DNA from: Paractinoplanes polyasparticus
Lineage (GTDB): Bacteria; Actinomycetota; Actinomycetes; Mycobacteriales; Micromonosporaceae
Reading direction: 5' to 3'
Assembly: GCF_019710575.1 (NCBI RefSeq)
Contig: NZ_JAHWFK010000001.1
Coordinates: 124,001 to 188,000 of the forward strand
DNA length: 64,000 nucleotides
The notes below the pieces were generated by a model. It was not told where the DNA came from, made no database searches, and worked only from the letters and a program-made list of their open reading frames with translations. The translations under genes were made by a program, and so were the position numbers. This document shows positions 1 through 64,000 of this stretch, one piece after another. Position 1 is the stretch's first letter, and the number at the start of each line of letters is the position of its first letter.

Positions 1-264
1 GTGGCCGAGACGACCACCGGCCTGGTCGTCGCGGCCGGCGCCGGGCTGCTGACTCAGGGTCATCTGGGCATCGCCAACGTCGGCACCCTGCCCGGGCACC
101 GCGGGCAGGGCTACGGCCGGGTGCTCGCCGAGGCGATCCTGCGCCGCGGGCGGGCCGCCGGGGCGCACACCGCCTACCTGCAAACGAGCGACGACACCGT
201 GCCCTTCTTCGAACGGCTCGGCTTCACGCCACGCGCGGGCTGGACGATGCTCACGGCCGCCTGA
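1..264 (+). CDS. GNAT-family N-acetyltransferase, 5'-truncated by window edge
   Basis: The C-terminal 87 residues of a GCN5-related acetyltransferase are visible. RGQGYGR at residues 35-41 is the acetyl-CoA pyrophosphate-binding loop (motif A), and FFERLGF near the end is the usual GNAT motif B strand-helix. The true start lies upstream of base 1, because the visible part lacks the first strands of the fold. The acceptor substrate cannot be told. It ends just before a convergent hydrolase gene. Confidence 0.8.
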   Translation: MAETTTGLVVAAGAGLLTQGHLGIANVGTLPGHRGQGYGRVLAEAILRRGRAAGAHTAYLQTSDDTVPFFERLGFTPRAGWTMLTAA

Positions 265-284
265 CGTTCGTCGCGGCCGGACGG

Positions 285-1442
285 TCAGGCCAGCGGCAGG
301 GTCGTGGCGATCGGCCAGGCGACCAGCAGCGAGCCGGTCAGCGCGACCACCCAGGCCGGCGCCGCGCGCGCCCGCAGCACCGCCGACAGGCCCGCCTGGA
401 TCACCATCAGCACGCCCAGCAGCGGCACGACCAGCAAGATGAAACCGGGGGCGACGCCGGCCACCGCGGCCGTGGTCAGGAGGACCACGGCGAGGACAGC
501 GCCGATCAGGTCGTTGCGCAGGGAGCCGCCGGCATGGCCGAGCACCGCGAACCCGGCCCAGAGGGCCGGCAGCGCCCACCAATGGACCCCGACAGGAACC
601 GCATGCGTGAAGCCGAGATGCAGCGGCACGGCGATCGCCGCCCCGGCGTACGCGACGGTCAGCGGCCCCACCCCCAGCCGGGCCACGGCGGGGAAGCCCA
701 GCAGCAGACCGAGCAGCAGCAGGCCGGACGCGACGAGCCGGCGCACCGGGGACGGCAGCGGCTCGTCGCCGGGGCCGAGCCAGTGCGCGGTGAGGCGGTG
801 CGTCTTCGGCGCGTACAGGACGGAGATGTGTTCGACGCCGGGCACGACGACTGCTCGGCGGTCGGGCCGGGCGCCCGCGACCGCTTCCTCAGCGGCTGCC
901 CGGAAGGCCGGAAACTCCAGTCCGCCGGTCAGCAGGAGCAGGCGGGCCGGCCGGTCCTTCGGGATGGGCGCCGCGCCGGGCAGCGAGATCGCCACGGTGG
1001 CCGCGATCTGCGGGTGCCCGGCCGCGTACGCCGTCACCGCGCCCGCGCCCATCGAGTGCCCGACCAGCGCGATCCGGCTGCCGTCGACGCCCGGCAGCCC
1101 GCGCAGGTGGGTCACCGCCACGTCGAGGTCGTACTGCAGGTCGGTGGGCGACCGCGTGTTCGCCCCGTGCCCGTCGAGGTCGGGCAGCACGACCGTCCAG
1201 CCCCGGGCGGCCAGCGTGTCGCCGAACTGGGCCATCAGCCGGGCCGACCCCGCGTAGCCGTGCGCCACCACCACGCCCGGTCCCGGCGGCGATCCGGCCG
1301 GGCGCACCACGTCGAGCGGGACGCCACCGGCCACCACGTGCTCTCGTTCCAGGTCGCCTTCGGCACGGACCAGCAGCAGACCGCCCGTCACAGCCAGGAC
1401 GAGCGCGAGAACGGGCAGCCACCACCGCCGGATCCGATCCAC
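285..1442 (-). CDS. Alpha/beta-hydrolase with N- and C-terminal membrane segments
   Basis: The 385-residue protein has an N-terminal membrane anchor (residues about 7-26), an alpha/beta-hydrolase domain and, after about residue 230, several hydrophobic segments. VVAHGYAGS resembles the oxyanion region, and GHSMGAG (about residue 128) is the nucleophile elbow with the catalytic serine. The acid and histidine are probably within the GVEHISV region and before it. A hydrolase followed by a multi-pass membrane tail suggests action at the membrane surface on a lipid or ester. The substrate is unknown. The next upstream gene on the same strand, 37 bases away, is an acetyltransferase, so co-transcription is possible. 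Confidence 0.75.
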   Translation of the reverse strand: MDRIRRWWLPVLALVLAVTGGLLLVRAEGDLEREHVVAGGVPLDVVRPAGSPPGPGVVVAHGYAGSARLMAQFGDTLAARGWTVVLPDLDGHGANTRSPTDLQYDLDVAVTHLRGLPGVDGSRIALVGHSMGAGAVTAYAAGHPQIAATVAISLPGAAPIPKDRPARLLLLTGGLEFPAFRAAAEEAVAGARPDRRAVVVPGVEHISVLYAPKTHRLTAHWLGPGDEPLPSPVRRLVASGLLLLGLLLGFPAVARLGVGPLTVAYAGAAIAVPLHLGFTHAVPVGVHWWALPALWAGFAVLGHAGGSLRNDLIGAVLAVVLLTTAAVAGVAPGFILLVVPLLGVLMVIQAGLSAVLRARAAPAWVVALTGSLLVAWPIATTLPLA

Positions 1443-1479
1443 ACCGGACGGTACCGCCCGCCGATCCCTGCGCGCCCGC

Positions 1480-1995
1480 TCATCCCACCGTGATCCAGTA
1501 CCGCCGGACCGGGCCGTTGCCGGTCTCGATGATGTTCTCGAGGACGCCGCCGCAGTGCTCGATCGTCCGGGCCGACGCCACGTTGCCGGCCAGGCACGGG
1601 ATGAGCACCCGGTCCAGGCCCAGGGCGGCGCGGGCTTCGACGAGCATCAGGGCCAGGGCCCAGCTCGCGAGCCCGCGCCGACGCGCCGACGGCCGCACCC
1701 CGTACCCGATGTGCCCGAGGTCGGATTCCCAGTGCCGCAGCGCGATGCCGCCGAGCACCCGGCCGTCCTCGACGATCCAGCGTGGGGAGCCGTGCCGCTC
1801 GGGCGGGCAGGGCGTGCCGGCGGGATGGGTGTGCCGCACCCGGTCGCCCACCCACGCGGCGAATCCGTCGGCGGAGTCCACGTCGTCGTCGGGACCCAGC
1901 CCGAAACCGTCCTCGTGCAGGCCCGGCCCCCACTCGCGGTGGCAGTCGAGGAAGGCGTCGTGCAGGCGGGTGGTCGGCAGGATCAGTTCAGGCAT
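1480..1995 (-). CDS. GNAT-family N-acetyltransferase
   Basis: The 171-residue protein shows the GNAT order: an early strand with PPERHGSPRWIVEDGRVLGGIALRHW, then GHIGYGVRPSARRRGLA, where the V-R-P-x-x-R-R-R-G-L-A loop binds acetyl-CoA, then the NVASARTIEHCGG helix and a YWITVG end. It resembles the RimL-like acetyltransferases with a GGVLEN motif. The substrate is unknown. The ATG start is the first in frame. The hydrolase gene follows 37 bases downstream on the same strand. Confidence 0.8.
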   Translation of the reverse strand: MPELILPTTRLHDAFLDCHREWGPGLHEDGFGLGPDDDVDSADGFAAWVGDRVRHTHPAGTPCPPERHGSPRWIVEDGRVLGGIALRHWESDLGHIGYGVRPSARRRGLASWALALMLVEARAALGLDRVLIPCLAGNVASARTIEHCGGVLENIIETGNGPVRRYWITVG

Positions 1996-2215
1996 GCGGC
2001 GACGGTAGCCAGGCCCGGACCGCCAGTCGACCAGCCTTTCCGGGGCGTCAGATCCCTGGTGCGCCCGTCGGCCGCCTTCCGTTCAGGGAGGCACGAATGA
2101 CGGCCGGCACGTCGGCGACGACACTCTCAGGCACTCCGCAGGCCGGGTCTCCTGCCGAGTTCGCGCGGCCGCCGTCGACCGCCCGGCCCGCACGGTGTGA
2201 TCCCGGGCACACCGG

Positions 2216-2252
2216 AAAATCGGCGGCGGGTCCGTCGCGGGCCGGGTAGCCT
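2216..2252 (+). promoter_or_regulatory. Possible WhiB7-type promoter of the ABC-F leader
   Basis: An AT-rich run (AAAAT, 2216-2220) sits three bases upstream of a possible -35 region at 2224-2229, and TAGCCT at 2247-2252 could be a -10. The leader-peptide ATG follows at 2260, so the transcript would be nearly leaderless. An AT-rich block just upstream of -35 is how WhiB7-dependent promoters of antibiotic-stress genes look. The -35 itself is poor, so this is tentative. Confidence 0.3.
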
Positions 2253-2259
2253 TCCCGCC

Positions 2260-2298
2260 ATGTCGACCGCCTCGATGAGGTTGCGTTCCGGCCGCTGA
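2260..2298 (+). CDS. Regulatory leader peptide of the ABC-F gene (12 codons)
   Basis: ATG at 2260 opens a 12-codon frame, MSTASMRLRSGR, ending TGA at 2296-2298. The last three sense codons form the 5' arm of a perfect 9-bp hairpin, and the stop codon opens its loop. A short leader frame running into a stem-loop ahead of an ABC-F resistance gene is the layout of ribosome-mediated attenuation: a drug-stalled ribosome would prevent the hairpin. Translation of the peptide is inferred, not shown. Confidence 0.55.
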   Translation: MSTASMRLRSGR

Positions 2299-2309
2299 CG
2301 GCGGCCGGA
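2287..2309 (+). terminator. Attenuator stem-loop 1 (9-bp perfect stem)
   Basis: TCCGGCCGC (2287-2295) pairs perfectly with GCGGCCGGA (2301-2309) across a five-base loop. The 5' arm lies inside the leader peptide. No U-tract follows, as is common in actinobacterial attenuators. Its position suggests control of read-through into the ABC-F gene. Confidence 0.55.
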
Positions 2310-2330
2310 GCTCACTGAAACCCAGCTTCT

Positions 2331-2364
2331 GCACCGCCGTCCTGGTGTCCTCACCGGGCGGTGC
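2331..2364 (+). promoter_or_regulatory. Second stem-loop in the ABC-F leader
   Basis: GCACCGCC (2331-2338) is perfectly complementary to GGCGGTGC (2357-2364) with an 18-base loop. It lies between hairpin 1 and the ABC-F start and could sequester the region before the start or act as an alternative structure. The role is inferred from position only. Confidence 0.4.
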
Positions 2365-2405
2365 GCATCGCGCTGCCCGGCTCCCAGACGAGCCGAGAGC
2401 AGACC

Positions 2406-3857
2406 GTGAAGACTCTTCAATCCCATGTACGGGCCGAAGGCCTGCGCGTCGTGCGGGGCGACCGCGTCGTCCTCGACGGCGTCGACGTGACCGTCTCGAC
2501 CCGATCGCGGCTGGCCGTGGTCGGGCCGAACGGCAGCGGCAAGACGACACTGCTGCACGTCCTGACCGGCCGGATCGCACCGGGCCGGGGCACGGTGCAC
2601 CGGGCCGGCACGATCGGCGTCGCCGAGCAGGAACTCGAGGCGGGCGACGGGGAAACCGTCGGCACCCTGGTCGCGCGGGCGATCCGGCCCGCGCACCTCG
2701 CGCTGGAACGCCTCGACGGTGCGCTCCGCACGATCGAGGCGGACCCCACCGCGTACGAGAAAGCCTTGGACGAAGTCGCCCGGCTGGACGCCTGGGATGC
2801 CGAGCGCCGCGTCGACATCGCGCTCGAGGCGCTGGACGCGTGCACCGACCGGGAACGCCGCCTGGACACCCTGTCGGTGGGCCAGCGGTACCGCGTGCGG
2901 CTGGCGTGTGTGCTCGGCGCCCGGCCCGACCTGCTGATTCTCGACGAGCCGACCAACCACCTGGACGCGGGCGGCCTGGCCTTCCTCACCGAGCGGCTCC
3001 GGCAGCATCCGGGCGGCCTGCTCGTCGTCACGCACGACCGGGCGCTGCTGCGGGACGTCGCCGAGGAGTTTCTCGACCTCGACCCGGCGCCGGACGGGCG
3101 GCCCCGCCTCTATGCGGGCGGTTATCGCGGCTGGCAGGTGGGACGGGCGCGGGAACGGCAACGCTGGGAGCAGGAGTACGAGGCCCAGGTGGCCGAGCAC
3201 CGGCGGCTGAGCGAAGCGGTCGACGAGGCACGGGACCGGCTCAGCACGGGCTGGCGGCCGGACAAGGGCGTCGGCAGGCACAAGCGGCAGAGCCGGGCGC
3301 CGGGAATCGTGCAGGCGCTGCGCCGCCGTCAGGATGCCCTCGACGCGCACCGGATCACGCTGCCGCCGCCACCGCGGCCGCTCCGCTTCCCGGCGAGCGA
3401 CACCCGGGCCGGAGCGCTCCTGATCGACGCCCCGGACGTCATGGTGCCGGGCCGGTTGCGGTCGCCGGTGACCGTACGGCTGGCCGGTGGGGACCGGCTG
3501 CTGGTGACCGGGCCGAACGGGGCCGGCAAGTCGACGCTCCTCGCCGCGCTGGCGGCCGTGGACGGCGTGCGGGTCGGCTACCTGCCGCAGGAGGCGCCCA
3601 CCGAGGGGGCCCGGATGTCGCCCGGCCAGGTGCGGCGGCGGCAGCTCGAGGAGATCCTGGCCACGGGGCCCGACGTGCTGATTCTCGACGAACCGACGAA
3701 CCACCTGTCGGCATCGGTCGTTGACGAGTTGACCGCGGCGTTACGCGACACCCCGATGGCGGTGGTCGTCGCAACCCACGATCGGCAGATGCTGGCCGAC
3801 CTCGCGACCTGGCCGCGGTTGGTGATCAACTCCTCAGAGGTGCAACGCGAACCGTAG
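2406..3857 (+). CDS. ABC-F ATPase, probable ribosome-protection (antibiotic resistance) protein
   Basis: The 483-residue protein (GTG at 2406, chosen because homologous sequence begins at [12 protein letters not shown]) has two ATPase domains and no membrane segment. Domain 1 has GPNGSGKT, signature LSVGQ and [12 protein letters not shown]. Domain 2 has GPNGAGKS, signature MSPGQ and [12 protein letters not shown]. The linker between them (about residues 215-330) is charged and carries the [14 protein letters not shown] stretch typical of the actinobacterial macrolide/lincosamide-type ABC-F proteins. These proteins bind the ribosomal E site and dislodge antibiotics. A leader peptide and two hairpins precede it, which supports drug-inducible expression. 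A housekeeping EttA-like role is less likely, because the leader architecture is that of resistance genes. Confidence 0.85.
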
Positions 3858-3889
3858 GCCGCATCGTCATGGGGTGCGGAGGGCTCTTG

Positions 3890-4660
3890 ATGATGCGCAT
3901 TTACCGCTGGGCCGTGGCGGTGCTCGTGACGGGCACCCTCGCCGCCTGCGACTCGGCCCCGGCCGAACCGCCACCGGTCGCAACGGAGCAGCCGGCGGCG
4001 TCCGGCCCGGCTCGCGTGGTCGCGCCCTCCCGGTCCGCGCCCCGGCCCAAGCCGATCGCCTACCCCGAGCGGGGCGCCGGCCGGTGGCGGTTCGCCCCGG
4101 CCGGCACGGCGACGGCCGGCCGGGGCGGGCGACTGCTGCGCTACCGCGTGGCCGTCGAACAGGGCATCACCGGCGTGCCCGCGGTCACCTTCGCCGCGGC
4201 CGCCGAGGCCACCCTGGCCGATCCCCGCGGCTGGATCCGCGGCCACCAGTGGCGGTTCCGCCGGGTGGGACCGGGCCAGCCGTACGACATGACGCTCTAC
4301 CTGGCCACGCCGGTCACCCGCGACAAGCTCTGCGACGACGTGCCCGAGGGCTACACGTCGTGCCGCAACGGCGACAAGGTCGTGCTGAACGTGGCCCGCT
4401 GGGCCCGGGGTGTGCCGTTCTACCGGGGCGAACTGGCGGCGTACCGGCAGTACATGGTGAACCACGAGGTCGGGCACCGGCTGGGGCACGGCCATGAACG
4501 CTGCCCCGCGAAGGGTGACCCGGCTCCGGTGATGCAGCAGCAGACCCTCGGCATGCACGGCTGCGCCATCAACCCGTGGCCCTACCCGGACGGCGCCCTC
4601 TGGCAGGGACCGTCCGGGCAGTACGCCGACGAGCCGCCGGTCAGATCCCGTACTCGTTGA
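3890..4660 (+). CDS. DUF3152 lipoprotein, putative zinc metalloprotease-like
   Basis: The ATG at 3890 gives MMRIYRWAVAVLVTGTLAAC, a lipoprotein signal with lipobox LAAC. The longer upstream start at 3869 would spoil the signal. After a Pro/Ala/Arg-rich linker comes the DUF3152 domain, with the zinc-protease-like HEVGHRLGHGHE (HExxH plus a later His), followed by VMQQQTLGMHGC, where a Met-turn-like segment is expected. The protein should be anchored outside the membrane. Its substrate is unknown. The 3' end overlaps the convergent oxidoreductase by 20 bases. Confidence 0.8.
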   Translation: MMRIYRWAVAVLVTGTLAACDSAPAEPPPVATEQPAASGPARVVAPSRSAPRPKPIAYPERGAGRWRFAPAGTATAGRGGRLLRYRVAVEQGITGVPAVTFAAAAEATLADPRGWIRGHQWRFRRVGPGQPYDMTLYLATPVTRDKLCDDVPEGYTSCRNGDKVVLNVARWARGVPFYRGELAAYRQYMVNHEVGHRLGHGHERCPAKGDPAPVMQQQTLGMHGCAINPWPYPDGALWQGPSGQYADEPPVRSRTR

Positions 4661-6002
4661 AGAAGTAGAGCCAGAGCTCACTGCGGGTCGGGAACGACGG
4701 AATGGCGTGCCGCAGCCGCGTGACCGGCACCTCGCCCACGATGGCGACGGTGGCGGCCTGCAGGAACTCGGCCACCGCGGTGCCGGTGACGGTGACGCCG
4801 ACGAGCACCTGGCGATCCTCGTCGACCAGGAAGCGGGCGGTGCCGACGCCGCCACCCGAGTAGGACCCGCCCGCGTTGGCCTCGGTGCCGACGTCGACCA
4901 CGCGTACCCGCAGACCGGCCTGCCCGGCCGACGCCGTGGTGTGCCCGACGGCGGCGACCTGCGGCGACGTGAAGATGACCCGCGGCGAGCCCGGCCCGTC
5001 GGCAAGGTGCTCGGCCACCATCGGCCGGCCCAGGATCTCTCCGGACGCGATCGCCGCCTGATACTTCGCCATGTGCGTGAACTGGGCCCGCCCGTTGAGG
5101 TCGCCGATCACGTACAGCCAGTCCTGCCCCGGCACCCGCATGTGCGCGTCTACCTCGACGTACCCCTCCGGCTTGACTCCCACAACCTCGAGGCCGAGGT
5201 CAACCGCTTGCGGCGTACGGCCGGTGGCGACCAGAAGCTCGTCCGCGCTCACCGTGCTGCCGTCGCCCAGCGTCACCGTCACCCCCGCGGCGTCCCGCCG
5301 CGCGGCGGTGGGCCGCTGCCCGAGCCGGACGTCGACCCCCTGCTCGACCAGCCGCGCCGCCACCTGCTCGCCCGCGAAGTCCTCCTCCTTGGGCAGCACC
5401 CGCCGCCCGGCCACCAGCGTGACCCGGGCGCCGAGGGACACGTACGCCTGAGCCATCTCCGACCCCACGACGCCCGCCCCCACAATGATCAGAGAGTCCG
5501 GCACCCGCTCCGCAGTGGTCGCTTCCCGGTTGGTCCAGGGCGCAACGGCATCGATCCCCTCGATAGCCGGCAGCGCGGCCCGGGTGCCCCCCGCCAGAAT
5601 GACCGCCCGGCGCGCCTCGAGCACCTCGTCACCCACCGCAACCTGGCGCTCCCCCACGAGCCGCCCCCAGCCCCGCACCAGCGTGACGCCCCGGTCGGTG
5701 AGCCACGGCACCTGCCCCGAGTCGTCCAGGTGCCCGATCAACTCGTCCCGGCGCCCCAGCACAGCCGCAACGTCGAGCCCGCCGGTGACCGCCTCCGCCG
5801 CCCCCGGCACGTGCCGCACCTCTTCGAGCAGCTCCCCCGGCCGAAGGAGCGCCTTCGACGGGATGCAGGCGTAGAACGAACACTCCCCGCCGACCTTGTC
5901 CCCTTCCACGACCGCCACGCTCAGCCCGGCCTCAGCCAGCTTCCCCGCCGCAACCTCGCCACCGGGTCCGGCCCCGACTACAACAACGTCAAAACTCTGC
6001 AT
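4641..6002 (-). CDS. FAD-dependent pyridine nucleotide-disulfide oxidoreductase
   Basis: The start is set at 6002 (MQSFDVVVVGAGPGG), because sequence upstream of it is low-complexity and lacks the fold. The 453-residue protein has the FAD-binding GAGPGG at residues 9-14, a redox motif region GGECSFYACIPSKALLR, an NAD-binding GAGVVGSEMA, an ATGRTPQ segment, VIGDLNG (second FAD motif) and a C-terminal dimerisation domain. In place of the classical CxxxxC pair the motif reads C-S-F-Y-A-C, so both cysteines are kept at spacing four. It resembles the mercuric reductase/lipoamide dehydrogenase group. The substrate is uncertain; the C-terminal PSFPTRSELW is not the His-Glu pair of true lipoamide dehydrogenases. 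Confidence 0.8.
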   Translation of the reverse strand: MQSFDVVVVGAGPGGEVAAGKLAEAGLSVAVVEGDKVGGECSFYACIPSKALLRPGELLEEVRHVPGAAEAVTGGLDVAAVLGRRDELIGHLDDSGQVPWLTDRGVTLVRGWGRLVGERQVAVGDEVLEARRAVILAGGTRAALPAIEGIDAVAPWTNREATTAERVPDSLIIVGAGVVGSEMAQAYVSLGARVTLVAGRRVLPKEEDFAGEQVAARLVEQGVDVRLGQRPTAARRDAAGVTVTLGDGSTVSADELLVATGRTPQAVDLGLEVVGVKPEGYVEVDAHMRVPGQDWLYVIGDLNGRAQFTHMAKYQAAIASGEILGRPMVAEHLADGPGSPRVIFTSPQVAAVGHTTASAGQAGLRVRVVDVGTEANAGGSYSGGGVGTARFLVDEDRQVLVGVTVTGTAVAEFLQAATVAIVGEVPVTRLRHAIPSFPTRSELWLYFFNEYGI

Positions 6003-6201
6003 GCCCCCAATGATCGACCCCCAGCTCCCGCCCTGACACCCGGTCGCCCCGTGGTCCCCGACACCAGGCACTGTTGGTGCCCACTTCCGCTGCCGCCTTG
6101 CCACCCACCGGCCTCGCCACCGCCTCGAGTCCCACCGGCCTCGTTCTCCACCCCTTGGCCCCGCAGCACCTTGCGCTCGACCCGACTCGTCCTCGACCCC
6201 A

Positions 6202-6285
6202 GCGGCCTCACCGCGCCCTCGCCCACCCGATTCGTCCTGGCGCGGCGGCCTCACCGCGCCCTCGCCCGACCCGACTCGTCGTCCG
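6202..6285. repeat. Imperfect tandem direct repeat, about 43-bp period
   Basis: GCGGCCTCACCGCGCCCTCG starts at 6202 and again at 6245, and each copy is followed by a CCC-CCGA-TCGTCC-like stretch. The two copies are adjacent. The repeat lies inside the pyrimidine-rich block and has no coding explanation. Confidence 0.6.
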
Positions 6286-6337
6286 CTGCAGCGGGCTCGC
6301 CTGACCTGTCGTGCCGCAACCGCTCGCCTTCCGCGAC

Positions 6338-6504
6338 GGACCGCCTCGTCGTCCGGCACCGGCTCGTCTCAGCTGCCTCGCCCGGCCTACCCCTCAATCC
6401 AAGGCGTCCTGCACCGCGCCGGCCTCGGCGCCACCGATCTCGCCCGCCTACCGCAACCGACCGCCTCGTCGTCCGGCTCACCGCCTCGTCTCAGCTGCCT
6501 CGCC
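6338..6504. repeat. Direct repeat pair of about 45 bp, spaced 121 bp
   Basis: Copies at 6338-6382 and 6459-6504 share GACCGCCTCGTCGTCCGGC followed, after a short variable part, by CTCGTCTCAGCTGCCTCGCC. The similarity over most of 45 bases is too long for chance, even in skewed sequence. This suggests an old local duplication. Confidence 0.65.
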
Positions 6505-7005
6505 GCAACATCCCATCTGCTCGCTTTTCCTCCCAACCTCCCCGAGCCAACCGCCTGGCACGCCACCTCGCCCCACCGCTCACTGCCTCGCCGTCGTCTC
6601 CGAACCCCAAGCCCACCGACCTGGCCCGCCGCCTCGCCGCTCCCTCCCCGCCTCGCCACTCCCTCCCCCGCCTCACCACTCCCTCCGCCCGGGCGACGCG
6701 GCGATGTGCCTGGAGTAGGCCGATAGCAGCGCATCGACACCCAGCACCCGCGGCGGCATCAAGCAGGTGCTGGTCGACGCCGGAATGAATCCCCTGGTGC
6801 CAACGTCTGGACCCCGCCTCGCCGTCCCTTCCCAACCCCCTCGCCGCAACTCCCTCACTGCAACCCCTCGGGTCCGCCGCCTCACCGCCTCCTCGCCGCT
6901 GCCTCGCCGTCCCCGCCCAACCTGCCGCCCCAACCCCCGGGGCCCGCCGCCTCGCTTTAGCTCGTGCCGCCTCGCTCGTGCCGCCTCGGTCGCGTCTGAC
7001 GCCTT

Positions 7006-7056
7006 CCGAGACGAGACGGTTCGTCTCGCGAGACGAAACATCTCGTCTCGTCTCGG
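7006..7056. repeat. Nested palindrome: 12-bp outer inverted repeat enclosing an 18-bp perfect palindrome
   Basis: CCGAGACGAGAC (7006-7017) is the exact reverse complement of GTCTCGTCTCGG (7045-7056). Between them, 7020-7037 (TTCGTCTCG followed by CGAGACGAA) is a perfect palindrome. GTCTC/GAGAC recurs throughout. The structure could extrude as a cruciform or fold as a strong RNA stem. It has no U-tract and no adjacent gene end, so a simple terminator is unlikely. Confidence 0.75.
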
Positions 7057-7065
7057 AGCTTTCCT

Positions 7066-7104
<39 letters not shown>

Positions 7105-7179
7105 GGCACACGGGACCATGGCGTTTCCCCAGACCGCCGATTCCTGGCGGCGCCTGGCGTTGGGGAGTTCAATGGCGGA

Positions 7180-7368
7180 ATGGAGAGCAACGAGCTTCCG
7201 CCGCCGGACGAACGAGACCGCGCGGCCAGCCAGAAGCGTTTCGGAAGCCTTCCCGCGCGGGTGCTGCCATCCGACACCGCCGAGTCGACCGACACGCGGA
7301 ACATCCAGGACCGCCCAGCGTCCGCGATGAACCCCAATCAGGTGGCCGCCCTCTTCGACGGCGCCTGA
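7180..7368 (+). CDS. Possible small hypothetical protein (62 aa)
   Basis: This frame has GC-rich third positions (about four fifths) and an ordinary amino-acid mix, ending MNPNQVAALFDGA. No family is recognised and no good ribosome binding site precedes the ATG. A better-placed GGGGAG motif serves a different frame starting at 7172. It is the only stretch in the 6.0-8.4 kb gap that looks faintly coding. Confidence 0.25.
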   Translation: MESNELPPPDERDRAASQKRFGSLPARVLPSDTAESTDTRNIQDRPASAMNPNQVAALFDGA

Positions 7369-8413
7369 GACAGGCGCTCGGACGCGCCCGGCGGCTGAAA
7401 CCGGGGGTGGCTGGCCGGCTTCGACAAGACCAGCCGGCAAGCGGTGGCTCAGGCAGCCCGCGCGCACGACGCCGGATCGTCCCGCAACACCGTTGCGGCG
7501 TCATCGCCCGGCATGCAGGTCCATCCCGGCGGCGGGCGTGAGGTACGCGGTGTGGGCGGGCGTCGGCGGGTGGGCACGCGGCGCTGCTGCTGTTCGCCTG
7601 CGAACTGGACGGGCCGGGAGCGCTGCGCAGACCCACGCCGCTTTCAAGAGTTACGCGACAGCAAGAAACGCCGGCTGGGCGACGAAGCTGCGAATGCTCC
7701 CGGACCAGCCCGAGATGAGCCCCGCGACTCAAGCACCGTCCACGTCATGCCGACGGCTGCCGCCCGCCCATGTGTTGCCTGCGTCCAGTCGTGGCGGCGG
7801 GGATGTATCTTCACCTGGCGTGTGACGCCGCCGCTGATGTGCTGATGGACGTGCGGTATCGGCGCTGACCAGATCCGGGGCCCGGGCGGCGTGTTGGCCG
7901 ACGACCACAGGCTGGCGGGTCCGCCCGCGCACGACACTGCGCAACCCCGACGACGCGCACAAGCCGTTCGACGCCGCGCCGAGCTACATCGGGTTGCCGT
8001 CGCGGTCCAGGGCCGGTCACGGTTCGCGCGCCGCAGGTGTTGCGGTCGTCGGCGCGGACCGGTCTCGACCGCGCTGCGGCGGCAATGCGCACCGCACGCT
8101 CACGAGGTCCCGTGGGGTACGGCGAAGCGGCGTGACATGACTTGATTCCCACAGAGTCGAGCCGAGAACAAGCCCGAACAGGTCCAACGGCGTAAGCCCA
8201 ACGGCGCGGATCAGATGGCGTACCTCCAACAGCGTCGGCCGCAGGGCCCGGGACGAACGGCCCGGAACCAACAACACGGGACCAACGACGTGTGGGTGGG
8301 ACTTTCCTACGGTCGACGGGGGTCGAGGGAATCAGGGACGGGGCGTGTGTGGGCTCGTCTGCTGAGGGTTAAACCGGTCGACGGAGGTTGGGGCCGGCTT
8401 TAGCGTCTGCGGC

Positions 8414-9190
8414 ATGTCTGTCCGGCCGCCTGTGACTGTGCTTCGCGACTTCGGGGTCGAGGAGGTTCCGCGGGCCCTGGCGGGTGGGCAGGGGACGTCC
8501 TGGCTGGCGGGTGGGCTGGTGTTCAAGCCGGAGACCGCGACCGTTGTGCCGGGGCTCGACGGGGTGCGGGAGGACGGCTTCCGGCTGGCGGCTTCCTGCC
8601 GTACGAGGGACGGGGCTCTTGACAGCGAAGGCTGGTCGGCCACCCGTTGGGTGGCGGGGGCTGAGCCTGACTACTCCCGGGCGGAGACCTGGCGGGATGT
8701 CATCGCTGCGGGGCGGGCCTTTCACCGGGCGGTGGCGGGCATCGCGCGGCCGGGGTTCGTCGATGTGCGGCAGGACTGGTGGGCCCGAGGGGACCGGGTG
8801 GCCTGGGGCGAGCGGGATGCGCGGTTCCGGGCGGAGTTCGCGGGGGTGGCTGTCCGGCTGAGCAGGGCGCTCGGGCTTCTCGGTGAAGCTCAGCTCGTGC
8901 ACGCCGATCTCACCCGGAACGTGCTGTTCGCGCCGGGGCTGGCGCCGGCGGTCATCGACGTCTCGCCGTACTGGCGGCCGGTCGCGTACGCGGAAGGGGT
9001 GGTTGTCGCGGACGCGTTGTGCTGGCACGGGGCCGAGGGCTCGTTGCTCGGCCTGGTCGGAGTGAGCGTGCCGGCCGTGGCCCGGGCGCTACTGTTCCGG
9101 ATGGCCACCACCAATGAGCGCGACGACCTGCCGGACGTGCAGGACGAGGCGCGGCGTTACGCGGCGGCGGCCTCGGCCATCGGGCTGTGA
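8414..9190 (+). CDS. Aminoglycoside phosphotransferase/kinase-like protein (TIGR02569-like)
   Basis: The 258-residue protein has VHADLTRNVLF (about residue 162), the HxDxxxxN catalytic loop of the APH/choline-kinase fold, and VIDVSPYWRP, where the metal-binding Asp follows. The N-terminal ATP-binding lobe is short, and a Lys in LVFKPE may be the ATP lysine. It matches an actinobacterial kinase-like family of unknown substrate. A TTTAGC element about 15 bases upstream of the ATG could be a -10 giving a nearly leaderless message. The glycosylase gene follows 12 bases downstream, so the two are probably co-transcribed. Confidence 0.75.
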   Translation: MSVRPPVTVLRDFGVEEVPRALAGGQGTSWLAGGLVFKPETATVVPGLDGVREDGFRLAASCRTRDGALDSEGWSATRWVAGAEPDYSRAETWRDVIAAGRAFHRAVAGIARPGFVDVRQDWWARGDRVAWGERDARFRAEFAGVAVRLSRALGLLGEAQLVHADLTRNVLFAPGLAPAVIDVSPYWRPVAYAEGVVVADALCWHGAEGSLLGLVGVSVPAVARALLFRMATTNERDDLPDVQDEARRYAAAASAIGL

Positions 9191-9202
9191 GCGGGGGACG
9201 TG

Positions 9203-10039
9203 ATGGGCGAGCACACCGTCGTACGGGAAGTGGTCGGACCTTGGTCGCTGGCCACCAGCCGCAGGTTCTGGGAGGGTTTCGCGCCGGCGGCGCTGCAGGG
9301 TCAGAGTGGTGACGACCTGCGCACCGTGTTTCGCGTCGAGCGGGACTGGTCTGCCGCCACGGCAACGGTGCGGCAGGCGGGTACCGCGGCTCACATCACG
9401 GTCCGCGGCGATGGTGATCTGGACGCGGCCGCCGAGCAGGCTGCCCGTTTCCTCGCTCTGGACGTGGACGGGCGCGGCTGGCCGGAGGTCGGCGAGCGGG
9501 ATCCGGTCATCGCGGCGGCCCGGGCAGAGTTGCCGGGGTTGCGGCCGTGCGGTTTCCATTCCCCGTACGAGGCGGCTGCCTGGGCCGTGCTGTCGCAGCG
9601 CCTCCGCGTGGCGCAGGCCGCGCGGCTGCGCAACGATCTGCTCGGCGACGACGGCGCCTTTCCCCCGCCGCGTCAGCTGCGCTCGTTCGACGCCGACCTG
9701 CCGGGCCGCAAGGCCGAATACCTGCGCGCCGTGGCCGAGGCCGCGCTCGACGGCGTCTTCGAGGGCTTGCGCGAGCTCCCCGCCGAGGACGCCTTCGCCC
9801 GGGTGCGGCACGTGAAGGGCCTCGGCCCGTTCGCCGCCGAACTGGTCGTCCTGCGCGGCGCCAACCACCCGGACGGCGTGCCTCACCACGAGACCCGCCT
9901 CGAGGCCGAAATTGCCTTCCGGTACGGGCCACAGGCGACCGCCGAGCAGGTCTCCCCGGCTTGGCGGCCCTACCGGACCTGGGCCGTGCTGCACCTGCGC
10001 GCCCTCGCCGACCGCCGCACCGGCCGGCCGGTTCCGTAG
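9203..10039 (+). CDS. AlkA-type DNA-3-methyladenine glycosylase (HhH-GPD superfamily)
   Basis: The ATG at 9203 follows a GGGGGAC ribosome-binding site; a GTG at 9200 is also possible. The 278-residue protein has an N-terminal AlkA-like beta domain and then the helical core: SPYEAAAWAVLSQR, and the helix-hairpin-helix VKGLGPFAAELVVLRG. It should excise alkylated purines. In AlkA the catalytic Asp sits in a FPxxD segment after the hairpin; here the matching segment reads VPHHE, so Glu stands at that place. This may be a property of an actinobacterial subfamily. It is probably co-transcribed with the kinase-like gene upstream. The gene ends 32 bases before an insertion sequence. Confidence 0.8.
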   Translation: MGEHTVVREVVGPWSLATSRRFWEGFAPAALQGQSGDDLRTVFRVERDWSAATATVRQAGTAAHITVRGDGDLDAAAEQAARFLALDVDGRGWPEVGERDPVIAAARAELPGLRPCGFHSPYEAAAWAVLSQRLRVAQAARLRNDLLGDDGAFPPPRQLRSFDADLPGRKAEYLRAVAEAALDGVFEGLRELPAEDAFARVRHVKGLGPFAAELVVLRGANHPDGVPHHETRLEAEIAFRYGPQATAEQVSPAWRPYRTWAVLHLRALADRRTGRPVP

Positions 10040-10071
10040 CGCCACGACTTGTGTCGCACGAGCGCGTAAGG

Positions 10072-10989
10072 CTAGAGCGAATCTGACGGATCATGGCGGC
10101 GGTCGGGTCGTGCGCGGAGCCAGATCATGATCGAGGCAATGGTCACGGTGGCGTGGTAGCGGGCGCGGAGTTTGTCGTAGCGGGTGGCGACGGCCCGGAA
10201 CTGTTTGAGCCGGTTGAAGGCCCGTTCGATCTGGTTGCGGTCCTTGTACCGCTCGGCATCGAATGCCGGTGGTCGCCCGCCGCGGGAACCGCGGCGGGCT
10301 CGTGCGGCCAGAACGTCATCGCGTTCTGGGATGGTGTGAGGGATCCGGCGTGCTCTCAGTGAGCGGCGGTTGGCGCGGGAGCCGTAGGCCTTGTCCGCCG
10401 TCAGGTGATCGAGACGTTTGCGGGGCCGGCCCTGGCCGGTAGGCCGGGCGACGCTGACGGCGTCGAGCAGCGCCACCAGTTCTTTAGTGTCAGCCGCCTG
10501 GCCCGCTGTGATCCGGGTGACCAGACTGCGGCCGCGTCCTTCAGCAAGCAGATGCAGTTTGGTGGTCAGGCCTCCACGCGAGCGGCCGATCCCCTGAGCT
10601 GCCCCTCGATTCGGCCGGGCTCAGCCCCTTTTACGGGCACCGGCGGCGTTCTGGTGGGCACGCACGATCGTCGCGTCGGCCTGCGCCCGCCATTCCAAGT
10701 CGCCAGCGGCGTCCGCCTCGGCCTGCAACCGCCGCTCAATGCGGCTCCAGGTCCCGTCCTGTTCCCACTGCGAGAACCGGTGATACACCGTCTTCCAGGG
10801 TCCGTAGCGGTCCGGAACCTGATGCCACTTCGCGCCGTTCTCGGTGCGCCACAGGATCCCGTTGATCACTTGCCGGTGATCACGCCATCGACCACCACGC
10901 TGCGGATCCATGCTCGGCAGCAACGATTGCAGGCGTTCCCAATCCGCGTCGGTCAGATCACCAGCCACGCCACCACAACGATCGATCAT
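10072..10989 (-). pseudogene. IS5-family DDE transposase interrupted by an in-frame TGA
   Basis: The frame from ATG at 10989 encodes the N-terminal DUF4096-like part (LTDADWERLQSLLP) and the first catalytic Asp region (AQADATIVRAHQ), then meets TGA at 10621-10623. The same frame, with no shift, continues with GRSRGGLTTKLHLL, LTADKAYGSR (second Asp) and YKDRNQIERAFNRLKQFR (catalytic Glu, Y-R-E-K signature). Family members are usually one frame or joined by frameshift at an A-rich run here. AAAAGGGG lies just before the stop, but shifting would leave the frame of the second half. It therefore looks like a nonsense mutation. The terminal TAG (10072-10074) is made of target-site bases. Confidence 0.8.
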
Positions 10990-11023
10990 GGCCGTGCGTA
11001 ATGATCCGTCAGATTCGCTCTAG
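10072..11023. mobile_element. IS5-family (IS427-like group) insertion sequence
   Basis: The element is about 950 bp, bounded by perfect 23-bp inverted repeats (10072-10094 and 11001-11023) whose inner part starts GAGCGAATCTGACGGATCAT. Both ends are flanked by CTAG, consistent with insertion at and duplication of TA within a CTAG target, as known for this group. It encodes one transposase frame on the minus strand, interrupted by an internal stop. It sits between the glycosylase and peptide deformylase genes and does not visibly break a gene. Confidence 0.9.
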
Positions 11024-11327
11024 GGCTGGGGCACCCGGGGGAAGAGGCGGCGGGCGGCTTCGCGGCTGCGCGGGGAGCGGCGGGCCGTCAGCGGGGTCGA
11101 ATGGCGGTGGCGGAGGTCCGGGGCACAGCGGGCGGTGGCGATCGGGCGACGGGCGTCGCGGGGCGGCCACCCGTGGGGGTTCATCAGTACACCTGCTTCC
11201 GTACGGGGACACGCAAGTTGACCGGGTGACGGGGTGACCGCGGCGGCGGATCTCACAGGGTGAACACGTGGGGGCGAAAACCGGCGCAACGGCTGACTTC
11301 GCTACCGTCGTCAGGGGGAGGTGCTAC
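11024..11327. other. Intergenic stretch between the IS and peptide deformylase
   Basis: This 304-base stretch holds no supported gene. A minus-strand 54-codon frame ending at the IS border is Arg/Pro-rich and looks like chance. The GGGTGACC/GGGTGACG/GGGTGACC direct repeats at about 11222-11240 and the stretch just before 11328 may hold the deformylase promoter, but no clear -10/-35 pair is seen. Confidence 0.5.
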
Positions 11328-11861
11328 ATGACCGTGATTGACATCCGGAAGGTCGGCGACCCGGTGCTGCGTCAGGTCGCCGAGCCGGTCACCGTGTTCG
11401 ACGCGGAGCTGCACAGGCTCGTCGACGACCTCGGCGAGACCCTCGCCCAGTCGCGCGGGGCCGGCCTGGCCGCTCCGCAGATCGGGGTCGGGCTGCGGGT
11501 GTTCGCCATCAACCCCGACCTGCCGGGCAACGACCTGGGGCTCGACCACCTCATCAACCCGGGCCTCGAGTTCCCCGACGACGAGGAGCAGTACGGCCCC
11601 GAGGGCTGCCTGTCGATCCCCGGCATCTATCTCGACACCAGGCGCCGGCTCAACGTGGTCGCCCGCGGGCTGACCAAGCACGGCGACCCGGTGCAGATCG
11701 TGGGCGCCGGTCTGCTGGCCCGGTGCATCCAGCACGAGACCGACCATCTCGACGGGGTGCTCTTCATCGACCGCCAGGACGCCGAGGGCCAGGAACGCAT
11801 CCTGACCACCCTGCGCGAAGCCGCCTGGACCGACGCGCGTCTACAGGTCAGCCCGCACTGA
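11328..11861 (+). CDS. def: Peptide deformylase
   Basis: The ATG at 11328 follows GGGGGAGGT seven bases away and is preferred over an upstream in-frame start at 11268. The 177-residue protein has all three motifs: GAGLAAPQIG, EGCLSIP with the metal-binding Cys, and QHETDHLDG with the two His and catalytic Glu. It removes the formyl group from the N-terminal methionine of new proteins, using Fe2+ or Zn2+. Actinomycetes often carry several copies, and this one, away from fmt, is probably an accessory isoform. It ends exactly where the convergent TetR gene ends. Confidence 0.92.
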   Translation: MTVIDIRKVGDPVLRQVAEPVTVFDAELHRLVDDLGETLAQSRGAGLAAPQIGVGLRVFAINPDLPGNDLGLDHLINPGLEFPDDEEQYGPEGCLSIPGIYLDTRRRLNVVARGLTKHGDPVQIVGAGLLARCIQHETDHLDGVLFIDRQDAEGQERILTTLREAAWTDARLQVSPH

Positions 11862-12458
11862 TCAGGCGCGGAGGGCGGCAGCCGCCTGATCGATGGCCGC
11901 CTCCAGGTGGTCGATCCGCTTCGTCGTGATCATCAGGAGGATGCCGCCCTGGATGCCGGCCAGCAGAGCGGCGCCGGCCTTCGCGACGTCGACGTGCGCG
12001 GCGACGCAGCCGGCGGCCTGGAGGCGGCGTAGGCCCTCGATCAGCACCGCCTGCCAGTCCGCCATGAAGGCGACCATGACGGCCTGCGCCTCGGGCATGC
12101 GGCGGCTCGCATCGGCGTTGAGCAGCCCGAGCAGTGGGCACCGCAGGCCACGGCCGTGATACCAGGCGACCATGTCGTCGCGCCAGCGCTGCCAGCCCGC
12201 CCACGAGTCGAACCGGCGGAACGCCGCGGTCTGTTCCTGCAGCGCCTGTACGGTCTCATGCCGCGCGACGGCCAGCACCAGCTCTTCGCGTCCGCCGGGG
12301 AAGTAGTGGAACAGCTGACCCTTGCTGGTGGCCGTGCGCGCCATGATGTCCTCGAGCCGCATCTCTTCGACGCCGCTCTCGAGGATCTCGGCCGAGGCGC
12401 CGAGCACGATCCGCCGGCGGGTCTGCTCCCCCTTGCGGGTCAGCGTCCGCGCCGCCAT
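11862..12458 (-). CDS. TetR-family transcriptional regulator
   Basis: The 198-residue protein has a helix-turn-helix at about residues 30-52 (LEDIMARTATSKGQLFHYFPGG) and a helical ligand-binding domain with a tail of the kind TetR_C_16/LmrA-YxaF group regulators carry. It lies 32 bases downstream of the aldo/keto reductase on the same strand. It probably regulates that gene and itself, sensing a small molecule. The ligand is unknown. Confidence 0.85.
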   Translation of the reverse strand: MAARTLTRKGEQTRRRIVLGASAEILESGVEEMRLEDIMARTATSKGQLFHYFPGGREELVLAVARHETVQALQEQTAAFRRFDSWAGWQRWRDDMVAWYHGRGLRCPLLGLLNADASRRMPEAQAVMVAFMADWQAVLIEGLRRLQAAGCVAAHVDVAKAGAALLAGIQGGILLMITTKRIDHLEAAIDQAAAALRA

Positions 12459-12490
12459 GGACGCCCTCCTCGAGATCGGTGAGCCCGTGC

Positions 12491-13585
12491 TCAGGAACCG
12501 GCGCCGTTGAGGACCGGGGGCGCGTAGCCGGCCGGCTTGTCACCGATGCTCAGCCCGGGACTGACCACCATAGCCTGGTACTCCGGGGTGAACATCGAGT
12601 ACAGCTGCGGCGTCCGGGGCGCGCTGGCCTCGTCGAGCCGGCGCCGGGCGTCGGCCGGAATCTCGAAGTCGAGAGCGGCCAGGTTCCCCGCCAGCTGCTT
12701 CTCGCTGCTGGCCCCGGCCACGGCCGAGGCGACCCCGGGCTGGGTGACCACCCAGTTCAGCGCCACCTGGGCCATGGGCCGCCCGAGCCCCTCGGCGACC
12801 TCTTCGAGCGCTCCGACGATCCGCCACGTGTTGTCGTCGATCTTCGGAGCGGCGGCGCCGGGGTCGCCCAACCGGCCTTCGCCGACCACCCCCTGGCCGG
12901 TCCGCTGGTACTTGCCGGTGAGGATGCCGCCGCCGAGCGGGCTCCACGCCGTGAGGCCGATGCCCAGGTTCTGGGCCATCGGCGCGTACTCGTGCTCCAC
13001 GTCGCGCATCGTCAGCCCGTACGGAAGTTGCAGGGTGACCATCGGCGTCAGCGCGTGCGCCTCGGCATAGCTCTGCGCGCGGGCGGCGTACCAGGCCGGA
13101 ACGTCCGACAGCCCGGCGTAGCGGATCTTGCCGGCGCGGACGAGGTCGTCGAAGGTCCGCACGACCTCCTCGACGGGGGTGATCCGGTCCCAGGTGTGCA
13201 GCAGGTAGAGGTCGAGGTGGTCGGTGCCGAGCCGTCTCAGCGACGCCTCGACCGCGCGGATCATGTGCTTGCGCCCGTTGCCGCTGGCGTTGGGGTCGCT
13301 CGGATCCACGCTGTTGGTGTATTTGCTGGTCAGCACCAGCCGATCCCGGTTGCCGGCCCGGGCGATCAGCCGGCCGAGTATCCGCTCGCTCTCGCCCGCC
13401 GTGTAGAAGTCGGCAGTGTCGATGAAGTTCCCGCCCGACTCCACGTACCGGCGGAAGATCGGTTCGGACTCCGCCTCCGTCTTCCCGTACGCCGCGTGCC
13501 ATCCGCCGGTGCCGAAGTTCATGGTGCCCAGGGCGAGACGGCTGACCCGCAGACCGGACCGGCCCAGAAGGTAGTAGTGGTTCAT
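12491..13585 (-). CDS. Aldo/keto reductase
   Basis: The start is set at 13585 (MNHYYLLGRSGLRVSRLALGTMNFG), the conserved N-terminus of the family. The 364-residue TIM barrel carries the tetrad: Asp and Tyr in NFIDTADFYTAGESE, Lys in VLTSKYT and His in LLHTW. C-terminal residues ASSEKQLAGNLAAL are the NADPH-binding loop. It reduces an aldehyde or ketone, or acts on a sugar, with NADPH. It is followed on the same strand by a TetR gene, which probably controls it. Confidence 0.88.
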   Translation of the reverse strand: MNHYYLLGRSGLRVSRLALGTMNFGTGGWHAAYGKTEAESEPIFRRYVESGGNFIDTADFYTAGESERILGRLIARAGNRDRLVLTSKYTNSVDPSDPNASGNGRKHMIRAVEASLRRLGTDHLDLYLLHTWDRITPVEEVVRTFDDLVRAGKIRYAGLSDVPAWYAARAQSYAEAHALTPMVTLQLPYGLTMRDVEHEYAPMAQNLGIGLTAWSPLGGGILTGKYQRTGQGVVGEGRLGDPGAAAPKIDDNTWRIVGALEEVAEGLGRPMAQVALNWVVTQPGVASAVAGASSEKQLAGNLAALDFEIPADARRRLDEASAPRTPQLYSMFTPEYQAMVVSPGLSIGDKPAGYAPPVLNGAGS

Positions 13586-13713
13586 GCCGGCAACTGTGAC
13601 CGCACAGAAATGGACCCGCCAGTCCAATCCATCCGGCCGGAAACCACTTGCGGTCCCGCGCTCATGGCCCACCTGCGCCGGCTCATGCTGTCGCGGCCGT
13701 TGGGCGACGCCCG

Positions 13714-13827
13714 GTGACGGCCGAGCCTCGCTTCGACGAGCTGATCCACGCGCCGACCCGGCTGTCGATCGTGAGCCTGCTGACCGCCTCGGAGTGGGCC
13801 GAGTTCAAATACCTGCGCGACCACTGA
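13714..13827 (+). pseudogene. Remnant of a winged-helix (ArsR/MarR-like) regulator
   Basis: GTG at 13714 opens a 37-codon frame, MTAEPRFDELIHAPTRLSIV, continuing to LRDH and stop. The N-terminus matches the start of small winged-helix regulators (RFDELIHAPxRL, first helix), but everything from the recognition helix on is gone. It overlaps by 4 bases (GGTGA) the end of a 17-codon piece, MAHLRRLMLSRPLGDAR, at 13664-13717, which looks like the C-terminus of another lost gene. The pair is best read as an eroded two-gene operon. Confidence 0.5.
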
Positions 13828-13830
13828 GGC

Positions 13831-15093
13831 TCAGGTCAGGCCGGCGGCCATGTCCATGAGGCGGCCCAGCACCGCCTCGCCGCCGGTGCGCAGGCCGTCG
13901 TGCTCGTACTCGTTGGTGATCCACGTGCGGACGTTGCCGACCGCGGCCGCCGTCTCGAGCGAGAGCCCCATGTCCACGTACATGTCGTCGGCGTAGACCG
14001 CGGCGACGACCGGAACCTCGTTGGCCGCGAGCCGACCCGAATCGTAGAGCGGCGGCCAGTCCCCGGCCTCGGCCAGCAGATCGGCGGCGCCGGCGAAGGG
14101 GCGCAGGGCGGCGATCTGCTCGAACATCCAGGGATACATCATCTCGCCGGTGAACAGCAGCGGGTCGGCGTCGGCGGCGAACTCGGGCCGTTGCGCCAGC
14201 GCCCGGGCCGCCGCCCAGCCGGTCGGCGAGCCGCCCGCGCCGCCGTAGCAGTATTCCTGCAGCGCGAACAGCGGCTTGTCGACGAAGCCGGTGAGCGCCA
14301 GCACCTCGTGCAGGAACGTCGCCGACAACCGGTCGCCGTGCCAGGCCTCGTCGAGCAGCCAGTGCACCTGCGCGTAGCCGTAGCTCATGCCGAAGACGTT
14401 GCCGATCGACCGGAACCGCTCGGCGGTCAGCCGATCGCCGTCGGGCAGGCGCACGTCCTCCGCCGTCAGGTGGTCGGCGATGCGGCGCACGGCGGCCACA
14501 TCGCCGGGGAACTGCCGATAGAAGGCGGCGTTCTTGGCGGCCACCCGCGGATAGGTGCGTGCGTAGACGTCGTCAGCCGTGGCTGTGAGCCCCGGCAAGC
14601 CGCCGGTGACATAGCACGTACGCAAGGCCGAAGGCGCCTGCGACAGGTAGGTCATCGTCACGAAGCCGCCGTAGCTCTGGCCCAGCGTGTCCCACCGCTC
14701 GCCGGCGGCGAGCCGCGCCCGCAGCACCTCGGCGTCGGCCACGATGCTGTCGGCCCGGAACAGCCGCAGATAGTCGGCCAGCTCCTTCGCCGAGCGGTCG
14801 CCCACCGACCCGGCCGTCAGCGGCGTGCTGCGCCCGGTGCCGCGCTGGTCGAGCAGCAGCACCCGGTGGCTCCGCACGGCCCGCGCCAGCCACCCCTCGG
14901 CCCGCAGCGGACGCGGCGACTTGCCACCCGGCCCGCCCTGCAGAAACACCAGCCAGGGCAGCCCCTCGCCGGATTTGTCAGCCGCGACGACCTCGCGGGC
15001 GAAGACCTCGATCGTCTCGCCGCCCGGATCACGGTGGTCGAGCGGCACGGTCACGGTGTGGTCGGCGAAACGCAACCCCGGATGCGCAATCAT
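13831..15093 (-). CDS. Prolyl aminopeptidase-like alpha/beta-hydrolase (peptidase S33)
   Basis: The 420-residue protein has FLQGGPGG (oxyanion region), LLLDQRGTGRS and WDTLGQSYGGF with the catalytic Ser, the signature order of proline iminopeptidase. The C-terminal part has an Asp in VYADDMYVD and a His in NEYEHDGLRTGG. It probably removes N-terminal proline or similar residues from peptides in the cytoplasm, as no signal peptide is seen. A GNAT gene starts upstream and ends 9 bases away, so the two are probably one transcript. Confidence 0.85.
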   Translation of the reverse strand: MIAHPGLRFADHTVTVPLDHRDPGGETIEVFAREVVAADKSGEGLPWLVFLQGGPGGKSPRPLRAEGWLARAVRSHRVLLLDQRGTGRSTPLTAGSVGDRSAKELADYLRLFRADSIVADAEVLRARLAAGERWDTLGQSYGGFVTMTYLSQAPSALRTCYVTGGLPGLTATADDVYARTYPRVAAKNAAFYRQFPGDVAAVRRIADHLTAEDVRLPDGDRLTAERFRSIGNVFGMSYGYAQVHWLLDEAWHGDRLSATFLHEVLALTGFVDKPLFALQEYCYGGAGGSPTGWAAARALAQRPEFAADADPLLFTGEMMYPWMFEQIAALRPFAGAADLLAEAGDWPPLYDSGRLAANEVPVVAAVYADDMYVDMGLSLETAAAVGNVRTWITNEYEHDGLRTGGEAVLGRLMDMAAGLT

Positions 15094-15102
15094 GGCTAGA
15101 CC

Positions 15103-15825
15103 CTAAAGGCGACGTCTGACATAAAGCACGCTGTCGACGCGGCCCCCGCCCGGAGCGGGCAACATGCCGATCTGGCGCGCCTCCACCTCGAAACCGGCCC
15201 GTTGCAGCGTTCTCTGCGAGGCGATGTTGTCGGCCGCCGTGCCCGCCACCACCCGCTGCAGCCGTACGTCGTTGAGCGCCCACCGCGTGACCAGCTCGAC
15301 CGCCCGCCGCGCGTACCCGCGGCCGCGGAACGCCGGCAGGACTCCGTAGCCGAGCATGCCCTCGCGGTGGTGCGGCTGGAAGTAGTACAGCGCGATCTGC
15401 CCGGCGAACGACCCGCTGCGCGCGTCGACGATGCTCATGGCGGCCACCTCACCGGCCAGCCAGCGACCTTCCGCGTACGCGAACAGACGCTCGACCTCGG
15501 CCCGGGGCGGCGCCTCGGGCGGCACCGAGGTCGCCACCACCTCGGGCAGGCTGCGCAGCTGGTACCAGCCCTCCAGATCCTCCGGCCGCAGCGGCCGCAC
15601 CCGGATCACCCCGTCGGTGAGCTCGCCGCCCGGCAGGTCGGGCAGCACCCGCGGCGCCGGCCCCTCGGGGTCGTCGGCCAGCCGCGCCCAGACCGTCATG
15701 TCCTGCCTGTCGGGCCCCGCGCCGCGGGCGATCCCCTCCCGGCGGTAACCCAGGGCGATCACGTCACGCTGTGCGGCGGGATCGTCGAGCGGGAGGCGGA
15801 TCTCGGAACGGTACGGCGTGGTCAC
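15103..15825 (-). CDS. GNAT acetyltransferase with a vestigial N-terminal GNAT segment
   Basis: The 240-residue protein has a complete RimJ-like GNAT domain from about residue 70 (DGVIRVRPLRPEDLEGWYQL) with GYGVLPAFRGRGYARR as the acetyl-CoA loop and NIASQRTLQRAGF as motif B. Residues 1-60 include IALGYRREGIARG and DMTVWARLADDP, which look like the last strands of another GNAT domain without its beginning. So it may be a shrunken tandem GNAT. The substrate is unknown. It is probably co-transcribed with the S33 peptidase downstream. Confidence 0.75.
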   Translation of the reverse strand: MTTPYRSEIRLPLDDPAAQRDVIALGYRREGIARGAGPDRQDMTVWARLADDPEGPAPRVLPDLPGGELTDGVIRVRPLRPEDLEGWYQLRSLPEVVATSVPPEAPPRAEVERLFAYAEGRWLAGEVAAMSIVDARSGSFAGQIALYYFQPHHREGMLGYGVLPAFRGRGYARRAVELVTRWALNDVRLQRVVAGTAADNIASQRTLQRAGFEVEARQIGMLPAPGGGRVDSVLYVRRRL

Positions 15826-15900
15826 CCCGACAAATTACTGCGCCGGGCCCAGCCGGTGACGGCGACCGCCGCCGGCAGCCCGCGATCGGTTCTGTATTCC

Positions 15901-16923
15901 TCAGGTGTTGGCGCCGCGGGCGGCGACGCGCCACCGGTCGACCTCACGGCCCCCGGAGACGACGACCAGCTCGTCGGCGAGGTTGACGGCCGCACAGACG
16001 TGGTTCGGGGCCACGCGCAGCACGTCGCCGCGGGCGGGCACAGCGTCCGTGAACTCGATGGTGGCGTGGTGCTCGGAGAGGGCGACCACGCGCGCCGACG
16101 GGAAGTCCGGAAGGCGGCCGAAGCCGGTCGCCCAGGCCAGCCGGTCGGCGCCGAGGATCTTGCTGCCGGCGTCGACGATGGCCCGGTTTCCCGTACGGCT
16201 GACGACCGTCGCCGCCACGGTCAGGGCCACCGCGCCGAAGTCGCAGGTGCCCAGCTCGACCTGTTGCGCGTCGTTGAAGACGTACACGCCGGGCCGGATC
16301 TCGTTGAGCGGCCCGATGTCGGCCAGCGCCGCGGTCGGCGTGGAGCCGCCGCTGCGGACCTCGGCGTGCGGATCGGCGTCGACCAGCGCGCGGGCCTCGT
16401 CGAACGCCGCCTGCTCCCGAAGGCCGGGCCCGTACCCGTGACCGGGGAAGGTGAAGATGCCGCGCACCCGATGCCCGGCCTTCGCGGCAGCCTCGGTGAG
16501 CGCCGCGGCGCCGTCGGGCTGCACGCCGCTGCGGTGGTGGCCGCTGTCCACCTCGACCAGCACGTCGAGGGGACCGACAGCCCGGGCCAGGGCCTCCGCG
16601 CTCTCGACGGAGTCGATGCCGACGCGCAGCGCGACCCGCTCGGCCAGGGCCCGCAGGCGCCGGGCCCGCTCGGGCGAGGGCCAGACCGGGTACGCGATGA
16701 AGATGTCCCCCGCCCCGCCGTCCGCGAAGATCTCGGCCTCCCGCACGGTCGCCACGGTCAGTCCGACGGCGCCGAGCTCGATCTGCCGCCGCGCGATCTC
16801 CACCGTCTTGTGCGTCTTGGCGTGCGGTCGCAGCGCCAGCCCGCGCTCCCCCGCGCCGGCCGCCATGGCGCGCAGGTTCCGATCCATCACATCGACGTCG
16901 ACGGCCACGTAAGGAGTCTCCAC
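15901..16923 (-). CDS. D-threonine aldolase/D-serine dehydratase-like PLP enzyme
   Basis: The 340-residue protein has an alanine-racemase-type N-terminal barrel with LRPHAKTHKTVE (residues 31-41), containing the PLP lysine, and a C-terminal domain with LSEHHATIEF and APNHVCAAVN, whose His and Cys bind the metal in the DSD1/D-threonine aldolase family. It should cleave or dehydrate D-3-hydroxyamino acids with PLP and a divalent metal. EVDSGHHRSGV and GGSTPTA are further family motifs. It is transcribed away from the ABC exporter. Confidence 0.85.
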   Translation of the reverse strand: METPYVAVDVDVMDRNLRAMAAGAGERGLALRPHAKTHKTVEIARRQIELGAVGLTVATVREAEIFADGGAGDIFIAYPVWPSPERARRLRALAERVALRVGIDSVESAEALARAVGPLDVLVEVDSGHHRSGVQPDGAAALTEAAAKAGHRVRGIFTFPGHGYGPGLREQAAFDEARALVDADPHAEVRSGGSTPTAALADIGPLNEIRPGVYVFNDAQQVELGTCDFGAVALTVAATVVSRTGNRAIVDAGSKILGADRLAWATGFGRLPDFPSARVVALSEHHATIEFTDAVPARGDVLRVAPNHVCAAVNLADELVVVSGGREVDRWRVAARGANT

Positions 16924-16951
16924 GTGCCCATGATCGCAGCCCGTAGATCAT

Positions 16952-16965
16952 CCTAGGAACCTAGG
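16952..16965. promoter_or_regulatory. Tandem CCTAGG palindromes between divergent genes
   Basis: CCTAGG occurs at 16952-16957 and again at 16960-16965, separated by AA. This short repeat lies upstream of the aldolase-like gene and of the ABC exporter promoter. CTAG is rare in such genomes, so a doubled site between divergent genes suggests an operator. No regulator can be assigned. Confidence 0.35.
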
Positions 16966-16993
16966 CTCACATCATCCGTCCGCTGCCGCAGGC

Positions 16994-17025
16994 TTGACCA
17001 TGACGCGGCGTCAACCCTCCATGCT
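16994..17025 (+). promoter_or_regulatory. MerR-type promoter/operator of the ABC exporter operon
   Basis: TTGACC (-35, 16994-16999) and CATGCT (-10, 17020-17025) are 20 bases apart, the overlong spacer typical of MerR-controlled promoters. Inside lies a dyad TTGAC-N11-GTCAA (16994-17014). The ATG at 17033 is about where transcription would begin, so the message is probably leaderless. A nearly identical operator (17 of 21 bases) stands before the MFS-MerR operon at 45911-45931. Confidence 0.65.
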
Positions 17026-17032
17026 GCTTGTC

Positions 17033-17845
17033 ATGAGCATCCTTCCGGCAAGCGACCGGGCTCACGGGCCTGCGATCCACGTGCAAGGCCTGGAGAAGTC
17101 GTACAAGCAGCTGAAGGTTCTGCGCGGCGTGGATCTCGATGTGGCGCGGGGCAGCGTCTTAGCTCTGCTCGGCTCGAACGGCGCGGGCAAGACCACGGTG
17201 GTGAGGATCCTGTCGACGTTGCTCCGGGCCGACGCCGGAACCGCCCGGGTCAACGGCTTCGATGTCGCGACACAGGCCGCCGGCGTCCGCGAGTGCATCA
17301 GTCTCACCGGGCAGTTCGCGGCGGTCGACGAGATCCTCAGCGGGCGGGAGAACCTCGTCCTGGTCGCCCGGCTGAGGCATCTCAAGGACCCGGGCCAGGT
17401 CGCGGACAGCCTGCTGAGGCGCTTCTCGCTGACCGAGGCGGCCACCCGGAGGGTAGCGACGTACTCCGGGGGCATGCGCCGCCGGCTGGACATCGCGATG
17501 AGTCTCATCGGGACTCCGCCGGTCATCTTCCTCGACGAGCCGACGGCCGGGCTGGACCCGGAGGCGCGCGTCGAGGTGTGGCAGGCCGTCAGGGAACTCG
17601 CCGAGAGCGGCACGACCGTGCTGCTCACCACTCAGTACCTGGAGGAGGCCGAACAGCTGGCCGACCGGATCGCGATCCTCCACCAGGGCCGGATCATCGT
17701 CCACGGCACCCTGGCCGAGCTCAAGCAAATGCTGCCGCCGGCCACGGTCGAGTACGTCGAGAAGCAGCCCTCCCTCGAAGACGTCTTCTTCGCGGTCGTC
17801 GGCAACGCCGGCCAAGAGGCCACGACCGAGTCGAACAGGAAGTAA
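17033..17845 (+). CDS. Daunorubicin-resistance-type ABC exporter, ATP-binding subunit
   Basis: The start at 17033 is chosen because the in-frame starts further up fall inside the MerR-type promoter. The 270-residue protein has Walker A GSNGAGKTT, signature [10 protein letters not shown], Walker B VIFLDEPTAGLD and a QYLEEAEQL switch region. This is the DrrA-like family that exports drugs or lipids. Its C-terminal extension is shorter than in DrrA (ends after SLEDVFFAVVG). It pairs with the permease 8 bases downstream and is followed by a MerR regulator that probably senses the exported compound. Confidence 0.88.
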   Translation: MSILPASDRAHGPAIHVQGLEKSYKQLKVLRGVDLDVARGSVLALLGSNGAGKTTVVRILSTLLRADAGTARVNGFDVATQAAGVRECISLTGQFAAVDEILSGRENLVLVARLRHLKDPGQVADSLLRRFSLTEAATRRVATYSGGMRRRLDIAMSLIGTPPVIFLDEPTAGLDPEARVEVWQAVRELAESGTTVLLTTQYLEEAEQLADRIAILHQGRIIVHGTLAELKQMLPPATVEYVEKQPSLEDVFFAVVGNAGQEATTESNRK

Positions 17846-17853
17846 GAACGACA

Positions 17854-18615
17854 ATGGCCACACATTTCCTCAGCGACACCGCCGTCCTCACCGGACGGAC
17901 CATGCGCCACGTCACTCGCAGCCTGGACACCATCGTCACGACCGCGATCACACCGATCGCCATGATGCTGCTGTTCGTCTACGTGTTCGGCGGCGCGATC
18001 GACACCGGGACGGTCTCGTACGTGAACTACCTGCTGCCCGGCATCCTGCTCATCACCATCGCGTCCGGCATCTCGTACACCGCCTTCCGGCTCTTCGGCG
18101 ACATCCAGGGCGGAATCTTCGAGCGATTCCAGTCCATGCCGATCGCCCGATCGGGCGTGCTGTGGGCGCACGTGCTGACCTCGCTGGTCGCCACGGTGAT
18201 CTCGCTCGTGGTCGTCGTCGGCGTCGCGCTGCTCATGGGTTTCCGCTCGGGCGCCGGAGTGCCGGCCTGGCTCGCGGTCACCGGCATCCTGCTCCTGTTC
18301 ACCCTGTCGTTGACGTGGACGGCCGTGATTCCCGGTATCACCGCGAAGACCGTGGACGGCGCGAGCGCGTTCGCCTACCCGCTCATCTTCCTGCCGTTCA
18401 TCAGCTCGGCGTTCGTACCCACCGACACCATGCCCGGCCCGGTACGCGCCTTCGCCGAGAACCAGCCGGTGACGTCGATCGTCAACACGATCCGTGGGCT
18501 GCTCACCCAGCAGCCGGTCGGCGACGGCATCTGGACCGCCCTCGCCTGGTGCGCCGGCATCCTCGTCGTCGCCCACGTCGTCGCCACCATCGTCTACCGT
18601 CGCCGGATCTCCTGA
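17854..18615 (+). CDS. ABC-2 type exporter permease (DrrB-like)
   Basis: The 253-residue protein has six predicted membrane segments, the first being TAITPIAMMLLFVYVFGGAI, and carries the ABC-2 features GGIFERFQSMPIAR (coupling region) and PLIFLPFISSAFVPTDTMP. The N-terminus MATHFLSDTAVLTGRTMRHV is the cytoplasmic lead of DrrB-like permeases. It forms the membrane channel for the ATPase encoded upstream. The substrate is unknown but probably a hydrophobic drug-like compound, given the MerR regulator that follows. Confidence 0.87.
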   Translation: MATHFLSDTAVLTGRTMRHVTRSLDTIVTTAITPIAMMLLFVYVFGGAIDTGTVSYVNYLLPGILLITIASGISYTAFRLFGDIQGGIFERFQSMPIARSGVLWAHVLTSLVATVISLVVVVGVALLMGFRSGAGVPAWLAVTGILLLFTLSLTWTAVIPGITAKTVDGASAFAYPLIFLPFISSAFVPTDTMPGPVRAFAENQPVTSIVNTIRGLLTQQPVGDGIWTALAWCAGILVVAHVVATIVYRRRIS

Positions 18616-18661
18616 GCGGCGCCGACCGGGTCCGGGCAGGTTCGAGGGCAGGATCTACAGC

Positions 18662-19471
18662 ATGCTGAGGATCGGTCAACTGGCGGCGTATGCCGGCGTC
18701 ACGGTGCGAGCGGTGCGGCACTACCACCAGATCGGACTTCTGCCCGAGCCGGAGCGAGATGCCTCGGGCTACCGGCGGTACGGCGCCATGGCAGCCGTTT
18801 CCCTTATCAAGATCCGCACCCTGGCCCACGCCGGCGTGCCGCTGTCGCGGATCGGTCCGATGCTCGAAGCCGACGCCTCGACCTTTGCCGAAATGATCCG
18901 GCGGATCGATGCCGACCTGCGCGACGAGGTCGAACGGCTGGAGACCAGTCGCAAGCAGATCGCGCAGCTCACTGCCGGGGACAGTCTGGTGCTCCCACCG
19001 GAGGTGACCTCCTACCTCGATCGACTCCGGCAGATCGGGGCCTCGGACCGGATGGTCGACGGCGAGCGAGACGGGTGGATCCTGCTGGCGGCGCGCTGGC
19101 CCGACCACATCCACGAAGTCATGCCCGCGAAACACGCCCAGCTCGACAACCCGCACCTCGTCCGGCTCTATCGGCTTCTGTCGGAGATCAGCGAAAGCGA
19201 CGCCGGCGACGACGACCCGCGGCTGGAGGAAGCCGCCGACATCATGGCCGGCCTGGCCGAGCACGCGCACGCCGCCGGCGAGGCCGACCTCAGCGAGGAA
19301 GCGGACGACGATCTACCGTTCGGCCTTCTGGACGCACTCGCCTTCGAGTCCGATCCGCGGGCCCAGCGGATGCTGGACCTGATGCGGGAGCGCGGCTGGG
19401 CCAGCTGGACCCGGAGCCGTCCGGAGCGGCTGGCGGAACCGCCGGACCAGCCTCCGGGCAGGTCCTCCTGA
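18662..19471 (+). CDS. MerR-family regulator of the ABC exporter operon
   Basis: The 269-residue protein begins MLRIGQLAAYAGVTVRAVRH, the MerR winged helix, with YHQIGLLPEPERDASGYRRY as the wing. A long dimerisation helix follows (about residues 80-120), then an effector domain of about 150 residues. It closely resembles the MerR protein encoded at 43917-44657. Both follow an exporter gene whose promoter has the same dyad. It is inferred to bind TTGAC-N11-GTCAA and to activate or derepress export on ligand binding. Confidence 0.85.
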   Translation: MLRIGQLAAYAGVTVRAVRHYHQIGLLPEPERDASGYRRYGAMAAVSLIKIRTLAHAGVPLSRIGPMLEADASTFAEMIRRIDADLRDEVERLETSRKQIAQLTAGDSLVLPPEVTSYLDRLRQIGASDRMVDGERDGWILLAARWPDHIHEVMPAKHAQLDNPHLVRLYRLLSEISESDAGDDDPRLEEAADIMAGLAEHAHAAGEADLSEEADDDLPFGLLDALAFESDPRAQRMLDLMRERGWASWTRSRPERLAEPPDQPPGRSS

Positions 19472-19473
19472 CC

Positions 19474-19863
19474 CTAGCGGAGGTCGGGGCGGCGCATCAG
19501 CCGGTCGAGGTCGTCGGTCAGGGCGTCCAGGCGGCGGATGCCGTCGTCGATCGTGTCGCCGGTGGGGCGGGACTCGAGGATCGGGGCCATGATGGCGTCG
19601 GTCTGCGTGGCGTAGTCGGCCTGGGCGGCGCTGATCGCGGCCACGATCTCGTCGGTGAGGTCGTCGAGCGGCAGTCCCGCCGCGTCGGGGTCGAGGCGCA
19701 GCTCGAGCACCTTGCCGCCGGGGCCGGTGCGGGCCCGGGCGTAACGCTGCGGCGACATGCCCTCGCCGGCCGCGGCGGCCATGTCGGCCTGCATCCGGCT
19801 GACCCGGTCGAGCTGTTCCTGGGCGTACGCCGCGAGGTCGGTGAAATCGTGGAACTGCGGCAT
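19474..19863 (-). CDS. YbaB/EbfC-like small protein
   Basis: The 129-residue, largely helical protein begins MPQFHDFTDLAAYAQEQLDR and has a YbaB/EbfC-like middle (GKVLELRLDPDAAGLPLDDLTDEIVAAI). Such proteins occur beside WXG100-type genes in actinomycetes. It is transcribed divergently from the four-gene operon of that kind starting 34 bases away. YbaB proteins bind DNA as dimers; whether this one does is unknown. Confidence 0.65.
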   Translation of the reverse strand: MPQFHDFTDLAAYAQEQLDRVSRMQADMAAAAGEGMSPQRYARARTGPGGKVLELRLDPDAAGLPLDDLTDEIVAAISAAQADYATQTDAIMAPILESRPTGDTIDDGIRRLDALTDDLDRLMRRPDLR

Positions 19864-19897
19864 CGAGGGCCTCCCGCGGACATGCCATTCTGGTGCG

Positions 19898-20473
19898 ATG
19901 GCGGTGAAGGACTACACCACGAAGGTCGCGCCCGCGTTCGACGGCCTGCTGCCCGACGGCGAACGGCTGCTCGCCGCCGCGCCGCTGGTGCAGGACCCCG
20001 GCACGACCGAGGACGCCTCGGTGCGCGACGAACTGATCGACCTGCTGGACCCGACCATCCTAGTGGGACTCGGCACCTTCCCCGGCAACGCGGTGCAGCA
20101 GGCCGTCTGGGGCCGCGCGGTCATCGGCCCGCCGGGCACCCAGGGGCGGCTCTTGCACGCGGCCATCGGGGCTGTGACCTCCCCCGCCGTGGCGGTGACC
20201 GACCGGCGCCTGCTGATCGTGGAGATCGATGTGGTTCCACGGGCGCAGAGCGGCCCGGGAAAGTGGTTCGGTCCGTCCGACCAGGTCGCACGGGAGAGGT
20301 ACGGGGTGGACAAGGTGGCTATCCTGGGTGCCGTCGCGGCCCCGGCCGGGGCTCTGCGCCGCGGACGGCTGCTGGCCGGCTTCCGCGACGGGTCGGGCTG
20401 CATGCTGGTCTGTTCCCCGCCGAGCCTGGCGCCGGCGGTGGTCGAGGCGATCGGAGCACCCAGGGGGGAATAG
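19898..20473 (+). CDS. Hypothetical protein, first gene of a WXG100-type operon
   Basis: The 191-residue protein has no signal peptide or membrane segment that I can see. It begins MAVKDYTTKVAPAFDGLLPDGERLLAAAP and contains AVAVTDRRLLIVEI, a pattern seen in PH-like/bPH domains that start with a target-protein-like strand pair. No catalytic motif is visible. The ribosome-binding region overlaps the divergent gene's start. It stands 4 bases before the next gene and so is translated with it. Confidence 0.6.
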   Translation: MAVKDYTTKVAPAFDGLLPDGERLLAAAPLVQDPGTTEDASVRDELIDLLDPTILVGLGTFPGNAVQQAVWGRAVIGPPGTQGRLLHAAIGAVTSPAVAVTDRRLLIVEIDVVPRAQSGPGKWFGPSDQVARERYGVDKVAILGAVAAPAGALRRGRLLAGFRDGSGCMLVCSPPSLAPAVVEAIGAPRGE

Positions 20474-20477
20474 CAGC

Positions 20478-20789
20478 GTGGGACAGCCGGTACAGGTCTA
20501 TCTGGATTCGCTGTCCAGGTACGCCGCCGCGATGGACGAGCTGAGCGCGTCCTTCGACACCACCCGCCGCCTGCTGGTCGAGGCCGACGTGACGGAGGAC
20601 AGCTTCGGCCTGCTCCCCGACTCGCGGGACTGCGCCGAGGTCTACGAGCAGCGCACCACCGACGGCCTCGAGACGCTGCGCAACGGCGCCGACGCGTTCG
20701 CCGACCTGAGCGACGCGTTCCGCGAGCTGCGCGAGGACTACGAGCGCACCGACCAGGCCGCCGCCGACCGTCTCGGAGCGGGCAAGTGA
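20478..20789 (+). CDS. WXG100/EspC-like small helical protein
   Basis: The 103-residue protein (GTG start after GGGGGGAA) is helical with heptad-like spacing, LSRYAAAMDELSASFDTTRR and DAFADLSDAFRELREDYERT. Size and helix pattern fit ESX-type secreted partner proteins of the EspC/WXG100 class, although the WXG turn itself is not present. Its GTGA overlap with the following WXG-type gene suggests that the two products form a pair. No type VII secretion ATPase is in the window, so export is inferred. Confidence 0.55.
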   Translation: MGQPVQVYLDSLSRYAAAMDELSASFDTTRRLLVEADVTEDSFGLLPDSRDCAEVYEQRTTDGLETLRNGADAFADLSDAFRELREDYERTDQAAADRLGAGK

Positions 20790-21577
20790 CCCGGGCCCCC
20801 AGCGGCGCCGACCGCATCGAGCAGTGGCTGGGCCCGGCCGGCGAGGCCTACTCGGTCATCAAGCCGATCGTCGCGTTCCTGTCCGACCCGCTCGACTCCG
20901 TGACGGGCGACCCCGATCAGTTGCGCGCGAAGGCCGAGGCCTGGCGGGCCGCCGCCACCCAGCTCGAGCAGCACGCCGAGGCCGAGCTGGCCGCCCGTAC
21001 GGACCTGTTGTCCTACTGGGAGGGTGACGCGGCCGCCGCCTTCAACCAGGAGCTGACCGAGGTCAACCAGTCGTTCGCCGAGATCGCCGAGCACTTCCGG
21101 GTGACCGCCGAGCTGCTCGACGGCTCGGCCGAGGCCGCCGCCCAGGCCCAGCACCTGGTCGAGCAGATCGTCCGCGAGCTGATCGCCTGGCTCATCGTGA
21201 CGATCATCGTCGCGCTGGCCTCCTCGTTCATCACCGCCGGAGCGTCCCTGGCGGCGGGCGCCGCAGCCGGCGGCATCGAGGCCGCCGTGGCCGGCACCCG
21301 CGCCGCCACGGTCGGCATGAAGCTGGCCACCCTGTTGCGCAAGGTCGCCGCGTTCCTCAAGAAGATGAGCGAGTTCGCCAAGGCCTACAAGCTCACCAAG
21401 ATCCGCAGCGTGGGCGCCAAGAACTGGGTCGGCGCCCGCTACGCCACCAAGGAGGGCTACCAGCTCCTGGCGACCAACTGGGTGATCAAGAAGGCCATCG
21501 TGCAGCCCACGCTCGGCCCCTCGATCGACAAGGTCACCGGCGCCGACGCGACGTGGAAGCTGCCGCAGGTCTTCTAG
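20786..21577 (+). CDS. WXG100-domain protein with membrane segment
   Basis: The 263-residue protein has a helical hairpin with YWEGDAAAAFNQEL (about residue 73), the W-x-G turn of WXG100 proteins, then a hydrophobic stretch at about 130-165 (ELIAWLIVTIIVALASSFIT followed by an Ala/Gly-rich part) and a basic C-terminal tail. The layout is that of a secreted or membrane-inserting protein with an N-terminal targeting hairpin. The C-terminal 90 residues match nothing I recognise and could be an effector part. It begins in the stop codon of the gene before. Confidence 0.65.
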   Translation: MTRAPSGADRIEQWLGPAGEAYSVIKPIVAFLSDPLDSVTGDPDQLRAKAEAWRAAATQLEQHAEAELAARTDLLSYWEGDAAAAFNQELTEVNQSFAEIAEHFRVTAELLDGSAEAAAQAQHLVEQIVRELIAWLIVTIIVALASSFITAGASLAAGAAAGGIEAAVAGTRAATVGMKLATLLRKVAAFLKKMSEFAKAYKLTKIRSVGAKNWVGARYATKEGYQLLATNWVIKKAIVQPTLGPSIDKVTGADATWKLPQVF

Positions 21578-21622
21578 GCGCGCGCTCGACGACCGCCCTC
21601 GCCAACCACCCAAGGAGACCCG

Positions 21623-23020
21623 ATGGTTCAGGCCCACGATCCGATCCGGATCTTCGTCGCGATGCCGGGATCCGACATGGGCCCGAAGGCGAAGTGGACT
21701 CATATCGACAGCATCAAGGCCGAGCTGCTGGAACCGGTACGCGCCCGGCTGGCCGCCGACACCGGCCGCGAGGTCGAGCTCTACATCGAGAAGGACAAGT
21801 TCCAGATCGGCCCCATCCACAAGTCGATGTTCACCGAGGCGCTGGTGGCCGACGTCTACATCGCCGATCTGACCGGCGCCAACCCGAATGTCTACCTCGA
21901 ACTGGGCGTGCGGTGGGCGTTGCGCGACGCGGTGACGATCCCGATTGCGCAGGATCCGCGGGACGTCCTGTTCAACGCCCAGCCGAACCGCATGGTCATC
22001 TACGGGCAGAACATCGACGAGAAGGGTGCGGCGATCGAGAAGATCGTCAAGGCCGCGTTGCTGGGCCTGACGTCCAAGGGAGTCGTCGACAACCCGGTCC
22101 GGGAGTCGCTCGACGTGGTGATGGTCCCGCGAGCCGAACTGGCCGGCCTCCATCAGGCGATTGAAGATCTCCGGAGTCAGCGGGCGGACGACCTCATCGA
22201 GATCGCGTTGCGGACGACGTCCCCCGACGACCAGATCAATTACCTGCGGGAAGCGCTGACACGTAATCCGGTGCACCGGGACGGCTGGTACGAGCTCGGG
22301 ACGCGGCTACGCCGGCAGAGCCGTTACCCGGAAGCGATCGGAGCCCTCGACGAGCTCGTCCGCCTGTACCCGGACGACGCCGACGGCTGGCGCGAACTCG
22401 GCGTGGCGGCCAGCAAGAACGGCGAGCTCGATCGGGCGAGCGCCGCACTGAACGAGGCAGTCCGGTTGAACCCGGCCGACGGGGAGGCGTGGTCGAATCT
22501 CGGCGGGATGGAGCGGCGCCGCGCTCGCACCTCGACCCCGGGTGTTTTCCTCGGCGAGCGCCTGACCGAGGCGATGAACGCATACCACCACGCGGCGAAG
22601 ATCAGAGAGAACGACACCTACCCGTTGATGAACGAGGCTCGGATCAAGCTCCTGCTGGGAGCGAACGACGACCGTCTCCGAGCGGAAGCGTTGGACAGCC
22701 TGGCGAAGCTGGAGCTCCTGGCCCGCTATCAGGTGCAGTCGTCCTCGCCCGAACGGCACTGGAAGCACTACGACCTCGCCGACACTCTGCTGTTGCGGGG
22801 CCGGACAGCCGACGGGCTGGCCGCGGTCGAGGACGCCATCGCGGCCACACCCCGGGACGAGTTCCGATCGACGCTGTCCTCGGTGGTCGAGCCGCTCCGC
22901 GACTTTCTCTCGGTGCCGAACTCCCTCGATCAGGAAGCCGCGGAGGCGGTCCGGGCAGCGGTCGCCCGTTATGAGGAGGCGATCTCCGCTCAGGCGGCCG
23001 AGGCGACATCCGACGGATAG
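21623..23020 (+). CDS. Nucleoside deoxyribosyltransferase/TIR-like domain fused to TPR repeats
   Basis: Residues 8-150 form a Rossmann-like domain with ADVYIADLTGANPNVYLELG (76-95); the Asp and the Glu in LELG (residue 93) occupy the places of catalytic residues in nucleoside 2-deoxyribosyltransferases and related TIR-like nucleosidases. Residues about 190-450 are TPR-type helices (ALTRNPVHRDGWYELGTRLR, ALDELVRLYPDDADGWRELG, ALNEAVRLNPADGEAWSNLG). Domains of this first type occur as effectors in bacterial conflict systems. It is the last gene of the WXG-type operon, 45 bases after the preceding gene. The activity on nucleotide or NAD is inferred, not shown. Confidence 0.7.
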   Translation: MVQAHDPIRIFVAMPGSDMGPKAKWTHIDSIKAELLEPVRARLAADTGREVELYIEKDKFQIGPIHKSMFTEALVADVYIADLTGANPNVYLELGVRWALRDAVTIPIAQDPRDVLFNAQPNRMVIYGQNIDEKGAAIEKIVKAALLGLTSKGVVDNPVRESLDVVMVPRAELAGLHQAIEDLRSQRADDLIEIALRTTSPDDQINYLREALTRNPVHRDGWYELGTRLRRQSRYPEAIGALDELVRLYPDDADGWRELGVAASKNGELDRASAALNEAVRLNPADGEAWSNLGGMERRRARTSTPGVFLGERLTEAMNAYHHAAKIRENDTYPLMNEARIKLLLGANDDRLRAEALDSLAKLELLARYQVQSSSPERHWKHYDLADTLLLRGRTADGLAAVEDAIAATPRDEFRSTLSSVVEPLRDFLSVPNSLDQEAAEAVRAAVARYEEAISAQAAEATSDG

Positions 23021-23637
23021 CTCATTCCCATCTCGACGAAGAGCGCGGCGTTGAGCTTGAACGCGTACTGCGACTCGGCCAGCAGGTCGTCCAGCGCGGC
23101 CGGGGCCAGCACGGACGGCAACAGGTCGAGGCGCTCGCGGTACGCGGTCTTGTAGGCCTTGGCGTCGGGGATCCCGTCGAAGGTGTAGAACGACACGCCT
23201 TCGGCGCCCAGTCCGTACGTACGGGAGACCGACCGGCCCACCATGAGGCCGCCGCTGAGATCGCCCAGGTAGCGGACGTAGTGGTGGGCGATGAAGTGCG
23301 CCGGCGAGGTGTGGCAGTACTCGCGGAGGCGCTCGACGTAGCGGGTGGTGGCCGCCAGGGGTTCGACCGCCGCCGCGCCGAGGTGGGCCACGTCGGCCTT
23401 GAGTGAGGGCACCCGGGCCAGTACGGGATCGGCGAAGCCGGCTGCCACGACGTCGGCCCGCATGGACGCGGAGGCGGCCTCCAGCTCGCGGTAGATGAGC
23501 AGGTACTGCGCGGTCAGGGCGGCATACCCGGCGTACGGGACTTCGCCCTTCATCAGGCGCGCGATGAAGCTGCGGGTCTCGGCTTCACGGTGCTCGGCCA
23601 TGGTGGCACGGCGGATCCGGACGGCGAAGTCGTTCAT
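22990..23637 (-). CDS. Heme oxygenase (biliverdin-producing)
   Basis: The start at 23637 (MNDFAVRIRRATMAEHREAE) puts His16 at the proximal heme-ligand position. The 215-residue helical protein has YVRYLGDLSGGLMVGR, the distal helix with the flexible glycines. It oxidises heme to biliverdin, CO and Fe2+ for iron supply. An iron box lies 27 bases upstream, so iron-dependent repression by an IdeR/DmdR-type regulator is expected. The 3' end overlaps the convergent TPR gene by 31 bases. Confidence 0.92.
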   Translation of the reverse strand: MNDFAVRIRRATMAEHREAETRSFIARLMKGEVPYAGYAALTAQYLLIYRELEAASASMRADVVAAGFADPVLARVPSLKADVAHLGAAAVEPLAATTRYVERLREYCHTSPAHFIAHHYVRYLGDLSGGLMVGRSVSRTYGLGAEGVSFYTFDGIPDAKAYKTAYRERLDLLPSVLAPAALDDLLAESQYAFKLNAALFVEMGMSYPSDVASAA

Positions 23638-23663
23638 GTCCCACAGCCCTTCGGGTCTACGTC

Positions 23664-23682
23664 TTAGGTAAGCCTCACCTGA
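23664..23682 (-). promoter_or_regulatory. Iron box (IdeR/DmdR-type operator)
   Basis: TTAGGTAAGCCTCACCTGA at 23664-23682 fits the 19-bp actinobacterial iron-box consensus TTAGGTTAGSCTAACCTAA at all but a few positions. It lies directly upstream of the heme oxygenase gene, where repressor binding in high iron would block transcription. Confidence 0.8.
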
Positions 23683-23742
23683 AACGCACCGCCAACGCAA
23701 GATCATGCGGGGCTTGACATTCCTTCCGTACGGCGCTGAGCG

Positions 23743-24393
23743 TCAGTCGTCGTCGCCGTGTCGGTCGTCGTCGCCGCGGCCGTGGTGGTCGTCGTCGCGG
23801 TCGTCATTGCCGTGGCGGCCGCTGTCGTCGCGGGCGTCGTCGCCGCCCCGGCCGCGGTCGTCGTCGCGGTCGCGGTCGTCGTCGCGGTCGTGGTCGGTCA
23901 CGGCGCCGGTCCTGCGGTCGATGTCGAGGTCGTGCTCGACACCCTGGAAGTAGACCTCGATCTCCCAGACGGCCCGGCCGTGCTCGGTCTCCGCCTCCAC
24001 CTTGGTCACCCGGCCACCGCCCACGGTGGACAGCGCCTTGGCCCGGGCCTGCTCGGCCGAGATCGAGGCCGCCGCGGCGCCGGCCGCGCTGCCCAGGCCC
24101 GACGACGCCGAGCTGCTGCTGGTCCGCGGGCTCGGCGTGACCGACCCCGGCTCGGCGGTGACGAACGGCGACGGAGTGGAGTCGTCGTCGAGGCTGCCGT
24201 CGCCACGGAAGGTCCCTGCGGCCGAGGCGGACGAGGCGGGTGCGGACGGTGAGGACGGTGAGGAGGACGCGCTGGGCGAGGCGAACGGCGACGGGGTCGA
24301 GCTGTCGTCCCCGCCGGCCGCGAGGGCAGTGCTCGTGAGGCCGATGACGGCCGCGGCTCCGGCGGCGGCGGCGATGACGTACGAGCGCTTCAT
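23743..24393 (-). CDS. Secreted PepSY-domain protein with Asp/His/Arg-rich tail
   Basis: The 216-residue protein starts with a signal peptide (MKRSYVIAAAAGAAAVIGLT, cleavage near ALAAG). A Ser/Pro/Ala-rich linker (about 30-105) leads to a PepSY domain: ISAEQARAKALSTVGGGRVTK and AVWEIEVYFQGVEHDLDIDRRTGAV. The last 60 residues are almost only Asp, His, Arg and Gly, in DDDR and DDDH repeats, which could bind cations. PepSY domains are often inhibitors or regulators of extracellular peptidases. The low-complexity tail is encoded by GTC/GAC-rich DNA that may vary in length. Confidence 0.8.
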   Translation of the reverse strand: MKRSYVIAAAAGAAAVIGLTSTALAAGGDDSSTPSPFASPSASSSPSSPSAPASSASAAGTFRGDGSLDDDSTPSPFVTAEPGSVTPSPRTSSSSASSGLGSAAGAAAASISAEQARAKALSTVGGGRVTKVEAETEHGRAVWEIEVYFQGVEHDLDIDRRTGAVTDHDRDDDRDRDDDRGRGGDDARDDSGRHGNDDRDDDHHGRGDDDRHGDDD

Positions 24394-24725
24394 GATGTTT
24401 CCTCCCGGTTGTTTGCGCTGACACCAGGAGACTCCCGCGTTCTCGGATAGCGGCGCGCCACAAGATCCCTAAGGCGCGGTTAAGGAACGTTCCGGACGGG
24501 TCGGCACACGCAGCCGAGCCCATCCGAATTCCGAAACGGATATCCCGATACTGCACCCGGGCGGAACCTTCGCCGTCGAAGTAGCTCTATTTCTCCGCTG
24601 GCCGCGGGCTGCCGGTGCCAGGATTCCGGTAGGTGAGGAAGGCCAGTTCACCAGCGGTTTTCCCCGACTCCAGTGGTCCATGACGCACATGCGTACGGCA
24701 GTTACAAGAGAGGGGATGCCACCCC
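24394..24725. other. Intergenic region between the PepSY gene and the chemotaxis operon
   Basis: This 332-base stretch holds no gene. It must contain the divergent promoters for the PepSY gene and the chemotaxis operon. The middle part (about 24530-24640) is less GC-rich than the surroundings (for example CTCTATTTCTCC). No clear sigma-28-type GCCGATAA box is seen. GAGAGGGG at 24708-24715 is the ribosome-binding site for the receptor gene. Confidence 0.5.
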
Positions 24726-26672
24726 ATGCCTTTGACGACGAGCTCCGCCAACGGGCGGGCCACCGATCACGCGCGGACCGCCCGGCCGGTGTCAGCGCCG
24801 GTCGCGACCAAGGCGGTTCGCGGCGGTGACACCGACGCGAACCGGCGCCAGGCCCGTTCGGTGGCGAAACAACAGCAGGCGGCCGAACGGATCGCCGCCG
24901 CGACCGCCGAGATCTCCGCCCAGAACGCCGAGGCCGCCGAGGCCTCCCGCCAGCTCACCGAGTCGATGCAGCAGATCTCAGCCGGCGCCGAGGAGGCGTC
25001 GGGTGCGACTCAGCAGAGTCTCGCCGCGATGAACCAGGTCGAGGAACGGGTCGGGCGCCAGGAACAGACCACCCAGGAGATCGCCCAGCTCAGCCAGGCG
25101 CTGCAGAATCTGCTCAACGAGACCCGCACCGGGATCAACGGCCTGCTGGCGAACGTGGACAGCGCCGCCACCCGCCAGAGCACCTCGGTCGTGACGATCA
25201 CCGAGCTGGAGAAGCAGGCCGACGAGATCGGCGAGATCGTCAAGACGGTCGCGCACATCGCCGACCAGACGAATCTGCTGGCGCTGAACGCCGCGATCGA
25301 GGCTGCTCGGGCGCGCCAGCACGGCAAGGGCTTCGCCGTGGTGGCGGACGAGGTCCGTACTCTCGCCGAGACCAGCGAGCGCAGCGCACGGCAGATCCGG
25401 GACCTCATCGACGAGGTTCGCGAGGGAGTCACCGCGATCGCCTCGGGTGTGCAGCAATCGGCCGACACATCCCGCGGTGAGGTGGAGAAGGGTAAGACCA
25501 TCACCTCGCAGCTCGAGAGCATCCGCGCCGACATGGGCACTATCATGACGGGCGCCACCGAGATGGCGACCGCGGCGCAGGAGTCGCGGCGGTCCGCGGG
25601 CATGGCCAAGAGCCTGTCCGAGCAGATCGCGGCGGCGGCGGAACAGCAGTCCGCGGCGTGCGAGGAGTCCCTGCAGACGGTCGGCCAGCAGACCCAGGCC
25701 CTGCGGCAGAGCGAGCAGGCCGCGGAGGAGCTGTCGGAGATCTCCGAGGGCCTGCGAAGCAGCACTGACATCAACAAGAGCGCCGAGGAGGTCGCGGCCG
25801 CGGCCGAGGAGCTGTCGGCGGCCGTCGAGGAGATCAACCGCGCGGCCACCCAGATCAACACGGCGATCACCCAGATCAACACGGGCGCCCGCACGGCCGC
25901 CGAGAAGGGTCAGCAGACCGCTGAGGCGGTCAACCAGATCGAGCAGGGCGCCCAGCTCTCCGCGAGTCGTGGCGGCTCGGCGGTCGAGCGGTCGGACATC
26001 ATTCTCACGTCGCTCGGCGAGAACAAGTCAGCGGTCGACTCGATGATCGAGGCGATCGGGACGGCGGCCCGGGACGGCATCGAGAACGTCCGCCGGGTCA
26101 GTGAGTTGGAGCAGATCTCCCGCCGGATCGACAAGATCGTGGACGCCATCGCGAACGTGTCCATCCAGACCAACATGCTGGCGGTCAACGGGTCGGTCGA
26201 GTCGGCGCGGGCCGGCGAGTTCGGCAAGGGCTTCGCGGTGGTCTCCACGGACATCCGCAACCTGGCCCGGGACTCGGCGGACAACGCGGACCGCATCAAG
26301 GACCTGGTCAAGGCGGTGCAGGACCGTATCGTCGAGGTCCGCAGTGACCTCGAGGAGACCAGCCGGCAGGCGCTTGCCGAGGCGGAGGCGGCCAAGGCCA
26401 CCACCGCCCGGCTCGAGGAGATCGAGCGCGACATGCAGCAGGTCCGGGCCGGGAACTCGGAGGTCAAGGAGTCGGCCCAGCAGATCGCCGACGTGCTCGG
26501 CGAGGTGAAGACCGGCCTCGAGCAGATCTCCACGGCTGCCAGTGAGGCCGAGCAACTGGCCGCGCAGGCGTCGACCGCGGCCCGCGAGCAGGCGCAGGGG
26601 GCCGAGGAACTGGCCGCCGCGGTCGAGGAGATCGCAGCCCTCGCCGACGAGTTGCAGAACGTCGGCTCCTAG
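24726..26672 (+). CDS. Soluble methyl-accepting chemotaxis protein with two signalling hairpins
   Basis: The 648-residue protein has no membrane segment or sensor domain; almost all of it is coiled coil. It carries two copies of the receptor tip. The first (about 178-213, [19 protein letters not shown] then [15 protein letters not shown]) is canonical. The second (about 475-513, [19 protein letters not shown] then [15 protein letters not shown]) is diverged. The tip binds CheA and CheW and the flanks carry Glu/Gln sites for CheR and CheB. A cytoplasmic double receptor may sense internal state or build an array by itself. It is first in the operon and begins after GAGAGGGG. Confidence 0.88.
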
Positions 26673-26688
26673 GCAAGGGGACGCACTG

Positions 26689-28263
26689 ATGAGCAGTGAC
26701 GAGGATCTGACGGCCGACGACGAAACCATCGACGACGACAACGGCTATGTCACGTTCGACATGGCCGGGGAGCGGTACGCCATCCCGATGAGCCGGGTGC
26801 AGGAGATCATCCGGATGCCCGCCGTGGTGAAGGTGCCGCTCGGCCCACCCTCGCTGGAGGGCCTGGCCAACCTGCGGGGCCGGGTGCTGCCGGTGGTGAG
26901 CCTGCGGGACTGCTGCAACATGGAGCAGGCGGCTCACGACGAGACCACCCGGGTGATCGTGGTGGACGGCGGCGTGCCGCTCGGCTTCGTGGTCGACCGC
27001 GTGGCCAGTGTGATCAGCGTCGACCCGGCCGCGATGGAGTCGGGCGAGTCGGTGCAGTCCACCGTGCGCTCCGACGTGCTGGTCGGCGTGATCAAGGCGG
27101 ACGGCGGCGACATGACGACGATCCTCGACGTGGACCGTCTGGTGGGCAGCCAGTTCGACCACCTCGAGTCCCAGGCCCGGAGCACGGACAAGGCGGCGGT
27201 GAGCCGGCCGATGAGCGAACGCGACGACGCGGACGCCGAGCTGGACGACACGCTCGAGCTGGTCAGCTTCGCGGTGCAGGGTCAGGAGTACGCGCTGCCG
27301 ATCGACCAGGTGCAGGAGATCGTGCAGGCGCCCGAGTCGATCAGCCACGTGCCGAACGCCGGCAGCCGCGTGCTCGGCGTGATCGACCTGCGGGGGCGGC
27401 TGCTCCCGGTGGTGAGCATGCGGCGGGTGTTCGGCCTGCAGGTCACGCCGCTGGAGCCACAGAACCGGATCGTCGTCGTCTCGATCGACGGTGGCGTTGT
27501 CGGCGTCGTGATGGACACGGTCCGCGAGGTGCTCCGCGTACCGCACCAGCTGGTGGCTCCACTGCCGGGGTTCATGGCGGGAGACGGCCGCAGGAGTGAG
27601 GTCGAGTCGGTCTGCCGGCTCGAGGACGGCAAGCGTCTGGTCTCCGTCCTCAGCGTCAACCGGATGTTCGACTCCCCGGAGGTACGCAACGAGATCGCCG
27701 AGCACCGGGGGCACGACGACCCGCCACAGACGGACGAGGAGCAGGGAATGGCCGACGACGGCAGGGGCGACGAGGAGTTGTTCGTCGTGTTCCGGCTCGA
27801 CAACGAGGAGTACGCGGTCGACGTCGACACCGTTCAGGAGATCATCCGGGTTCCGGAGGCGCTGATACGGGTGCCGAAGTCCTTCGACTTCGTCGAAGGG
27901 CTGGTCAATCTGCGCGGCACGGTCCTGCCGGTGGTCGACCTGCGCACCCGGCTGGGCCTGCCCCGCGGCGAGCGCGACGAGCGTCAGCGCATCGTCGTGC
28001 TGATCATCGGCGGGGTGCGCACCGGCTTCATCGTGGACTCGGTGGCCGAGGTGGCCCGGGTCGGCCGGCAGGTGCTGGAGCCGGCCCCGCAACTCTCGGC
28101 CGAGCAGGCCCGCCTCGTCTCGCGGGTGGCGAACCTGCCCGAGCAGAAGCGGATGCTGCTGCTCGTCCAGGTCGACCAGTTGCTCGCGGCCGAACAGGCC
28201 GCGGCCCTGGAGGAGGCCACGCTGATCGAAGCCGTTCCCAGCGACGACCTTGTCGCCGTCTGA
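26689..28263 (+). CDS. Triple CheW-domain coupling protein
   Basis: The 524-residue protein (ATG at 26689 after AAGGGG) consists of three CheW domains at about 18-165, 190-345 and 365-510. Each has the fold's landmarks, for example YAIPMSRVQEIIRMP / LANLRGRVLPVVSL, YALPIDQVQEIVQAP / VIDLRGRLLPVVSM and YAVDVDTVQEIIRVP / LVNLRGTVLPVVDL. Acidic linkers separate them. CheW couples receptors to CheA; three in one chain could bridge several partners in the array. No single-domain CheW is found in the cluster, so this is the operon's only CheW. Confidence 0.92.
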   Translation: MSSDEDLTADDETIDDDNGYVTFDMAGERYAIPMSRVQEIIRMPAVVKVPLGPPSLEGLANLRGRVLPVVSLRDCCNMEQAAHDETTRVIVVDGGVPLGFVVDRVASVISVDPAAMESGESVQSTVRSDVLVGVIKADGGDMTTILDVDRLVGSQFDHLESQARSTDKAAVSRPMSERDDADAELDDTLELVSFAVQGQEYALPIDQVQEIVQAPESISHVPNAGSRVLGVIDLRGRLLPVVSMRRVFGLQVTPLEPQNRIVVVSIDGGVVGVVMDTVREVLRVPHQLVAPLPGFMAGDGRRSEVESVCRLEDGKRLVSVLSVNRMFDSPEVRNEIAEHRGHDDPPQTDEEQGMADDGRGDEELFVVFRLDNEEYAVDVDTVQEIIRVPEALIRVPKSFDFVEGLVNLRGTVLPVVDLRTRLGLPRGERDERQRIVVLIIGGVRTGFIVDSVAEVARVGRQVLEPAPQLSAEQARLVSRVANLPEQKRMLLLVQVDQLLAAEQAAALEEATLIEAVPSDDLVAV

Positions 28264-28276
28264 GCGGAGGGTTCGA

Positions 28277-29326
28277 GTGCCAACCACATCCGTTCTGGTG
28301 GTCGACGACTCAGCGTTGATGCGCCGCGCGGTCAAGGGCATCCTCGAGGAGGCCGGCTTCGAGGTCCACACGGCTCGCAACGGCGTCGATGCCCTGGAAC
28401 AGCTGACCCGCGTACGACCGGATGTCGTGACCCTCGACATCAACATGCCGGAGATGGACGGCATGACCTGCCTTGCCAAGATCATGGCGGAGCAGCCCAC
28501 CCCGGTCGTCATGCTGTCGTCGCTGACCGAGAAGAACGCGCTGATCACGTTCGAGGCGCTCGAGCTCGGCGCCGTGGACTACGTGGCCAAGCCGGGCGGC
28601 ACGGTCTCGCTCAACATCGACGAGGTCGGCGCCGAGATCGTCGGCAAGGTCCGCGCCGCGGCGACGGCGCGGATCAGCCGGGCGCACGGCCTGCGCGAGC
28701 GCCTCAGGTCCGCGCCCGCGCGGCCGGCCGCAAACCGACCCGGCCAGGGCGGCCCGGTCGACCTGGTGCTGATCGGTTCGTCGACCGGCGGTCCCAACCT
28801 GCTCGCCGACCTGCTGCCGCGGCTGCCGGCCACCTTCGGCGCCCCGGTGGTCGTCGCGCAGCACATCCCGGCGTCGTTCACCGCGACCCTCGCGCGCCGG
28901 CTGGACGACCTCTGCCAGCTGCGGGTGCACGAGGTCGACCGGATCATGAACGTGCAACGGGGTCACATCTATCTGGGCCGGGGCAGCAACGACGTGGTCG
29001 TGGCCCGGCGCACGGACGGCCTGATCGTCAAGAGTGTGCCGGCCGGCGCCGAGTACCGCTGGCACCCGAGCGTGGATCGCCTGGTCAGCTCGGCGCGCCG
29101 GCACGTGCCGGCCGAGCGTCTGGTCTGCACCCTGCTGACCGGCATGGGCGACGACGGCGCGGCCGAGATGGCCGAGGTGCACGCCGGTGGCGGCCGGACG
29201 ATCGCCGAGTCCGAGGAGACGGCCGTGGTGTGGGGCATGCCGGGCGAGCTGCACCGGCGGGGCGGAGCCACCGTCACCCTGCCGTCGTACGACATCGCGG
29301 AACGCATCGCCGACTGGGTCCGCTGA
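28277..29326 (+). CDS. cheB: CheB protein-glutamate methylesterase
   Basis: GTG at 28277 follows GCGGAGG. The 349-residue protein has a receiver domain with Asp10/Asp11, phosphoacceptor Asp54 in TLDINMPEMDG and Lys in VAKPGG, then a linker and a methylesterase domain with the Ser-His-Asp triad: GSSTGGP, VVVAQHIP and TGMGDDGA. It removes methyl groups from, and deamidates, receptor glutamates when phosphorylated by CheA, which gives adaptation. It is 13 bases behind the CheW gene and in the same operon. Confidence 0.95.
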   Translation: MPTTSVLVVDDSALMRRAVKGILEEAGFEVHTARNGVDALEQLTRVRPDVVTLDINMPEMDGMTCLAKIMAEQPTPVVMLSSLTEKNALITFEALELGAVDYVAKPGGTVSLNIDEVGAEIVGKVRAAATARISRAHGLRERLRSAPARPAANRPGQGGPVDLVLIGSSTGGPNLLADLLPRLPATFGAPVVVAQHIPASFTATLARRLDDLCQLRVHEVDRIMNVQRGHIYLGRGSNDVVVARRTDGLIVKSVPAGAEYRWHPSVDRLVSSARRHVPAERLVCTLLTGMGDDGAAEMAEVHAGGGRTIAESEETAVVWGMPGELHRRGGATVTLPSYDIAERIADWVR

Positions 29327-29349
29327 CCGAAGAACTGAGGGGAGACATC

Positions 29350-29949
29350 GTGGGACTCGTCCGCCGCGACGCGCCACCGCCTGAGGAGACGGCCGCACCG
29401 CCGACCACCGGAACCTTGATGAGGCAGCTCGACGACGCCGACCCGGACTGCCGCCGGGAAGCGGCGCTCGGTCTCGGCGGTGTCGCCGAGGCAGTGCCGG
29501 CGCTCCTGCGCCGGATCGCCGTCGAAACCGAGCCCCTGGTCCGTGACGCCGTGCTGACGACGCTCGCGGCACACGACACCGCGAAGGTGGCCGACGGCCT
29601 CGGCGGGCACCTGGCCAGCGATGACGCCGGCTTGCGGACGGCCGCGGCCGAGGCGCTGGCCACCATGCCGGTCTCGGTGCCGGCGATCATCCCGGGTCTG
29701 CTCACCGATCCCGACCACGACGTCCGGGTGATGACCGCGATGGTGCTGGCCGACCTGCCACATCCCGAGTCCCAGGCCTGGCTGGCGCAAATGATCGCCG
29801 AGGACGCCCACCCGAACGTGGTGACCGCGGCCATCGACGCGTTGCTGCCGTCCCTCGGCCCCGAGCACCATGATCTGTTGCGCGCCGCCGTGCAGCGATT
29901 CCCGGACGACCCGTTCCTGCGGTTCACGGTCGAGGCGGCCCTGCGATGA
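29350..29949 (+). CDS. HEAT-repeat protein between cheB and cheR
   Basis: The 199-residue protein (GTG at 29350 after GGGGAGA) consists mainly of four or five HEAT-type helix pairs, for example MRQLDDADPDCRREAALGLGG, GLGGHLASDDAGLRTAAAEALA and LLTDPDHDVRVMTAMVLADLP. No catalytic site is seen. Its place, overlapping cheR by 4 bases, suggests a scaffold or regulator that binds CheR, CheB or the receptors. HEAT proteins of this kind are not part of the textbook chemotaxis set. Confidence 0.75.
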   Translation: MGLVRRDAPPPEETAAPPTTGTLMRQLDDADPDCRREAALGLGGVAEAVPALLRRIAVETEPLVRDAVLTTLAAHDTAKVADGLGGHLASDDAGLRTAAAEALATMPVSVPAIIPGLLTDPDHDVRVMTAMVLADLPHPESQAWLAQMIAEDAHPNVVTAAIDALLPSLGPEHHDLLRAAVQRFPDDPFLRFTVEAALR

Positions 29950-30821
29950 CCAGTGCGGCCACGGCCGGAGCCGGGCTGAGCGAGGCGGACTTCGAGAAAT
30001 TCCGGGAGTACTTCTACAAGCGCACCGGGATCCAGTTCACCGCGGCCAAGCGCTACTTCGTCGACAAGCGCATCGACGCGTGCATCCGCGACTCGCCGTA
30101 CGACACGTTCACCTCCTGGTTCGCGGCGCTGCGGCTCAACGACCGGCCCGAACTGCTGCAGGAACTGATCAACCAGCTCACGGTCAACGAGACGTACTTC
30201 CTGCGGGAGGACTATCAGTTCGACTCGATGCTGCGGACGGTGCTGCCGGACGTGCTCGCGATGCGGGGCGGGCCGAACCGCATCGTCGGACCGGTCAAGA
30301 TCCTCTCCTTGCCGTGCTCGACCGGCGAGGAGCCGTACTCGATCGGCCTGCGGCTGCTCGAGGAGTGGGACCTGATCGACCGGGTCGACGTGGAGATCCA
30401 CGGCGCGGACATCGACAGCGAGGTTCTCCTCCGGGCCCGGCACGCCAGCTACGGCGAGCGCTCGCTGCAACGCGTGCCGGCGAAGTGGCGCGCCAAGTAC
30501 TTCACCTCGGTCGGCACGGGTCGCTATCAGCTCGACGAGGGCATCCGTGGTGCTGTCACGCTGCACCAGGTCAACGTGTGCGACACCCTCGCGATGCGGG
30601 CGTTCCGCGAGTTCGACGTGATCTTCTGCCGCAACGTGCTCATCTACTTCGACGAGCTGTCCAGCCGGCGGGCGGCCGAGAACCTGTACGGCGCCATGCG
30701 CCCCGGCGGCTACCTCTTCCTCGGCCACTCCGAGTCGATGAGCCGCATCTCGCCGATCTTCACGCCGACGCGACTGCCCGAGGGCATCGTCTATCAACGA
30801 CCGATCGGAGCCAACCGATGA
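29946..30821 (+). CDS. cheR: CheR chemotaxis receptor methyltransferase
   Basis: The 291-residue protein has the N-terminal helical CheR domain (LSEADFEKFREYFYKRTGIQ) and the SAM-binding domain: LSLPCSTGEEPYSIGL (SAM motif), VEIHGADIDSEVL and FDVIFCRNVLIYFD. It methylates receptor glutamates, opposing CheB. The ATG overlaps the HEAT-repeat stop by 4 bases (ATGA), so the genes are translationally coupled. Confidence 0.95.
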   Translation: MTSAATAGAGLSEADFEKFREYFYKRTGIQFTAAKRYFVDKRIDACIRDSPYDTFTSWFAALRLNDRPELLQELINQLTVNETYFLREDYQFDSMLRTVLPDVLAMRGGPNRIVGPVKILSLPCSTGEEPYSIGLRLLEEWDLIDRVDVEIHGADIDSEVLLRARHASYGERSLQRVPAKWRAKYFTSVGTGRYQLDEGIRGAVTLHQVNVCDTLAMRAFREFDVIFCRNVLIYFDELSSRRAAENLYGAMRPGGYLFLGHSESMSRISPIFTPTRLPEGIVYQRPIGANR

Positions 30822-31204
30822 CCGACAAGCGTCCCAAGGTGCTGGTGGTGGACGACGCCGCGACGGTGCGGCTCTATCACAGGACACTGCTGGACAACGC
30901 CGGCTTCGAGGTCGCCGAGGCAGCCAACGGGCTCGAAGCGGTCGAGGCAGCCCTGTCCACCGCGTTCGACCTGTTCGTCATCGACGTCAACATGCCGAAG
31001 ATGGACGGCTACGCCTGCGTCGAGACCCTGCGGTCCGAGACGGTGGGCACACCGGCGCCGGTCCTGATGATCAGCACCGAGGACCGCCCGGGCGACGCCG
31101 ACCGGGCGTACGCCGCCGGGGCGAATCTCTACCTGGTCAAGCCGGTCGACGCGGAACGCCTGGCCCGGGTCGCCCGCATGCTCACCGCCGGAATCGCCGC
31201 ATGA
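30818..31204 (+). CDS. CheY-like response regulator
   Basis: A single receiver domain of 128 residues: Asp12/Asp13, phosphoacceptor Asp56 in FVIDVNMPKMDG, a Thr/Ser switch in LMISTED and Lys in YLVKPVD. It overlaps cheR and cheA by 4 bases each. It is one of two stand-alone receivers in the operon; either could be the motor-binding CheY or a phosphate sink. Confidence 0.9.
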   Translation: MTDKRPKVLVVDDAATVRLYHRTLLDNAGFEVAEAANGLEAVEAALSTAFDLFVIDVNMPKMDGYACVETLRSETVGTPAPVLMISTEDRPGDADRAYAAGANLYLVKPVDAERLARVARMLTAGIAA

Positions 31205-33567
31205 ACCCGCTCCTCGCCCAGTTCCTCGCCGAGGCCGCCGACCTGCTGAGCCAGGTCGACGAGGGGCTGCTGGAACTGGAACGCGACCCGAGCGACCCGG
31301 AACTGGTCAACGAGGTGTTCCGGGCGGCCCACACGTTCAAGGGGTCGTCCGGCCTGTTCGACTTCCCCGAACTGACCCGGCTCACGCACGCCGCCGAGGA
31401 CCTTCTCGACGCCGTACGCTCCGGGAAACTCTCGCTCGACTCGGGCATGACCGACGATCTGCTGGCCGCGTTCGACCTCATCCGCGGCTGGCTCGCGCAC
31501 GTGACCACGCACGAGCGGCTGCCCGCGACCGCCGGGCCGGCCGGGCAGAGCCTGATCGTCAAGTTGCGCGGTCCGCTCGGCGGTGAGCAGGCGACGGTCA
31601 ACCCGGATGTGGCTGCTGCGCTTGCCGGCCCGGTGATCGACCGGGCGCCGGATTGGCTGGCCCTGTTCGACCCGGAGTGGCTGGAGAAGACCGCGACCTG
31701 GCTGAGCTCCACCTCGGCGACGATGCGTTTCGTGCGGTTCACCCCGGACCAGGGCTGCTTCTTCCGGGCGGAGGACCCGCTGCACCTGGTCAGCCAAGTG
31801 CCGGCGCTGGCCAAGCTGGATCTGATCCAGCCCTTCGAATGGCCGCCCGCGGAGGAGTACGACGAGTACGCGTGCCTGATCGGCTTCGCGCTGGCGACGC
31901 GAGCCGCGCGGGGCGAGCTCGACTACCTCTTCCGTTACGTGCCCGACCAGATCGAGATCGTCGAACTGAACGGCGACGCGATCCACCGCTACGTCGCCGG
32001 GGAGGAACCGCCCCAGCCTCGCGCCGACGAAGCCGTGGTCGCGGCCGTGGCGCAGTCGCATACGGAGAACCTCGAGCTCGCCCGGGACGCGCACGCGATC
32101 CTCGCCGCCGCCCAGCGCTCGCTGGCCCTCGAGGGGTCCGTGTCCGGCGTCCGGCTCAGTGCGGTGGCCCGTTCGGTAGCGGCCGCGGCGGCCGCGCTCG
32201 GCGTTCCGGTCGATACCGCCGACCCGGACGTCGAAACGCTGAAGGCTCAGGTCGCGAACCTGCTGACCGAGGTTCGTCCCACCCCGGCCGATGCTCCGCC
32301 CACCCCGCCGCCGCCACCGCCGGCCGAACGGGCCCCCGTCGACCGCGGCCGCGCCGACGACCCCGGCGGCCAGGTCGGCACCCGCATCCTCAAGGTCGAC
32401 CAGGAGAAGGTCGACCACCTGATGGAGCTGGTGGGCGAGCTCAACGTCGCCAAGAACGGCTTGACCTTCCTGGCCGACGCGGCCGAGGAGGAGTTCGGCA
32501 GCCGGGTGCTCAGCCGCCGGATCAAGGACCAGTACTCCGGCCTGCACCGGATCGCCGAGGAGCTCCAGGCGGCCGTGATGGACGTGCGGATGCTGCCCCT
32601 GTCGGTCGCTTTCTCCCGGTTCCCCCGCCTGATCCGCGACCTCTCCCGCCGGCTCGGCAAGACCGTCGAGCTGGTCACCGAGGGCGAGGACACGATGGCC
32701 GACAAGGACGTGATCGAGGCACTCGGCGATCCGCTGGTCCACCTGGTGCGCAACAGTCTCGACCACGGGATCGAGACCTCCGCCGACAGGGAGGTTGCCG
32801 GTAAGCCGCCGGCCGCCAGGATCACTCTGACGGCGGTGGCCGACGGGGACGCCGTGATCGTCGAGATCGCCGACGACGGGCGGGGCATCGACCCCGCCAA
32901 GGTCAAGCACAAGGCGTACGAGAAGGGTCTGATCAGCGAGGAGGAGCTGGAGACCCTGACCGACTCGGACGCCGTCGACCTGGTGTTCCGGCCCGGCTTC
33001 TCGACGGCCGATCAGGTGTCCGACCTCTCCGGCCGCGGCGTCGGCATGGACGCCGTGCGGGCCAGCGTCGAGAAGCTGGGCGGCGCCGTCACCATGCGCT
33101 CCCAGCTCGGCCGCGGGACCTCCACCCGGCTGCGGTTGCCCCTCTCGATGGCGGTGACCCAGGTGATGGTGGTCAGCGTCGCCGGCCAGCGCTTCGGCAT
33201 TCCCGTCGACCTCGTCGTGGAAACGGTCCGGGTGCCGTCCGCGGAGCTGGGCCGGGTGCTGCACCAGGACGTGGTGGTGCTCCGCGGCGAGGTGGTGCCG
33301 GTCATCGACCTGGCCCGGGCGCTCGACATGCCCTGGACCCCGGACCCGGCCGCCGACCGGGCGATCCTCATCGTCAGCATGCACGGCCAGCGCGTCGGCC
33401 TGCTCGTGGAGCAGTTCCACCGCGAGGTCGACGTGATCCTCAAGCCGATGGAAGGGCTGCTCGCCTACGCGGACGAGTTCTCCGGCACGGCCCTGCTCGG
33501 CGACGGACTTGTTCTTCTGGTGCTCAACATGAAGGAGGTGCTCAGCCTTGCCGCTCGAGCTCAGTGA
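31201..33567 (+). CDS. cheA: CheA chemotaxis histidine kinase
   Basis: The 788-residue protein has an Hpt domain with phosphoryl-accepting His44 (FRAAHTFKGSSG), a region (about 120-270) unlike the usual P2 but well conserved in composition, a Pro-rich linker (about 360-380), a P3 dimerisation domain (VDQEKVDHLMELVGELNVAKN), the ATPase domain with DPLVHLVRNSLDHGIE (N box), EIADDGRGID and LSGRGVGMDAV, and a C-terminal CheW-like regulatory domain. It phosphorylates CheY and CheB in response to receptor state. The start overlaps the CheY stop by 4 bases. Confidence 0.95.
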   Translation: MNPLLAQFLAEAADLLSQVDEGLLELERDPSDPELVNEVFRAAHTFKGSSGLFDFPELTRLTHAAEDLLDAVRSGKLSLDSGMTDDLLAAFDLIRGWLAHVTTHERLPATAGPAGQSLIVKLRGPLGGEQATVNPDVAAALAGPVIDRAPDWLALFDPEWLEKTATWLSSTSATMRFVRFTPDQGCFFRAEDPLHLVSQVPALAKLDLIQPFEWPPAEEYDEYACLIGFALATRAARGELDYLFRYVPDQIEIVELNGDAIHRYVAGEEPPQPRADEAVVAAVAQSHTENLELARDAHAILAAAQRSLALEGSVSGVRLSAVARSVAAAAAALGVPVDTADPDVETLKAQVANLLTEVRPTPADAPPTPPPPPPAERAPVDRGRADDPGGQVGTRILKVDQEKVDHLMELVGELNVAKNGLTFLADAAEEEFGSRVLSRRIKDQYSGLHRIAEELQAAVMDVRMLPLSVAFSRFPRLIRDLSRRLGKTVELVTEGEDTMADKDVIEALGDPLVHLVRNSLDHGIETSADREVAGKPPAARITLTAVADGDAVIVEIADDGRGIDPAKVKHKAYEKGLISEEELETLTDSDAVDLVFRPGFSTADQVSDLSGRGVGMDAVRASVEKLGGAVTMRSQLGRGTSTRLRLPLSMAVTQVMVVSVAGQRFGIPVDLVVETVRVPSAELGRVLHQDVVVLRGEVVPVIDLARALDMPWTPDPAADRAILIVSMHGQRVGLLVEQFHREVDVILKPMEGLLAYADEFSGTALLGDGLVLLVLNMKEVLSLAARAQ

Positions 33568-33823
33568 GACGACAGCGACCCTGAGTGACGTCGTGACGGT
33601 CGACGAGGTGGAGCCGCTGGTCGCGTGGCTGCGGATCACCAGCAAGCCCAAGGTGAATCTGCGGCGATGCAACCATTTGCACACCGGCGCGCTCCAGGCC
33701 CTGCTGCTTTTCCAGCCGAGGATTACCTCGTCACCAACGGACGCCTTCTTGGCTACGCAGGTGCTGCCACTGCTCAGGGGGAGCAGTGGGGGGCCCGTTC
33801 TACCAGAGAGTGAACCTCCATGA
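33548..33823 (+). CDS. Small STAS-like protein between cheA and cheY
   Basis: The 91-residue frame begins with TTG at 33548, within the last 20 bases of cheA, and ends overlapping the next CheY by 4 bases. MPLELSETTATLSDVVTVDE is followed by EPLVAWLRITSKPKVNLRRC and NHLHTGALQALLLF, which reads like the strand-helix of a shortened STAS domain (anti-sigma-antagonist fold). No phosphorylatable Ser is in the usual place; HTG stands there instead. Codon use is normal and the tight packing supports real expression. A role in tuning CheA or CheY is inferred. Confidence 0.65.
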   Translation: MPLELSETTATLSDVVTVDEVEPLVAWLRITSKPKVNLRRCNHLHTGALQALLLFQPRITSSPTDAFLATQVLPLLRGSSGGPVLPESEPP

Positions 33824-34191
33824 CCACTGTGATGCTCGTCGACGACTCCGCCACCATGCTCATGAGCCTGAAGTCGATCCTGACCAAGGCCGGCTACACC
33901 GTCGAGACCGCCGGGCACGGCAAGGAAGCCATGGACAAGCTGTCCAAGGGCGTCAAGCCCAACCTGATCATCAGCGACGTCAACATGCCGCAGATGGACG
34001 GGATCACGTTCGTCCGCGAGGCGCGCAAGGCGCCCGGGATGCGTTTCACCCCCATGCTCATGCTGACCACCGAGTCCGAGCAGACCAAGCGGAACGAGGC
34101 CAAGACCGCCGGCGCCACCGGCTGGCTGGTCAAGCCGGTCGCGCCCGACCAGCTCCTCGGTGTGATCAAGCAGGTCGTTCCCGGCGCCTGA
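33820..34191 (+). CDS. CheY-like response regulator (second in operon)
   Basis: The 123-residue receiver has Asp8/Asp9, phosphoacceptor Asp53 in [11 protein letters not shown], Thr in LMLTTESE and Lys in WLVKPVAPD. It is very close in sequence style to chemotaxis CheY proteins, with the N-Met-P-Q-M-D-G loop, and lies just before the receptor-like/CheZ-like gene. It is probably the motor-binding CheY. Confidence 0.92.
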
Positions 34192-34213
34192 CGGCGCCCT
34201 CCTGGAGGTTCCG

Positions 34214-35263
34214 ATGTCCCGCCTTCTCCGCCGCCGGCCGGCGTCGTCCGCACCCACGGATTCCCGGGTGCAGACGGACGTTGTGGCCACCGGGCTGAAG
34301 GATGTGCCGGCCTGCTGCGAGGTCGTCGGCGCACACATCAGCGACGTGATCGAGCAGACCGGAGAGGCCGCCGCATCGATCGTCGAGCAGATGATCAAGG
34401 TCGACGGGCTGGCCGAGGAGACGGCGGCCAACGTCGCCCGGCTCGCCGGCACGCTCGGGCGCACGGAGGCGGAACTGAGTCAGGCCACCTCGTCGAACGA
34501 CCAGCTCGTGGATCGGCTGGTGCGGTACTTCCTGTATCGCGACGAGCAGATCCGCGGGCTGGTCGACGAGATGCGCGGCCTCAGGCAGCACGTCGCCCAG
34601 ATCGAGGAGGTCAGCCGGGCCACGAACATCCTCGCGTTGAACGCCATGATCGAGGCGATGCGGGCCGGGGACGCCGGCGAGGGTTTCGCAGTCGTCGCCG
34701 ACGAGGTGCGCAAGCTCGCCGACCGCTCGAACAAGGCCGCGCACGGGATCGGCAGCAGCATCGCCGACCTGACCGGCCGGCTCGACGCGGTGCTCGCCGA
34801 CGACTCGTCCTTCGAGAAGGACACGACGAGCGTCGCGCTGGAGACCGCCGACACCGCGATGACGCGCCGGCTCAGCGGCATCGCGAACGCCCAGCGCGAG
34901 CTGTCCGAGCTCGTGACCGGAGTTCTGCGCGACACGATGGAGGCGCTCCAGGACGCCGAGCAGAGCACCGGCGCGCTCACCGCGGAGACCACCGGAGCGG
35001 TCGGGCATGTGCAGTTCCAGGACATCACCCGCCAGTTGCTCGAACACGTCAGCGACGCTGTCGACCAGGTGCGACAGGCGACCGAGGACGTCATCGGCTA
35101 CGCCGAAGGGTCCTTGCCGGAGGAGACCGTACGGGAACGGGCGATCTCGGTCGACGACCTGCGCGCCCGGCACGTCATGTCGCGGCAGCGGGTCACGCAC
35201 GGCGATCACGCCGGTGGCGCGGCGGCGGTGTCGGACGACACGCCGATCATCGAGTTGTTCTGA
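34214..35263 (+). CDS. Soluble receptor-like protein with a C-terminal CheZ-like motif
   Basis: The 349-residue protein has no membrane segment. It has an MCP hairpin tip at about 137-170 ([20 protein letters not shown] then [15 protein letters not shown]) and a helical C-terminal part with [15 protein letters not shown] (265-279). FQDxTxQ with Asp270 and Gln274 has the D-x-x-x-Q spacing of the CheZ phosphatase helix. So the chain may combine an array-binding tip with CheY-P phosphatase activity. No CheZ, CheC or CheX is otherwise present in the operon. It ends the operon before a stem-loop. Confidence 0.8.
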
Positions 35264-35266
35264 GGA

Positions 35267-35284
35267 GCCGGCCTCAGGGCCGGC
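35267..35284. terminator. Stem-loop at the end of the chemotaxis operon
   Basis: GCCGGCC (35267-35273) pairs with GGCCGGC (35278-35284) across a TCAG loop, four bases after the stop of the last chemotaxis gene. The convergent histidine kinase ends inside it, so it could serve both. The stem is short and has no U-tract. Confidence 0.4.
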
Positions 35285-36542
35285 CGAGCAACATCGTCAC
35301 CCTTGCTCCGTCCTCGCCGCCGGTGATCTCGAGCTGTCCGCCCGAGGCCTGGGCGGCCCGCCGGGCGATGTCCAGCCCCAGGCCCGTCGAGTCGCCGCCG
35401 CTGACGCCGCGCCTGATCAGGCCGGCCGGCATCCCCGGCCCGCGGTCGGCGATCGTGAGGACGACCCCGCCGGGCGCCTCCTCCAGCCGTACCGAGAAGG
35501 GGGTTTCGTCGGGGGTGTGGGCGAAGACGTTGCCCAGCAGCGCGTCGACCGCCGCGGCCAGTTCGTCGGCCGAGACCGCGACCGGCTGGGGCGCGGCCGC
35601 CAGGTCGATCGTCAGCGCGCGCCCGGTGTCCTCGGCCAGCACCTCCCAGAACGCCGCCCGGTCGGCCACCACGGCCGCCGCGTCGCACCGGGCGGGCTCG
35701 GCGTCGCCGTCGGTGCGTCGCCGGGCCTGCTGGATCAGCCCGCTCACGGCCCGTTCCAAAGCATCGGCGGCGGCGCTCAGCCGGGCACTTTCGTCCCGGT
35801 CCCGAAGGCCCTCCGCCTCCAGGCGCAGGGCGGTCAACGGCGTGCGCAGCCGGTGCGAGAGGTCGGCCACCTGTTCCCGTTCGGCCCGCAACAGCTCCTG
35901 GATGCGGCCGGCCAGATGGTTCAGGGCGCCGGCCACCTCCCGTACCTCCCGGGGGCCTTCGGGCGAGGCCCGCGCGGACAGCTCGGCGTTGGCCAACCGG
36001 TGGGACACGTCCGAGAGGTCGGTGATGGGCCGGACGATCGTCCGGGCCAGCCGGTCGGCCACGAACACGCCCAGCGCCACCAGCAGCGCGCCCAGCCCGA
36101 AGAGCACGACCCAGGACCGGGTCACTCCGGCCCCGGCCTCGGTCGGCGACACCAAGGTACGGATCACAGCCGGCCCGTCCGGGCGGCCCTGCACGGCCAG
36201 GACGATCTCGCGCCCGCCGCCCGACTCCACCGTGAGGCTCTGCCCGAGGGCAGCCAACTGCACTGCCGGCGTACGCGGTGAAGCCGTGCCCAGCACGGTG
36301 TCGCCGGGCAGAAAGACGGTGACGGGGCGACCGGTCGTGGCCGCGAGCTGCTCGACCGTGAGCCGCAGGTCGGCCGGATCCGCCGTGCCGACCTGGGTGA
36401 CGATGCTCTGGATGTCGGCCGTCGCGCGCACGGTCGCCCTGTCCTGCGCGACCTGCCGCACGAGCAGGGCCAGCGGCACCAGGAAGGCGATCATCATGAG
36501 GCTGGTCGTGGCCAGCACGAGCAGGGTGAGCCGGCTCCTCAC
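35274..36542 (-). CDS. Sensor histidine kinase
   Basis: GTG at 36542 overlaps the stop of the response regulator (GTGA), which fixes the start. The 422-residue protein has a membrane segment at about 5-30, an extracytoplasmic sensor of about 110 residues, a second segment (WVVLFGLGALLVALGVFVAD), a HAMP domain, a HisKA with LSHRLRTPLTALRLEAEGL (phospho-His) and an ATPase domain with NVFAHTP, ADRGPGMP and STGLGLDIARR. It phosphorylates the regulator encoded upstream. The sensed signal is unknown. Confidence 0.9.
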   Translation of the reverse strand: MRSRLTLLVLATTSLMMIAFLVPLALLVRQVAQDRATVRATADIQSIVTQVGTADPADLRLTVEQLAATTGRPVTVFLPGDTVLGTASPRTPAVQLAALGQSLTVESGGGREIVLAVQGRPDGPAVIRTLVSPTEAGAGVTRSWVVLFGLGALLVALGVFVADRLARTIVRPITDLSDVSHRLANAELSARASPEGPREVREVAGALNHLAGRIQELLRAEREQVADLSHRLRTPLTALRLEAEGLRDRDESARLSAAADALERAVSGLIQQARRRTDGDAEPARCDAAAVVADRAAFWEVLAEDTGRALTIDLAAAPQPVAVSADELAAAVDALLGNVFAHTPDETPFSVRLEEAPGGVVLTIADRGPGMPAGLIRRGVSGGDSTGLGLDIARRAAQASGGQLEITGGEDGARVTMLLGRP

Positions 36543-37216
36543 GGGGCGCCCAGCCGCACACCGACGCCCCGCACCGTGTGCAGGTAGCGCGGCGCGGTCG
36601 CGCTCTCCCCCAACTTTCGGCGGAGCCACGAAAGATGCACGTCGACGGTCTTGTCGGCCCCGCCGTACGGGATCTGCCACACCTCGGTCAGCAGCTCGCG
36701 CTTGGTGACCACCTGCCCGGCCCGGGTGGCCAGGTGGTGCAGCAGGTCGAACTCGCGCGGCGTCAGCTCGACGGTCGCCCCGTCGAGCCGCACCTGCCGC
36801 CCGGCCGGGTCGATCACCAGGTCACCCACGGTGATGGTCGGGTCGGCCTGCGGGGTGGCGCCACGCCGCAGCACCGCCCGGATCCGCGACTCGAGCTGGG
36901 CCGCGGTGAACGGCTTGACCAGGTAGTCGTCGGCCCCGGCGTCGAGGACACGGACGATCTCGGTCTCGTCGTCGCGCGCGGTCGCCACGATCACCGGCAC
37001 CGAACTGACCGCGCGCAGCATCCGCAGCACCTCCCGGCCGTCCAGGTCGGGCAGGCCGAGGTCGAGGACGACCAGGTCGGGCCGATCGGTCAGGGCCGCC
37101 TGGACCCCCTCCATCGCGGTGGCGACGGACGCGACGGCGTGGCCGCGTTCCTTCAGCGCCCGCATCAGGGGCGTGCGGATGGTCGCGTCGTCCTCGATCA
37201 GTAACAGCCGGGCCAT
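36539..37216 (-). CDS. OmpR/PhoB-family response regulator
   Basis: ATG at 37216 (MARLLLIEDDATIRTPLMRA) gives 225 residues: a receiver with LVVLDLGLPDLDG and the VKPF lysine, and a winged-helix DNA-binding domain with LTPREFDLLHHLATRAGQVV and DVHLSWLRRKLG. It forms an operon with the kinase. Phased CTTA repeats lie 40-80 bases upstream, in the region shared with the divergent membrane protein gene, so it may regulate both. Confidence 0.92.
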   Translation of the reverse strand: MARLLLIEDDATIRTPLMRALKERGHAVASVATAMEGVQAALTDRPDLVVLDLGLPDLDGREVLRMLRAVSSVPVIVATARDDETEIVRVLDAGADDYLVKPFTAAQLESRIRAVLRRGATPQADPTITVGDLVIDPAGRQVRLDGATVELTPREFDLLHHLATRAGQVVTKRELLTEVWQIPYGGADKTVDVHLSWLRRKLGESATAPRYLHTVRGVGVRLGAP

Positions 37217-37256
37217 TGGCCCGAGGGTAGTCGGCCGGACCGCGTCCACCTGCGCT

Positions 37257-37297
37257 CTTAACCCTCCCTTAGTGTGCGGCCGGGACAGTCTTAGCCG
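37257..37297. promoter_or_regulatory. Phased CTTA direct repeats between divergent genes
   Basis: CTTA occurs at 37257 (CTTAACC), 37268 (CTTAGTG) and 37290 (CTTAGCC). The spacings are 11 and 22 bases, that is one and two helical turns, which is how OmpR/PhoB-family dimers bind direct repeats. The sites lie between the two-component operon and the divergent membrane protein gene and are a likely operator for that regulator. Confidence 0.55.
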
Positions 37298-37319
37298 TTG
37301 GTACGGCATAGTTCGGACC

Positions 37320-37805
37320 ATGCAGTCCGTCAAGCCGCCGCGCCCCGTCGTCGTCGCCGCCGGGTGGCTCGCCGCCGCCCTGGTGGCCACGCTGGCCGGG
37401 CTGGGCGGCATCCGCCTGGTCGGCGACAGCCTCACCGGTACGCGGGGCGGGGTGGTCACCGAGCAGGACGTGGCCCGCGGGCTGGCCGCGGCAACGCCCA
37501 CGACCGCCCCGGCTTCGTCGGCACCGCCGCGGCCGTCCGCTTCGCCGTCGTCGGAACGCCCGGCCGGGGCCGTCTTCTCGAGCGCCGGTGGCACCGTGAC
37601 GGTGCGCTGCGAGGCCGGCGACCAGGCGTATCTGGACAGCTGGTCGCCGGCGCCGGGCTACCTGGTGCACGATTACGACCGGGGGCCGGACGACGACGTG
37701 GAGGTCCGCTTCGAGGGCTCGGACGGCCGCGTCGAACTCACGTTCCACTGCCTGGACGGGGCGCCCCAGCGCGAGCAGCGGTCCGGCGGCAATGACGACG
37801 ATTGA
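37320..37805 (+). CDS. Membrane-anchored or secreted hypothetical protein, likely target of the two-component system
   Basis: The 161-residue protein has one N-terminal hydrophobic segment (VVVAAGWLAAALVATLAGLG), a Thr/Ala/Pro/Ser linker and a domain with TVTVRCEAGDQAYLDSWSPAPGY and VELTFHCLDG, whose two Cys could form a disulfide. The C-terminus is acidic. No family is recognised with certainty. It is divergent from the response regulator gene, and its start lies just after the phased CTTA repeats, so regulation by that system is likely. Confidence 0.7.
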   Translation: MQSVKPPRPVVVAAGWLAAALVATLAGLGGIRLVGDSLTGTRGGVVTEQDVARGLAAATPTTAPASSAPPRPSASPSSERPAGAVFSSAGGTVTVRCEAGDQAYLDSWSPAPGYLVHDYDRGPDDDVEVRFEGSDGRVELTFHCLDGAPQREQRSGGNDDD

Positions 37806-37890
37806 CAGCCGTCAATCGGATGCGCGGCGTTAACGCTTCGGCCAGCGACGGCCGACAGCCTTCTCAAGGACCGACCCTCGAGGAGGACTC

Positions 37891-39048
37891 ATGGACCGTC
37901 GAACACTGCTGCGCGCCACCGTCGCCGGAGCCGGTGGGCTGGCTCTGCCGTTCACGGCCTGGCCGGCGGCGTACGCGGCGCCGGCGCAGAACGCGACCGG
38001 CCCCTACGGAGCACTGCGGGCGGCCGACGCCAACGGCATCCAGCTGCCGGCCGGCTTCACCAGCCAGGTGGTGGCGCGTTCGCGGCAGACGGTGCCCGGC
38101 ACGTCGTACGTCTGGCACGACGCCCCCGACGGCGGCGCGGTGATCCCCAACGGCAGCGGCTGGGTGTACGTCTCGAACTCGGAGGTGTCCTCGTCGGCCG
38201 GGGGCGGCGCGTCGCGGATCGTCTTCAACGCGAACGGTCAGGTCACCGGCGCGTCGCGGATCCTGAGCGGCACCAACCAGAACTGCGCGGGCGGCAAGAC
38301 ACCGTGGAACACCTGGCTGTCCTGTGAGGAGGTCGGCCTGGGCCGGGTGTGGGAGACGTATCCGCTGGGCGGCTCGGCCGTCGTGCGGCCCGCGATGGGG
38401 CGTTTCAAGCACGAGGCGGCCGCGGCCGATCCCGTACGGCAGGTCATCTATCTCACCGAGGACGAGAGCGACGGCAAGTTCTACCGGTACATCCCGGCCA
38501 CCTGGGGCAACCTGTCGGCGGGCACGCTCCAGGTCTTCCGCGCGGGCAGCGCCACCTCGGGCTCGTTCACCTGGGCCGACGTGCCCGATCCGGACGGCTC
38601 GCCGACGCAGACGCGCTATCAGGTGTCGGGGGCGAAGTCGTTCAACGGCGGCGAGGGCTGCCACTACGCCGAGAACACGGTCTGGTTCACCACCAAGGGC
38701 GACAACCGGGTCTGGCAGGTCAACCTCACGACCAATACGTACGAACTGGCGTACGACGACAATCTGGTCAGCCCGGGCACGGCTCCCCTGAGCGGCGTCG
38801 ACAACGTGACCGGGACGGCGTCGGGCGACCTGTACGTGGCCGAGGACGGCGGCAGCATGGACATCTGCCTGATCACGCCGGACGACAAGATCTCGGTCTT
38901 CCTGCGGGTGACCGGGCAGGGCGCATCGGAGATCACCGGCCCGGCCTTCACACCGGCCGGCAACCGGCTCTATTTCTCGTCACAGCGCGGCGCCTCCGGA
39001 GCGTCCTCCGGGGGCATCACGTATTGCGTGACGGGCCCGTTCCGTTAA
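37891..39048 (+). CDS. Tat-exported PhoX-like (DUF839) protein
   Basis: The 385-residue protein begins MDRRTLLRATVAGAGGLALP, a twin-arginine signal with cleavage near AYAAPA. The mature part has NTWLSCEEVG, GRFKHEAAAADP, YLTEDESDGKFYRY and GGEGCHYAENTVWFTT, the metal-binding motifs of PhoX/DUF839 beta-propellers. PhoX enzymes are Ca2+/Fe-dependent phosphatases folded before Tat export. Members of the DUF839 group are not all proven phosphatases. It ends in a 4-base overlap with the convergent DUF3040 gene. Confidence 0.85.
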   Translation: MDRRTLLRATVAGAGGLALPFTAWPAAYAAPAQNATGPYGALRAADANGIQLPAGFTSQVVARSRQTVPGTSYVWHDAPDGGAVIPNGSGWVYVSNSEVSSSAGGGASRIVFNANGQVTGASRILSGTNQNCAGGKTPWNTWLSCEEVGLGRVWETYPLGGSAVVRPAMGRFKHEAAAADPVRQVIYLTEDESDGKFYRYIPATWGNLSAGTLQVFRAGSATSGSFTWADVPDPDGSPTQTRYQVSGAKSFNGGEGCHYAENTVWFTTKGDNRVWQVNLTTNTYELAYDDNLVSPGTAPLSGVDNVTGTASGDLYVAEDGGSMDICLITPDDKISVFLRVTGQGASEITGPAFTPAGNRLYFSSQRGASGASSGGITYCVTGPFR

Positions 39049-39299
39049 GACTTTCGGGCGTCCATGACAGCAGCGACCGCGGCGGTGGTGACCACTGCCG
39101 CGGTCAACGCGACACCCCGCAGGCCCCACGCGACCATGGCCACCGACAGCAGGCCCCACACCACGCCCGCGGTGACCAGCACGGTGATCAGCACCGGGCG
39201 GGGCCACCGGGGCCAGGGTGCGCGGCTCAGCGCGGGGTAATCCGTGGTCAGGCGGGCGACGATGTCGTCGAACTCCCTGCGCTTGTCCTCGGTGCTCAT
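39045..39299 (-). CDS. DUF3040 small membrane protein
   Basis: The start at 39299 follows AAGGAGGTCGGG. The 84-residue protein has an N-terminal helix beginning MSTEDKRREFDDIVARLTTD and two membrane segments, VLITVLVTAGVVWGLLSVAM and GVALTAAVVTTAAVAAVM, which is the layout of the actinobacterial DUF3040 family of unknown function. Confidence 0.75.
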   Translation of the reverse strand: MSTEDKRREFDDIVARLTTDYPALSRAPWPRWPRPVLITVLVTAGVVWGLLSVAMVAWGLRGVALTAAVVTTAAVAAVMDARKS

Positions 39300-39383
39300 C
39301 CCGACCTCCTTGTCGAAGCACGCATGCTCCCCACCGCACTGTACGTCGAAGACGCGATGTTCGGTTCGAGAGATCTTCACTTT

Positions 39384-40169
39384 CTACCACCTCGCGAAGA
39401 CACGAGCCTGTCCCCCGGACCCGTCCAGATACGGGATCAGGCCCACGGTCAGCGTCGCGCCACGGGGCGGGAGCCGATCGAGGTGGGCGAGGTTCTCGAC
39501 CCCGTAGCGGTCGGCGCCCGTGAGGGCCAGGTGGGTCTCGAAGCCGGTCGAGACGCCGGGGTCGATGCTGAGGGTGTCGACACCCAGGCAGCGGATGCGG
39601 CGCTTGGTGAGCAGCCACTCGCAGGCCTCGACGCTGAAGCCCGGGAAGTGCAGCCCGCCCTGGGCATCGGTGCCGCGGTAGGCGTCGGCGTCGCCCGCCT
39701 TGGCGGCCCAGCCACTGTGCAGCAGCACGGCGGCGTCGCGCGGGATCCTTTCGTACCGGCGCTCGTACGCCACGAGGTCGGCCACCGTGACCGTGGTGTC
39801 GGGCTCGCGGGCGGCCCGGCGCGCGATGTCGATGACCACGGCCGGGCTGATCAGCTCGGCCAGGGCCAGCTCGGTCGAGGTGCGGCCGCCGGCGGTGAAG
39901 TGCGCCGGCGCGTCCACGTGGGTGCCGAAATGCTCGAGAATCGTCCATTCCTGCATGTAATAGCCGTCGGCCGGAATCGAGGTGACCGTACGGCGGGACG
40001 GCTCCTCCCCCGGCACGAAGGCGGGGAACGAGGGCGTCACCGGATGGGTGAGGTCCTGCAGCCCGGACTTCCGGACGGTTGCTTGTGCGGGAGCGGGCAC
40101 CGCTACCGCGGCGGTCGTGGCGGCCGCGCCCAACAACAGTGAACGGCGAGTGACTTTGTCGACGCACAT
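39384..40169 (-). CDS. Tat-exported cyclase-family (kynurenine formamidase-like) hydrolase
   Basis: The 261-residue protein has a twin-arginine leader ([20 protein letters not shown]) and a cyclase domain with [13 protein letters not shown], the metal-binding H-x-G-T-H-x-D-x-P-x-H motif, plus [10 protein letters not shown]. The family hydrolyses amide or ester bonds of formylkynurenine-like or lactone substrates with Zn or Mn. The secretion signal points to an extracellular substrate, so a role in tryptophan breakdown inside the cell is unlikely. Confidence 0.85.
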
Positions 40170-40273
40170 GGTCGCAATCTAGCCCCGCGATCACCCCTTC
40201 GGGCGTCCCGGGCCCGCGAATTTGTCATACCCTCACGCGAAGATGTGGCCCACGCCCAACGGAGGGACAAGCC

Positions 40274-41254
40274 ATGACCGAACCGGCCATCCGGACCACC
40301 GGTCTGATCAAGAGATTCGGGGACAACACCGCCGTCGCCGGCGTCGACCTCACGGTCCCGCCCGGCACTGTGTACGGACTGCTCGGCCCCAACGGCGCGG
40401 GCAAGACCACAGTGGTCCGCATACTCGCCACGCTGCTCCGTCCCGACGGCGGCACGGCCCGGGTCTTCGGCCACGACGTGGTACGGGAGGCCGACGCGGT
40501 GCGCAGCCGGGTCAGCCTGACCGGCCAGTACGCGTCGGTCGACGAAGACCTCACCGGCAGCGAGAATCTGGTGCTCCTGGCCCGGCTGCTCGGCCACTCC
40601 AAGCCGCAGGCCCGCGACCGGGCGGCCCAGTTGCTGGCCGCGTTCGGGCTCACCGAGGCGGCCGGCCGCCAGGTCAAGAAGTACTCGGGTGGCATGCGGC
40701 GGCGCATCGACATCGCCGCCAGCATCCTCAACACCCCCGACCTGCTGTTCCTCGACGAGCCGACCACGGGTCTCGACCCGCGCAGCCGCAACCAGGTGTG
40801 GGACATCATCCGCATCGTGGTCGCCGCGGGCACGACGGTGCTGCTGACGACGCAGTATCTCGACGAGGCCGACCAGCTGGCCGGCCGCATCGCGGTGATC
40901 GACCACGGCCAGGTGATCGCCGAGGGCACCCCGGGCGAGCTCAAGTCCTCGATCGGCGCCGGCACGATCCACGTCCGGCTGCGCGACGCGGCCCAGCGGC
41001 CCGAGGCCGAGCGCCTGCTGGCGACGGTGCTGGGCACGACCGTGCAGCAGGGCTCCGACCCGCTCGCGGTCACCGCGCGGGCCGAGGCGGGTGGCTCCGA
41101 TCGCGGGGCGGCCGAACTGGCTTCGCAGGCGCTGGCCCGGCTGGCCGAGGCCGGCATCGTGGTCGACGACTTCTCGCTCGGCCAGCCCTCGCTCGACGAG
41201 GTGTTCCTGGCCCTGACCGACCGTCCCGCGTCGCCGCAGGAGGTTTCCGCATGA
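40274..41254 (+). CDS. Daunorubicin-resistance-type ABC exporter, ATP-binding subunit (second system)
   Basis: The 326-residue protein has Walker [10 protein letters not shown], signature [10 protein letters not shown], Walker [13 protein letters not shown] and the C-terminal domain ([20 protein letters not shown] through [17 protein letters not shown]) of DrrA-type ATPases. ATG follows GGAGGGACAAGCC. It overlaps the permease start by 4 bases. It is a paralogue of the exporter at 17033 but lacks a neighbouring MerR gene. It probably exports a drug, glycolipid or own metabolite. Confidence 0.9.
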
Positions 41255-42096
41255 GCACCGAGACCGCCGAGGCCGTCACCACCTACGCGCCCTCCAGCGA
41301 GACCCTGGGCGCGGTGCTGGCACGGGCCGATCGCCCGGCCCGCCCGAGCGCGTGGGGCGCGTCGCTGACGTTCGGCTGGCGGGCCGTGCTGAAGATCAAG
41401 CACGTCCCCGAGCAGCTGTTCGACGTGACCGCGTTCCCGATCATCATGACGCTGATGTTCACCTACCTGTTCGGCGGCGCGCTGGCCGGCTCGACGGGCG
41501 AATACCTGCAGTTCTTCCTGCCCGGCATCATGGTCACCAGCGTCGTCATGATCACGATGTACACCGGCGTCGGCCTCAACACCGACATCGAGAAGGGCGT
41601 CTTCGACCGGTTCCGCACCCTGCCCGTGTGGCGTCCCGCGGCCCTGGTCGGCATGATCTTCGGCGACGTCCTGCGCTACATCCTGGCCGCGACCACCATC
41701 ATGGTCGTCGGCCTGATCCTGGGCTTCCGCCCCGAGGGCGGCTTCCTGGGCGTGGTCGGCGGCATGGCCCTGCTGGTCGTCTTCTCGTTCGCGTTCTCCT
41801 GGATCTGGACGATGTTCGGGCTGTTCCTGCGCTCCGAGAAGTCCGTGATGGGCGTCAGCATGCTGGTGCTGTTCCCGCTGACCTTCCTGAGCAACGTGTT
41901 CGTCGACCCCGGCACCATGCCCGGCTGGCTGCAGGCCTTCGTGAAGGTCAACCCCGTCACCCACCTGGTGTCCGCGATCCGCTCCATCATGGCCGGCGCC
42001 CCCGACATGGCCGAGATCATGTGGACCTTCGTGGCCGCCGCCGTCCTCGTCCTGGTCTTCGGCACCCTGACGATGCGCCTCTACAACCGCAAGTGA
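41251..42096 (+). CDS. ABC-2 type exporter permease (DrrB-like, second system)
   Basis: The 281-residue protein has a hydrophilic N-terminus of about 45 residues and six membrane segments, with [18 protein letters not shown] as the coupling region and [20 protein letters not shown] near the end. It pairs with the ATPase upstream. AGGAGGTTTCCGC before ATG is a good ribosome-binding site. Confidence 0.9.
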
Positions 42097-42150
42097 CCGG
42101 CTCGGGTCGAGCTGCCCAGCCGGGCCGTTTCCGCCACGACGCCAGAGCTG

Positions 42151-42600
42151 CTACGCGTCGCCCACCGATCGGCACGGGGTAGCCGAGCCCGAAGGTGCGG
42201 GGTCCGGTCCCGATGGCAGCGGCAGCTCGGTGGGGTCACGCCAGTGAGCGAAACGCTGTGCCACGTGGTCGATCACGCCGTACTTGAGCAATTGGTCGTA
42301 GCTCAGGATGAGAACGAAACCGACGGCGAACACCGTGACGCTCGCGAGCGTGGCCGGCAGACCGGAAGTCAGGAAAAGGCGAGGTAGGTCCAGGCGGCGA
42401 GCACCGCGGGGTAGATGGTGGCTGCGGCGAACGGCTCGTTGACGACACCCAGCAGCGATTGCGGGCGGCGCAGGAACTGGCCCGCGCCGCGGTGCAGCAG
42501 ATCGTCAGCGGCGGACAGTCCGAGCGCACGTTCCAGATCCTGCCGCGGAACGGTTGAGAGGATCGGGCAAGCATCCGGCAGGATCGTTCTCTCGGATGCC
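42151..42600 (-). pseudogene. Frameshifted membrane protein remnant
   Basis: Two adjoining frames read as one protein. The upstream frame gives LERALGLSAADDLLHRGAG and PFAAATIYPAVLAAWTYLAF with high GC3, then stops at 42369. Shifting by one base at the T4 run (A4 on the + strand, 42374-42377) continues with FLTSGLPATLASVTVFAVGF and LILSYDQLLKYGVIDHVAQR. Two or three membrane segments result. One T was probably lost from the run. The 5' end cannot be placed; sequence before about 42600 is antisense to the monooxygenase gene. No family recognised. A sequencing error is an alternative. Confidence 0.5.
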
Positions 42601-42647
42601 CTGGTCAGGATGATTCGATCGAGTGGTCTTGAAGGAGGCCACCGCGA

Positions 42648-42953
42648 ATGACCGTCAACCACGGATTCCACGCCACCATGACCGCGCAGCCCGGGCGCGG
42701 CGACGAGGTCGTCACGCTGCTGCTCGAGGCGCCGTCCCTGCCCCACCCGGACTGTGTCGTGTTCCTCGTCGGTCGCTCGGCTGGAAACCCCGACGTCGTA
42801 CATGTGACCGAGGGTTGGACGAGCCGGGAGGCCCATGGCGCGTTCTTCGGCAGTGAGCCGGCGCAGGCGTTCGTCGCCGCGTTGCAGGCGCTGCTGACCG
42901 GCGAGTCCGGCTACTCCGACGAGGTACCCGTCGGCGGCAAGGCGGCGTTCTGA
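42648..42953 (+). CDS. Antibiotic biosynthesis monooxygenase (ABM) domain protein
   Basis: The 101-residue protein follows a GAAGGAGG ribosome-binding site. MTVNHGFHATMTAQPGRGDE, then VTEGWTSREAHGAFFGSEPA is the pattern of the ABM/quinol monooxygenase dimeric alpha-beta barrel. These small cofactor-free enzymes oxidise quinols or polyketides or degrade heme. It overlaps the esterase gene by one base (TGATG), so the pair works together, perhaps on an aromatic compound. Confidence 0.8.
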   Translation: MTVNHGFHATMTAQPGRGDEVVTLLLEAPSLPHPDCVVFLVGRSAGNPDVVHVTEGWTSREAHGAFFGSEPAQAFVAALQALLTGESGYSDEVPVGGKAAF

Positions 42954-43891
42954 TGCCGAAGCCACCCGAACTCGATCCGCAGCTCCGCACGCTGCTCGCC
43001 GGCATGCCGGACTTCCCGCTCCTCAACCGGGAGACCCTCGAGCAGATCCGCCCGTACGCGGCGGGCCCGATCGAACCGATCCTCGAGGGCCGCGCCGTCG
43101 CCCGCCAGGAGGTCACCATCCCCGGCCCCGACGGCGGCGAGCTACCGCTGACCATCCTCAGTCCCCCCGGCGCGACCACCGCGCCGTGCATCTACTGGAT
43201 CCACGGCGGCGGCATGGTCATGGGCAATCGCTACTCCCAGATCGACATCCCGCTGGAGTGGCTGGAACGTCTCGGCGCCGTCGTCGTCTCGGTGGACTAC
43301 CGCCTGGCCCCCGAAGCCAACGGCGCCGCGCTCGTCGACGACTGCTACCAAGGCCTCCTCTGGGTCGCCGCGCACGCCGCCGAACTGGGAATCGACCCGT
43401 CACAGATCGTCGTGGCCGGCGCCAGCGCGGGCGGCGGCCTGGCCGCCGGGGTCGCGTTGAAGGCCCGCGACGAGGGCGGCCCGGCACTCGCCGCGCAGGT
43501 GCTCATCGGCCCGATGCTCGATTACCGCAACGCCACCACGTCGAGCCGCCAGTTCTCCGGCGAGCCCGGCGTCTGGACGCGCGAGATGAACGCCTTCGGC
43601 TGGCAGTCGGTGCTGGCCGGAAACGCCCCGCCGGCGTACGTCTCCCCCGCGGTGGCTGGCGACCTTACCGGCCTGCCACCCGCCTACCTGGACGCCGGCT
43701 CAGCCGAGGTCTTCCGCGACGAGGTCGTCACCTACGCGTTCCGCATCTGGTCCACCGGCGGCCAGGCCGACCTGCACATCTGGGCCGGCGGCTTCCACGG
43801 TTTCGACGCCCTGTTCCCGACGGCGCCGCTCTCCGCGGCCGCCCGCGAGACCCGCACCGATTGGCTCGCCCGCCACCTGACCCAAAGCTGA
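42953..43891 (+). CDS. Alpha/beta-hydrolase, hormone-sensitive-lipase family esterase
   Basis: The 312-residue protein has the HSL motif IHGGGMVMG, the nucleophile elbow VVAGASAGGG, Asp in YLDAGSAEVFRDE and His in GGFHGFD. It is probably a cytoplasmic carboxylesterase acting on short acyl or aromatic esters. It is translationally coupled to the monooxygenase before it (TGATG). Confidence 0.9.
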   Translation: MPKPPELDPQLRTLLAGMPDFPLLNRETLEQIRPYAAGPIEPILEGRAVARQEVTIPGPDGGELPLTILSPPGATTAPCIYWIHGGGMVMGNRYSQIDIPLEWLERLGAVVVSVDYRLAPEANGAALVDDCYQGLLWVAAHAAELGIDPSQIVVAGASAGGGLAAGVALKARDEGGPALAAQVLIGPMLDYRNATTSSRQFSGEPGVWTREMNAFGWQSVLAGNAPPAYVSPAVAGDLTGLPPAYLDAGSAEVFRDEVVTYAFRIWSTGGQADLHIWAGGFHGFDALFPTAPLSAAARETRTDWLARHLTQS

Positions 43892-43916
43892 TCCCGTCGC
43901 CCATATGGGACGAGCC

Positions 43917-44657
43917 TCACGGTGACTCGGCCGCCCCGCTGACCAGCCGGGCGAGGAATTCGCGCTGGGCGTCGTTGAGAACCGTTTCCTGGTACGCCGT
44001 GAGCAGCGCCCCGGTCCGCGGATCGACATCCTGCAGACCGTCATGACTGAGGTGGCCCAGCGCCAGCTGGTAGTCCGCGACCAGCCGCTCGATCTCCTCC
44101 TCCGTGGAGTCCGGCCCGAGCGCGGCGAAGCGGACGGTCAACGCGGTGGTGGCCGCCAGCAGCCCCGGCTCGGCGACCTGGTTGAGCAGCCCGGTCAACG
44201 CGGCCCGGCCGTCCTCGTCCAGCCCGTGGTGCAGCAACAGCATGACCTCGCGGTCGTGCCGGAGCATGGCCGGCGGCAGGTCCGGTCCGCCGGCCGGGAT
44301 CACGATCAGGCCGGCCAGTTCCGGCGGCGTGTCCGGGCTGGCCCCGGCCGCGCGAAGCCGGGCGATCACCTCGCGGCGGGCGGTGAGCCGCTCGATCTGG
44401 GATGCCAGCTCCCGGTCGAGCTCGTCGAGGACCGCGTCGGCCCGGCCCTCGGACCGGAGCAGAGGCGGGATCTCGTGGAGCGGAATGCCGAGCTCGGCCA
44501 GCCGCCGGATGCGCAGCAGCAACACCAGGTCGGTCACCGTGTACTCGCGATAGCCGTTGGACCGCCGCGCCGGCTCGGGCAGCACGCCGACCTGGTGGTA
44601 GTGCCGCAGGGTGCGGACGCTGACCCCGGCCGTGCGGGCGATCTCGCCGCTGTTCAT
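43917..44657 (-). CDS. MerR-family regulator of the MFS exporter operon
   Basis: The 246-residue protein has the winged helix MNSGEIARTAGVSVRTLRHY followed by HQVGVLPEPARRSNGYREY, a coiled-coil dimer helix and an effector domain rich in Leu and Pro. It is similar along its length to the MerR protein at 18662. It follows the MFS gene by 16 bases on the same strand. The operon's promoter carries the same TTGAC-N11-GTCA dyad, so autoregulation is inferred. Confidence 0.87.
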   Translation of the reverse strand: MNSGEIARTAGVSVRTLRHYHQVGVLPEPARRSNGYREYTVTDLVLLLRIRRLAELGIPLHEIPPLLRSEGRADAVLDELDRELASQIERLTARREVIARLRAAGASPDTPPELAGLIVIPAGGPDLPPAMLRHDREVMLLLHHGLDEDGRAALTGLLNQVAEPGLLAATTALTVRFAALGPDSTEEEIERLVADYQLALGHLSHDGLQDVDPRTGALLTAYQETVLNDAQREFLARLVSGAAESP

Positions 44658-44673
44658 CCGTGCCTCCCGCCGG

Positions 44674-45894
44674 TCAGCCTACGAGCTCGGCGTCGGGCGC
44701 CGGCCGTGGTTCCAGGTCGCGCAGCGCCCGCACGCCGATCGCGAGGACACCGGTGACGAGCCAGACGACCGCCAGGACGACCGCCCCCGTCCGCGGGCCG
44801 GACCCCTCGACCAGCAGCGCGGCCCCGCCCATGCCGAGGGCCGGGGCCAGGGTGAGGATCGAGTTCTGCAGGCCCATCACGCGCCCCCGCACCGCGTCCG
44901 GGATCCGTTCGACCATGAGCACGCCCATCAGGCTGCCGAACAGTCCGTTGCCCAGCCCGACCAGGACGGCGGCGCCGAGCACGACCCACGGACCGGCCAG
45001 GGTCGCCATCGCGCCGAAGCCGGCGATCGTGATCAGCATCCCGGTCAGGAACCAGCTCCGCCGCCGGCCCCGGCCACCCGCCGCGGCGTACGTGCCCCCA
45101 CCGATCAGCAACCCGACGGCGAGCGCGCTGAGCACCAGACCGAGCATCTCCGGCCGTTCCTGCAGGGTGAAGTAGACCGGCAGGACCAGCGCCTGGAAGC
45201 CGGCCAGAACCACGACGAGGCCGACGCTGAGCAGCGTGGTGGTCAGCAGGAACGGCGAGCGGACCAGTGTGTGCCAGCCGTCGCGCAGCACCACCCGCTG
45301 CCGGCCGCCCGCGACTGCCGGGACAGCACCTACCGAGCGCGGTATGAGCATCGTGACCGCCGCGGCCGCGGCGGAGGTCGCCGCCGTGAACCACAGCACG
45401 GTGACGCCGTCGAACGTCGCGATCAGCACCGCCCCCAGCGCCGGCCCGATCAGCATGACGATCGCGCCGAGCGCCTCGCGCAGCCCCAGCAGCCGCTCGG
45501 CCCCCATCCGCCCGGCCCGGGTGATGCCCGGGATCATGGCCTCACGCGCTGTCAGCCCCGGCACGTCGCCGAACGAGCCGATCACCGCGAACAGCACGAA
45601 CCATCCCAGGGCCAGCCCGACGGTGGCGTCGACCAGCGGCAGCGCGGCGATCGAGAGCGCCGAGACCACATCGGTGAGGACCGAGGCCGTACGCCGGTTG
45701 ATCCGGTCGATCACCACGCCCATCACCAGCCCGGCAGCGGCCGCGGGCAGTGCCGAGGCGACGGCGACGGCCCCGGTGGCGAGCACGCTGCCGGTGGTCT
45801 GCAGAACCAGGAGGGGCAACACCACTCCGGCGATGGAGTTGCCCAGCAGGGACAGGACGTAGGAGGCCAGATACGCCGACGACACGCGGTTCAT
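44674..45894 (-). CDS. MFS transporter, probable drug exporter
   Basis: The start at 45894 (MNRVSSAYLASYVLSLLGNS) is preferred to one at 45912, which would lie within the operator. The 406-residue protein has 12 predicted membrane segments and MGVVIDRINRRTASVL, the loop 2-3 motif of MFS exporters. The early segment AGVVLPLLVLQTTGS is also typical. It is followed by a MerR gene and preceded by a MerR-type operator, so it probably expels the compound that the regulator senses. The message is probably leaderless or nearly so. Confidence 0.87.
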   Translation of the reverse strand: MNRVSSAYLASYVLSLLGNSIAGVVLPLLVLQTTGSVLATGAVAVASALPAAAAGLVMGVVIDRINRRTASVLTDVVSALSIAALPLVDATVGLALGWFVLFAVIGSFGDVPGLTAREAMIPGITRAGRMGAERLLGLREALGAIVMLIGPALGAVLIATFDGVTVLWFTAATSAAAAAVTMLIPRSVGAVPAVAGGRQRVVLRDGWHTLVRSPFLLTTTLLSVGLVVVLAGFQALVLPVYFTLQERPEMLGLVLSALAVGLLIGGGTYAAAGGRGRRRSWFLTGMLITIAGFGAMATLAGPWVVLGAAVLVGLGNGLFGSLMGVLMVERIPDAVRGRVMGLQNSILTLAPALGMGGAALLVEGSGPRTGAVVLAVVWLVTGVLAIGVRALRDLEPRPAPDAELVG

Positions 45895-45910
45895 GCGTTC
45901 ATCGCAAACC

Positions 45911-45931
45911 ATGACGTCGCGTCGGGGTCAA
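45911..45931 (-). promoter_or_regulatory. MerR-type operator/promoter of the MFS-MerR operon
   Basis: On the minus strand TTGAC at 45931-45927 and GTCAT at 45915-45911 are separated by 11 bases, matching the element at 16994-17014 at 17 of 21 positions. TGCGAT about 19 bases after TTGACC could be the -10. The start codon lies 37 bases from the first T, against 39 in the other operon. Confidence 0.65.
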
Positions 45932-45987
45932 ATCCGGACTGGCCGACGGTAGTGTCGATCTCTCAGCCGCCGGAGGAGCAGGTAGGG

Positions 45988-46524
45988 ATGAGGCGACCGA
46001 CACTTTTCCTGACGGTGGGACTTCCGTGCACCGGAAAGACCACCGCCGCCCGGCGTATCGAGATCGAGCACGACGCGCTCCGCCTCACGAAGGACGAGTG
46101 GGTGAAGGCCCTCTACGGACACGAGAACCCGCCGTCGGCCGGGGACGTGATCGAAGGACGGCTCATCGGGATCGGGTTGCGTGCCCTCGAGCTCGGCACC
46201 AACGTCGTGATCGACTACGGTCTGTGGAGCCGGGACGAACGCTCCGCGCTACGCCGGGCCGCAGCCGACCGCGGCGCCGCGGTGGAGCTGCGCTATTTCG
46301 AACTCACCCCCGCCGAACAGCGGAAACGAGTTGATCAGCGGCAGGCCGAAGCGCCCGGCACGACGTGGCCCATGTCCGACGAGGAACTCGCCGAATGGGC
46401 CGCCTTCATCGAGATCCCGACGCCGGGCGAACTCGACGGCAGCGAGCCCGTCGACGACCCACCGGCAGGCTTCGCGACCTGGGACGAGTGGCGCGAGCAC
46501 CGCTGGCCGCCGGCGCTGTCCTGA
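45988..46524 (+). CDS. P-loop kinase-like protein (AAA_33 family)
   Basis: The 178-residue protein has Walker A GLPCTGKTTAAR (residues 11-22), then LRLTKDEWVKALYGHE and NVVIDYGLWSRDERSALRRA, the layout of the AAA_33/zeta-toxin-like kinases. R-K-R-V-D-Q-R in the lid suggests phosphate transfer. It could phosphorylate a small molecule or an RNA end. ATG at 45988 follows GGAGGAGCAGGTAGG. No antitoxin-like gene is adjacent, so a toxin role is less likely. Confidence 0.8.
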   Translation: MRRPTLFLTVGLPCTGKTTAARRIEIEHDALRLTKDEWVKALYGHENPPSAGDVIEGRLIGIGLRALELGTNVVIDYGLWSRDERSALRRAAADRGAAVELRYFELTPAEQRKRVDQRQAEAPGTTWPMSDEELAEWAAFIEIPTPGELDGSEPVDDPPAGFATWDEWREHRWPPALS

Positions 46525-46531
46525 CGCCCGC

Positions 46532-47275
46532 TCATGGTGAACGAACCGGCCGGACCTCGGCGAGCCGGCGGACCGCGTAGTCGTCGTCCCAGCTGACGGC
46601 GGCTTCCCAGGCGGCCGAGGCCTGGGCGGCGATGTCGTGCTCGTCATCCTCGAGGCCGGCTGCGTTGCCGGGCAGCACGAGGTCGAGGGCGGGGACGTCG
46701 AGGTGGGCCTCGTCCCAGTCGATCAGCGCGACCGAGGTCGCGGTCATGCGGACGTTGCCCGGGTTGGCGGGATTGCCGTGGACCACGCACGTCGGGCGGC
46801 CGGCCAGCCGCGCCCATGCGGCCCGGCACCGGGCGACGCCCTCGGGAGGCATCGCGCCCAGGTCGATCTTCGTGCCGGTCGAGGCGTGCAGAAGGTCGGT
46901 CGACGAGCGCCAGCCGGGGCGCTGCGGCCACCCCCGCGTCAGACGATGCAGCTCGCGCAGCGGACCGGCCACCCGGCGCCAGTCGGCCCGCGTCTCGGGC
47001 GGTCCGCCGTCCAGGAAGGTCATCACGACCAGGCCGTCGGCGAACAGCCGCCCGTCCGTGGTCGGGATCGGCACCGGCACGGTCAGACCCTCGCGGTCGA
47101 GATGCCGCAGGAGCGCTGTCTCCCACGCGAGGTCGGCGTCGCTCCTGCGGCCGAGGCGACCGACCACGAGGCGCCCGTCGAGGCGCACGCTCCACACATC
47201 GTTGGCGACCCCGCCGGTGAGCGCTTCGATGCGGGCGACGTCGTCACCCCACTGCGCGAGCGCGTCCCATCCCAT
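46532..47275 (-). CDS. APH-family phosphotransferase with an atypical catalytic loop
   Basis: The 247-residue protein has the small-lobe strand DVWSVRLDGRLVVGRLG, VVHGNPANPGNVRM and ALIDWDEAHLDVPALDLV. In aminoglycoside phosphotransferases and related kinases the loop reads HGDxxxxN; here Asn stands where the catalytic Asp is expected, while the metal-binding IDWDEA is intact. The enzyme may be inactive or use a changed geometry. Substrate unknown. It ends 8 bases from the convergent kinase-like gene. Confidence 0.75.
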   Translation of the reverse strand: MGWDALAQWGDDVARIEALTGGVANDVWSVRLDGRLVVGRLGRRSDADLAWETALLRHLDREGLTVPVPIPTTDGRLFADGLVVMTFLDGGPPETRADWRRVAGPLRELHRLTRGWPQRPGWRSSTDLLHASTGTKIDLGAMPPEGVARCRAAWARLAGRPTCVVHGNPANPGNVRMTATSVALIDWDEAHLDVPALDLVLPGNAAGLEDDEHDIAAQASAAWEAAVSWDDDYAVRRLAEVRPVRSP

Positions 47276-47293
47276 CGGCCCGACCTTACAAGC

Positions 47294-47959
47294 TCAGCGA
47301 TCGTTCGAGCGGCCCCCGAAGATCTGCAGGAAGAACAGGAAGACGTTCAGGATGTCGAGGAAGATCGAGGCGGCGATCAGCGGAGCCGAGTTGAGGTCGG
47401 TGGTGCGGCGCAGGCGCTGGAAGTCCACCATCGTGAGCACCGCGAAGATGACCAGCCCGAGCACGGCGTAGATCAGGGCGCCGTTCGGGATGTTGACGAA
47501 GATCAGCACGATGCCGAAGACGATCAGCGCCACCAGGGCCCAGAAGGCGTAGCGGGCCAGCGCCGACAGATCGCGCCGGGTGGCGTAGCCGGCGGCGCCG
47601 GAGCCGGCGATGAACAGGGCCGTCGCGCCGCCCGACTGCCACAGCGCCTGGGGGTCCTGGCCGGCGTAGTAGGACAGCGTGGGCGCCACCGCCAGTCCGA
47701 TGAAGAGGCCGAAGAGGGCCAGCAGCCCGATGGTCAGCTCACGGCTGCGGCGGGCCGAGAACTGCATGCCGATCAGGGCGGCGAACGAGGCGACGTACGC
47801 GATGATCGCCCCGCCCCCGCCGAAGTCACGGCCGAGGTAGGCGCCGAGCGCGAACAGGCCGGCGGTGCCCGCGACGAACGCCATCGTCTGGGCGAACAGG
47901 GTGTGGCTCCGGTCCCGGGTGGTGATGACCCCCGACGGGTACGCGATCGAGTCGTCCAT
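47294..47959 (-). CDS. Bax inhibitor-1/YccA-family membrane protein
   Basis: The 221-residue protein has seven predicted membrane segments, starting at about residue 25 (AFVAGTAGLFALGAYLGRDF). VMIxTVDFQ-like VLTMVDFQRLRR and LNVFLFFLQIFGGRSND near the end are the BI-1 family signatures. Family members can be pH-sensitive Ca2+ leak channels; the bacterial role is not settled. Confidence 0.87.
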   Translation of the reverse strand: MDDSIAYPSGVITTRDRSHTLFAQTMAFVAGTAGLFALGAYLGRDFGGGGAIIAYVASFAALIGMQFSARRSRELTIGLLALFGLFIGLAVAPTLSYYAGQDPQALWQSGGATALFIAGSGAAGYATRRDLSALARYAFWALVALIVFGIVLIFVNIPNGALIYAVLGLVIFAVLTMVDFQRLRRTTDLNSAPLIAASIFLDILNVFLFFLQIFGGRSNDR

Positions 47960-48088
47960 GACGTCACTCTGGCCCTCTGCCCCCGCGGGCCGAGCCAGGG
48001 AATCTCCCTGGTCGTGGTCGGTCCCGGGTCACAACCTCGTTACCCAGCGGGCACCGGGTGCGCAGCGGGATCGCCCCGGTGTCGCTGG

Positions 48089-48235
48089 TCACGGTCGCGG
48101 GACCTCGTAGTCGAGCAGCAGCTCGCGGACGACGTCGACGGCGTCGGTCGTCACGACGGTCGTGCCGGTCCAGTTGGCCATGCCGAACGGGATGCCGACG
48201 ATGGTCACGCACTGGGCGATCCCGGGCCGCGCCAC
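48089..48235 (-). CDS. Short hypothetical frame directly after the MscS gene
   Basis: GTG at 48235 opens a 48-codon frame beginning three bases after the MscS stop: VARPGIAQCVTIVGIPFGMA, then NWTGTTVVTTDAVDVV and RELLLDYEVPRP. GC3 is high and the residues look protein-like. The VTIVGIPFGxxN stretch recalls YccF-type domains, but the rest does not. It may be a fragment of a lost gene. Confidence 0.3.
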   Translation of the reverse strand: MARPGIAQCVTIVGIPFGMANWTGTTVVTTDAVDVVRELLLDYEVPRP

Positions 48236-48238
48236 CGG

Positions 48239-48979
48239 TCAGTCGCCGTTCTGCTTGCGCTCCGGCTCGTCGGTGACCTCGGCCAGGGCGGCAGCGGTGG
48301 CCACGGCGGCCGCCTCGTCGTCGTCGGCCGGACCGGGCGGCACGTCCGGCGTCTCCTCGGGCGGGTCGCCGTCGAAGGGTCCGACCGCGGAGGCCAGCAG
48401 CGCCGAGTTGGGGATGTTGAGCGGGCCGTCGGCGGTGTCGAGCACGGTGTAGAGCAGCCCGGCCGAGACGATAGCGCCGTAGTGCGGCCCGCCGATCGCG
48501 CCGGAGAACACCCGGACCCGCTGCCCCGGCACGTACGGGCGGGCGAACAGCAGCACGAGGCCGGCGAACAGGTTGCTGAGCACCGGCTGCGCGGCCAGGC
48601 CCAGAATGACACCGGTGACCGCGCCGCCGACCAGCAGGTTGCGCAGCCCGATGCCGACCAGGTCGCACACCACGAAGACGGTGATCAGGTAGCCGGCCAG
48701 CTGCACGAGCAGCCGCAACGGCGTCGCGGCCGCGTCCCCGCCCCGGGCGAAGGCGATCCGGTGCACCTCGCGCGAGGCGGTACGGGTCGCGATGATGCCG
48801 GCCACGGCGACCACCAGCGCGGAACCCCAGGCGATCAGCCGTTCCCGAAGCTCGGGCGCGTCGATGTCGCCCAGCCGCGTGCCCACGACCAGCCCGGCCA
48901 GCGCGATCAGCCCGAAGAACACCGACTTCCGGAAGTCGGGCCGGACCTTCTGCTCGAGCGCCTTCCACGGTTCGTTCAC
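48239..48979 (-). CDS. MscS-family mechanosensitive channel
   Basis: The 246-residue protein has three or four membrane segments and the pore-lining and beta-domain region GVILGLAAQPVLSNLFAGLV then YVPGQRVRVF, GAIVSAGLLYTVLDTADGPLNIPNS. This is the MscS core without large extensions. The C-terminal 50 residues are acidic and Ala/Pro-rich. It probably releases solutes on osmotic downshift. It is divergent from the cyclase-TIR gene; no cyclic-nucleotide-binding domain is seen in the channel itself. Confidence 0.87.
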   Translation of the reverse strand: MNEPWKALEQKVRPDFRKSVFFGLIALAGLVVGTRLGDIDAPELRERLIAWGSALVVAVAGIIATRTASREVHRIAFARGGDAAATPLRLLVQLAGYLITVFVVCDLVGIGLRNLLVGGAVTGVILGLAAQPVLSNLFAGLVLLFARPYVPGQRVRVFSGAIGGPHYGAIVSAGLLYTVLDTADGPLNIPNSALLASAVGPFDGDPPEETPDVPPGPADDDEAAAVATAAALAEVTDEPERKQNGD

Positions 48980-49040
48980 GACCCACCCCCTGTCCCGCGC
49001 AGGAGATCATATCGGCAGCTCCACCGGGCCACCGTCGGGT

Positions 49041-49060
49041 CGTCCCCGTTCCGGGGGACG
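49041..49060. promoter_or_regulatory. Inverted repeat upstream of the cyclase-TIR gene
   Basis: CGTCCCC (49041-49047) pairs with GGGGACG (49054-49060) across a six-base loop. It lies in the space between the MscS and cyclase-TIR genes, about 20 bases before the -35 of the latter, and could be an operator or a hairpin in the MscS upstream region. Confidence 0.3.
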
Positions 49061-49077
49061 GGGCGCTCTAGATCCTT

Positions 49078-49107
49078 TTGTCCGCCATTGCGTGGACCAC
49101 CTATCTT
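49078..49107 (+). promoter_or_regulatory. Probable promoter of the cyclase-CNBD-TIR gene
   Basis: TTGTCC (-35, 49078-49083) and TATCTT (-10, 49102-49107) are 18 bases apart, which is close to a housekeeping-type promoter. The transcript would have a leader of about 85-90 bases before GTG at 49201. This suggests steady low expression of the protein. Confidence 0.5.
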
Positions 49108-49200
49108 GGGCTGGTCGAGCGGCGACGATCCCGTCGCTCCCGGTTCTCCGGCTTCACGCGGCCATCGCCGCTCAGCCCCGCTTCTTCGAAGGGAGCACCC

Positions 49201-51264
49201 GTGTCCGGCGGGCGCACCGGGGACCTTCATGAGGTTCTCGTGGTCTCGTGCGACATCGTCGGCCACTCGTCCGAGCTCGTGCACGATGTGCAGCTCGGCC
49301 GGGTCGTCGGCCTCAACACCGTGGTGTCGGAGACGATCGAGGATCGTTCCGACGCCATCTGGGCCTCCGGCGGCGACGGCGGGCACGTCGTCTTCCCCGA
49401 GGGCGACGACCGTGGGGCGGCGCAGGCCGCGCTCGATCTGGTCACCCGGTTCCTCACGTGGTCGGCCACGGCCGGTGTCGGGTTGCGGATCGTCGCGCAC
49501 GCCGGCCGGGTCAGCCTGGTGCGGGGCGCCGACGGCCGCGTGCAGGTGGTCGGCAACGGCATCAACGTGGCCGGGTGGATGCTCGCCCGCGGCGGCCCCG
49601 ACGGCGTCATCGTCTCCGAGGCGTTCCGCCGGCGACTGGAGCGGCACGGCGAGTGGGACGGCATAGCGTTCCACGAGCCGCGCACCCTGCGCGACAAACG
49701 GGGCGTCGATCAGCTGCTCCTGCGCATGTCGGTGCGGGACCTGCCGTCCGCGTGGTACTCCCCGATCGAGGGTGACCGTCAGCAGCTGCGCGCGGCGCTC
49801 GCTCTCCGGCGCAGCGACCCGGCCTGGAGCCACCGCGGCTGGGAGATCATGTACTTCGCCAAGCGGATCCTGCAGGTCAACAAGAGCGACCGCGAAGCGC
49901 TGGACGCCATCGGCACGATCAAGAAGCTGCAGCTGATGTACACGACGCCCGACGGCGACGAGGACACCAATCCGTTCTTCGAGTACCTCGACCCCACCAT
50001 GCTTCGCGAGGTCGTGCTGTCCGCCCAGCTCGTCGAGCGCCAGTACAACGAGGTCATCTGCCGTGGCGGCGACGAAGGCGACACGATGTTCGTCATCCTG
50101 CGCGGCCGCGTCGGTGTCTACAAGACACACGGCGAACACGACTCACGGCCGATCGAGCCGCACTTCTCGCACCAGGAGGGCGATGTCGTCGGTGAGCTCG
50201 CCCTGGCTCTGGGCCGCAACCGCACCGCCGATCTGGTCGCCCTCACACCGGTCGTGCTGCTCTCGTTCCACTACCAGGACATCATGAAGCACCTGGAGAG
50301 CCTCACCGGCAACCAGGCGGCCGGCTGGGCCCGCGAGGCGATCGAGGGCTTCATCAGCCGGCGCGTCCTGGAGTACATCAGTCAGGACGTCGACTTCCTG
50401 TACGGCCGTGACGGCGCCGGCCCGCTGGCCTCGGCCCAGGGCGGCGACCCGATCGCCACGCTCAGCAACTACGCCGAGCGCATCGAGCTGCCCGACAACA
50501 TGCGGCAGATCACCTTCGACGACGCCGTCGCCGCGGCCCGCACCCCCGGCGCCCGGCACGGCATCTACGTGCTGGCCGACGGCACCCTGCAGAGCCGGGC
50601 CGATCCGGGTTTCACGCTGGGCGGGCTCACCTTCCCGATGCTCTGGATCGACCTGCCGGGCTTCCTCACCCTGCCCCGGCACCAGTTCGGCCGGGGCAGC
50701 GACAAGGTCAAGGTCTTCCGCATCGCGGCCGGTGGCATCGAGCAGCTCGAACGGACCGTCCGCGAGAAGCTGCGCCGGTCCCTGCTCGCCGCGGCCGCCC
50801 GCTCCTGCTTCGTCTACGACGCCTTCATCTCGTACACCGAGCATGACGTCGGCGATGCGGCAGCCTGGGAGCAGGCCCTGAAGGAGCGCGGCTTCCGGGT
50901 CTTCATGGATCGGCCGCAGAGCGGGGCCGAGTTCGGCGAGACGGTGGCCAACGGGCTCAAGCACTCGCTCGCCCTGGTCCCGATGATCACCTCGAACGTG
51001 CAGATCCGGGATCCGGAGGACAACTGGGTGATGCGGGAGATCACCGCCCGGCGGGCGTACTTCCCGCTCGAACCCCAGATCTTCCCGGTGGTCTTCGGCG
51101 CGGCCCGGCCCGAGCGGATAGCGCCCGGAGTGACCCCGATCCGGGTCGGCTCGAACGCGGCCGAGGCCGTCGACCAGCTGGCGCATCGGCTGGAGGCCCT
51201 CCGGTCGGGCCTCCTGCCGCCGCCACACGGCGAGACCGAGATCATCGACCTGCCGCTGGAGTGA
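49201..51264 (+). CDS. Nucleotidyl cyclase-like + cyclic-nucleotide-binding + TIR domain protein (Pycsar-like fusion)
   Basis: GTG at 49201 follows GAAGGGAG. The 687-residue chain has three recognisable parts. Residues 8-175 resemble a class III nucleotidyl cyclase: VVSCDIVGHSS (metal Asp18), ASGGDGGHVVF (metal Asp59) and VVGNGINVAG (Asn122); the Arg usual four residues after that Asn is Trp126. Residues about 262-366 are a cNMP-binding domain with the phosphate-binding cassette GELALALGRNRTA. Residues about 537-635 are a TIR domain: YDAFISYTEHD, a BB-like loop RVFMDRPQSG and WVMRE with the NADase Glu at 613. Residues 370-530 are unassigned. In Pycsar antiphage systems a cyclase makes cCMP or cUMP that activates a separate CNBD-TIR NADase; here all parts are in one chain. 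Activity is inferred only. Confidence 0.85.
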   Translation: MSGGRTGDLHEVLVVSCDIVGHSSELVHDVQLGRVVGLNTVVSETIEDRSDAIWASGGDGGHVVFPEGDDRGAAQAALDLVTRFLTWSATAGVGLRIVAHAGRVSLVRGADGRVQVVGNGINVAGWMLARGGPDGVIVSEAFRRRLERHGEWDGIAFHEPRTLRDKRGVDQLLLRMSVRDLPSAWYSPIEGDRQQLRAALALRRSDPAWSHRGWEIMYFAKRILQVNKSDREALDAIGTIKKLQLMYTTPDGDEDTNPFFEYLDPTMLREVVLSAQLVERQYNEVICRGGDEGDTMFVILRGRVGVYKTHGEHDSRPIEPHFSHQEGDVVGELALALGRNRTADLVALTPVVLLSFHYQDIMKHLESLTGNQAAGWAREAIEGFISRRVLEYISQDVDFLYGRDGAGPLASAQGGDPIATLSNYAERIELPDNMRQITFDDAVAAARTPGARHGIYVLADGTLQSRADPGFTLGGLTFPMLWIDLPGFLTLPRHQFGRGSDKVKVFRIAAGGIEQLERTVREKLRRSLLAAAARSCFVYDAFISYTEHDVGDAAAWEQALKERGFRVFMDRPQSGAEFGETVANGLKHSLALVPMITSNVQIRDPEDNWVMREITARRAYFPLEPQIFPVVFGAARPERIAPGVTPIRVGSNAAEAVDQLAHRLEALRSGLLPPPHGETEIIDLPLE

Positions 51265-51673
51265 GACGCGCCGCCAGGATGTCGTCGTAGTGCTGGTTGC
51301 GCATGACCCCGAGGACGTTGCCGAACGGGTCGAGCACCGACGCGGTCACGTAGCCGGGGCCGCGCTCGGTCGGCTCGTCGTGCTTCGTGGCGCCCAGCGA
51401 GAGCAGCCGCTGGTAGGCCGCCTCGACGTCGCCCACGGCCCAGTAGACGACCACGCCGGCCGGCGTGCCGGTCGCCGGGTGCGGCGCGAACTTGCTGTTG
51501 AGCAGGCCGAACTCGTGCTGGTAGTCGCCGATGCGCCATTCCAGGTAGGCGCCCTCACGCACGAAGTACGGCTCGACCTCGAACACCTCGGTGTACCAGG
51601 CCCGGGCCGCGTCGAGGTCGTCGGCGAAGAGGGTCACTGTGGTCAGTCCGCGGAGCGCTGCTGTAGAAGTCAT
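51242..51673 (-). CDS. VOC (glyoxalase/dioxygenase superfamily) protein
   Basis: The start at 51673 (MTSTAALRGLTTVTLFADDL) gives 143 residues. FADDLDAARAWYTEVFEVEP, FGLLNSKFAP and ASVLDPFGNVLGVM are the paired beta-alpha modules of the vicinal oxygen chelate fold. It may bind or inactivate a toxic compound or antibiotic. It is divergent from the WYL regulator across an inverted repeat and overlaps the 3' end of the cyclase-TIR gene by 23 bases. Confidence 0.85.
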   Translation of the reverse strand: MTSTAALRGLTTVTLFADDLDAARAWYTEVFEVEPYFVREGAYLEWRIGDYQHEFGLLNSKFAPHPATGTPAGVVVYWAVGDVEAAYQRLLSLGATKHDEPTERGPGYVTASVLDPFGNVLGVMRNQHYDDILAARLTPAAGR

Positions 51674-51692
51674 GACCCCCATCATCGGCCGG

Positions 51693-51717
51693 AAAGTGCT
51701 CACCTTCTGAGCACTTT
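51693..51717. promoter_or_regulatory. Perfect inverted repeat between the VOC and WYL genes (operator)
   Basis: AAAGTGCTCA (51693-51702) and TGAGCACTTT (51708-51717) are exact reverse complements around a CCTTC spacer. The site lies 20 bases before each of the two divergent start codons, so a bound dimer would block both. The WYL/HTH regulator is the likely ligand-controlled binder. Its position between divergent genes rules out a terminator. Confidence 0.8.
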
Positions 51718-51736
51718 TCCGGGCAGAATCTGCGGC

Positions 51737-52666
51737 ATGCGCGCCGATCGTCTCGTCGCGGCCCTCCTGCTGATGCAGGCGCGGGGCCGGGTCACCGCCG
51801 CCGAACTGGCCACCGAACTGGAGGTCTCGGTGGCCACTGCCCGCCGCGATCTGGAAGCTCTGTCGGCCGCCGGCATCCCCGTCTATCCCCAGCCCGGCCG
51901 GCACGGCGGCTGGCAACTCGTCGGCGGCGCCCGCACCGACCTCAGCGGCCTGACCGACGCCGAGGCCCAGGCGCTGTTCCTGCTGGCCGGCCCGGCCGCG
52001 TCGACCTCCGGCGAAATCAAGGCGGCCCTGCGCAAGCTGATGCGCGCCCTGCCCGAGACGTACCGCACCGAGGCCCAGGCCGCGGCCGACGCCACCGTCG
52101 TCGACCCCTCGCGGTGGGGCGAACTCCCCCGCGACCACCCCGCCGAGGTGCACCAGTTGCAGCAGGCGGTGGTCCGCCGGCGCAGCGTCCGGTTCCGCTA
52201 CAAGGACGCCCGGCGCGAGGCCGACCCGTGGGGCCTGATCGACAAGGACGGCCTGTGGTACCTGATCGCCGGCACCCCGAAAGGCCGGCGCACCTTCCGT
52301 CTCGACCGGGTGACCGATCTCGAGGTGACCGCCGAGACGTTCGAACGCCCCGCCGGCTTCACCCTCGACACGGCCTGGGACGAGGTGGTGGGCACGATCG
52401 AGGAACGGCGGTCCCGCACCTGGGCCACCCTGCTCATCCCGGAACGCTTCGTCTGGGTGCTGCGCGACCACTTCGGACGCCACTGCCGGCCCGGCGACGT
52501 GCTCGACGACGGCCGCGTCCGGGTGCAGGTGGGCGCCCCCACCCCGCGCGACATCGCCCGCACGCTGTCCGGCTGGGGCTCGGTCGTCGAGGTTCTCGAC
52601 CCGCCGGCCGTACGGGAGGAGCTGGCCCGCATCGGCGCCGAGCTCACGACCCTCTACGCGAGGTAG
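51737..52666 (+). CDS. WYL-domain transcriptional regulator (DeoR-type HTH)
   Basis: The 309-residue protein has an N-terminal helix-turn-helix (VTAAELATELEVSVATARRD) and a WYL domain with DKDGLWYLIAGTPKG, RTFRLDRVTDLEVT and a C-terminal WCX-like part. WYL domains bind nucleic acid or small ligands and often regulate divergent genes or defence islands. It is probably the repressor acting at the inverted repeat at 51693-51717. The 3' end overlaps the convergent MFS gene by 23 bases. Confidence 0.9.
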   Translation: MRADRLVAALLLMQARGRVTAAELATELEVSVATARRDLEALSAAGIPVYPQPGRHGGWQLVGGARTDLSGLTDAEAQALFLLAGPAASTSGEIKAALRKLMRALPETYRTEAQAAADATVVDPSRWGELPRDHPAEVHQLQQAVVRRRSVRFRYKDARREADPWGLIDKDGLWYLIAGTPKGRRTFRLDRVTDLEVTAETFERPAGFTLDTAWDEVVGTIEERRSRTWATLLIPERFVWVLRDHFGRHCRPGDVLDDGRVRVQVGAPTPRDIARTLSGWGSVVEVLDPPAVREELARIGAELTTLYAR

Positions 52667-53759
52667 CGACCGGGATCAGGGCGAAGGCGGGCAGCGTCGC
52701 GACCGCGGCCAGGACGAAGACCGCGTCGACGCCGAGCGGGGCGACCAGCAGGCCGGCGACCAGGGCGCCGGCGGCCATACCGAGGTCGTACGCGATGTTC
52801 CAGGCCGCGCTGACCGTGTTCTCGCCGCCGGGCGGCATGCTGTCGTACATCAGGGTCAGCGTGGCGTTCTGCAGCAGGCCGAAGCCGGCGCCGAAGACCA
52901 GAGCCGCCGGTACCGGGGCGAGGGCCAGTCCCGCTGTGCCGGCCGCGGTCAACGCGAGGCCCGGTCCGAGCAGGCGGCCGGGGCCGTAGCGGTCTCCCAG
53001 GCGGCCCGCGGCCCACCGGGCAGCGGTGGCCGCCGCGGGCTGCACCAGCAAGGCGGCCGCGACGACTCCGGCCGACCGGTCGTCGCCGGCCAACGGCAGG
53101 AGGGTCACGAAGACGCCCACGGCCGAGGTCGAGGCCGCGAAGATCGCGGCCGGGCGGGCCAGCGCGCGGTGGAACACGCTGCTGCTCTCGGCCACCGCGG
53201 ACCGGCGGGGCAGGCCGGGCACCGAGAGCAGGGCGAGCAGCGTGAAGATCGTCGTGGCGACGAAGACCGGCGCGAAGCCCCAGCGGTGGGCGGCCCACAC
53301 CCCGGCCGGCAGCGCGAGCAGGCTCGACACGCCACTCACGAGGCCGACGAAGGCGAGGCCCTGTCCCCGGCGGCCGGCCGGGATCAGCTTGGCGGTCAGC
53401 GCTCCCCCGGCCACCGTGCAGATCGCGAACCCGAGGCCGCGCAGCACACAGACGGCAAGGATCACGGCCGGGTGGGCGCTGACGGCGAGCGCGATCGTCG
53501 GGGCGCCGAGCAGCAGGAGTCCCCCGGCCAGCGCGGCGCGGTAACCGACCCGGTTCACCAGGCGCGGCGTAGCCACCTCGCCGGCCACCGTGGCCAGCAG
53601 CAGGGCGACCGTGGCGAGCCCGGCGGCGCGGCCCGAACCGGCCAGCATCGGCACCACCGACAGCGGCAGGAAGAAGCCTACGGACGCCCCGAGGATGGAG
53701 ACGGACCGCAGCAGCAGGGGGCCTGTGATCAGTCGGCTGTGGACCGTCATGGTGGTCAT
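52644..53759 (-). CDS. MFS transporter
   Basis: The 371-residue protein (ATG at 53759 or 53750) has 11-12 predicted membrane segments, with VNRVGYRAALAGGLLLLGAP as the loop motif region and AKLIPAGRRGQGLAFVGLVS. It is an exporter- or sugar-type MFS without clear substrate. It is divergent from the MocR regulator with 46 bases between the starts, so the regulator may control it. Confidence 0.85.
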   Translation of the reverse strand: MTTMTVHSRLITGPLLLRSVSILGASVGFFLPLSVVPMLAGSGRAAGLATVALLLATVAGEVATPRLVNRVGYRAALAGGLLLLGAPTIALAVSAHPAVILAVCVLRGLGFAICTVAGGALTAKLIPAGRRGQGLAFVGLVSGVSSLLALPAGVWAAHRWGFAPVFVATTIFTLLALLSVPGLPRRSAVAESSSVFHRALARPAAIFAASTSAVGVFVTLLPLAGDDRSAGVVAAALLVQPAAATAARWAAGRLGDRYGPGRLLGPGLALTAAGTAGLALAPVPAALVFGAGFGLLQNATLTLMYDSMPPGGENTVSAAWNIAYDLGMAAGALVAGLLVAPLGVDAVFVLAAVATLPAFALIPVATSRRGS

Positions 53760-53805
53760 GAGATGACGCTAGGACGCCACCGGGTCACTGATAAGGTCCA
53801 GTTCC

Positions 53806-55191
53806 ATGCCCGTGGAGTGGGCCGGTTCGGGGCCCGAACTGCTCGTGACGATCGACCGTGGCCGCGGCGCCGGATTGCGCACACAACTCGAAGACCAGCT
53901 GCGCGCCGCGATCCGGGCCGGTCGCCTGGCCGCCGGCGAGCCGCTGCCGTCCTCCCGTGAGCTGGCCCGCGCCTTGAGCCTGTCCCGCGGTCTCGTCCAG
54001 GACTGCTATGCCCAGCTGCAGGCCGAGGGCTACCTGACGAGCCGTCCCGGCTCAGCCACGCGGGTGGCCGCGGCCGCGATGCCGGCCACCGGCGCGCCAC
54101 CCCGGCCCCCGGCGCCGGCCGAGCAGTTCCCGGTCGCCGACTTCCGGCACGGCGTTCCCGACCTCAGCCTCGTGCCGCGACAGGACTGGGCGTGGGCGGT
54201 CCGTGAGGCCTGCCGCACGATGCCGGACGCCGCCTTCGACTACGGCGACCCCGTCGGCCCGGTGCGGCTGCGGGAGGTGCTGGCTTCCTATGCCGTACGG
54301 GTGCGGGCGGCCTCAGCCACGGCGGCCGACCTGATCGTGTGCACCGGCACGCAGCAAGCGCTCGGCCTGGTCGTCGGCGCGCTGGCCGCCGCCGGCGTCG
54401 GCACGATCGCCGTCGAGCACCCCGGCAGCGGCCGGACCCTCGGCCCGCTCGCCGAGGCGGCCGGGATGACCTGCGTACCCGTGCCGGTCGACGGGGCCGG
54501 ACTCGACGTCACCGCCCTGCGCCGCACCGGCGCCCGCGCCGTCCTGGTCACCCCGGCCCACCAGTGGCCGACCGGCGTCGTGCTCACCGGCGCCCGCCGC
54601 CAGGAGCTGATCGCCTGGGCCCGTGAGCACGACGGCGTCGTCATCGAGGACGACTACGACGCCGAGTTCCGCTACGACCGCGAGCCGGTCGGCTCCCTGC
54701 AGGGCCTGGCCCCCGACCATGTCGTCTCGCTCGGCACGGTGAGCAAATCCCTGGCACCGGCCCTGCGCCTGGGCTGGGTCATCGCCCCCGGCCGGCTGCG
54801 CGAGCCGATCGCCCACCGCAAGTGGCTGGCCGACCGCGGCAGCCCCGTCGTCGACCAGTTCGCCCTGGCCGTGCTGATCGAGTCCGGACGCTACGACCGC
54901 CACCTGCGCCGCATGCGCACCGAGTACGCCGCCCGCCGCGACACCCTGGTCGCCGCCCTGAGGCGCCACGCACCGCACCTGCCGCTCACCGGCCTGGCCG
55001 CCGGCTTCCACGCCGTCCTCGACCTGCCCGCCGGCGCCGACGAGCAGCAGCTGATTGCCCGGGCCGCCCACCGCGGCGTCGGCCTCTACGGCGTCGCTGG
55101 TTCCCGCCCGCAGCTCGTCCTCGGCTTCGGCAACACGTCACGCCGCGAGATCGAGGCGGGGATCAGCGCGATCGCGGATCTGCTGCCGTGA
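53806..55191 (+). CDS. MocR/PdxR-family regulator (GntR HTH + aminotransferase fold)
   Basis: The 461-residue protein has an N-terminal GntR-type winged helix (GRLAAGEPLPSSRELARALS) and a class I aminotransferase-like domain with CTGTQQALGLVVGALA, EDDYDAEFRYDREPVGS and SLGTVSKSLAPALRLGW, where Lys in VSKS should hold PLP. MocR proteins use PLP or an amino-acid aldimine as signal. It is divergent from the MFS gene, and probably regulates it. The downstream aldo/keto reductase starts 82 bases later. Confidence 0.9.
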   Translation: MPVEWAGSGPELLVTIDRGRGAGLRTQLEDQLRAAIRAGRLAAGEPLPSSRELARALSLSRGLVQDCYAQLQAEGYLTSRPGSATRVAAAAMPATGAPPRPPAPAEQFPVADFRHGVPDLSLVPRQDWAWAVREACRTMPDAAFDYGDPVGPVRLREVLASYAVRVRAASATAADLIVCTGTQQALGLVVGALAAAGVGTIAVEHPGSGRTLGPLAEAAGMTCVPVPVDGAGLDVTALRRTGARAVLVTPAHQWPTGVVLTGARRQELIAWAREHDGVVIEDDYDAEFRYDREPVGSLQGLAPDHVVSLGTVSKSLAPALRLGWVIAPGRLREPIAHRKWLADRGSPVVDQFALAVLIESGRYDRHLRRMRTEYAARRDTLVAALRRHAPHLPLTGLAAGFHAVLDLPAGADEQQLIARAAHRGVGLYGVAGSRPQLVLGFGNTSRREIEAGISAIADLLP

Positions 55192-55228
55192 CGGTGCCGG
55201 GGCGGCCGCTGTTGGGGCAGGGTGGTAA

Positions 55229-56248
<1,020 letters not shown>

Positions 56249-56372
56249 TCACGGGACGAGCTGCGGCTCCGGTTCGGGCCGGCGCGAGCTGGGCAGGGCG
56301 CGGGGCACGCTGAGCGTGGAGGCGGCGCCGTGAGGCTGGTTGGGCTCGTACGCGACCTCAAGCCCACCCGGT

Positions 56373-56480
56373 GGCCGCGATGGCCCGCACGGCCGCCGAG
56401 ACACTGTTCGACCAGCTGGACCACCACGGCGGGCCGGCCCTCTCCCGCCTGTTCGAGCCGCATCCGGTCCGGGCGTCCTG
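56373..56480 (+). pseudogene. Short coding-like fragment, unidentified
   Basis: GTG at 56373 opens MAAMARTAAETLFDQLDHHG, continuing GPALSRLFEPHPVRAS and stop at 56480, with strong GC3. Upstream, a second frame (MRLVGLVRDLKPTR from 56330) joins it by a one-base shift. It may be the end of a degraded gene. No family is recognised. Confidence 0.25.
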
Positions 56481-56500
56481 ACCGCCGTGCGGGCCTTCGG

Positions 56501-57058
56501 TCAGCCGGCCGCTCCGACCAGGGCGGGCTGCCAGACGTACGTCTGCGGGGTGACCCGGGCGACGACGGAGGACCGGAAGTTCGCCTCCACCTGGGCCAGC
56601 TCGCGGGAGTTGGGATAGGAGTTGGTGCACGCGATCGGGGCGCTGCTGCCGGACATCAGGTCGGCGCACAGCCCGGTGCGGCGGTCGGGCAGGCCGAGGA
56701 TGTGGCCCAGCTCGTGGGCGGCGATCCGCGGCGGGTGGTAGCCCTGGTCGACGGCCTGCCGGCCCATCCAGACCCGGCCGTTGCCGAGCGAGGTGGTCTG
56801 GGCGCGGGGCCAGCCGTTGTCGGCGTAGACGCGGATGTTGGGCGTGCGGCCGGCGGTGACCGGTTCGAGGCGCACATTGGTGGCCCGGCTGTTCCAGATC
56901 TGGGCGCCCTGGTTGATCACGGCCACGAACTCCTGCGCCTGGCTGGCGTCGTAGTAGAGCACGCGGGGCGCGGCCGAGGCCGGGGCGGACCCGGCGACCA
57001 GCACGCCGGCGAACGCGACGGCCGAGATGAGCGCGGCCGCCATTCTGCGGAGAAGCAT
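56501..57058 (-). CDS. Snapalysin (M7 metalloprotease)
   Basis: The 185-residue protein has a signal peptide (MLLRRMAAALISAVAFAGVL, cleavage near ASAAP) and the mature sequence RVLYYDASQAQEFVAVINQG. IAAHELGHILGLPD is the HExxHxxGxxD zinc-binding signature of snapalysins, and ADLMSGSSAP contains the Met-turn. It is a small secreted neutral protease. The LysR-type activator usual beside snpA genes is not seen here; a TetR gene is upstream on the same strand instead. Confidence 0.9.
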   Translation of the reverse strand: MLLRRMAAALISAVAFAGVLVAGSAPASAAPRVLYYDASQAQEFVAVINQGAQIWNSRATNVRLEPVTAGRTPNIRVYADNGWPRAQTTSLGNGRVWMGRQAVDQGYHPPRIAAHELGHILGLPDRRTGLCADLMSGSSAPIACTNSYPNSRELAQVEANFRSSVVARVTPQTYVWQPALVGAAG

Positions 57059-57154
57059 CAGTACCCTCCTGCGGGGGATCGGGGGGTTGTTCTGGCCCCG
57101 ACCCTAGCTACGCAGAGACCTTCATCGATGCTTCTCGGACATACCGATTGCGTC

Positions 57155-57811
57155 CTACCGCGGCGGAGCGGCGGTCACGTGGGCCACGACCAGGTCGCCG
57201 ATCATCTGGCGCTGATGAGCCCGCAGGGCCGGGTCGAGCAGGTCGCGGTCGAAGATGGCGCGGAACGTGTAGCGGTTGGCGCCGCGGAAGATGCAGAAGG
57301 CACTGATGATCATGTGGACGTCGAGGGCGTCCACATCGTCGCGGAAGAGGCCCCCGGCCACGCCCCGCGCCATGATGCGGGTCAGCACGTCGAGCGCGGG
57401 GGCGGCCAGGCCTTCGCGCACCTCGGACTTCAGCAGGTGCTGGGCGTAGTGGATGTTCTCGATGGCGACCAGGCGGACGAAATCCTGGTGTTCCTCGTGA
57501 TGGTCGAAGGTGAGCTCGGCCAGCTTGCGCAGCGCCTCGACCGGTTCGAGGTGGTCGACGTCGAGCTTCTGCTCGAGCGCACGGATGTGCTGGTAGGCCT
57601 GCTCGAGGACGGCCAGGTAGAGGCCCTCCTTGCCGCCGAAGTAGTAATAGATCATGCGTTTGGTGGTACGGGTCTTGGCGGCGATCTCGTCGACCCGGGC
57701 GCCCGCGTAGCCCTGGTCGGCGAACTCGTGCGTGGCGACGTCGATGATCTCCGCTCGGGTGCGCTCGGCATCCCGCACCCGTTCGCCGGGCGTCGCCGCT
57801 CCCGTTGCCAT
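57155..57811 (-). CDS. TetR-family transcriptional regulator
   Basis: The 218-residue protein has the DNA-binding part DVATHEFADQGYAGARVDEI then AAKTRTTKRMIYYYFGGKEG, and a TetR_C helical domain of the kind seen in regulators of aromatic-compound degradation (LVAIENIHYAQHLLKS). It could bind the operator at 60893-60916, before the shikimate-dehydrogenase-like gene, but that is 3 kb away. Otherwise the snapalysin gene, 96 bases downstream, might be in its transcript. Confidence 0.82.
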   Translation of the reverse strand: MATGAATPGERVRDAERTRAEIIDVATHEFADQGYAGARVDEIAAKTRTTKRMIYYYFGGKEGLYLAVLEQAYQHIRALEQKLDVDHLEPVEALRKLAELTFDHHEEHQDFVRLVAIENIHYAQHLLKSEVREGLAAPALDVLTRIMARGVAGGLFRDDVDALDVHMIISAFCIFRGANRYTFRAIFDRDLLDPALRAHQRQMIGDLVVAHVTAAPPR

Positions 57812-57994
57812 CCGCTTCCCTTCCGCCGGTCATCCCGACTTTAGCGGGCCGCGGATATTGAGCGTCGGTCGAAACAGCGGACCTTTCAGATCGGCGGCAT
57901 CGCGGCCGAGGCAAGTGCCATGCCTCGTCCGCCCTGGAGGAGCTGATCACCGTCAGCGCGATCGCGGTCGCCCGACCGGGCTATCGTGCTGTCC

Positions 57995-58654
57995 ATGCGT
58001 GTTCTGGTCGCCGATGACGAGAGGGTGCTCGCCGACACCGTGGCCGACGGGCTGCGGGACTTCGCGATGGCCGTCGACGTGGTGTACGACGGCGAGGCGG
58101 CCAGGGAGCGGGTGACCGTCAACCGCTACGACGTCGCCGTGCTCGACCGGGACATGCCCGGCGCCACCGGCGACGAGGTCTGCCGCGAGATGATCGCGGC
58201 CGGGCTCGACACCCGGGTGCTGCTGCTCACCGCGGCCGCCGGCATCCGCGACCGGGTCGAGGGGCTCGGGCTGGGCGCCGACGACTACCTGACCAAGCCG
58301 TTCGCCTTCGCCGAACTGGTCGCCCGGGTGCAGGCCCTCGGCCGCCGGGCCAACGCCGCGCACGGCCCGGTGCTCGACCGCGAGGGCATCACGCTCGACA
58401 TCCCCCGGCACACCGCCTCGCGCGACGGGCTGCCGCTGCGACTGTCCCCCAAGGAATTCGCCGTGCTGCACGTGCTGCTGCGGGCCGACGGGGCGGTCGT
58501 CAGCGCCGAAGACCTGCTGGAACAGGCCTGGGACGAGAACGCCGACCCGTTCACCCAGACCGTGCGGGTCACCGTGATGACGCTGCGCCGCAAGCTCGGC
58601 GACCCGCCGGTCATCCACACCGTGCCGCGCGTCGGCTACCGGCTGGGTGGCTAG
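57995..58654 (+). CDS. OmpR/PhoB-family response regulator, orphan
   Basis: The 219-residue protein has a receiver with VLVADDERVLAD, VAVLDRDMPGATGDE and LTKPFAFAE, and a winged helix with LSPKEFAVLHVLLRADGAVV and TVRVTVMTLRRKLGDPP. No kinase is adjacent: the next gene is a convergent transporter (4-base overlap). Its partner must be elsewhere. The target is unknown. Confidence 0.9.
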   Translation: MRVLVADDERVLADTVADGLRDFAMAVDVVYDGEAARERVTVNRYDVAVLDRDMPGATGDEVCREMIAAGLDTRVLLLTAAAGIRDRVEGLGLGADDYLTKPFAFAELVARVQALGRRANAAHGPVLDREGITLDIPRHTASRDGLPLRLSPKEFAVLHVLLRADGAVVSAEDLLEQAWDENADPFTQTVRVTVMTLRRKLGDPPVIHTVPRVGYRLGG

Positions 58655-60051
58655 AGCCGCTGCAACTGGGTGATCACCATCGCCACCGCGAAGAAGCCGT
58701 AGAACCCGATGGCCACGAGCATCCCGCCGAGGCGCCAGCCGCCCAGCCGTACGGCGGAAGGAAGGTCCTTGAGGTTGAGACGCACCAGCAGTACCGAGTA
58801 GAGCAGCGTGACCACCGAGGCCGCGCACGTCGACACGATGAGCAGGCCCAGCGGCTGGGTGAAGCCGGCCAGCAGGATGGACGAGCCCAGCACGATCTCG
58901 GCCCAGACGACGGTCAGATAGAGCCGCGGCTCGGTCCAGCGGGCCGAGGTCTGCAGATAGTTGCGGCGCAGGAAGTCGCCGGCCACCCGGCCGATGATGT
59001 CGAGCAGGCCCATCGCGGCCGCCCACAGCGAGACGGTCGCCACGGCCAGGAAGAGCAGCTTGAGCCAGCCGCCGACCTGGTCCGAGAGGATGTCGGCCTC
59101 GATGCGCAGGAACGAGGTGTCGTTCTTGATGTCGTCCCGGCCGAACAGCAACTGGTAGGCCAGCAGGCACATGACCGTGATGGTCACGAAGCAGACCGCC
59201 ACGAAGGTGACCAGGTGCTCGGCGTTGGCCCGCTTCCACCAGACCTGCCAGCGGGCCAGGTTCTGCTCGTCCGCCGGGAAGGCGTAGAGGTCGGTGCCGG
59301 CCGCCTCCTCGCGTCCGGTGATGGGCGAGACCAGCCGCGGCACGTGCGCGCCCATGCCGTAGCGCTTGTCGCGGATCCAGTTGCTGAGGACCAGATTGTG
59401 GACGCCGCCCGCACCGGCCGCCCCGATCGCGCTCAGCAGCAGGGTGAACGTGATGCCCTCGGGGATCTGCCCGAACTCGGTCACCGTGGCCCGGGCGCCG
59501 TCGCCCCACGTGCCGAGCGAGATCACGAAGACGATCACCACGATCAGGAAGAAGATCGTGAGGCCGACCTTGACGATCTCGACGCGCTCGACGGTGTTGT
59601 AGACCACCTTGGACACCGAGAGCAGCACACCGATGGCGACCAGGGTGACGACGGTGATCCAGACCGGGTCGCCCCCGCCGACCAGGTAGGTCAGCACGGT
59701 GCTGCCGCTCGTGGCCCAGCCGGGCCAGGCGTACTGGAAGGCCCCGGCCAGGCAGATGATGATCCCCCAGCCCTTCCACCAGCGGGAGAAGCCTGCCACC
59801 ACGGTCTGGCCGGTGGCCAGCGTGTAGCGCTCGATCTCCATGTTGATGACGAACTGGACGGCGAGGGTGCAGAAGGCCAGCCAGAGCAGGCCGAGACCGC
59901 CGATCGCGGTCAGGTAGGGCCACAGGATGATCTCGCCGGCGGCCATGCCGATGCCGACGGCGACCACGCCGGGACCGATCATCCGGCGCAGGGACAGGGG
60001 TTCGGGAAGGTTACGGGTCTCAGCGGGGATCCGGGTACGGGAGGGATTCAT
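58651..60051 (-). CDS. Nramp-related membrane transporter lacking the metal-site motifs
   Basis: Start at 60051 (MNPSRTRIPAETRNLPEP) or at 60081. The 466-residue protein has about 11-12 membrane segments with SLRRMIGPGVVAVGIGMAAG, which aligns with the Nramp first segment, but the DPGN metal motif is replaced, and in the sixth-segment position SAIGAAGAGGVHN stands instead of the MPH motif. Thus it is unlikely to carry Mn or Fe in the usual way. It overlaps the shikimate-dehydrogenase-like gene by 32 bases and may import the substrate of that enzyme. Confidence 0.75.
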   Translation of the reverse strand: MNPSRTRIPAETRNLPEPLSLRRMIGPGVVAVGIGMAAGEIILWPYLTAIGGLGLLWLAFCTLAVQFVINMEIERYTLATGQTVVAGFSRWWKGWGIIICLAGAFQYAWPGWATSGSTVLTYLVGGGDPVWITVVTLVAIGVLLSVSKVVYNTVERVEIVKVGLTIFFLIVVIVFVISLGTWGDGARATVTEFGQIPEGITFTLLLSAIGAAGAGGVHNLVLSNWIRDKRYGMGAHVPRLVSPITGREEAAGTDLYAFPADEQNLARWQVWWKRANAEHLVTFVAVCFVTITVMCLLAYQLLFGRDDIKNDTSFLRIEADILSDQVGGWLKLLFLAVATVSLWAAAMGLLDIIGRVAGDFLRRNYLQTSARWTEPRLYLTVVWAEIVLGSSILLAGFTQPLGLLIVSTCAASVVTLLYSVLLVRLNLKDLPSAVRLGGWRLGGMLVAIGFYGFFAVAMVITQLQRL

Positions 60052-60871
60052 GGCGGGCTCCGTTGTCGTGGAGTACGGCATCGAGGTGGCGCAGCATCCG
60101 CGCGGTGTCGGGGGTTCGCCCGGTGAACAGCTCGAAGGCGGCGGCGGCCTGGTAGGCGCACATCGCCGTCCCGCCGACGGCCCGCAGCCCGGCGTCGCGG
60201 GCCGCTCGCAGGAGCGGCGTCACGACCGGCATGTAGACGATGTCGGCCACCCACAGGCCGCGGTGGAGGAGCTCGGTGGGCAGGGGCAGTCCCGGGTGGG
60301 CGCGCATGCCGACCGGGCTGGCGTTGACCAGCCCGTCGGCCTTCGCGATCGCCGCCGGCAGATCGGCCGGCGCGGCGACGGAGAGGCGGGGATCGGAGAA
60401 CCGGGCGGCGAGCTGCTCGCGCCGGCCCGCGTCCGGGTCGACGACGGTCAGGTGCTCGACGCCCAGCGTGAGCTGGGCATAGGCGCAGGCGGCGCCGGCC
60501 CCGCCGGCGCCGGTCTGGACGACCCGGCCTCGGGCGAGGTCGCGGTAGGCCTCGGTGAACCCGTACGCATCGGTGTTGTGCCCGGACCGCCGGCCGTCGC
60601 GGAGGACGACAGTGTTGACCGCGCCGATCGCCCGGGCCTGCGGGGACAGGTCGTCGAGCAGACCGATGACCTGCTGCTTGAAGGGATGGGTGATGTTGAG
60701 CCCGGCGTAGCCCTCGCTCTCGGCCCGGGTGAGCAGGTCGCCCAGGGCAGCCGGGGATCCGGTGTCGAACAGGTCGTACGTGAGGTCGAGGCCGTGGCTG
60801 CGGCCCTCGGCCTCGTGCAGCGCCGGGGACAGGGAGGTGCCGATGCCGGCCCCGATCAAGCCACAGCGCAT
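60020..60871 (-). CDS. Shikimate/quinate dehydrogenase-like enzyme
   Basis: The 283-residue protein has LIGAGIGTSLSPALHEAEG (substrate Ser residues), GLNITHPFKQQVIG with catalytic Lys, GAVNTVV, GHNTDAYGF with catalytic Asp, QTGAGGAGAA for NAD(P) and a C-terminal GTAMCAYQAAAAFELFTG. It reduces 3-dehydroshikimate or oxidises quinate/shikimate. Context with a transporter and a TetR-like operator suggests use of plant-derived quinate or shikimate rather than the biosynthetic aroE role. Confidence 0.85.
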   Translation of the reverse strand: MRCGLIGAGIGTSLSPALHEAEGRSHGLDLTYDLFDTGSPAALGDLLTRAESEGYAGLNITHPFKQQVIGLLDDLSPQARAIGAVNTVVLRDGRRSGHNTDAYGFTEAYRDLARGRVVQTGAGGAGAACAYAQLTLGVEHLTVVDPDAGRREQLAARFSDPRLSVAAPADLPAAIAKADGLVNASPVGMRAHPGLPLPTELLHRGLWVADIVYMPVVTPLLRAARDAGLRAVGGTAMCAYQAAAAFELFTGRTPDTARMLRHLDAVLHDNGARHESLPYPDPR

Positions 60872-60892
60872 GCTCGTCGCTCCCGCGGTTCG

Positions 60893-60916
60893 CTAATGTA
60901 CGGACTGGTACGTTAG
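60893..60916. promoter_or_regulatory. TetR-type operator before the shikimate-dehydrogenase-like operon
   Basis: CTAATGTAC (60893-60901) and GTACGTTAG (60908-60916) form an inverted repeat with one mismatch around a six-base centre. It lies 22 bases upstream of the start codon and 48 bases before the divergent DUF1304 gene. The size and symmetry fit TetR-family operators, and a TetR gene lies at 57155-57811 beyond the transporter. Confidence 0.6.
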
Positions 60917-60964
60917 TTATCCGCTGTGACGGGGCCCACTGTCAAGAGCCGGTAGCCTGTCGCG

Positions 60965-61315
60965 GTGATCATCATTGCGAACGTGCTGGTGGCGCTGGTC
61001 GCGCTCATCCACGCGTACATCCTGGTCCTGGAGATGTTTCTCTGGACCACCCCGCGTGGGCAGCGCGCGTTCGGACTCACCCCGGAATTTGCCCTGCAGA
61101 CGAAGACGCTGGGGCTGAATCAGGGGCTCTACAACGGTTTCCTGGCCGCCGGGCTGATCTGGGGGCTGGTCGCGGACAACTTCGGCGCCAAGGTGTTCTT
61201 CCTCGCGTGCGTGGCGATCGCCGGCATCGTCGGGGCCGCCACCGCCAGCCGCCGCATCCTCTACGTCCAGACGGCTCCGGCCGTGCTCGCGCTGGCGTTC
61301 GTGCTCATCGCCTGA
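60965..61315 (+). CDS. DUF1304 membrane protein
   Basis: The 116-residue protein has four predicted membrane segments, with VALIHAYILVLEMFLWTTPR, the DUF1304 signature, and LGLNQGLYNGFLAAGLIWG. The family has unknown function. GTG at 60965 is the start. It is divergent from the shikimate-dehydrogenase-like operon and may share its operator. Confidence 0.85.
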   Translation: MIIIANVLVALVALIHAYILVLEMFLWTTPRGQRAFGLTPEFALQTKTLGLNQGLYNGFLAAGLIWGLVADNFGAKVFFLACVAIAGIVGAATASRRILYVQTAPAVLALAFVLIA

Positions 61316-61521
61316 ACTTGTCGGACCCCCCGCCTACGCTCTCGGGCATGAGAACGCTCCTCGGCCACGTCAGGTCCCGGACGATCACTGTCACCGGTGC
61401 GACGTGGGCTGCGGCGCATGTCGGGGTTCGAAAGTCTTTCAGCCGGAACGTGTTCACGGCCATGGCGCCCTGAGGTCCGGGCCCGCCGAGGTTCCGACGC
61501 CGGCCCGCTGAGAGGTGCTGA

Positions 61522-62430
61522 ATGACCGGTGTTCTGGAAGGCGAGGTCGCGCTGGTGGCCGGGGCGACCCGGGCGTCCGGCCGGGCCATCGCCGTCGCGC
61601 TCGGCGCGCTCGGCGCCACGGTCTACGTCACCGGGCGCAGCACGCGGGCCGGACGCTCCGAGATGGACCGGCCCGAGACGATCGAGCAGACGGCCGCGGC
61701 GGTCGACTCGGCCGGCGGCGCCGGCATCGCGGTCCGGGTCGACCATAGCGTGCCGGCCGAGGTGGCGGCGCTCGCCGGGCGGATCGACGCCGAGCAGGGG
61801 CGGCTCGACGTGCTGGTCGACAGCGTGTGGGGCGGTGACATGTTCACCGAGTGGGGCCGCACGATCTGGGAGCACGACCTCGACCGGGGGCTGCGCCTGC
61901 TGCACCAGGGCGTCGACACCCACCTGATCACCAGCCACCACGCCCTGCCGCTGCTGATCCGGCGACCGGGCGGGGTGGTGGTCGAGATGACCGACGGCAA
62001 GGCGATCGACGGGGACTATCGCGACTCGGTCTACTACGACCTGGTCAAGGCCTCGGTGATCAGGCTCGCCCAGGCACAGGCGGTCGAGCTTCGCCCGCAC
62101 GGCGGCGTGGCCGTCGCGGTCACGCCGGGGTGGCTGCGGTCGGAACGGATGCTCGACGAGTTCGGGGTGAGCGAGCACAACTGGCGCGACGGAACGGCGA
62201 GGGACCCGCACTTCTGCGCGAGCGAGTCCCCCCACTACGTCGGCCGGGGCGTGGCCGCGCTCGCCGCCGATCCCGGCGCCGCCCGGTTCAGCGGGCAGAC
62301 GTTGTCGAGCGCGGACCTCGCCGCCGCCTACGGCGTCACCGACGCCGACGGCACGCGGCCCGACTTCCCCCGGTACTTCGCCGAGGTGATGGCACCCGGC
62401 CACCCCGCCGGCGACGCGGATTACCGGTGA
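61522..62430 (+). CDS. Short-chain dehydrogenase/reductase
   Basis: The 302-residue protein has the nucleotide-binding ALVAGATRASGRAIAVALG, the NADP-type TGRSTRAGRSE and the catalytic SVYYDLVKAS (Tyr-x-x-x-Lys). It is of extended length for a classical SDR. The substrate is unknown. AGAGGTGCTGA before ATG is the ribosome-binding region. It converges on a hydrolase gene. Confidence 0.85.
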   Translation: MTGVLEGEVALVAGATRASGRAIAVALGALGATVYVTGRSTRAGRSEMDRPETIEQTAAAVDSAGGAGIAVRVDHSVPAEVAALAGRIDAEQGRLDVLVDSVWGGDMFTEWGRTIWEHDLDRGLRLLHQGVDTHLITSHHALPLLIRRPGGVVVEMTDGKAIDGDYRDSVYYDLVKASVIRLAQAQAVELRPHGGVAVAVTPGWLRSERMLDEFGVSEHNWRDGTARDPHFCASESPHYVGRGVAALAADPGAARFSGQTLSSADLAAAYGVTDADGTRPDFPRYFAEVMAPGHPAGDADYR

Positions 62431-62462
62431 CGAACCGGCGGCGACGCGGGCTACCGGCGAGG

Positions 62463-63182
62463 TCAGGCGGCGGCGATCGCTTCGAGGATGACGTCGGCGA
62501 CGGCCTGGGGCCGGCTGACGCTCAGGGCGTGCGAGGCGCCGGGGATCTCGCGGGCCGTCTTGGCGCCGGCCCGGCCGGCCATCCAGCGGTGCAGCTCCAC
62601 CGGGATGTTGAGGTCGGCGTCGCTGTAGACGAACCAGGACGGGATCGAGCGCCAGGCCGGCTCGTCGGCCGACAGGCCCGTGGACAGGGCGGCCTCGGTG
62701 ACCGGGCGTTGGGTCGCGGCCATCAGCGCCGCCTCGGCCTCCGGGACGTCGGCACAGAACTGGCGGCGGAAGACGTCGCGGCGGATGGTGAACTCGTTGC
62801 CGCCCGTGGAGACGGGGTAGGCGGCGAGCGCGTCGCCGAGCGTGCTGCCGGGGAACTTCAGCGACAGCGCGAACGCCGACTCCCCCGTGTCCGGGGCGAA
62901 CGCGTCGACGTAGACGAGTCCCCTGACCTCGTCGTTGCCGGCCGCCGCCTCGGTGACGACCATGCCGCCGTACGAGTGGGCGACCAGCAGCACCGGGCCG
63001 CCGACCCCGTCGATGACGTCGCTGACGTACTGGGCGTCACCGGCCAGGCTGCGCAACGGGTTGGCGACGGCGACCACGTCGAGCGATTCGCCGGCCAGGC
63101 GCTCGATGACGCCGTTCCAGCTGGCGGCCTCGGCGAAGGCGCCGTGCACGAGCAGGACGGTGGGCTTGGTGTTCTCGGGCAT
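62463..63182 (-). CDS. Alpha/beta-hydrolase
   Basis: The 239-residue protein has LLVHGAFAEAASWNGVIERL, the nucleophile elbow LVAHSYGGMVV, Asp in FVYSDADLNIP and His in PGASHALSVS. This is the typical group of small esterase/haloperoxidase-like hydrolases. It is divergent from the ECF sigma factor gene with about 147 bases between the starts, so the sigma factor may read its promoter. Confidence 0.88.
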   Translation of the reverse strand: MPENTKPTVLLVHGAFAEAASWNGVIERLAGESLDVVAVANPLRSLAGDAQYVSDVIDGVGGPVLLVAHSYGGMVVTEAAAGNDEVRGLVYVDAFAPDTGESAFALSLKFPGSTLGDALAAYPVSTGGNEFTIRRDVFRRQFCADVPEAEAALMAATQRPVTEAALSTGLSADEPAWRSIPSWFVYSDADLNIPVELHRWMAGRAGAKTAREIPGASHALSVSRPQAVADVILEAIAAA

Positions 63183-63244
63183 GATCTTTCCCCTCGGGAG
63201 TGGAAACTCGGTCCGTCAGCGGTGACCGGACAGCTCCCCGATCT

Positions 63245-63264
63245 GTGACGGAGTCGATCGTCAC
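63245..63264. promoter_or_regulatory. GTGAC-N10-GTCAC inverted repeat upstream of the ECF sigma gene
   Basis: GTGAC (63245-63249) and GTCAC (63260-63264) are exact complements around ten bases. It lies between the hydrolase and sigma factor genes and could be an operator or part of a promoter. Confidence 0.3.
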
Positions 63265-63328
63265 TGGTCTCGTTCCTGGCATCCGGGCTGGTCGGGGGGC
63301 CAGGATGAGGTGCCGGGAGGGGGCGCGA

Positions 63329-64000
63329 ATGGGTCTGGGTGATCTCAACGAGGCAGCACGGGTGTTCACGGAGGCGCGGCCCCGGCTGTTCGGTATCGCC
63401 TATCGCATGCTCGGCAGCGCCACCGAGGCCGAAGACCTGGTGCAGGACGTCTGGCTGCGCTGGCAGACCTACGACCGCGACACCGTGGTGAACCCCGGAG
63501 CCTTCCTGGCCACCACCACGACCCGGCTCGCGATCAACAATCTGCAGTCGGCGCGGGTGCGGCGCGAGACGTACATCGGCCCGTGGCTGCCCGAGCCGGT
63601 CGACACCAGCGCCGACCCCTATCTGGGCGCGGAGACGGGCAACGCCCTCGAGTTCGCGGTGCTGATGCTGCTCGAGAAGCTGACGCCCCACGAACGGGCG
63701 GCCTACGTGCTCCGCGAGGCCTTCGATTATCCGTACGGCCAGATCGCCGACATCCTGCAGAGCAACGAGCCGGCCGTACGCCAGCTGGTGAGCCGGGCCC
63801 GCAAGCACGTCACCGGCGAGCGCAAGGCGCCCGTGTCGACCACAGCCCAGCGCGAGCTTCTGGCCACGTTCATCACGGCCGCCCGCAACGGCGACATGCA
63901 AGGGCTCGAGAAGCTGTTCGCCGCCGAGGTCGCCAGCATCTCCGACGGCAACGGCGCCCGGCAGGTCTCGCGCCGCGCGGTCGTCGGCGCGGCCCGTGTG
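63329..64000 (+). CDS. SigJ-like ECF RNA polymerase sigma factor, 3'-truncated by window edge
   Basis: ATG at 63329 follows GGGAGGGGG, and the frame is still open at the window end (224 codons visible). Region 2 is RPRLFGIAYRMLGSATEAED then LVQDVWLRWQ; region 4 is LTPHERAAYVLREAFDYPYG then QIADILQSNEPAVRQLVSRA. A C-terminal SnoaL-like extension begins at about residue 170 (LLATFITAARNGDMQGLEKL). This is the ECF41/SigJ group, in which the extension regulates activity and no classical anti-sigma factor is needed. The neighbouring hydrolase or SDR may be targets. Confidence 0.9.
   Translation, partial: MGLGDLNEAARVFTEARPRLFGIAYRMLGSATEAEDLVQDVWLRWQTYDRDTVVNPGAFLATTTTRLAINNLQSARVRRETYIGPWLPEPVDTSADPYLGAETGNALEFAVLMLLEKLTPHERAAYVLREAFDYPYGQIADILQSNEPAVRQLVSRARKHVTGERKAPVSTTAQRELLATFITAARNGDMQGLEKLFAAEVASISDGNGARQVSRRAVVGAARV

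Follow-up and report, generated by a model that had tools for sequence, protein, structure and literature searches.

We describe a gene of Paractinoplanes polyasparticus whose product, a single chain of 687 aa, comprises a class III cyclase-fold domain, a cyclic-nucleotide-binding domain with an intact phosphate-binding cassette (CNBD-A), a probable degenerate CNBD (CNBD-B) and a TIR domain. The gene occupies positions 49201..51264 on the + strand of the window, the whole 64,000-nucleotide stretch of DNA that was analyzed. Seven genomes, bearing the labels of three phyla, have these domains in this order and with the same conserved residues; the family is very rare, and the gene lies without a shared partner at a variable site. 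With a probability of about 0.4, we consider it to be an immune circuit that is complete within one gene and has spread horizontally, in which a slow cyclase would signal in cis via CNBD-A to the TIR domain.

One chain joins cyclase-fold, cyclic-nucleotide-binding and TIR domains

The open frame starts with the GTG at 49201, which is preceded by a probable ribosome-binding sequence, GAAGGGAG (49188..49195, + strand). The homologues L012 and L013 start with GTG at the matching place, behind the similar sequences AAGGGAG and GAAGGGGG. The GC content of the gene is 0.70, compared with 0.71 for the window. A promoter scan found none, and a terminator scan returned a single site, at chance level.

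Pfam assigns residues 283-364 to cNMP_binding (PF00027, E 3.5e-15) and residues 542-659 to TIR_2 (E 4.7e-8), and both families were found in all seven homologues. Together with the profile and fold searches presented below, these matches bear out the preliminary description, made from the DNA letters, of a cyclase, a CNBD and a TIR domain following one another in one chain, a layout kept in 7/7. In a model of the full protein, the mean pLDDT is 67.8 and the pTM 0.46, and CNBD-A is not folded (pLDDT <50 for residues 274-361); we therefore state no arrangement of the domains relative to each other.

The N-terminal domain has a class III cyclase fold and a mixed active site

The N-terminal domain covers residues about 9-180 (49225..49740, + strand). 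No cyclase family of Pfam matches the window protein at E <= 1, and no PADLOC model matches its N-terminal domain alone at E <= 10. DUF2652 (Pfam) appears in one of the seven homologues at a non-significant E of 0.18, and an NCBIfam kinase/cyclase model aligns with residues 68-160 far below its threshold (E 0.022, 12.5 bits, cut-off 706). A profile built from six N-terminal domains retrieved class III cyclases from the PDB as 9 of the 10 sequences at E <= 1, with a best E of 0.0037. Using hhalign, we compared the N-terminal domain with the class III cyclase domains of four frames from the same genome, which served as a control alignment only, and obtained a probability of 73 (E 3.1e-5, 135 columns), while a control profile made from the middle domain of the protein reached a probability of only 0.2 against the same cyclase domains. 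In fold searches with the full model, the matches listed (50 from Foldseek and 50 from VIA) were all class III cyclases, the best Foldseek match of the cyclase domain being Rv1900c (TM 0.82); PycC structures are absent among the 50 VIA matches listed, to which we give no weight either way. The cyclase identity of this domain, which the preliminary description had left to be refuted by a profile search, thus withstood that search, and a class III cyclase fold is supported despite the missing Pfam and PADLOC cyclase matches.

The active site was mapped by alignment to 3ET6, in which the Glu/Cys guanylyl pair is visible, and the roles of the mapped positions are those of the class III cyclase literature. 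The canonical base-selecting pairs are Lys/Asp in adenylyl cyclases and Glu/Cys in guanylyl cyclases. Asp18 and Asp59, proposed beforehand as the metal positions, do align there and are invariant in 7/7, as are Asn122, Lys166, His22, His62 and Arg113. Of the transition-state pair of active class III cyclases, the Asn is kept in all seven copies and the Arg in one, so that the pair is incomplete: the Arg position (Trp126 in the window protein) is Trp in 5/7, Ser in L019 and Arg in L020. The base-selecting positions, Ala55 and Gln115, hold Ala in 7/7 and Gln in 6/7 (Glu in L019), and neither the adenylyl nor the guanylyl pair is present in any of the seven. The excerpted text of PMC4886424 agrees with the mapped roles and describes some active cyclases that lack the transition-state Asn; an incomplete Asn/Arg pair therefore lowers the chance of cyclase activity and does not exclude it. 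With Trp at the position of the transition-state Arg, the name cyclase may here designate a slow enzyme or a dead one.

Rv1900c likewise has an atypical active-site set in its cyclase domain (1YBT/1YBU). By alignment and by the excerpt of PMC4886424, however, the two differ in opposite ways: in Rv1900c the Arg is present and the Asn missing, in the window protein the Asn is present and the Arg missing. Around the metal Asp pair, we also noticed Cys17, His22 and His62 (49249-49251, 49264-49266 and 49384-49386), which flank it and are invariant in 7/7; they could possibly form an unusual metal site or a contact to the base.

An intact and a probably degenerate CNBD precede the TIR domain

A linker (residues 181-251, 49741..49953, + strand), mostly helical in the model and invariant in 9 of 71 columns across the seven sequences, leads to CNBD-A (residues 252-365, 49954..50295, + strand). 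Its phosphate-binding cassette had been described as intact, and we can confirm this: Glu332, Arg341 and Thr342 are invariant in 7/7. CNBD-A scores higher against PKA, PKG and MlotiK1 than against PycTIR.

The following region, about residues 370-530, had been suggested as a new regulatory domain. The fold search points elsewhere, finding a CNBD fold in residues 366-535 (50296..50805, + strand), with query-side TM values of 0.33-0.51 among the matches listed and a Z slightly above 7-8, the range typical of the tool for models without a clear match. No link between the CNBD-A and CNBD-B profiles was returned by hhalign (probability 0.1), and the only row obtained with the middle-domain profile against the PDB was SLC9C1 (E 0.82). 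The cassette arrangement, GE plus R-[TSA]-A, is absent from this region in 7/7, isolated single motifs occurring in four. On the basis of the fold search, we regard the middle region, with moderate confidence, as probably a degenerate CNBD without cassette. The CNBD-homology domains of EAG and SKOR channels have the same fold, whereas CNBD-B has a true CNBD before it and a TIR domain after it.

The TIR domain comprises residues 536-668 (50806..51204, + strand). WxxxE is the motif that holds the catalytic Glu of TIR NADases, and W609-x3-E613 carries it here, as had been noted beforehand; Trp609, Arg612 and Glu613 are invariant in 7/7. A phmmer search of the TIR domain against the PDB gave just one row, which is unrelated (E 0.38), so that the assignment relies on Pfam and PADLOC.

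The family is very rare and patchily distributed

Six further proteins share the layout. Four are from actinomycetes, namely Phytohabitans suffuscus (L012/L017, 64% identity), a member of another genus of the same family as the window genome (L013, 61%), a member of its genus (L008, 42%) and Sphaerisporangium corydalis (L018, 41%). The other two, from a Hyphomicrobium MAG (L019, 30%) and a Verrucomicrobia MAG (L020, 32%, with a tblastn match reaching residue 614 and TIR_2 found), bear phylum labels that depend on correct binning. A tree of the seven proteins has four inner branches, none of them fully supported and three open, and we therefore use plain identities only. Invariant columns among the seven sequences number 40/172 in the cyclase domain, 24/114 in CNBD-A, 11/170 in CNBD-B and 12/133 in the TIR domain; better-kept cyclase and CNBD-A domains are what would be expected if the nucleotide half were a working switch.

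The gene was found in 4 of 354 genomes of its own taxonomic family, the window genome included. In draws from its phylum (1/396) and class (1/316), the one carrier was the window genome itself each time, and in draws around other hosts (1/289; 1/250, with the N-terminal domain profile; 1/249) it was the host itself; in the phylum, class and host draws, 2 to 12 first-look candidates per genome were scored under strict limits. In a collection of 84,980 species, a pattern scan with the single protein gave 10 stretches, none of them a relative, while a scan with alignment A1 gave 63 stretches, including four relatives; the latter scan used two short motifs and missed the copies of genomes G016 and G377, and may thus undercount. 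None of 11 pattern matches in viral contigs was a relative, and 50,697 phage records contained no match. Among plasmids, 52 records matched, none of them covering 80% of the query and all at <60% identity; in the best 20 of these 52, <=18% of the query was covered, over the CNBD. The family is very rare. Its patchy presence, its three phylum labels and the variable site described below argue for a mobile accessory gene.

The gene lies at a variable site that is not a defence island

Upstream, the gene is flanked by a divergent gene for an MscS-type channel (48239-48979, - strand) and downstream by a convergent VOC/glyoxalase gene (- strand, stop at 51242), beyond which a WYL regulator gene comes next, according to Pfam searches on six window neighbours. 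Three genomes of the same genus have both flanks. In G026, the MscS and VOC flanks are only about 440-490 bp apart, which represents an empty site. In G002, an ORF resembling, by eye, a secreted peptidoglycan-binding protein lies between them, and in G033, the nearest relative (90% in MscS), the flanks are separated by about 3.2-3.3 kb, in which other ORFs and tandem repeats lie. The interval between MscS and VOC thus seems to be a turnover site; in G032, G034 and G084, the stretch examined held no VOC match and is uninformative on the site. The repeats in G033 (L052:8019-8617 and 9536-9726) consist of 7.1 copies of an 85-bp unit and 3.8 copies of a 51-bp unit, beside unrelated ORFs.

No partner gene common to all seven loci was found within about 6-9 kb. 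An all-against-all comparison of frames of at least 80 aa around these loci yielded six similar pairs, which involve a window frame at a distance of about 7 kb as well as L015, L016 and L020. They resemble generic genes for response regulators or sensor kinases, and the only similar frames adjoining the gene at more than one locus, beside L016, were of this response-regulator/kinase-like kind. Among 10 neighbours searched with PADLOC, only generic MerR and WYL regulators matched at E <= 1e-5, and the locus is not a defence island. A role of the WYL regulator in defence was weighed and rejected, as it adjoins the VOC gene also in G026, G002 and G033, where the cyclase-CNBD-TIR gene is missing. 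Not every copy stands alone, since the end of the cyclase-CNBD-TIR gene of G016 shares 8 bases with an overlapping 8xMP gene (PF24838, E 1.1e-36; L016:8060-8689, - strand). In that genome, a second, membrane effector (an octameric membrane protein) may be attached to the system; PADLOC had no match for this 8xMP protein.

Comparison with Pycsar and other nucleotide-signalling defences

Pycsar (PycC plus PycTIR) and the window family have in common a class III cyclase fold, a cassette CNBD and a TIR domain, presumed to act as a cNMP-gated NADase. In PycTIR, itself a CNBD-TIR protein, cUMP turns the NADase on by way of oligomerization (PMC11224242, excerpt). Pycsar is encoded by two genes, whereas the window family is a single chain, which moreover contains an extra, degenerate CNBD and lacks the transition-state Arg in 6/7. 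Further marks of Pycsar are cCMP or cUMP as the product, protection from phage and, on the C-helix of PycTIR, an Asn and an Arg that contact uracil. According to the same excerpt, the PycC enzymes of clades D and E have an aromatic residue two positions before the first metal Asp, and a Lys or Arg two or four positions before the second; these offsets were computed from the residue numbers given there, and the comparison covered clades D and E. These base-selecting residues are absent from the window protein, which has S16, A55, G57 and H62. Ser, Gly and Ala would make for a roomier pocket, which speaks against a pyrimidine selectivity of the clade D/E type.

The protein had been called Pycsar-like in advance. 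This likeness stands as far as the cyclase fold, the two metal Asp, the cassette CNBD and the TIR Glu are concerned, and it fails on the two separate genes and on the clade D/E base residues; because these two tested features fail, we do not file the family as Pycsar. Nor is an identity with Pycsar supported by the N-terminal domain, which alone has no PADLOC match at E <= 10, or by CNBD-A, with its better scores against PKA, PKG and MlotiK1. The family may still work like a one-chain Pycsar.

Across the seven members, the CNBD part matches Pycsar models of PADLOC in 7/7, with SAVED-TIR matched in 4/7, PDC-S66 in 5/7 and two ThsB models in 2/7 each. In the PycC model PDLC00734, positions 21-149 are matched by CNBD regions of the window genome, and positions 174-342 by its class III cyclase frames. 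This model thus has the order CNBD then cyclase, without a TIR domain, and the window protein matches it by its CNBD (residues 264-359), a second weak stretch matching at E <= 1. Since CNBD regions match one end of the model, a match to PDLC00734 alone does not indicate a cyclase. One of the control genomes, that of E. coli, also gives a match to this model, presumably through CRP.

CBASS SAVED-TIR and Thoeris ThsB are likewise TIR-family proteins of nucleotide-signal defences; the window family, in contrast, has no SAVED or SLOG match and carries a cyclase-fold domain in the same chain. With Panoptes (OptS/OptE), it shares the coupling of a nucleotide maker to a nucleotide-gated killer and, possibly, a decoy logic; the maker differs, being mCpol (OptS) in Panoptes, whereas both profile and fold searches place the N-terminal domain with the class III cyclases. 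To judge from the model positions in PDLC00734, a CNBD and a cyclase in one chain seem not to be new by themselves. The novelty lies in the TIR domain carried by such a chain, in the degenerate CNBD-B and in the mixed active site of the family; among titles and abstract starts of the papers listed from the open-licence PMC literature, we found no report of a cyclase-CNBD-TIR chain.

Proposed mechanism and alternatives

In the model that we favor, the class III cyclase-fold domain, expected to be a dimer, would bind metal and NTP, and infection would trigger slow synthesis of a cyclic nucleotide, more likely a purine than a pyrimidine. The product would be captured by CNBD-A of the same chain or of the dimer partner through the intact cassette, the cassette-less CNBD-B would pass the movement on, and the TIR domains, turned on in this way, would oligomerize and cleave NAD, such that growth would stop before the phage matures. 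We infer that the protein could do without the rate-raising Arg because a signal captured in cis would need just one turnover per chain, the contacts to metal, NTP and cNMP staying fixed although the Arg is lost. Counting against such a circuit are the Arg present in 1/7, the replaced base pair, the missing Pfam and PADLOC cyclase matches and a locus that is no defence island.

The same active site is compatible with a possible, if somewhat unlikely, alternative, in which the cyclase domain is dead, serving to dimerize the protein and to sense NTP in a metal-dependent manner, CNBD-A responds to a cNMP made elsewhere in the cell, and the nucleotide occupancy of both domains sets the state of the TIR domain. 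This would agree with the loss of the transition-state Arg in 6/7 and the replaced base-selecting pair, and a cNMP could be supplied by the cyclases of the same genome, where PF00211 is matched 6 times, in 5 frames. Inactive cyclase domains have been described in conflict systems, where they may merely bind a nucleotide (Kaur et al., PMC7159879, excerpt). However, all seven copies retain the two metal Asp, Asn122 and Lys166 at identities down to about 30%, a conservation that exceeds the need of an NTP-independent dimerization, and L020 retains the transition-state Arg too. A function outside defence, as a cyclic-nucleotide-responsive protein of ordinary physiology whose TIR domain would be a scaffold or signal maker, is unlikely in our estimate: the neighbours do look like housekeeping genes (by eye in the loci read, by Pfam for the six window neighbours), and no match was found in the 50,697 phage records and no relative among the 11 viral-contig pattern matches, but the very patchy presence (4/354, 1/396, 1/316), the three phylum labels, the variable site and a WxxxE kept in 7/7 argue the other way.

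The sign of the switch matters for a further reading, a Panoptes-like decoy guard within one molecule, where a constant supply of its own cNMP would fill CNBD-A and hold the TIR domain off, until a phage enzyme that destroys cNMPs, for instance Apyc1, frees it. OptS/OptE of Panoptes works in this way, and its authors speculate on guards for Pycsar and Thoeris signals (PMC12657218, excerpt); Apyc1 cleaves all cNMPs (PMC9117128, excerpt), and a slow cyclase with a tightly held product would suit steady occupancy. Yet the sequence does not tell in which direction the switch works, and the known CNBD-TIR effector is turned on, not off, by its ligand (PMC11224242, excerpt), and we hold such a guard to be very improbable. 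If true, it would be a Pycsar-side, single-protein counterpart of Panoptes, and the cleavage of all cNMPs by Apyc1 puts a phage-side test at hand.

In Pycsar and Panoptes, the messenger diffuses from one protein to another, and it is this messenger that phage sponges and phosphodiesterases attack. If synthesis, sensing and execution all took place inside one chain, the messenger would be hidden from such attack, or the attack itself would become the trigger. The mixed active site of the family, with the metal Asp and the Asn kept and the Arg mostly lost, would be a test of the minimal catalysis required for a signal in cis.

Additional observations

Further class III cyclase frames are present in the window genome (G000), on contigs C63, C46, C42, C47 and C75 (L001-L006), two of them exceeding 1,200 codons. 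Elsewhere in the window, positions 23746-23899 hold a short tandem repeat array with a unit of 18/36 bp, resembling GTCGTCGTCGCC.
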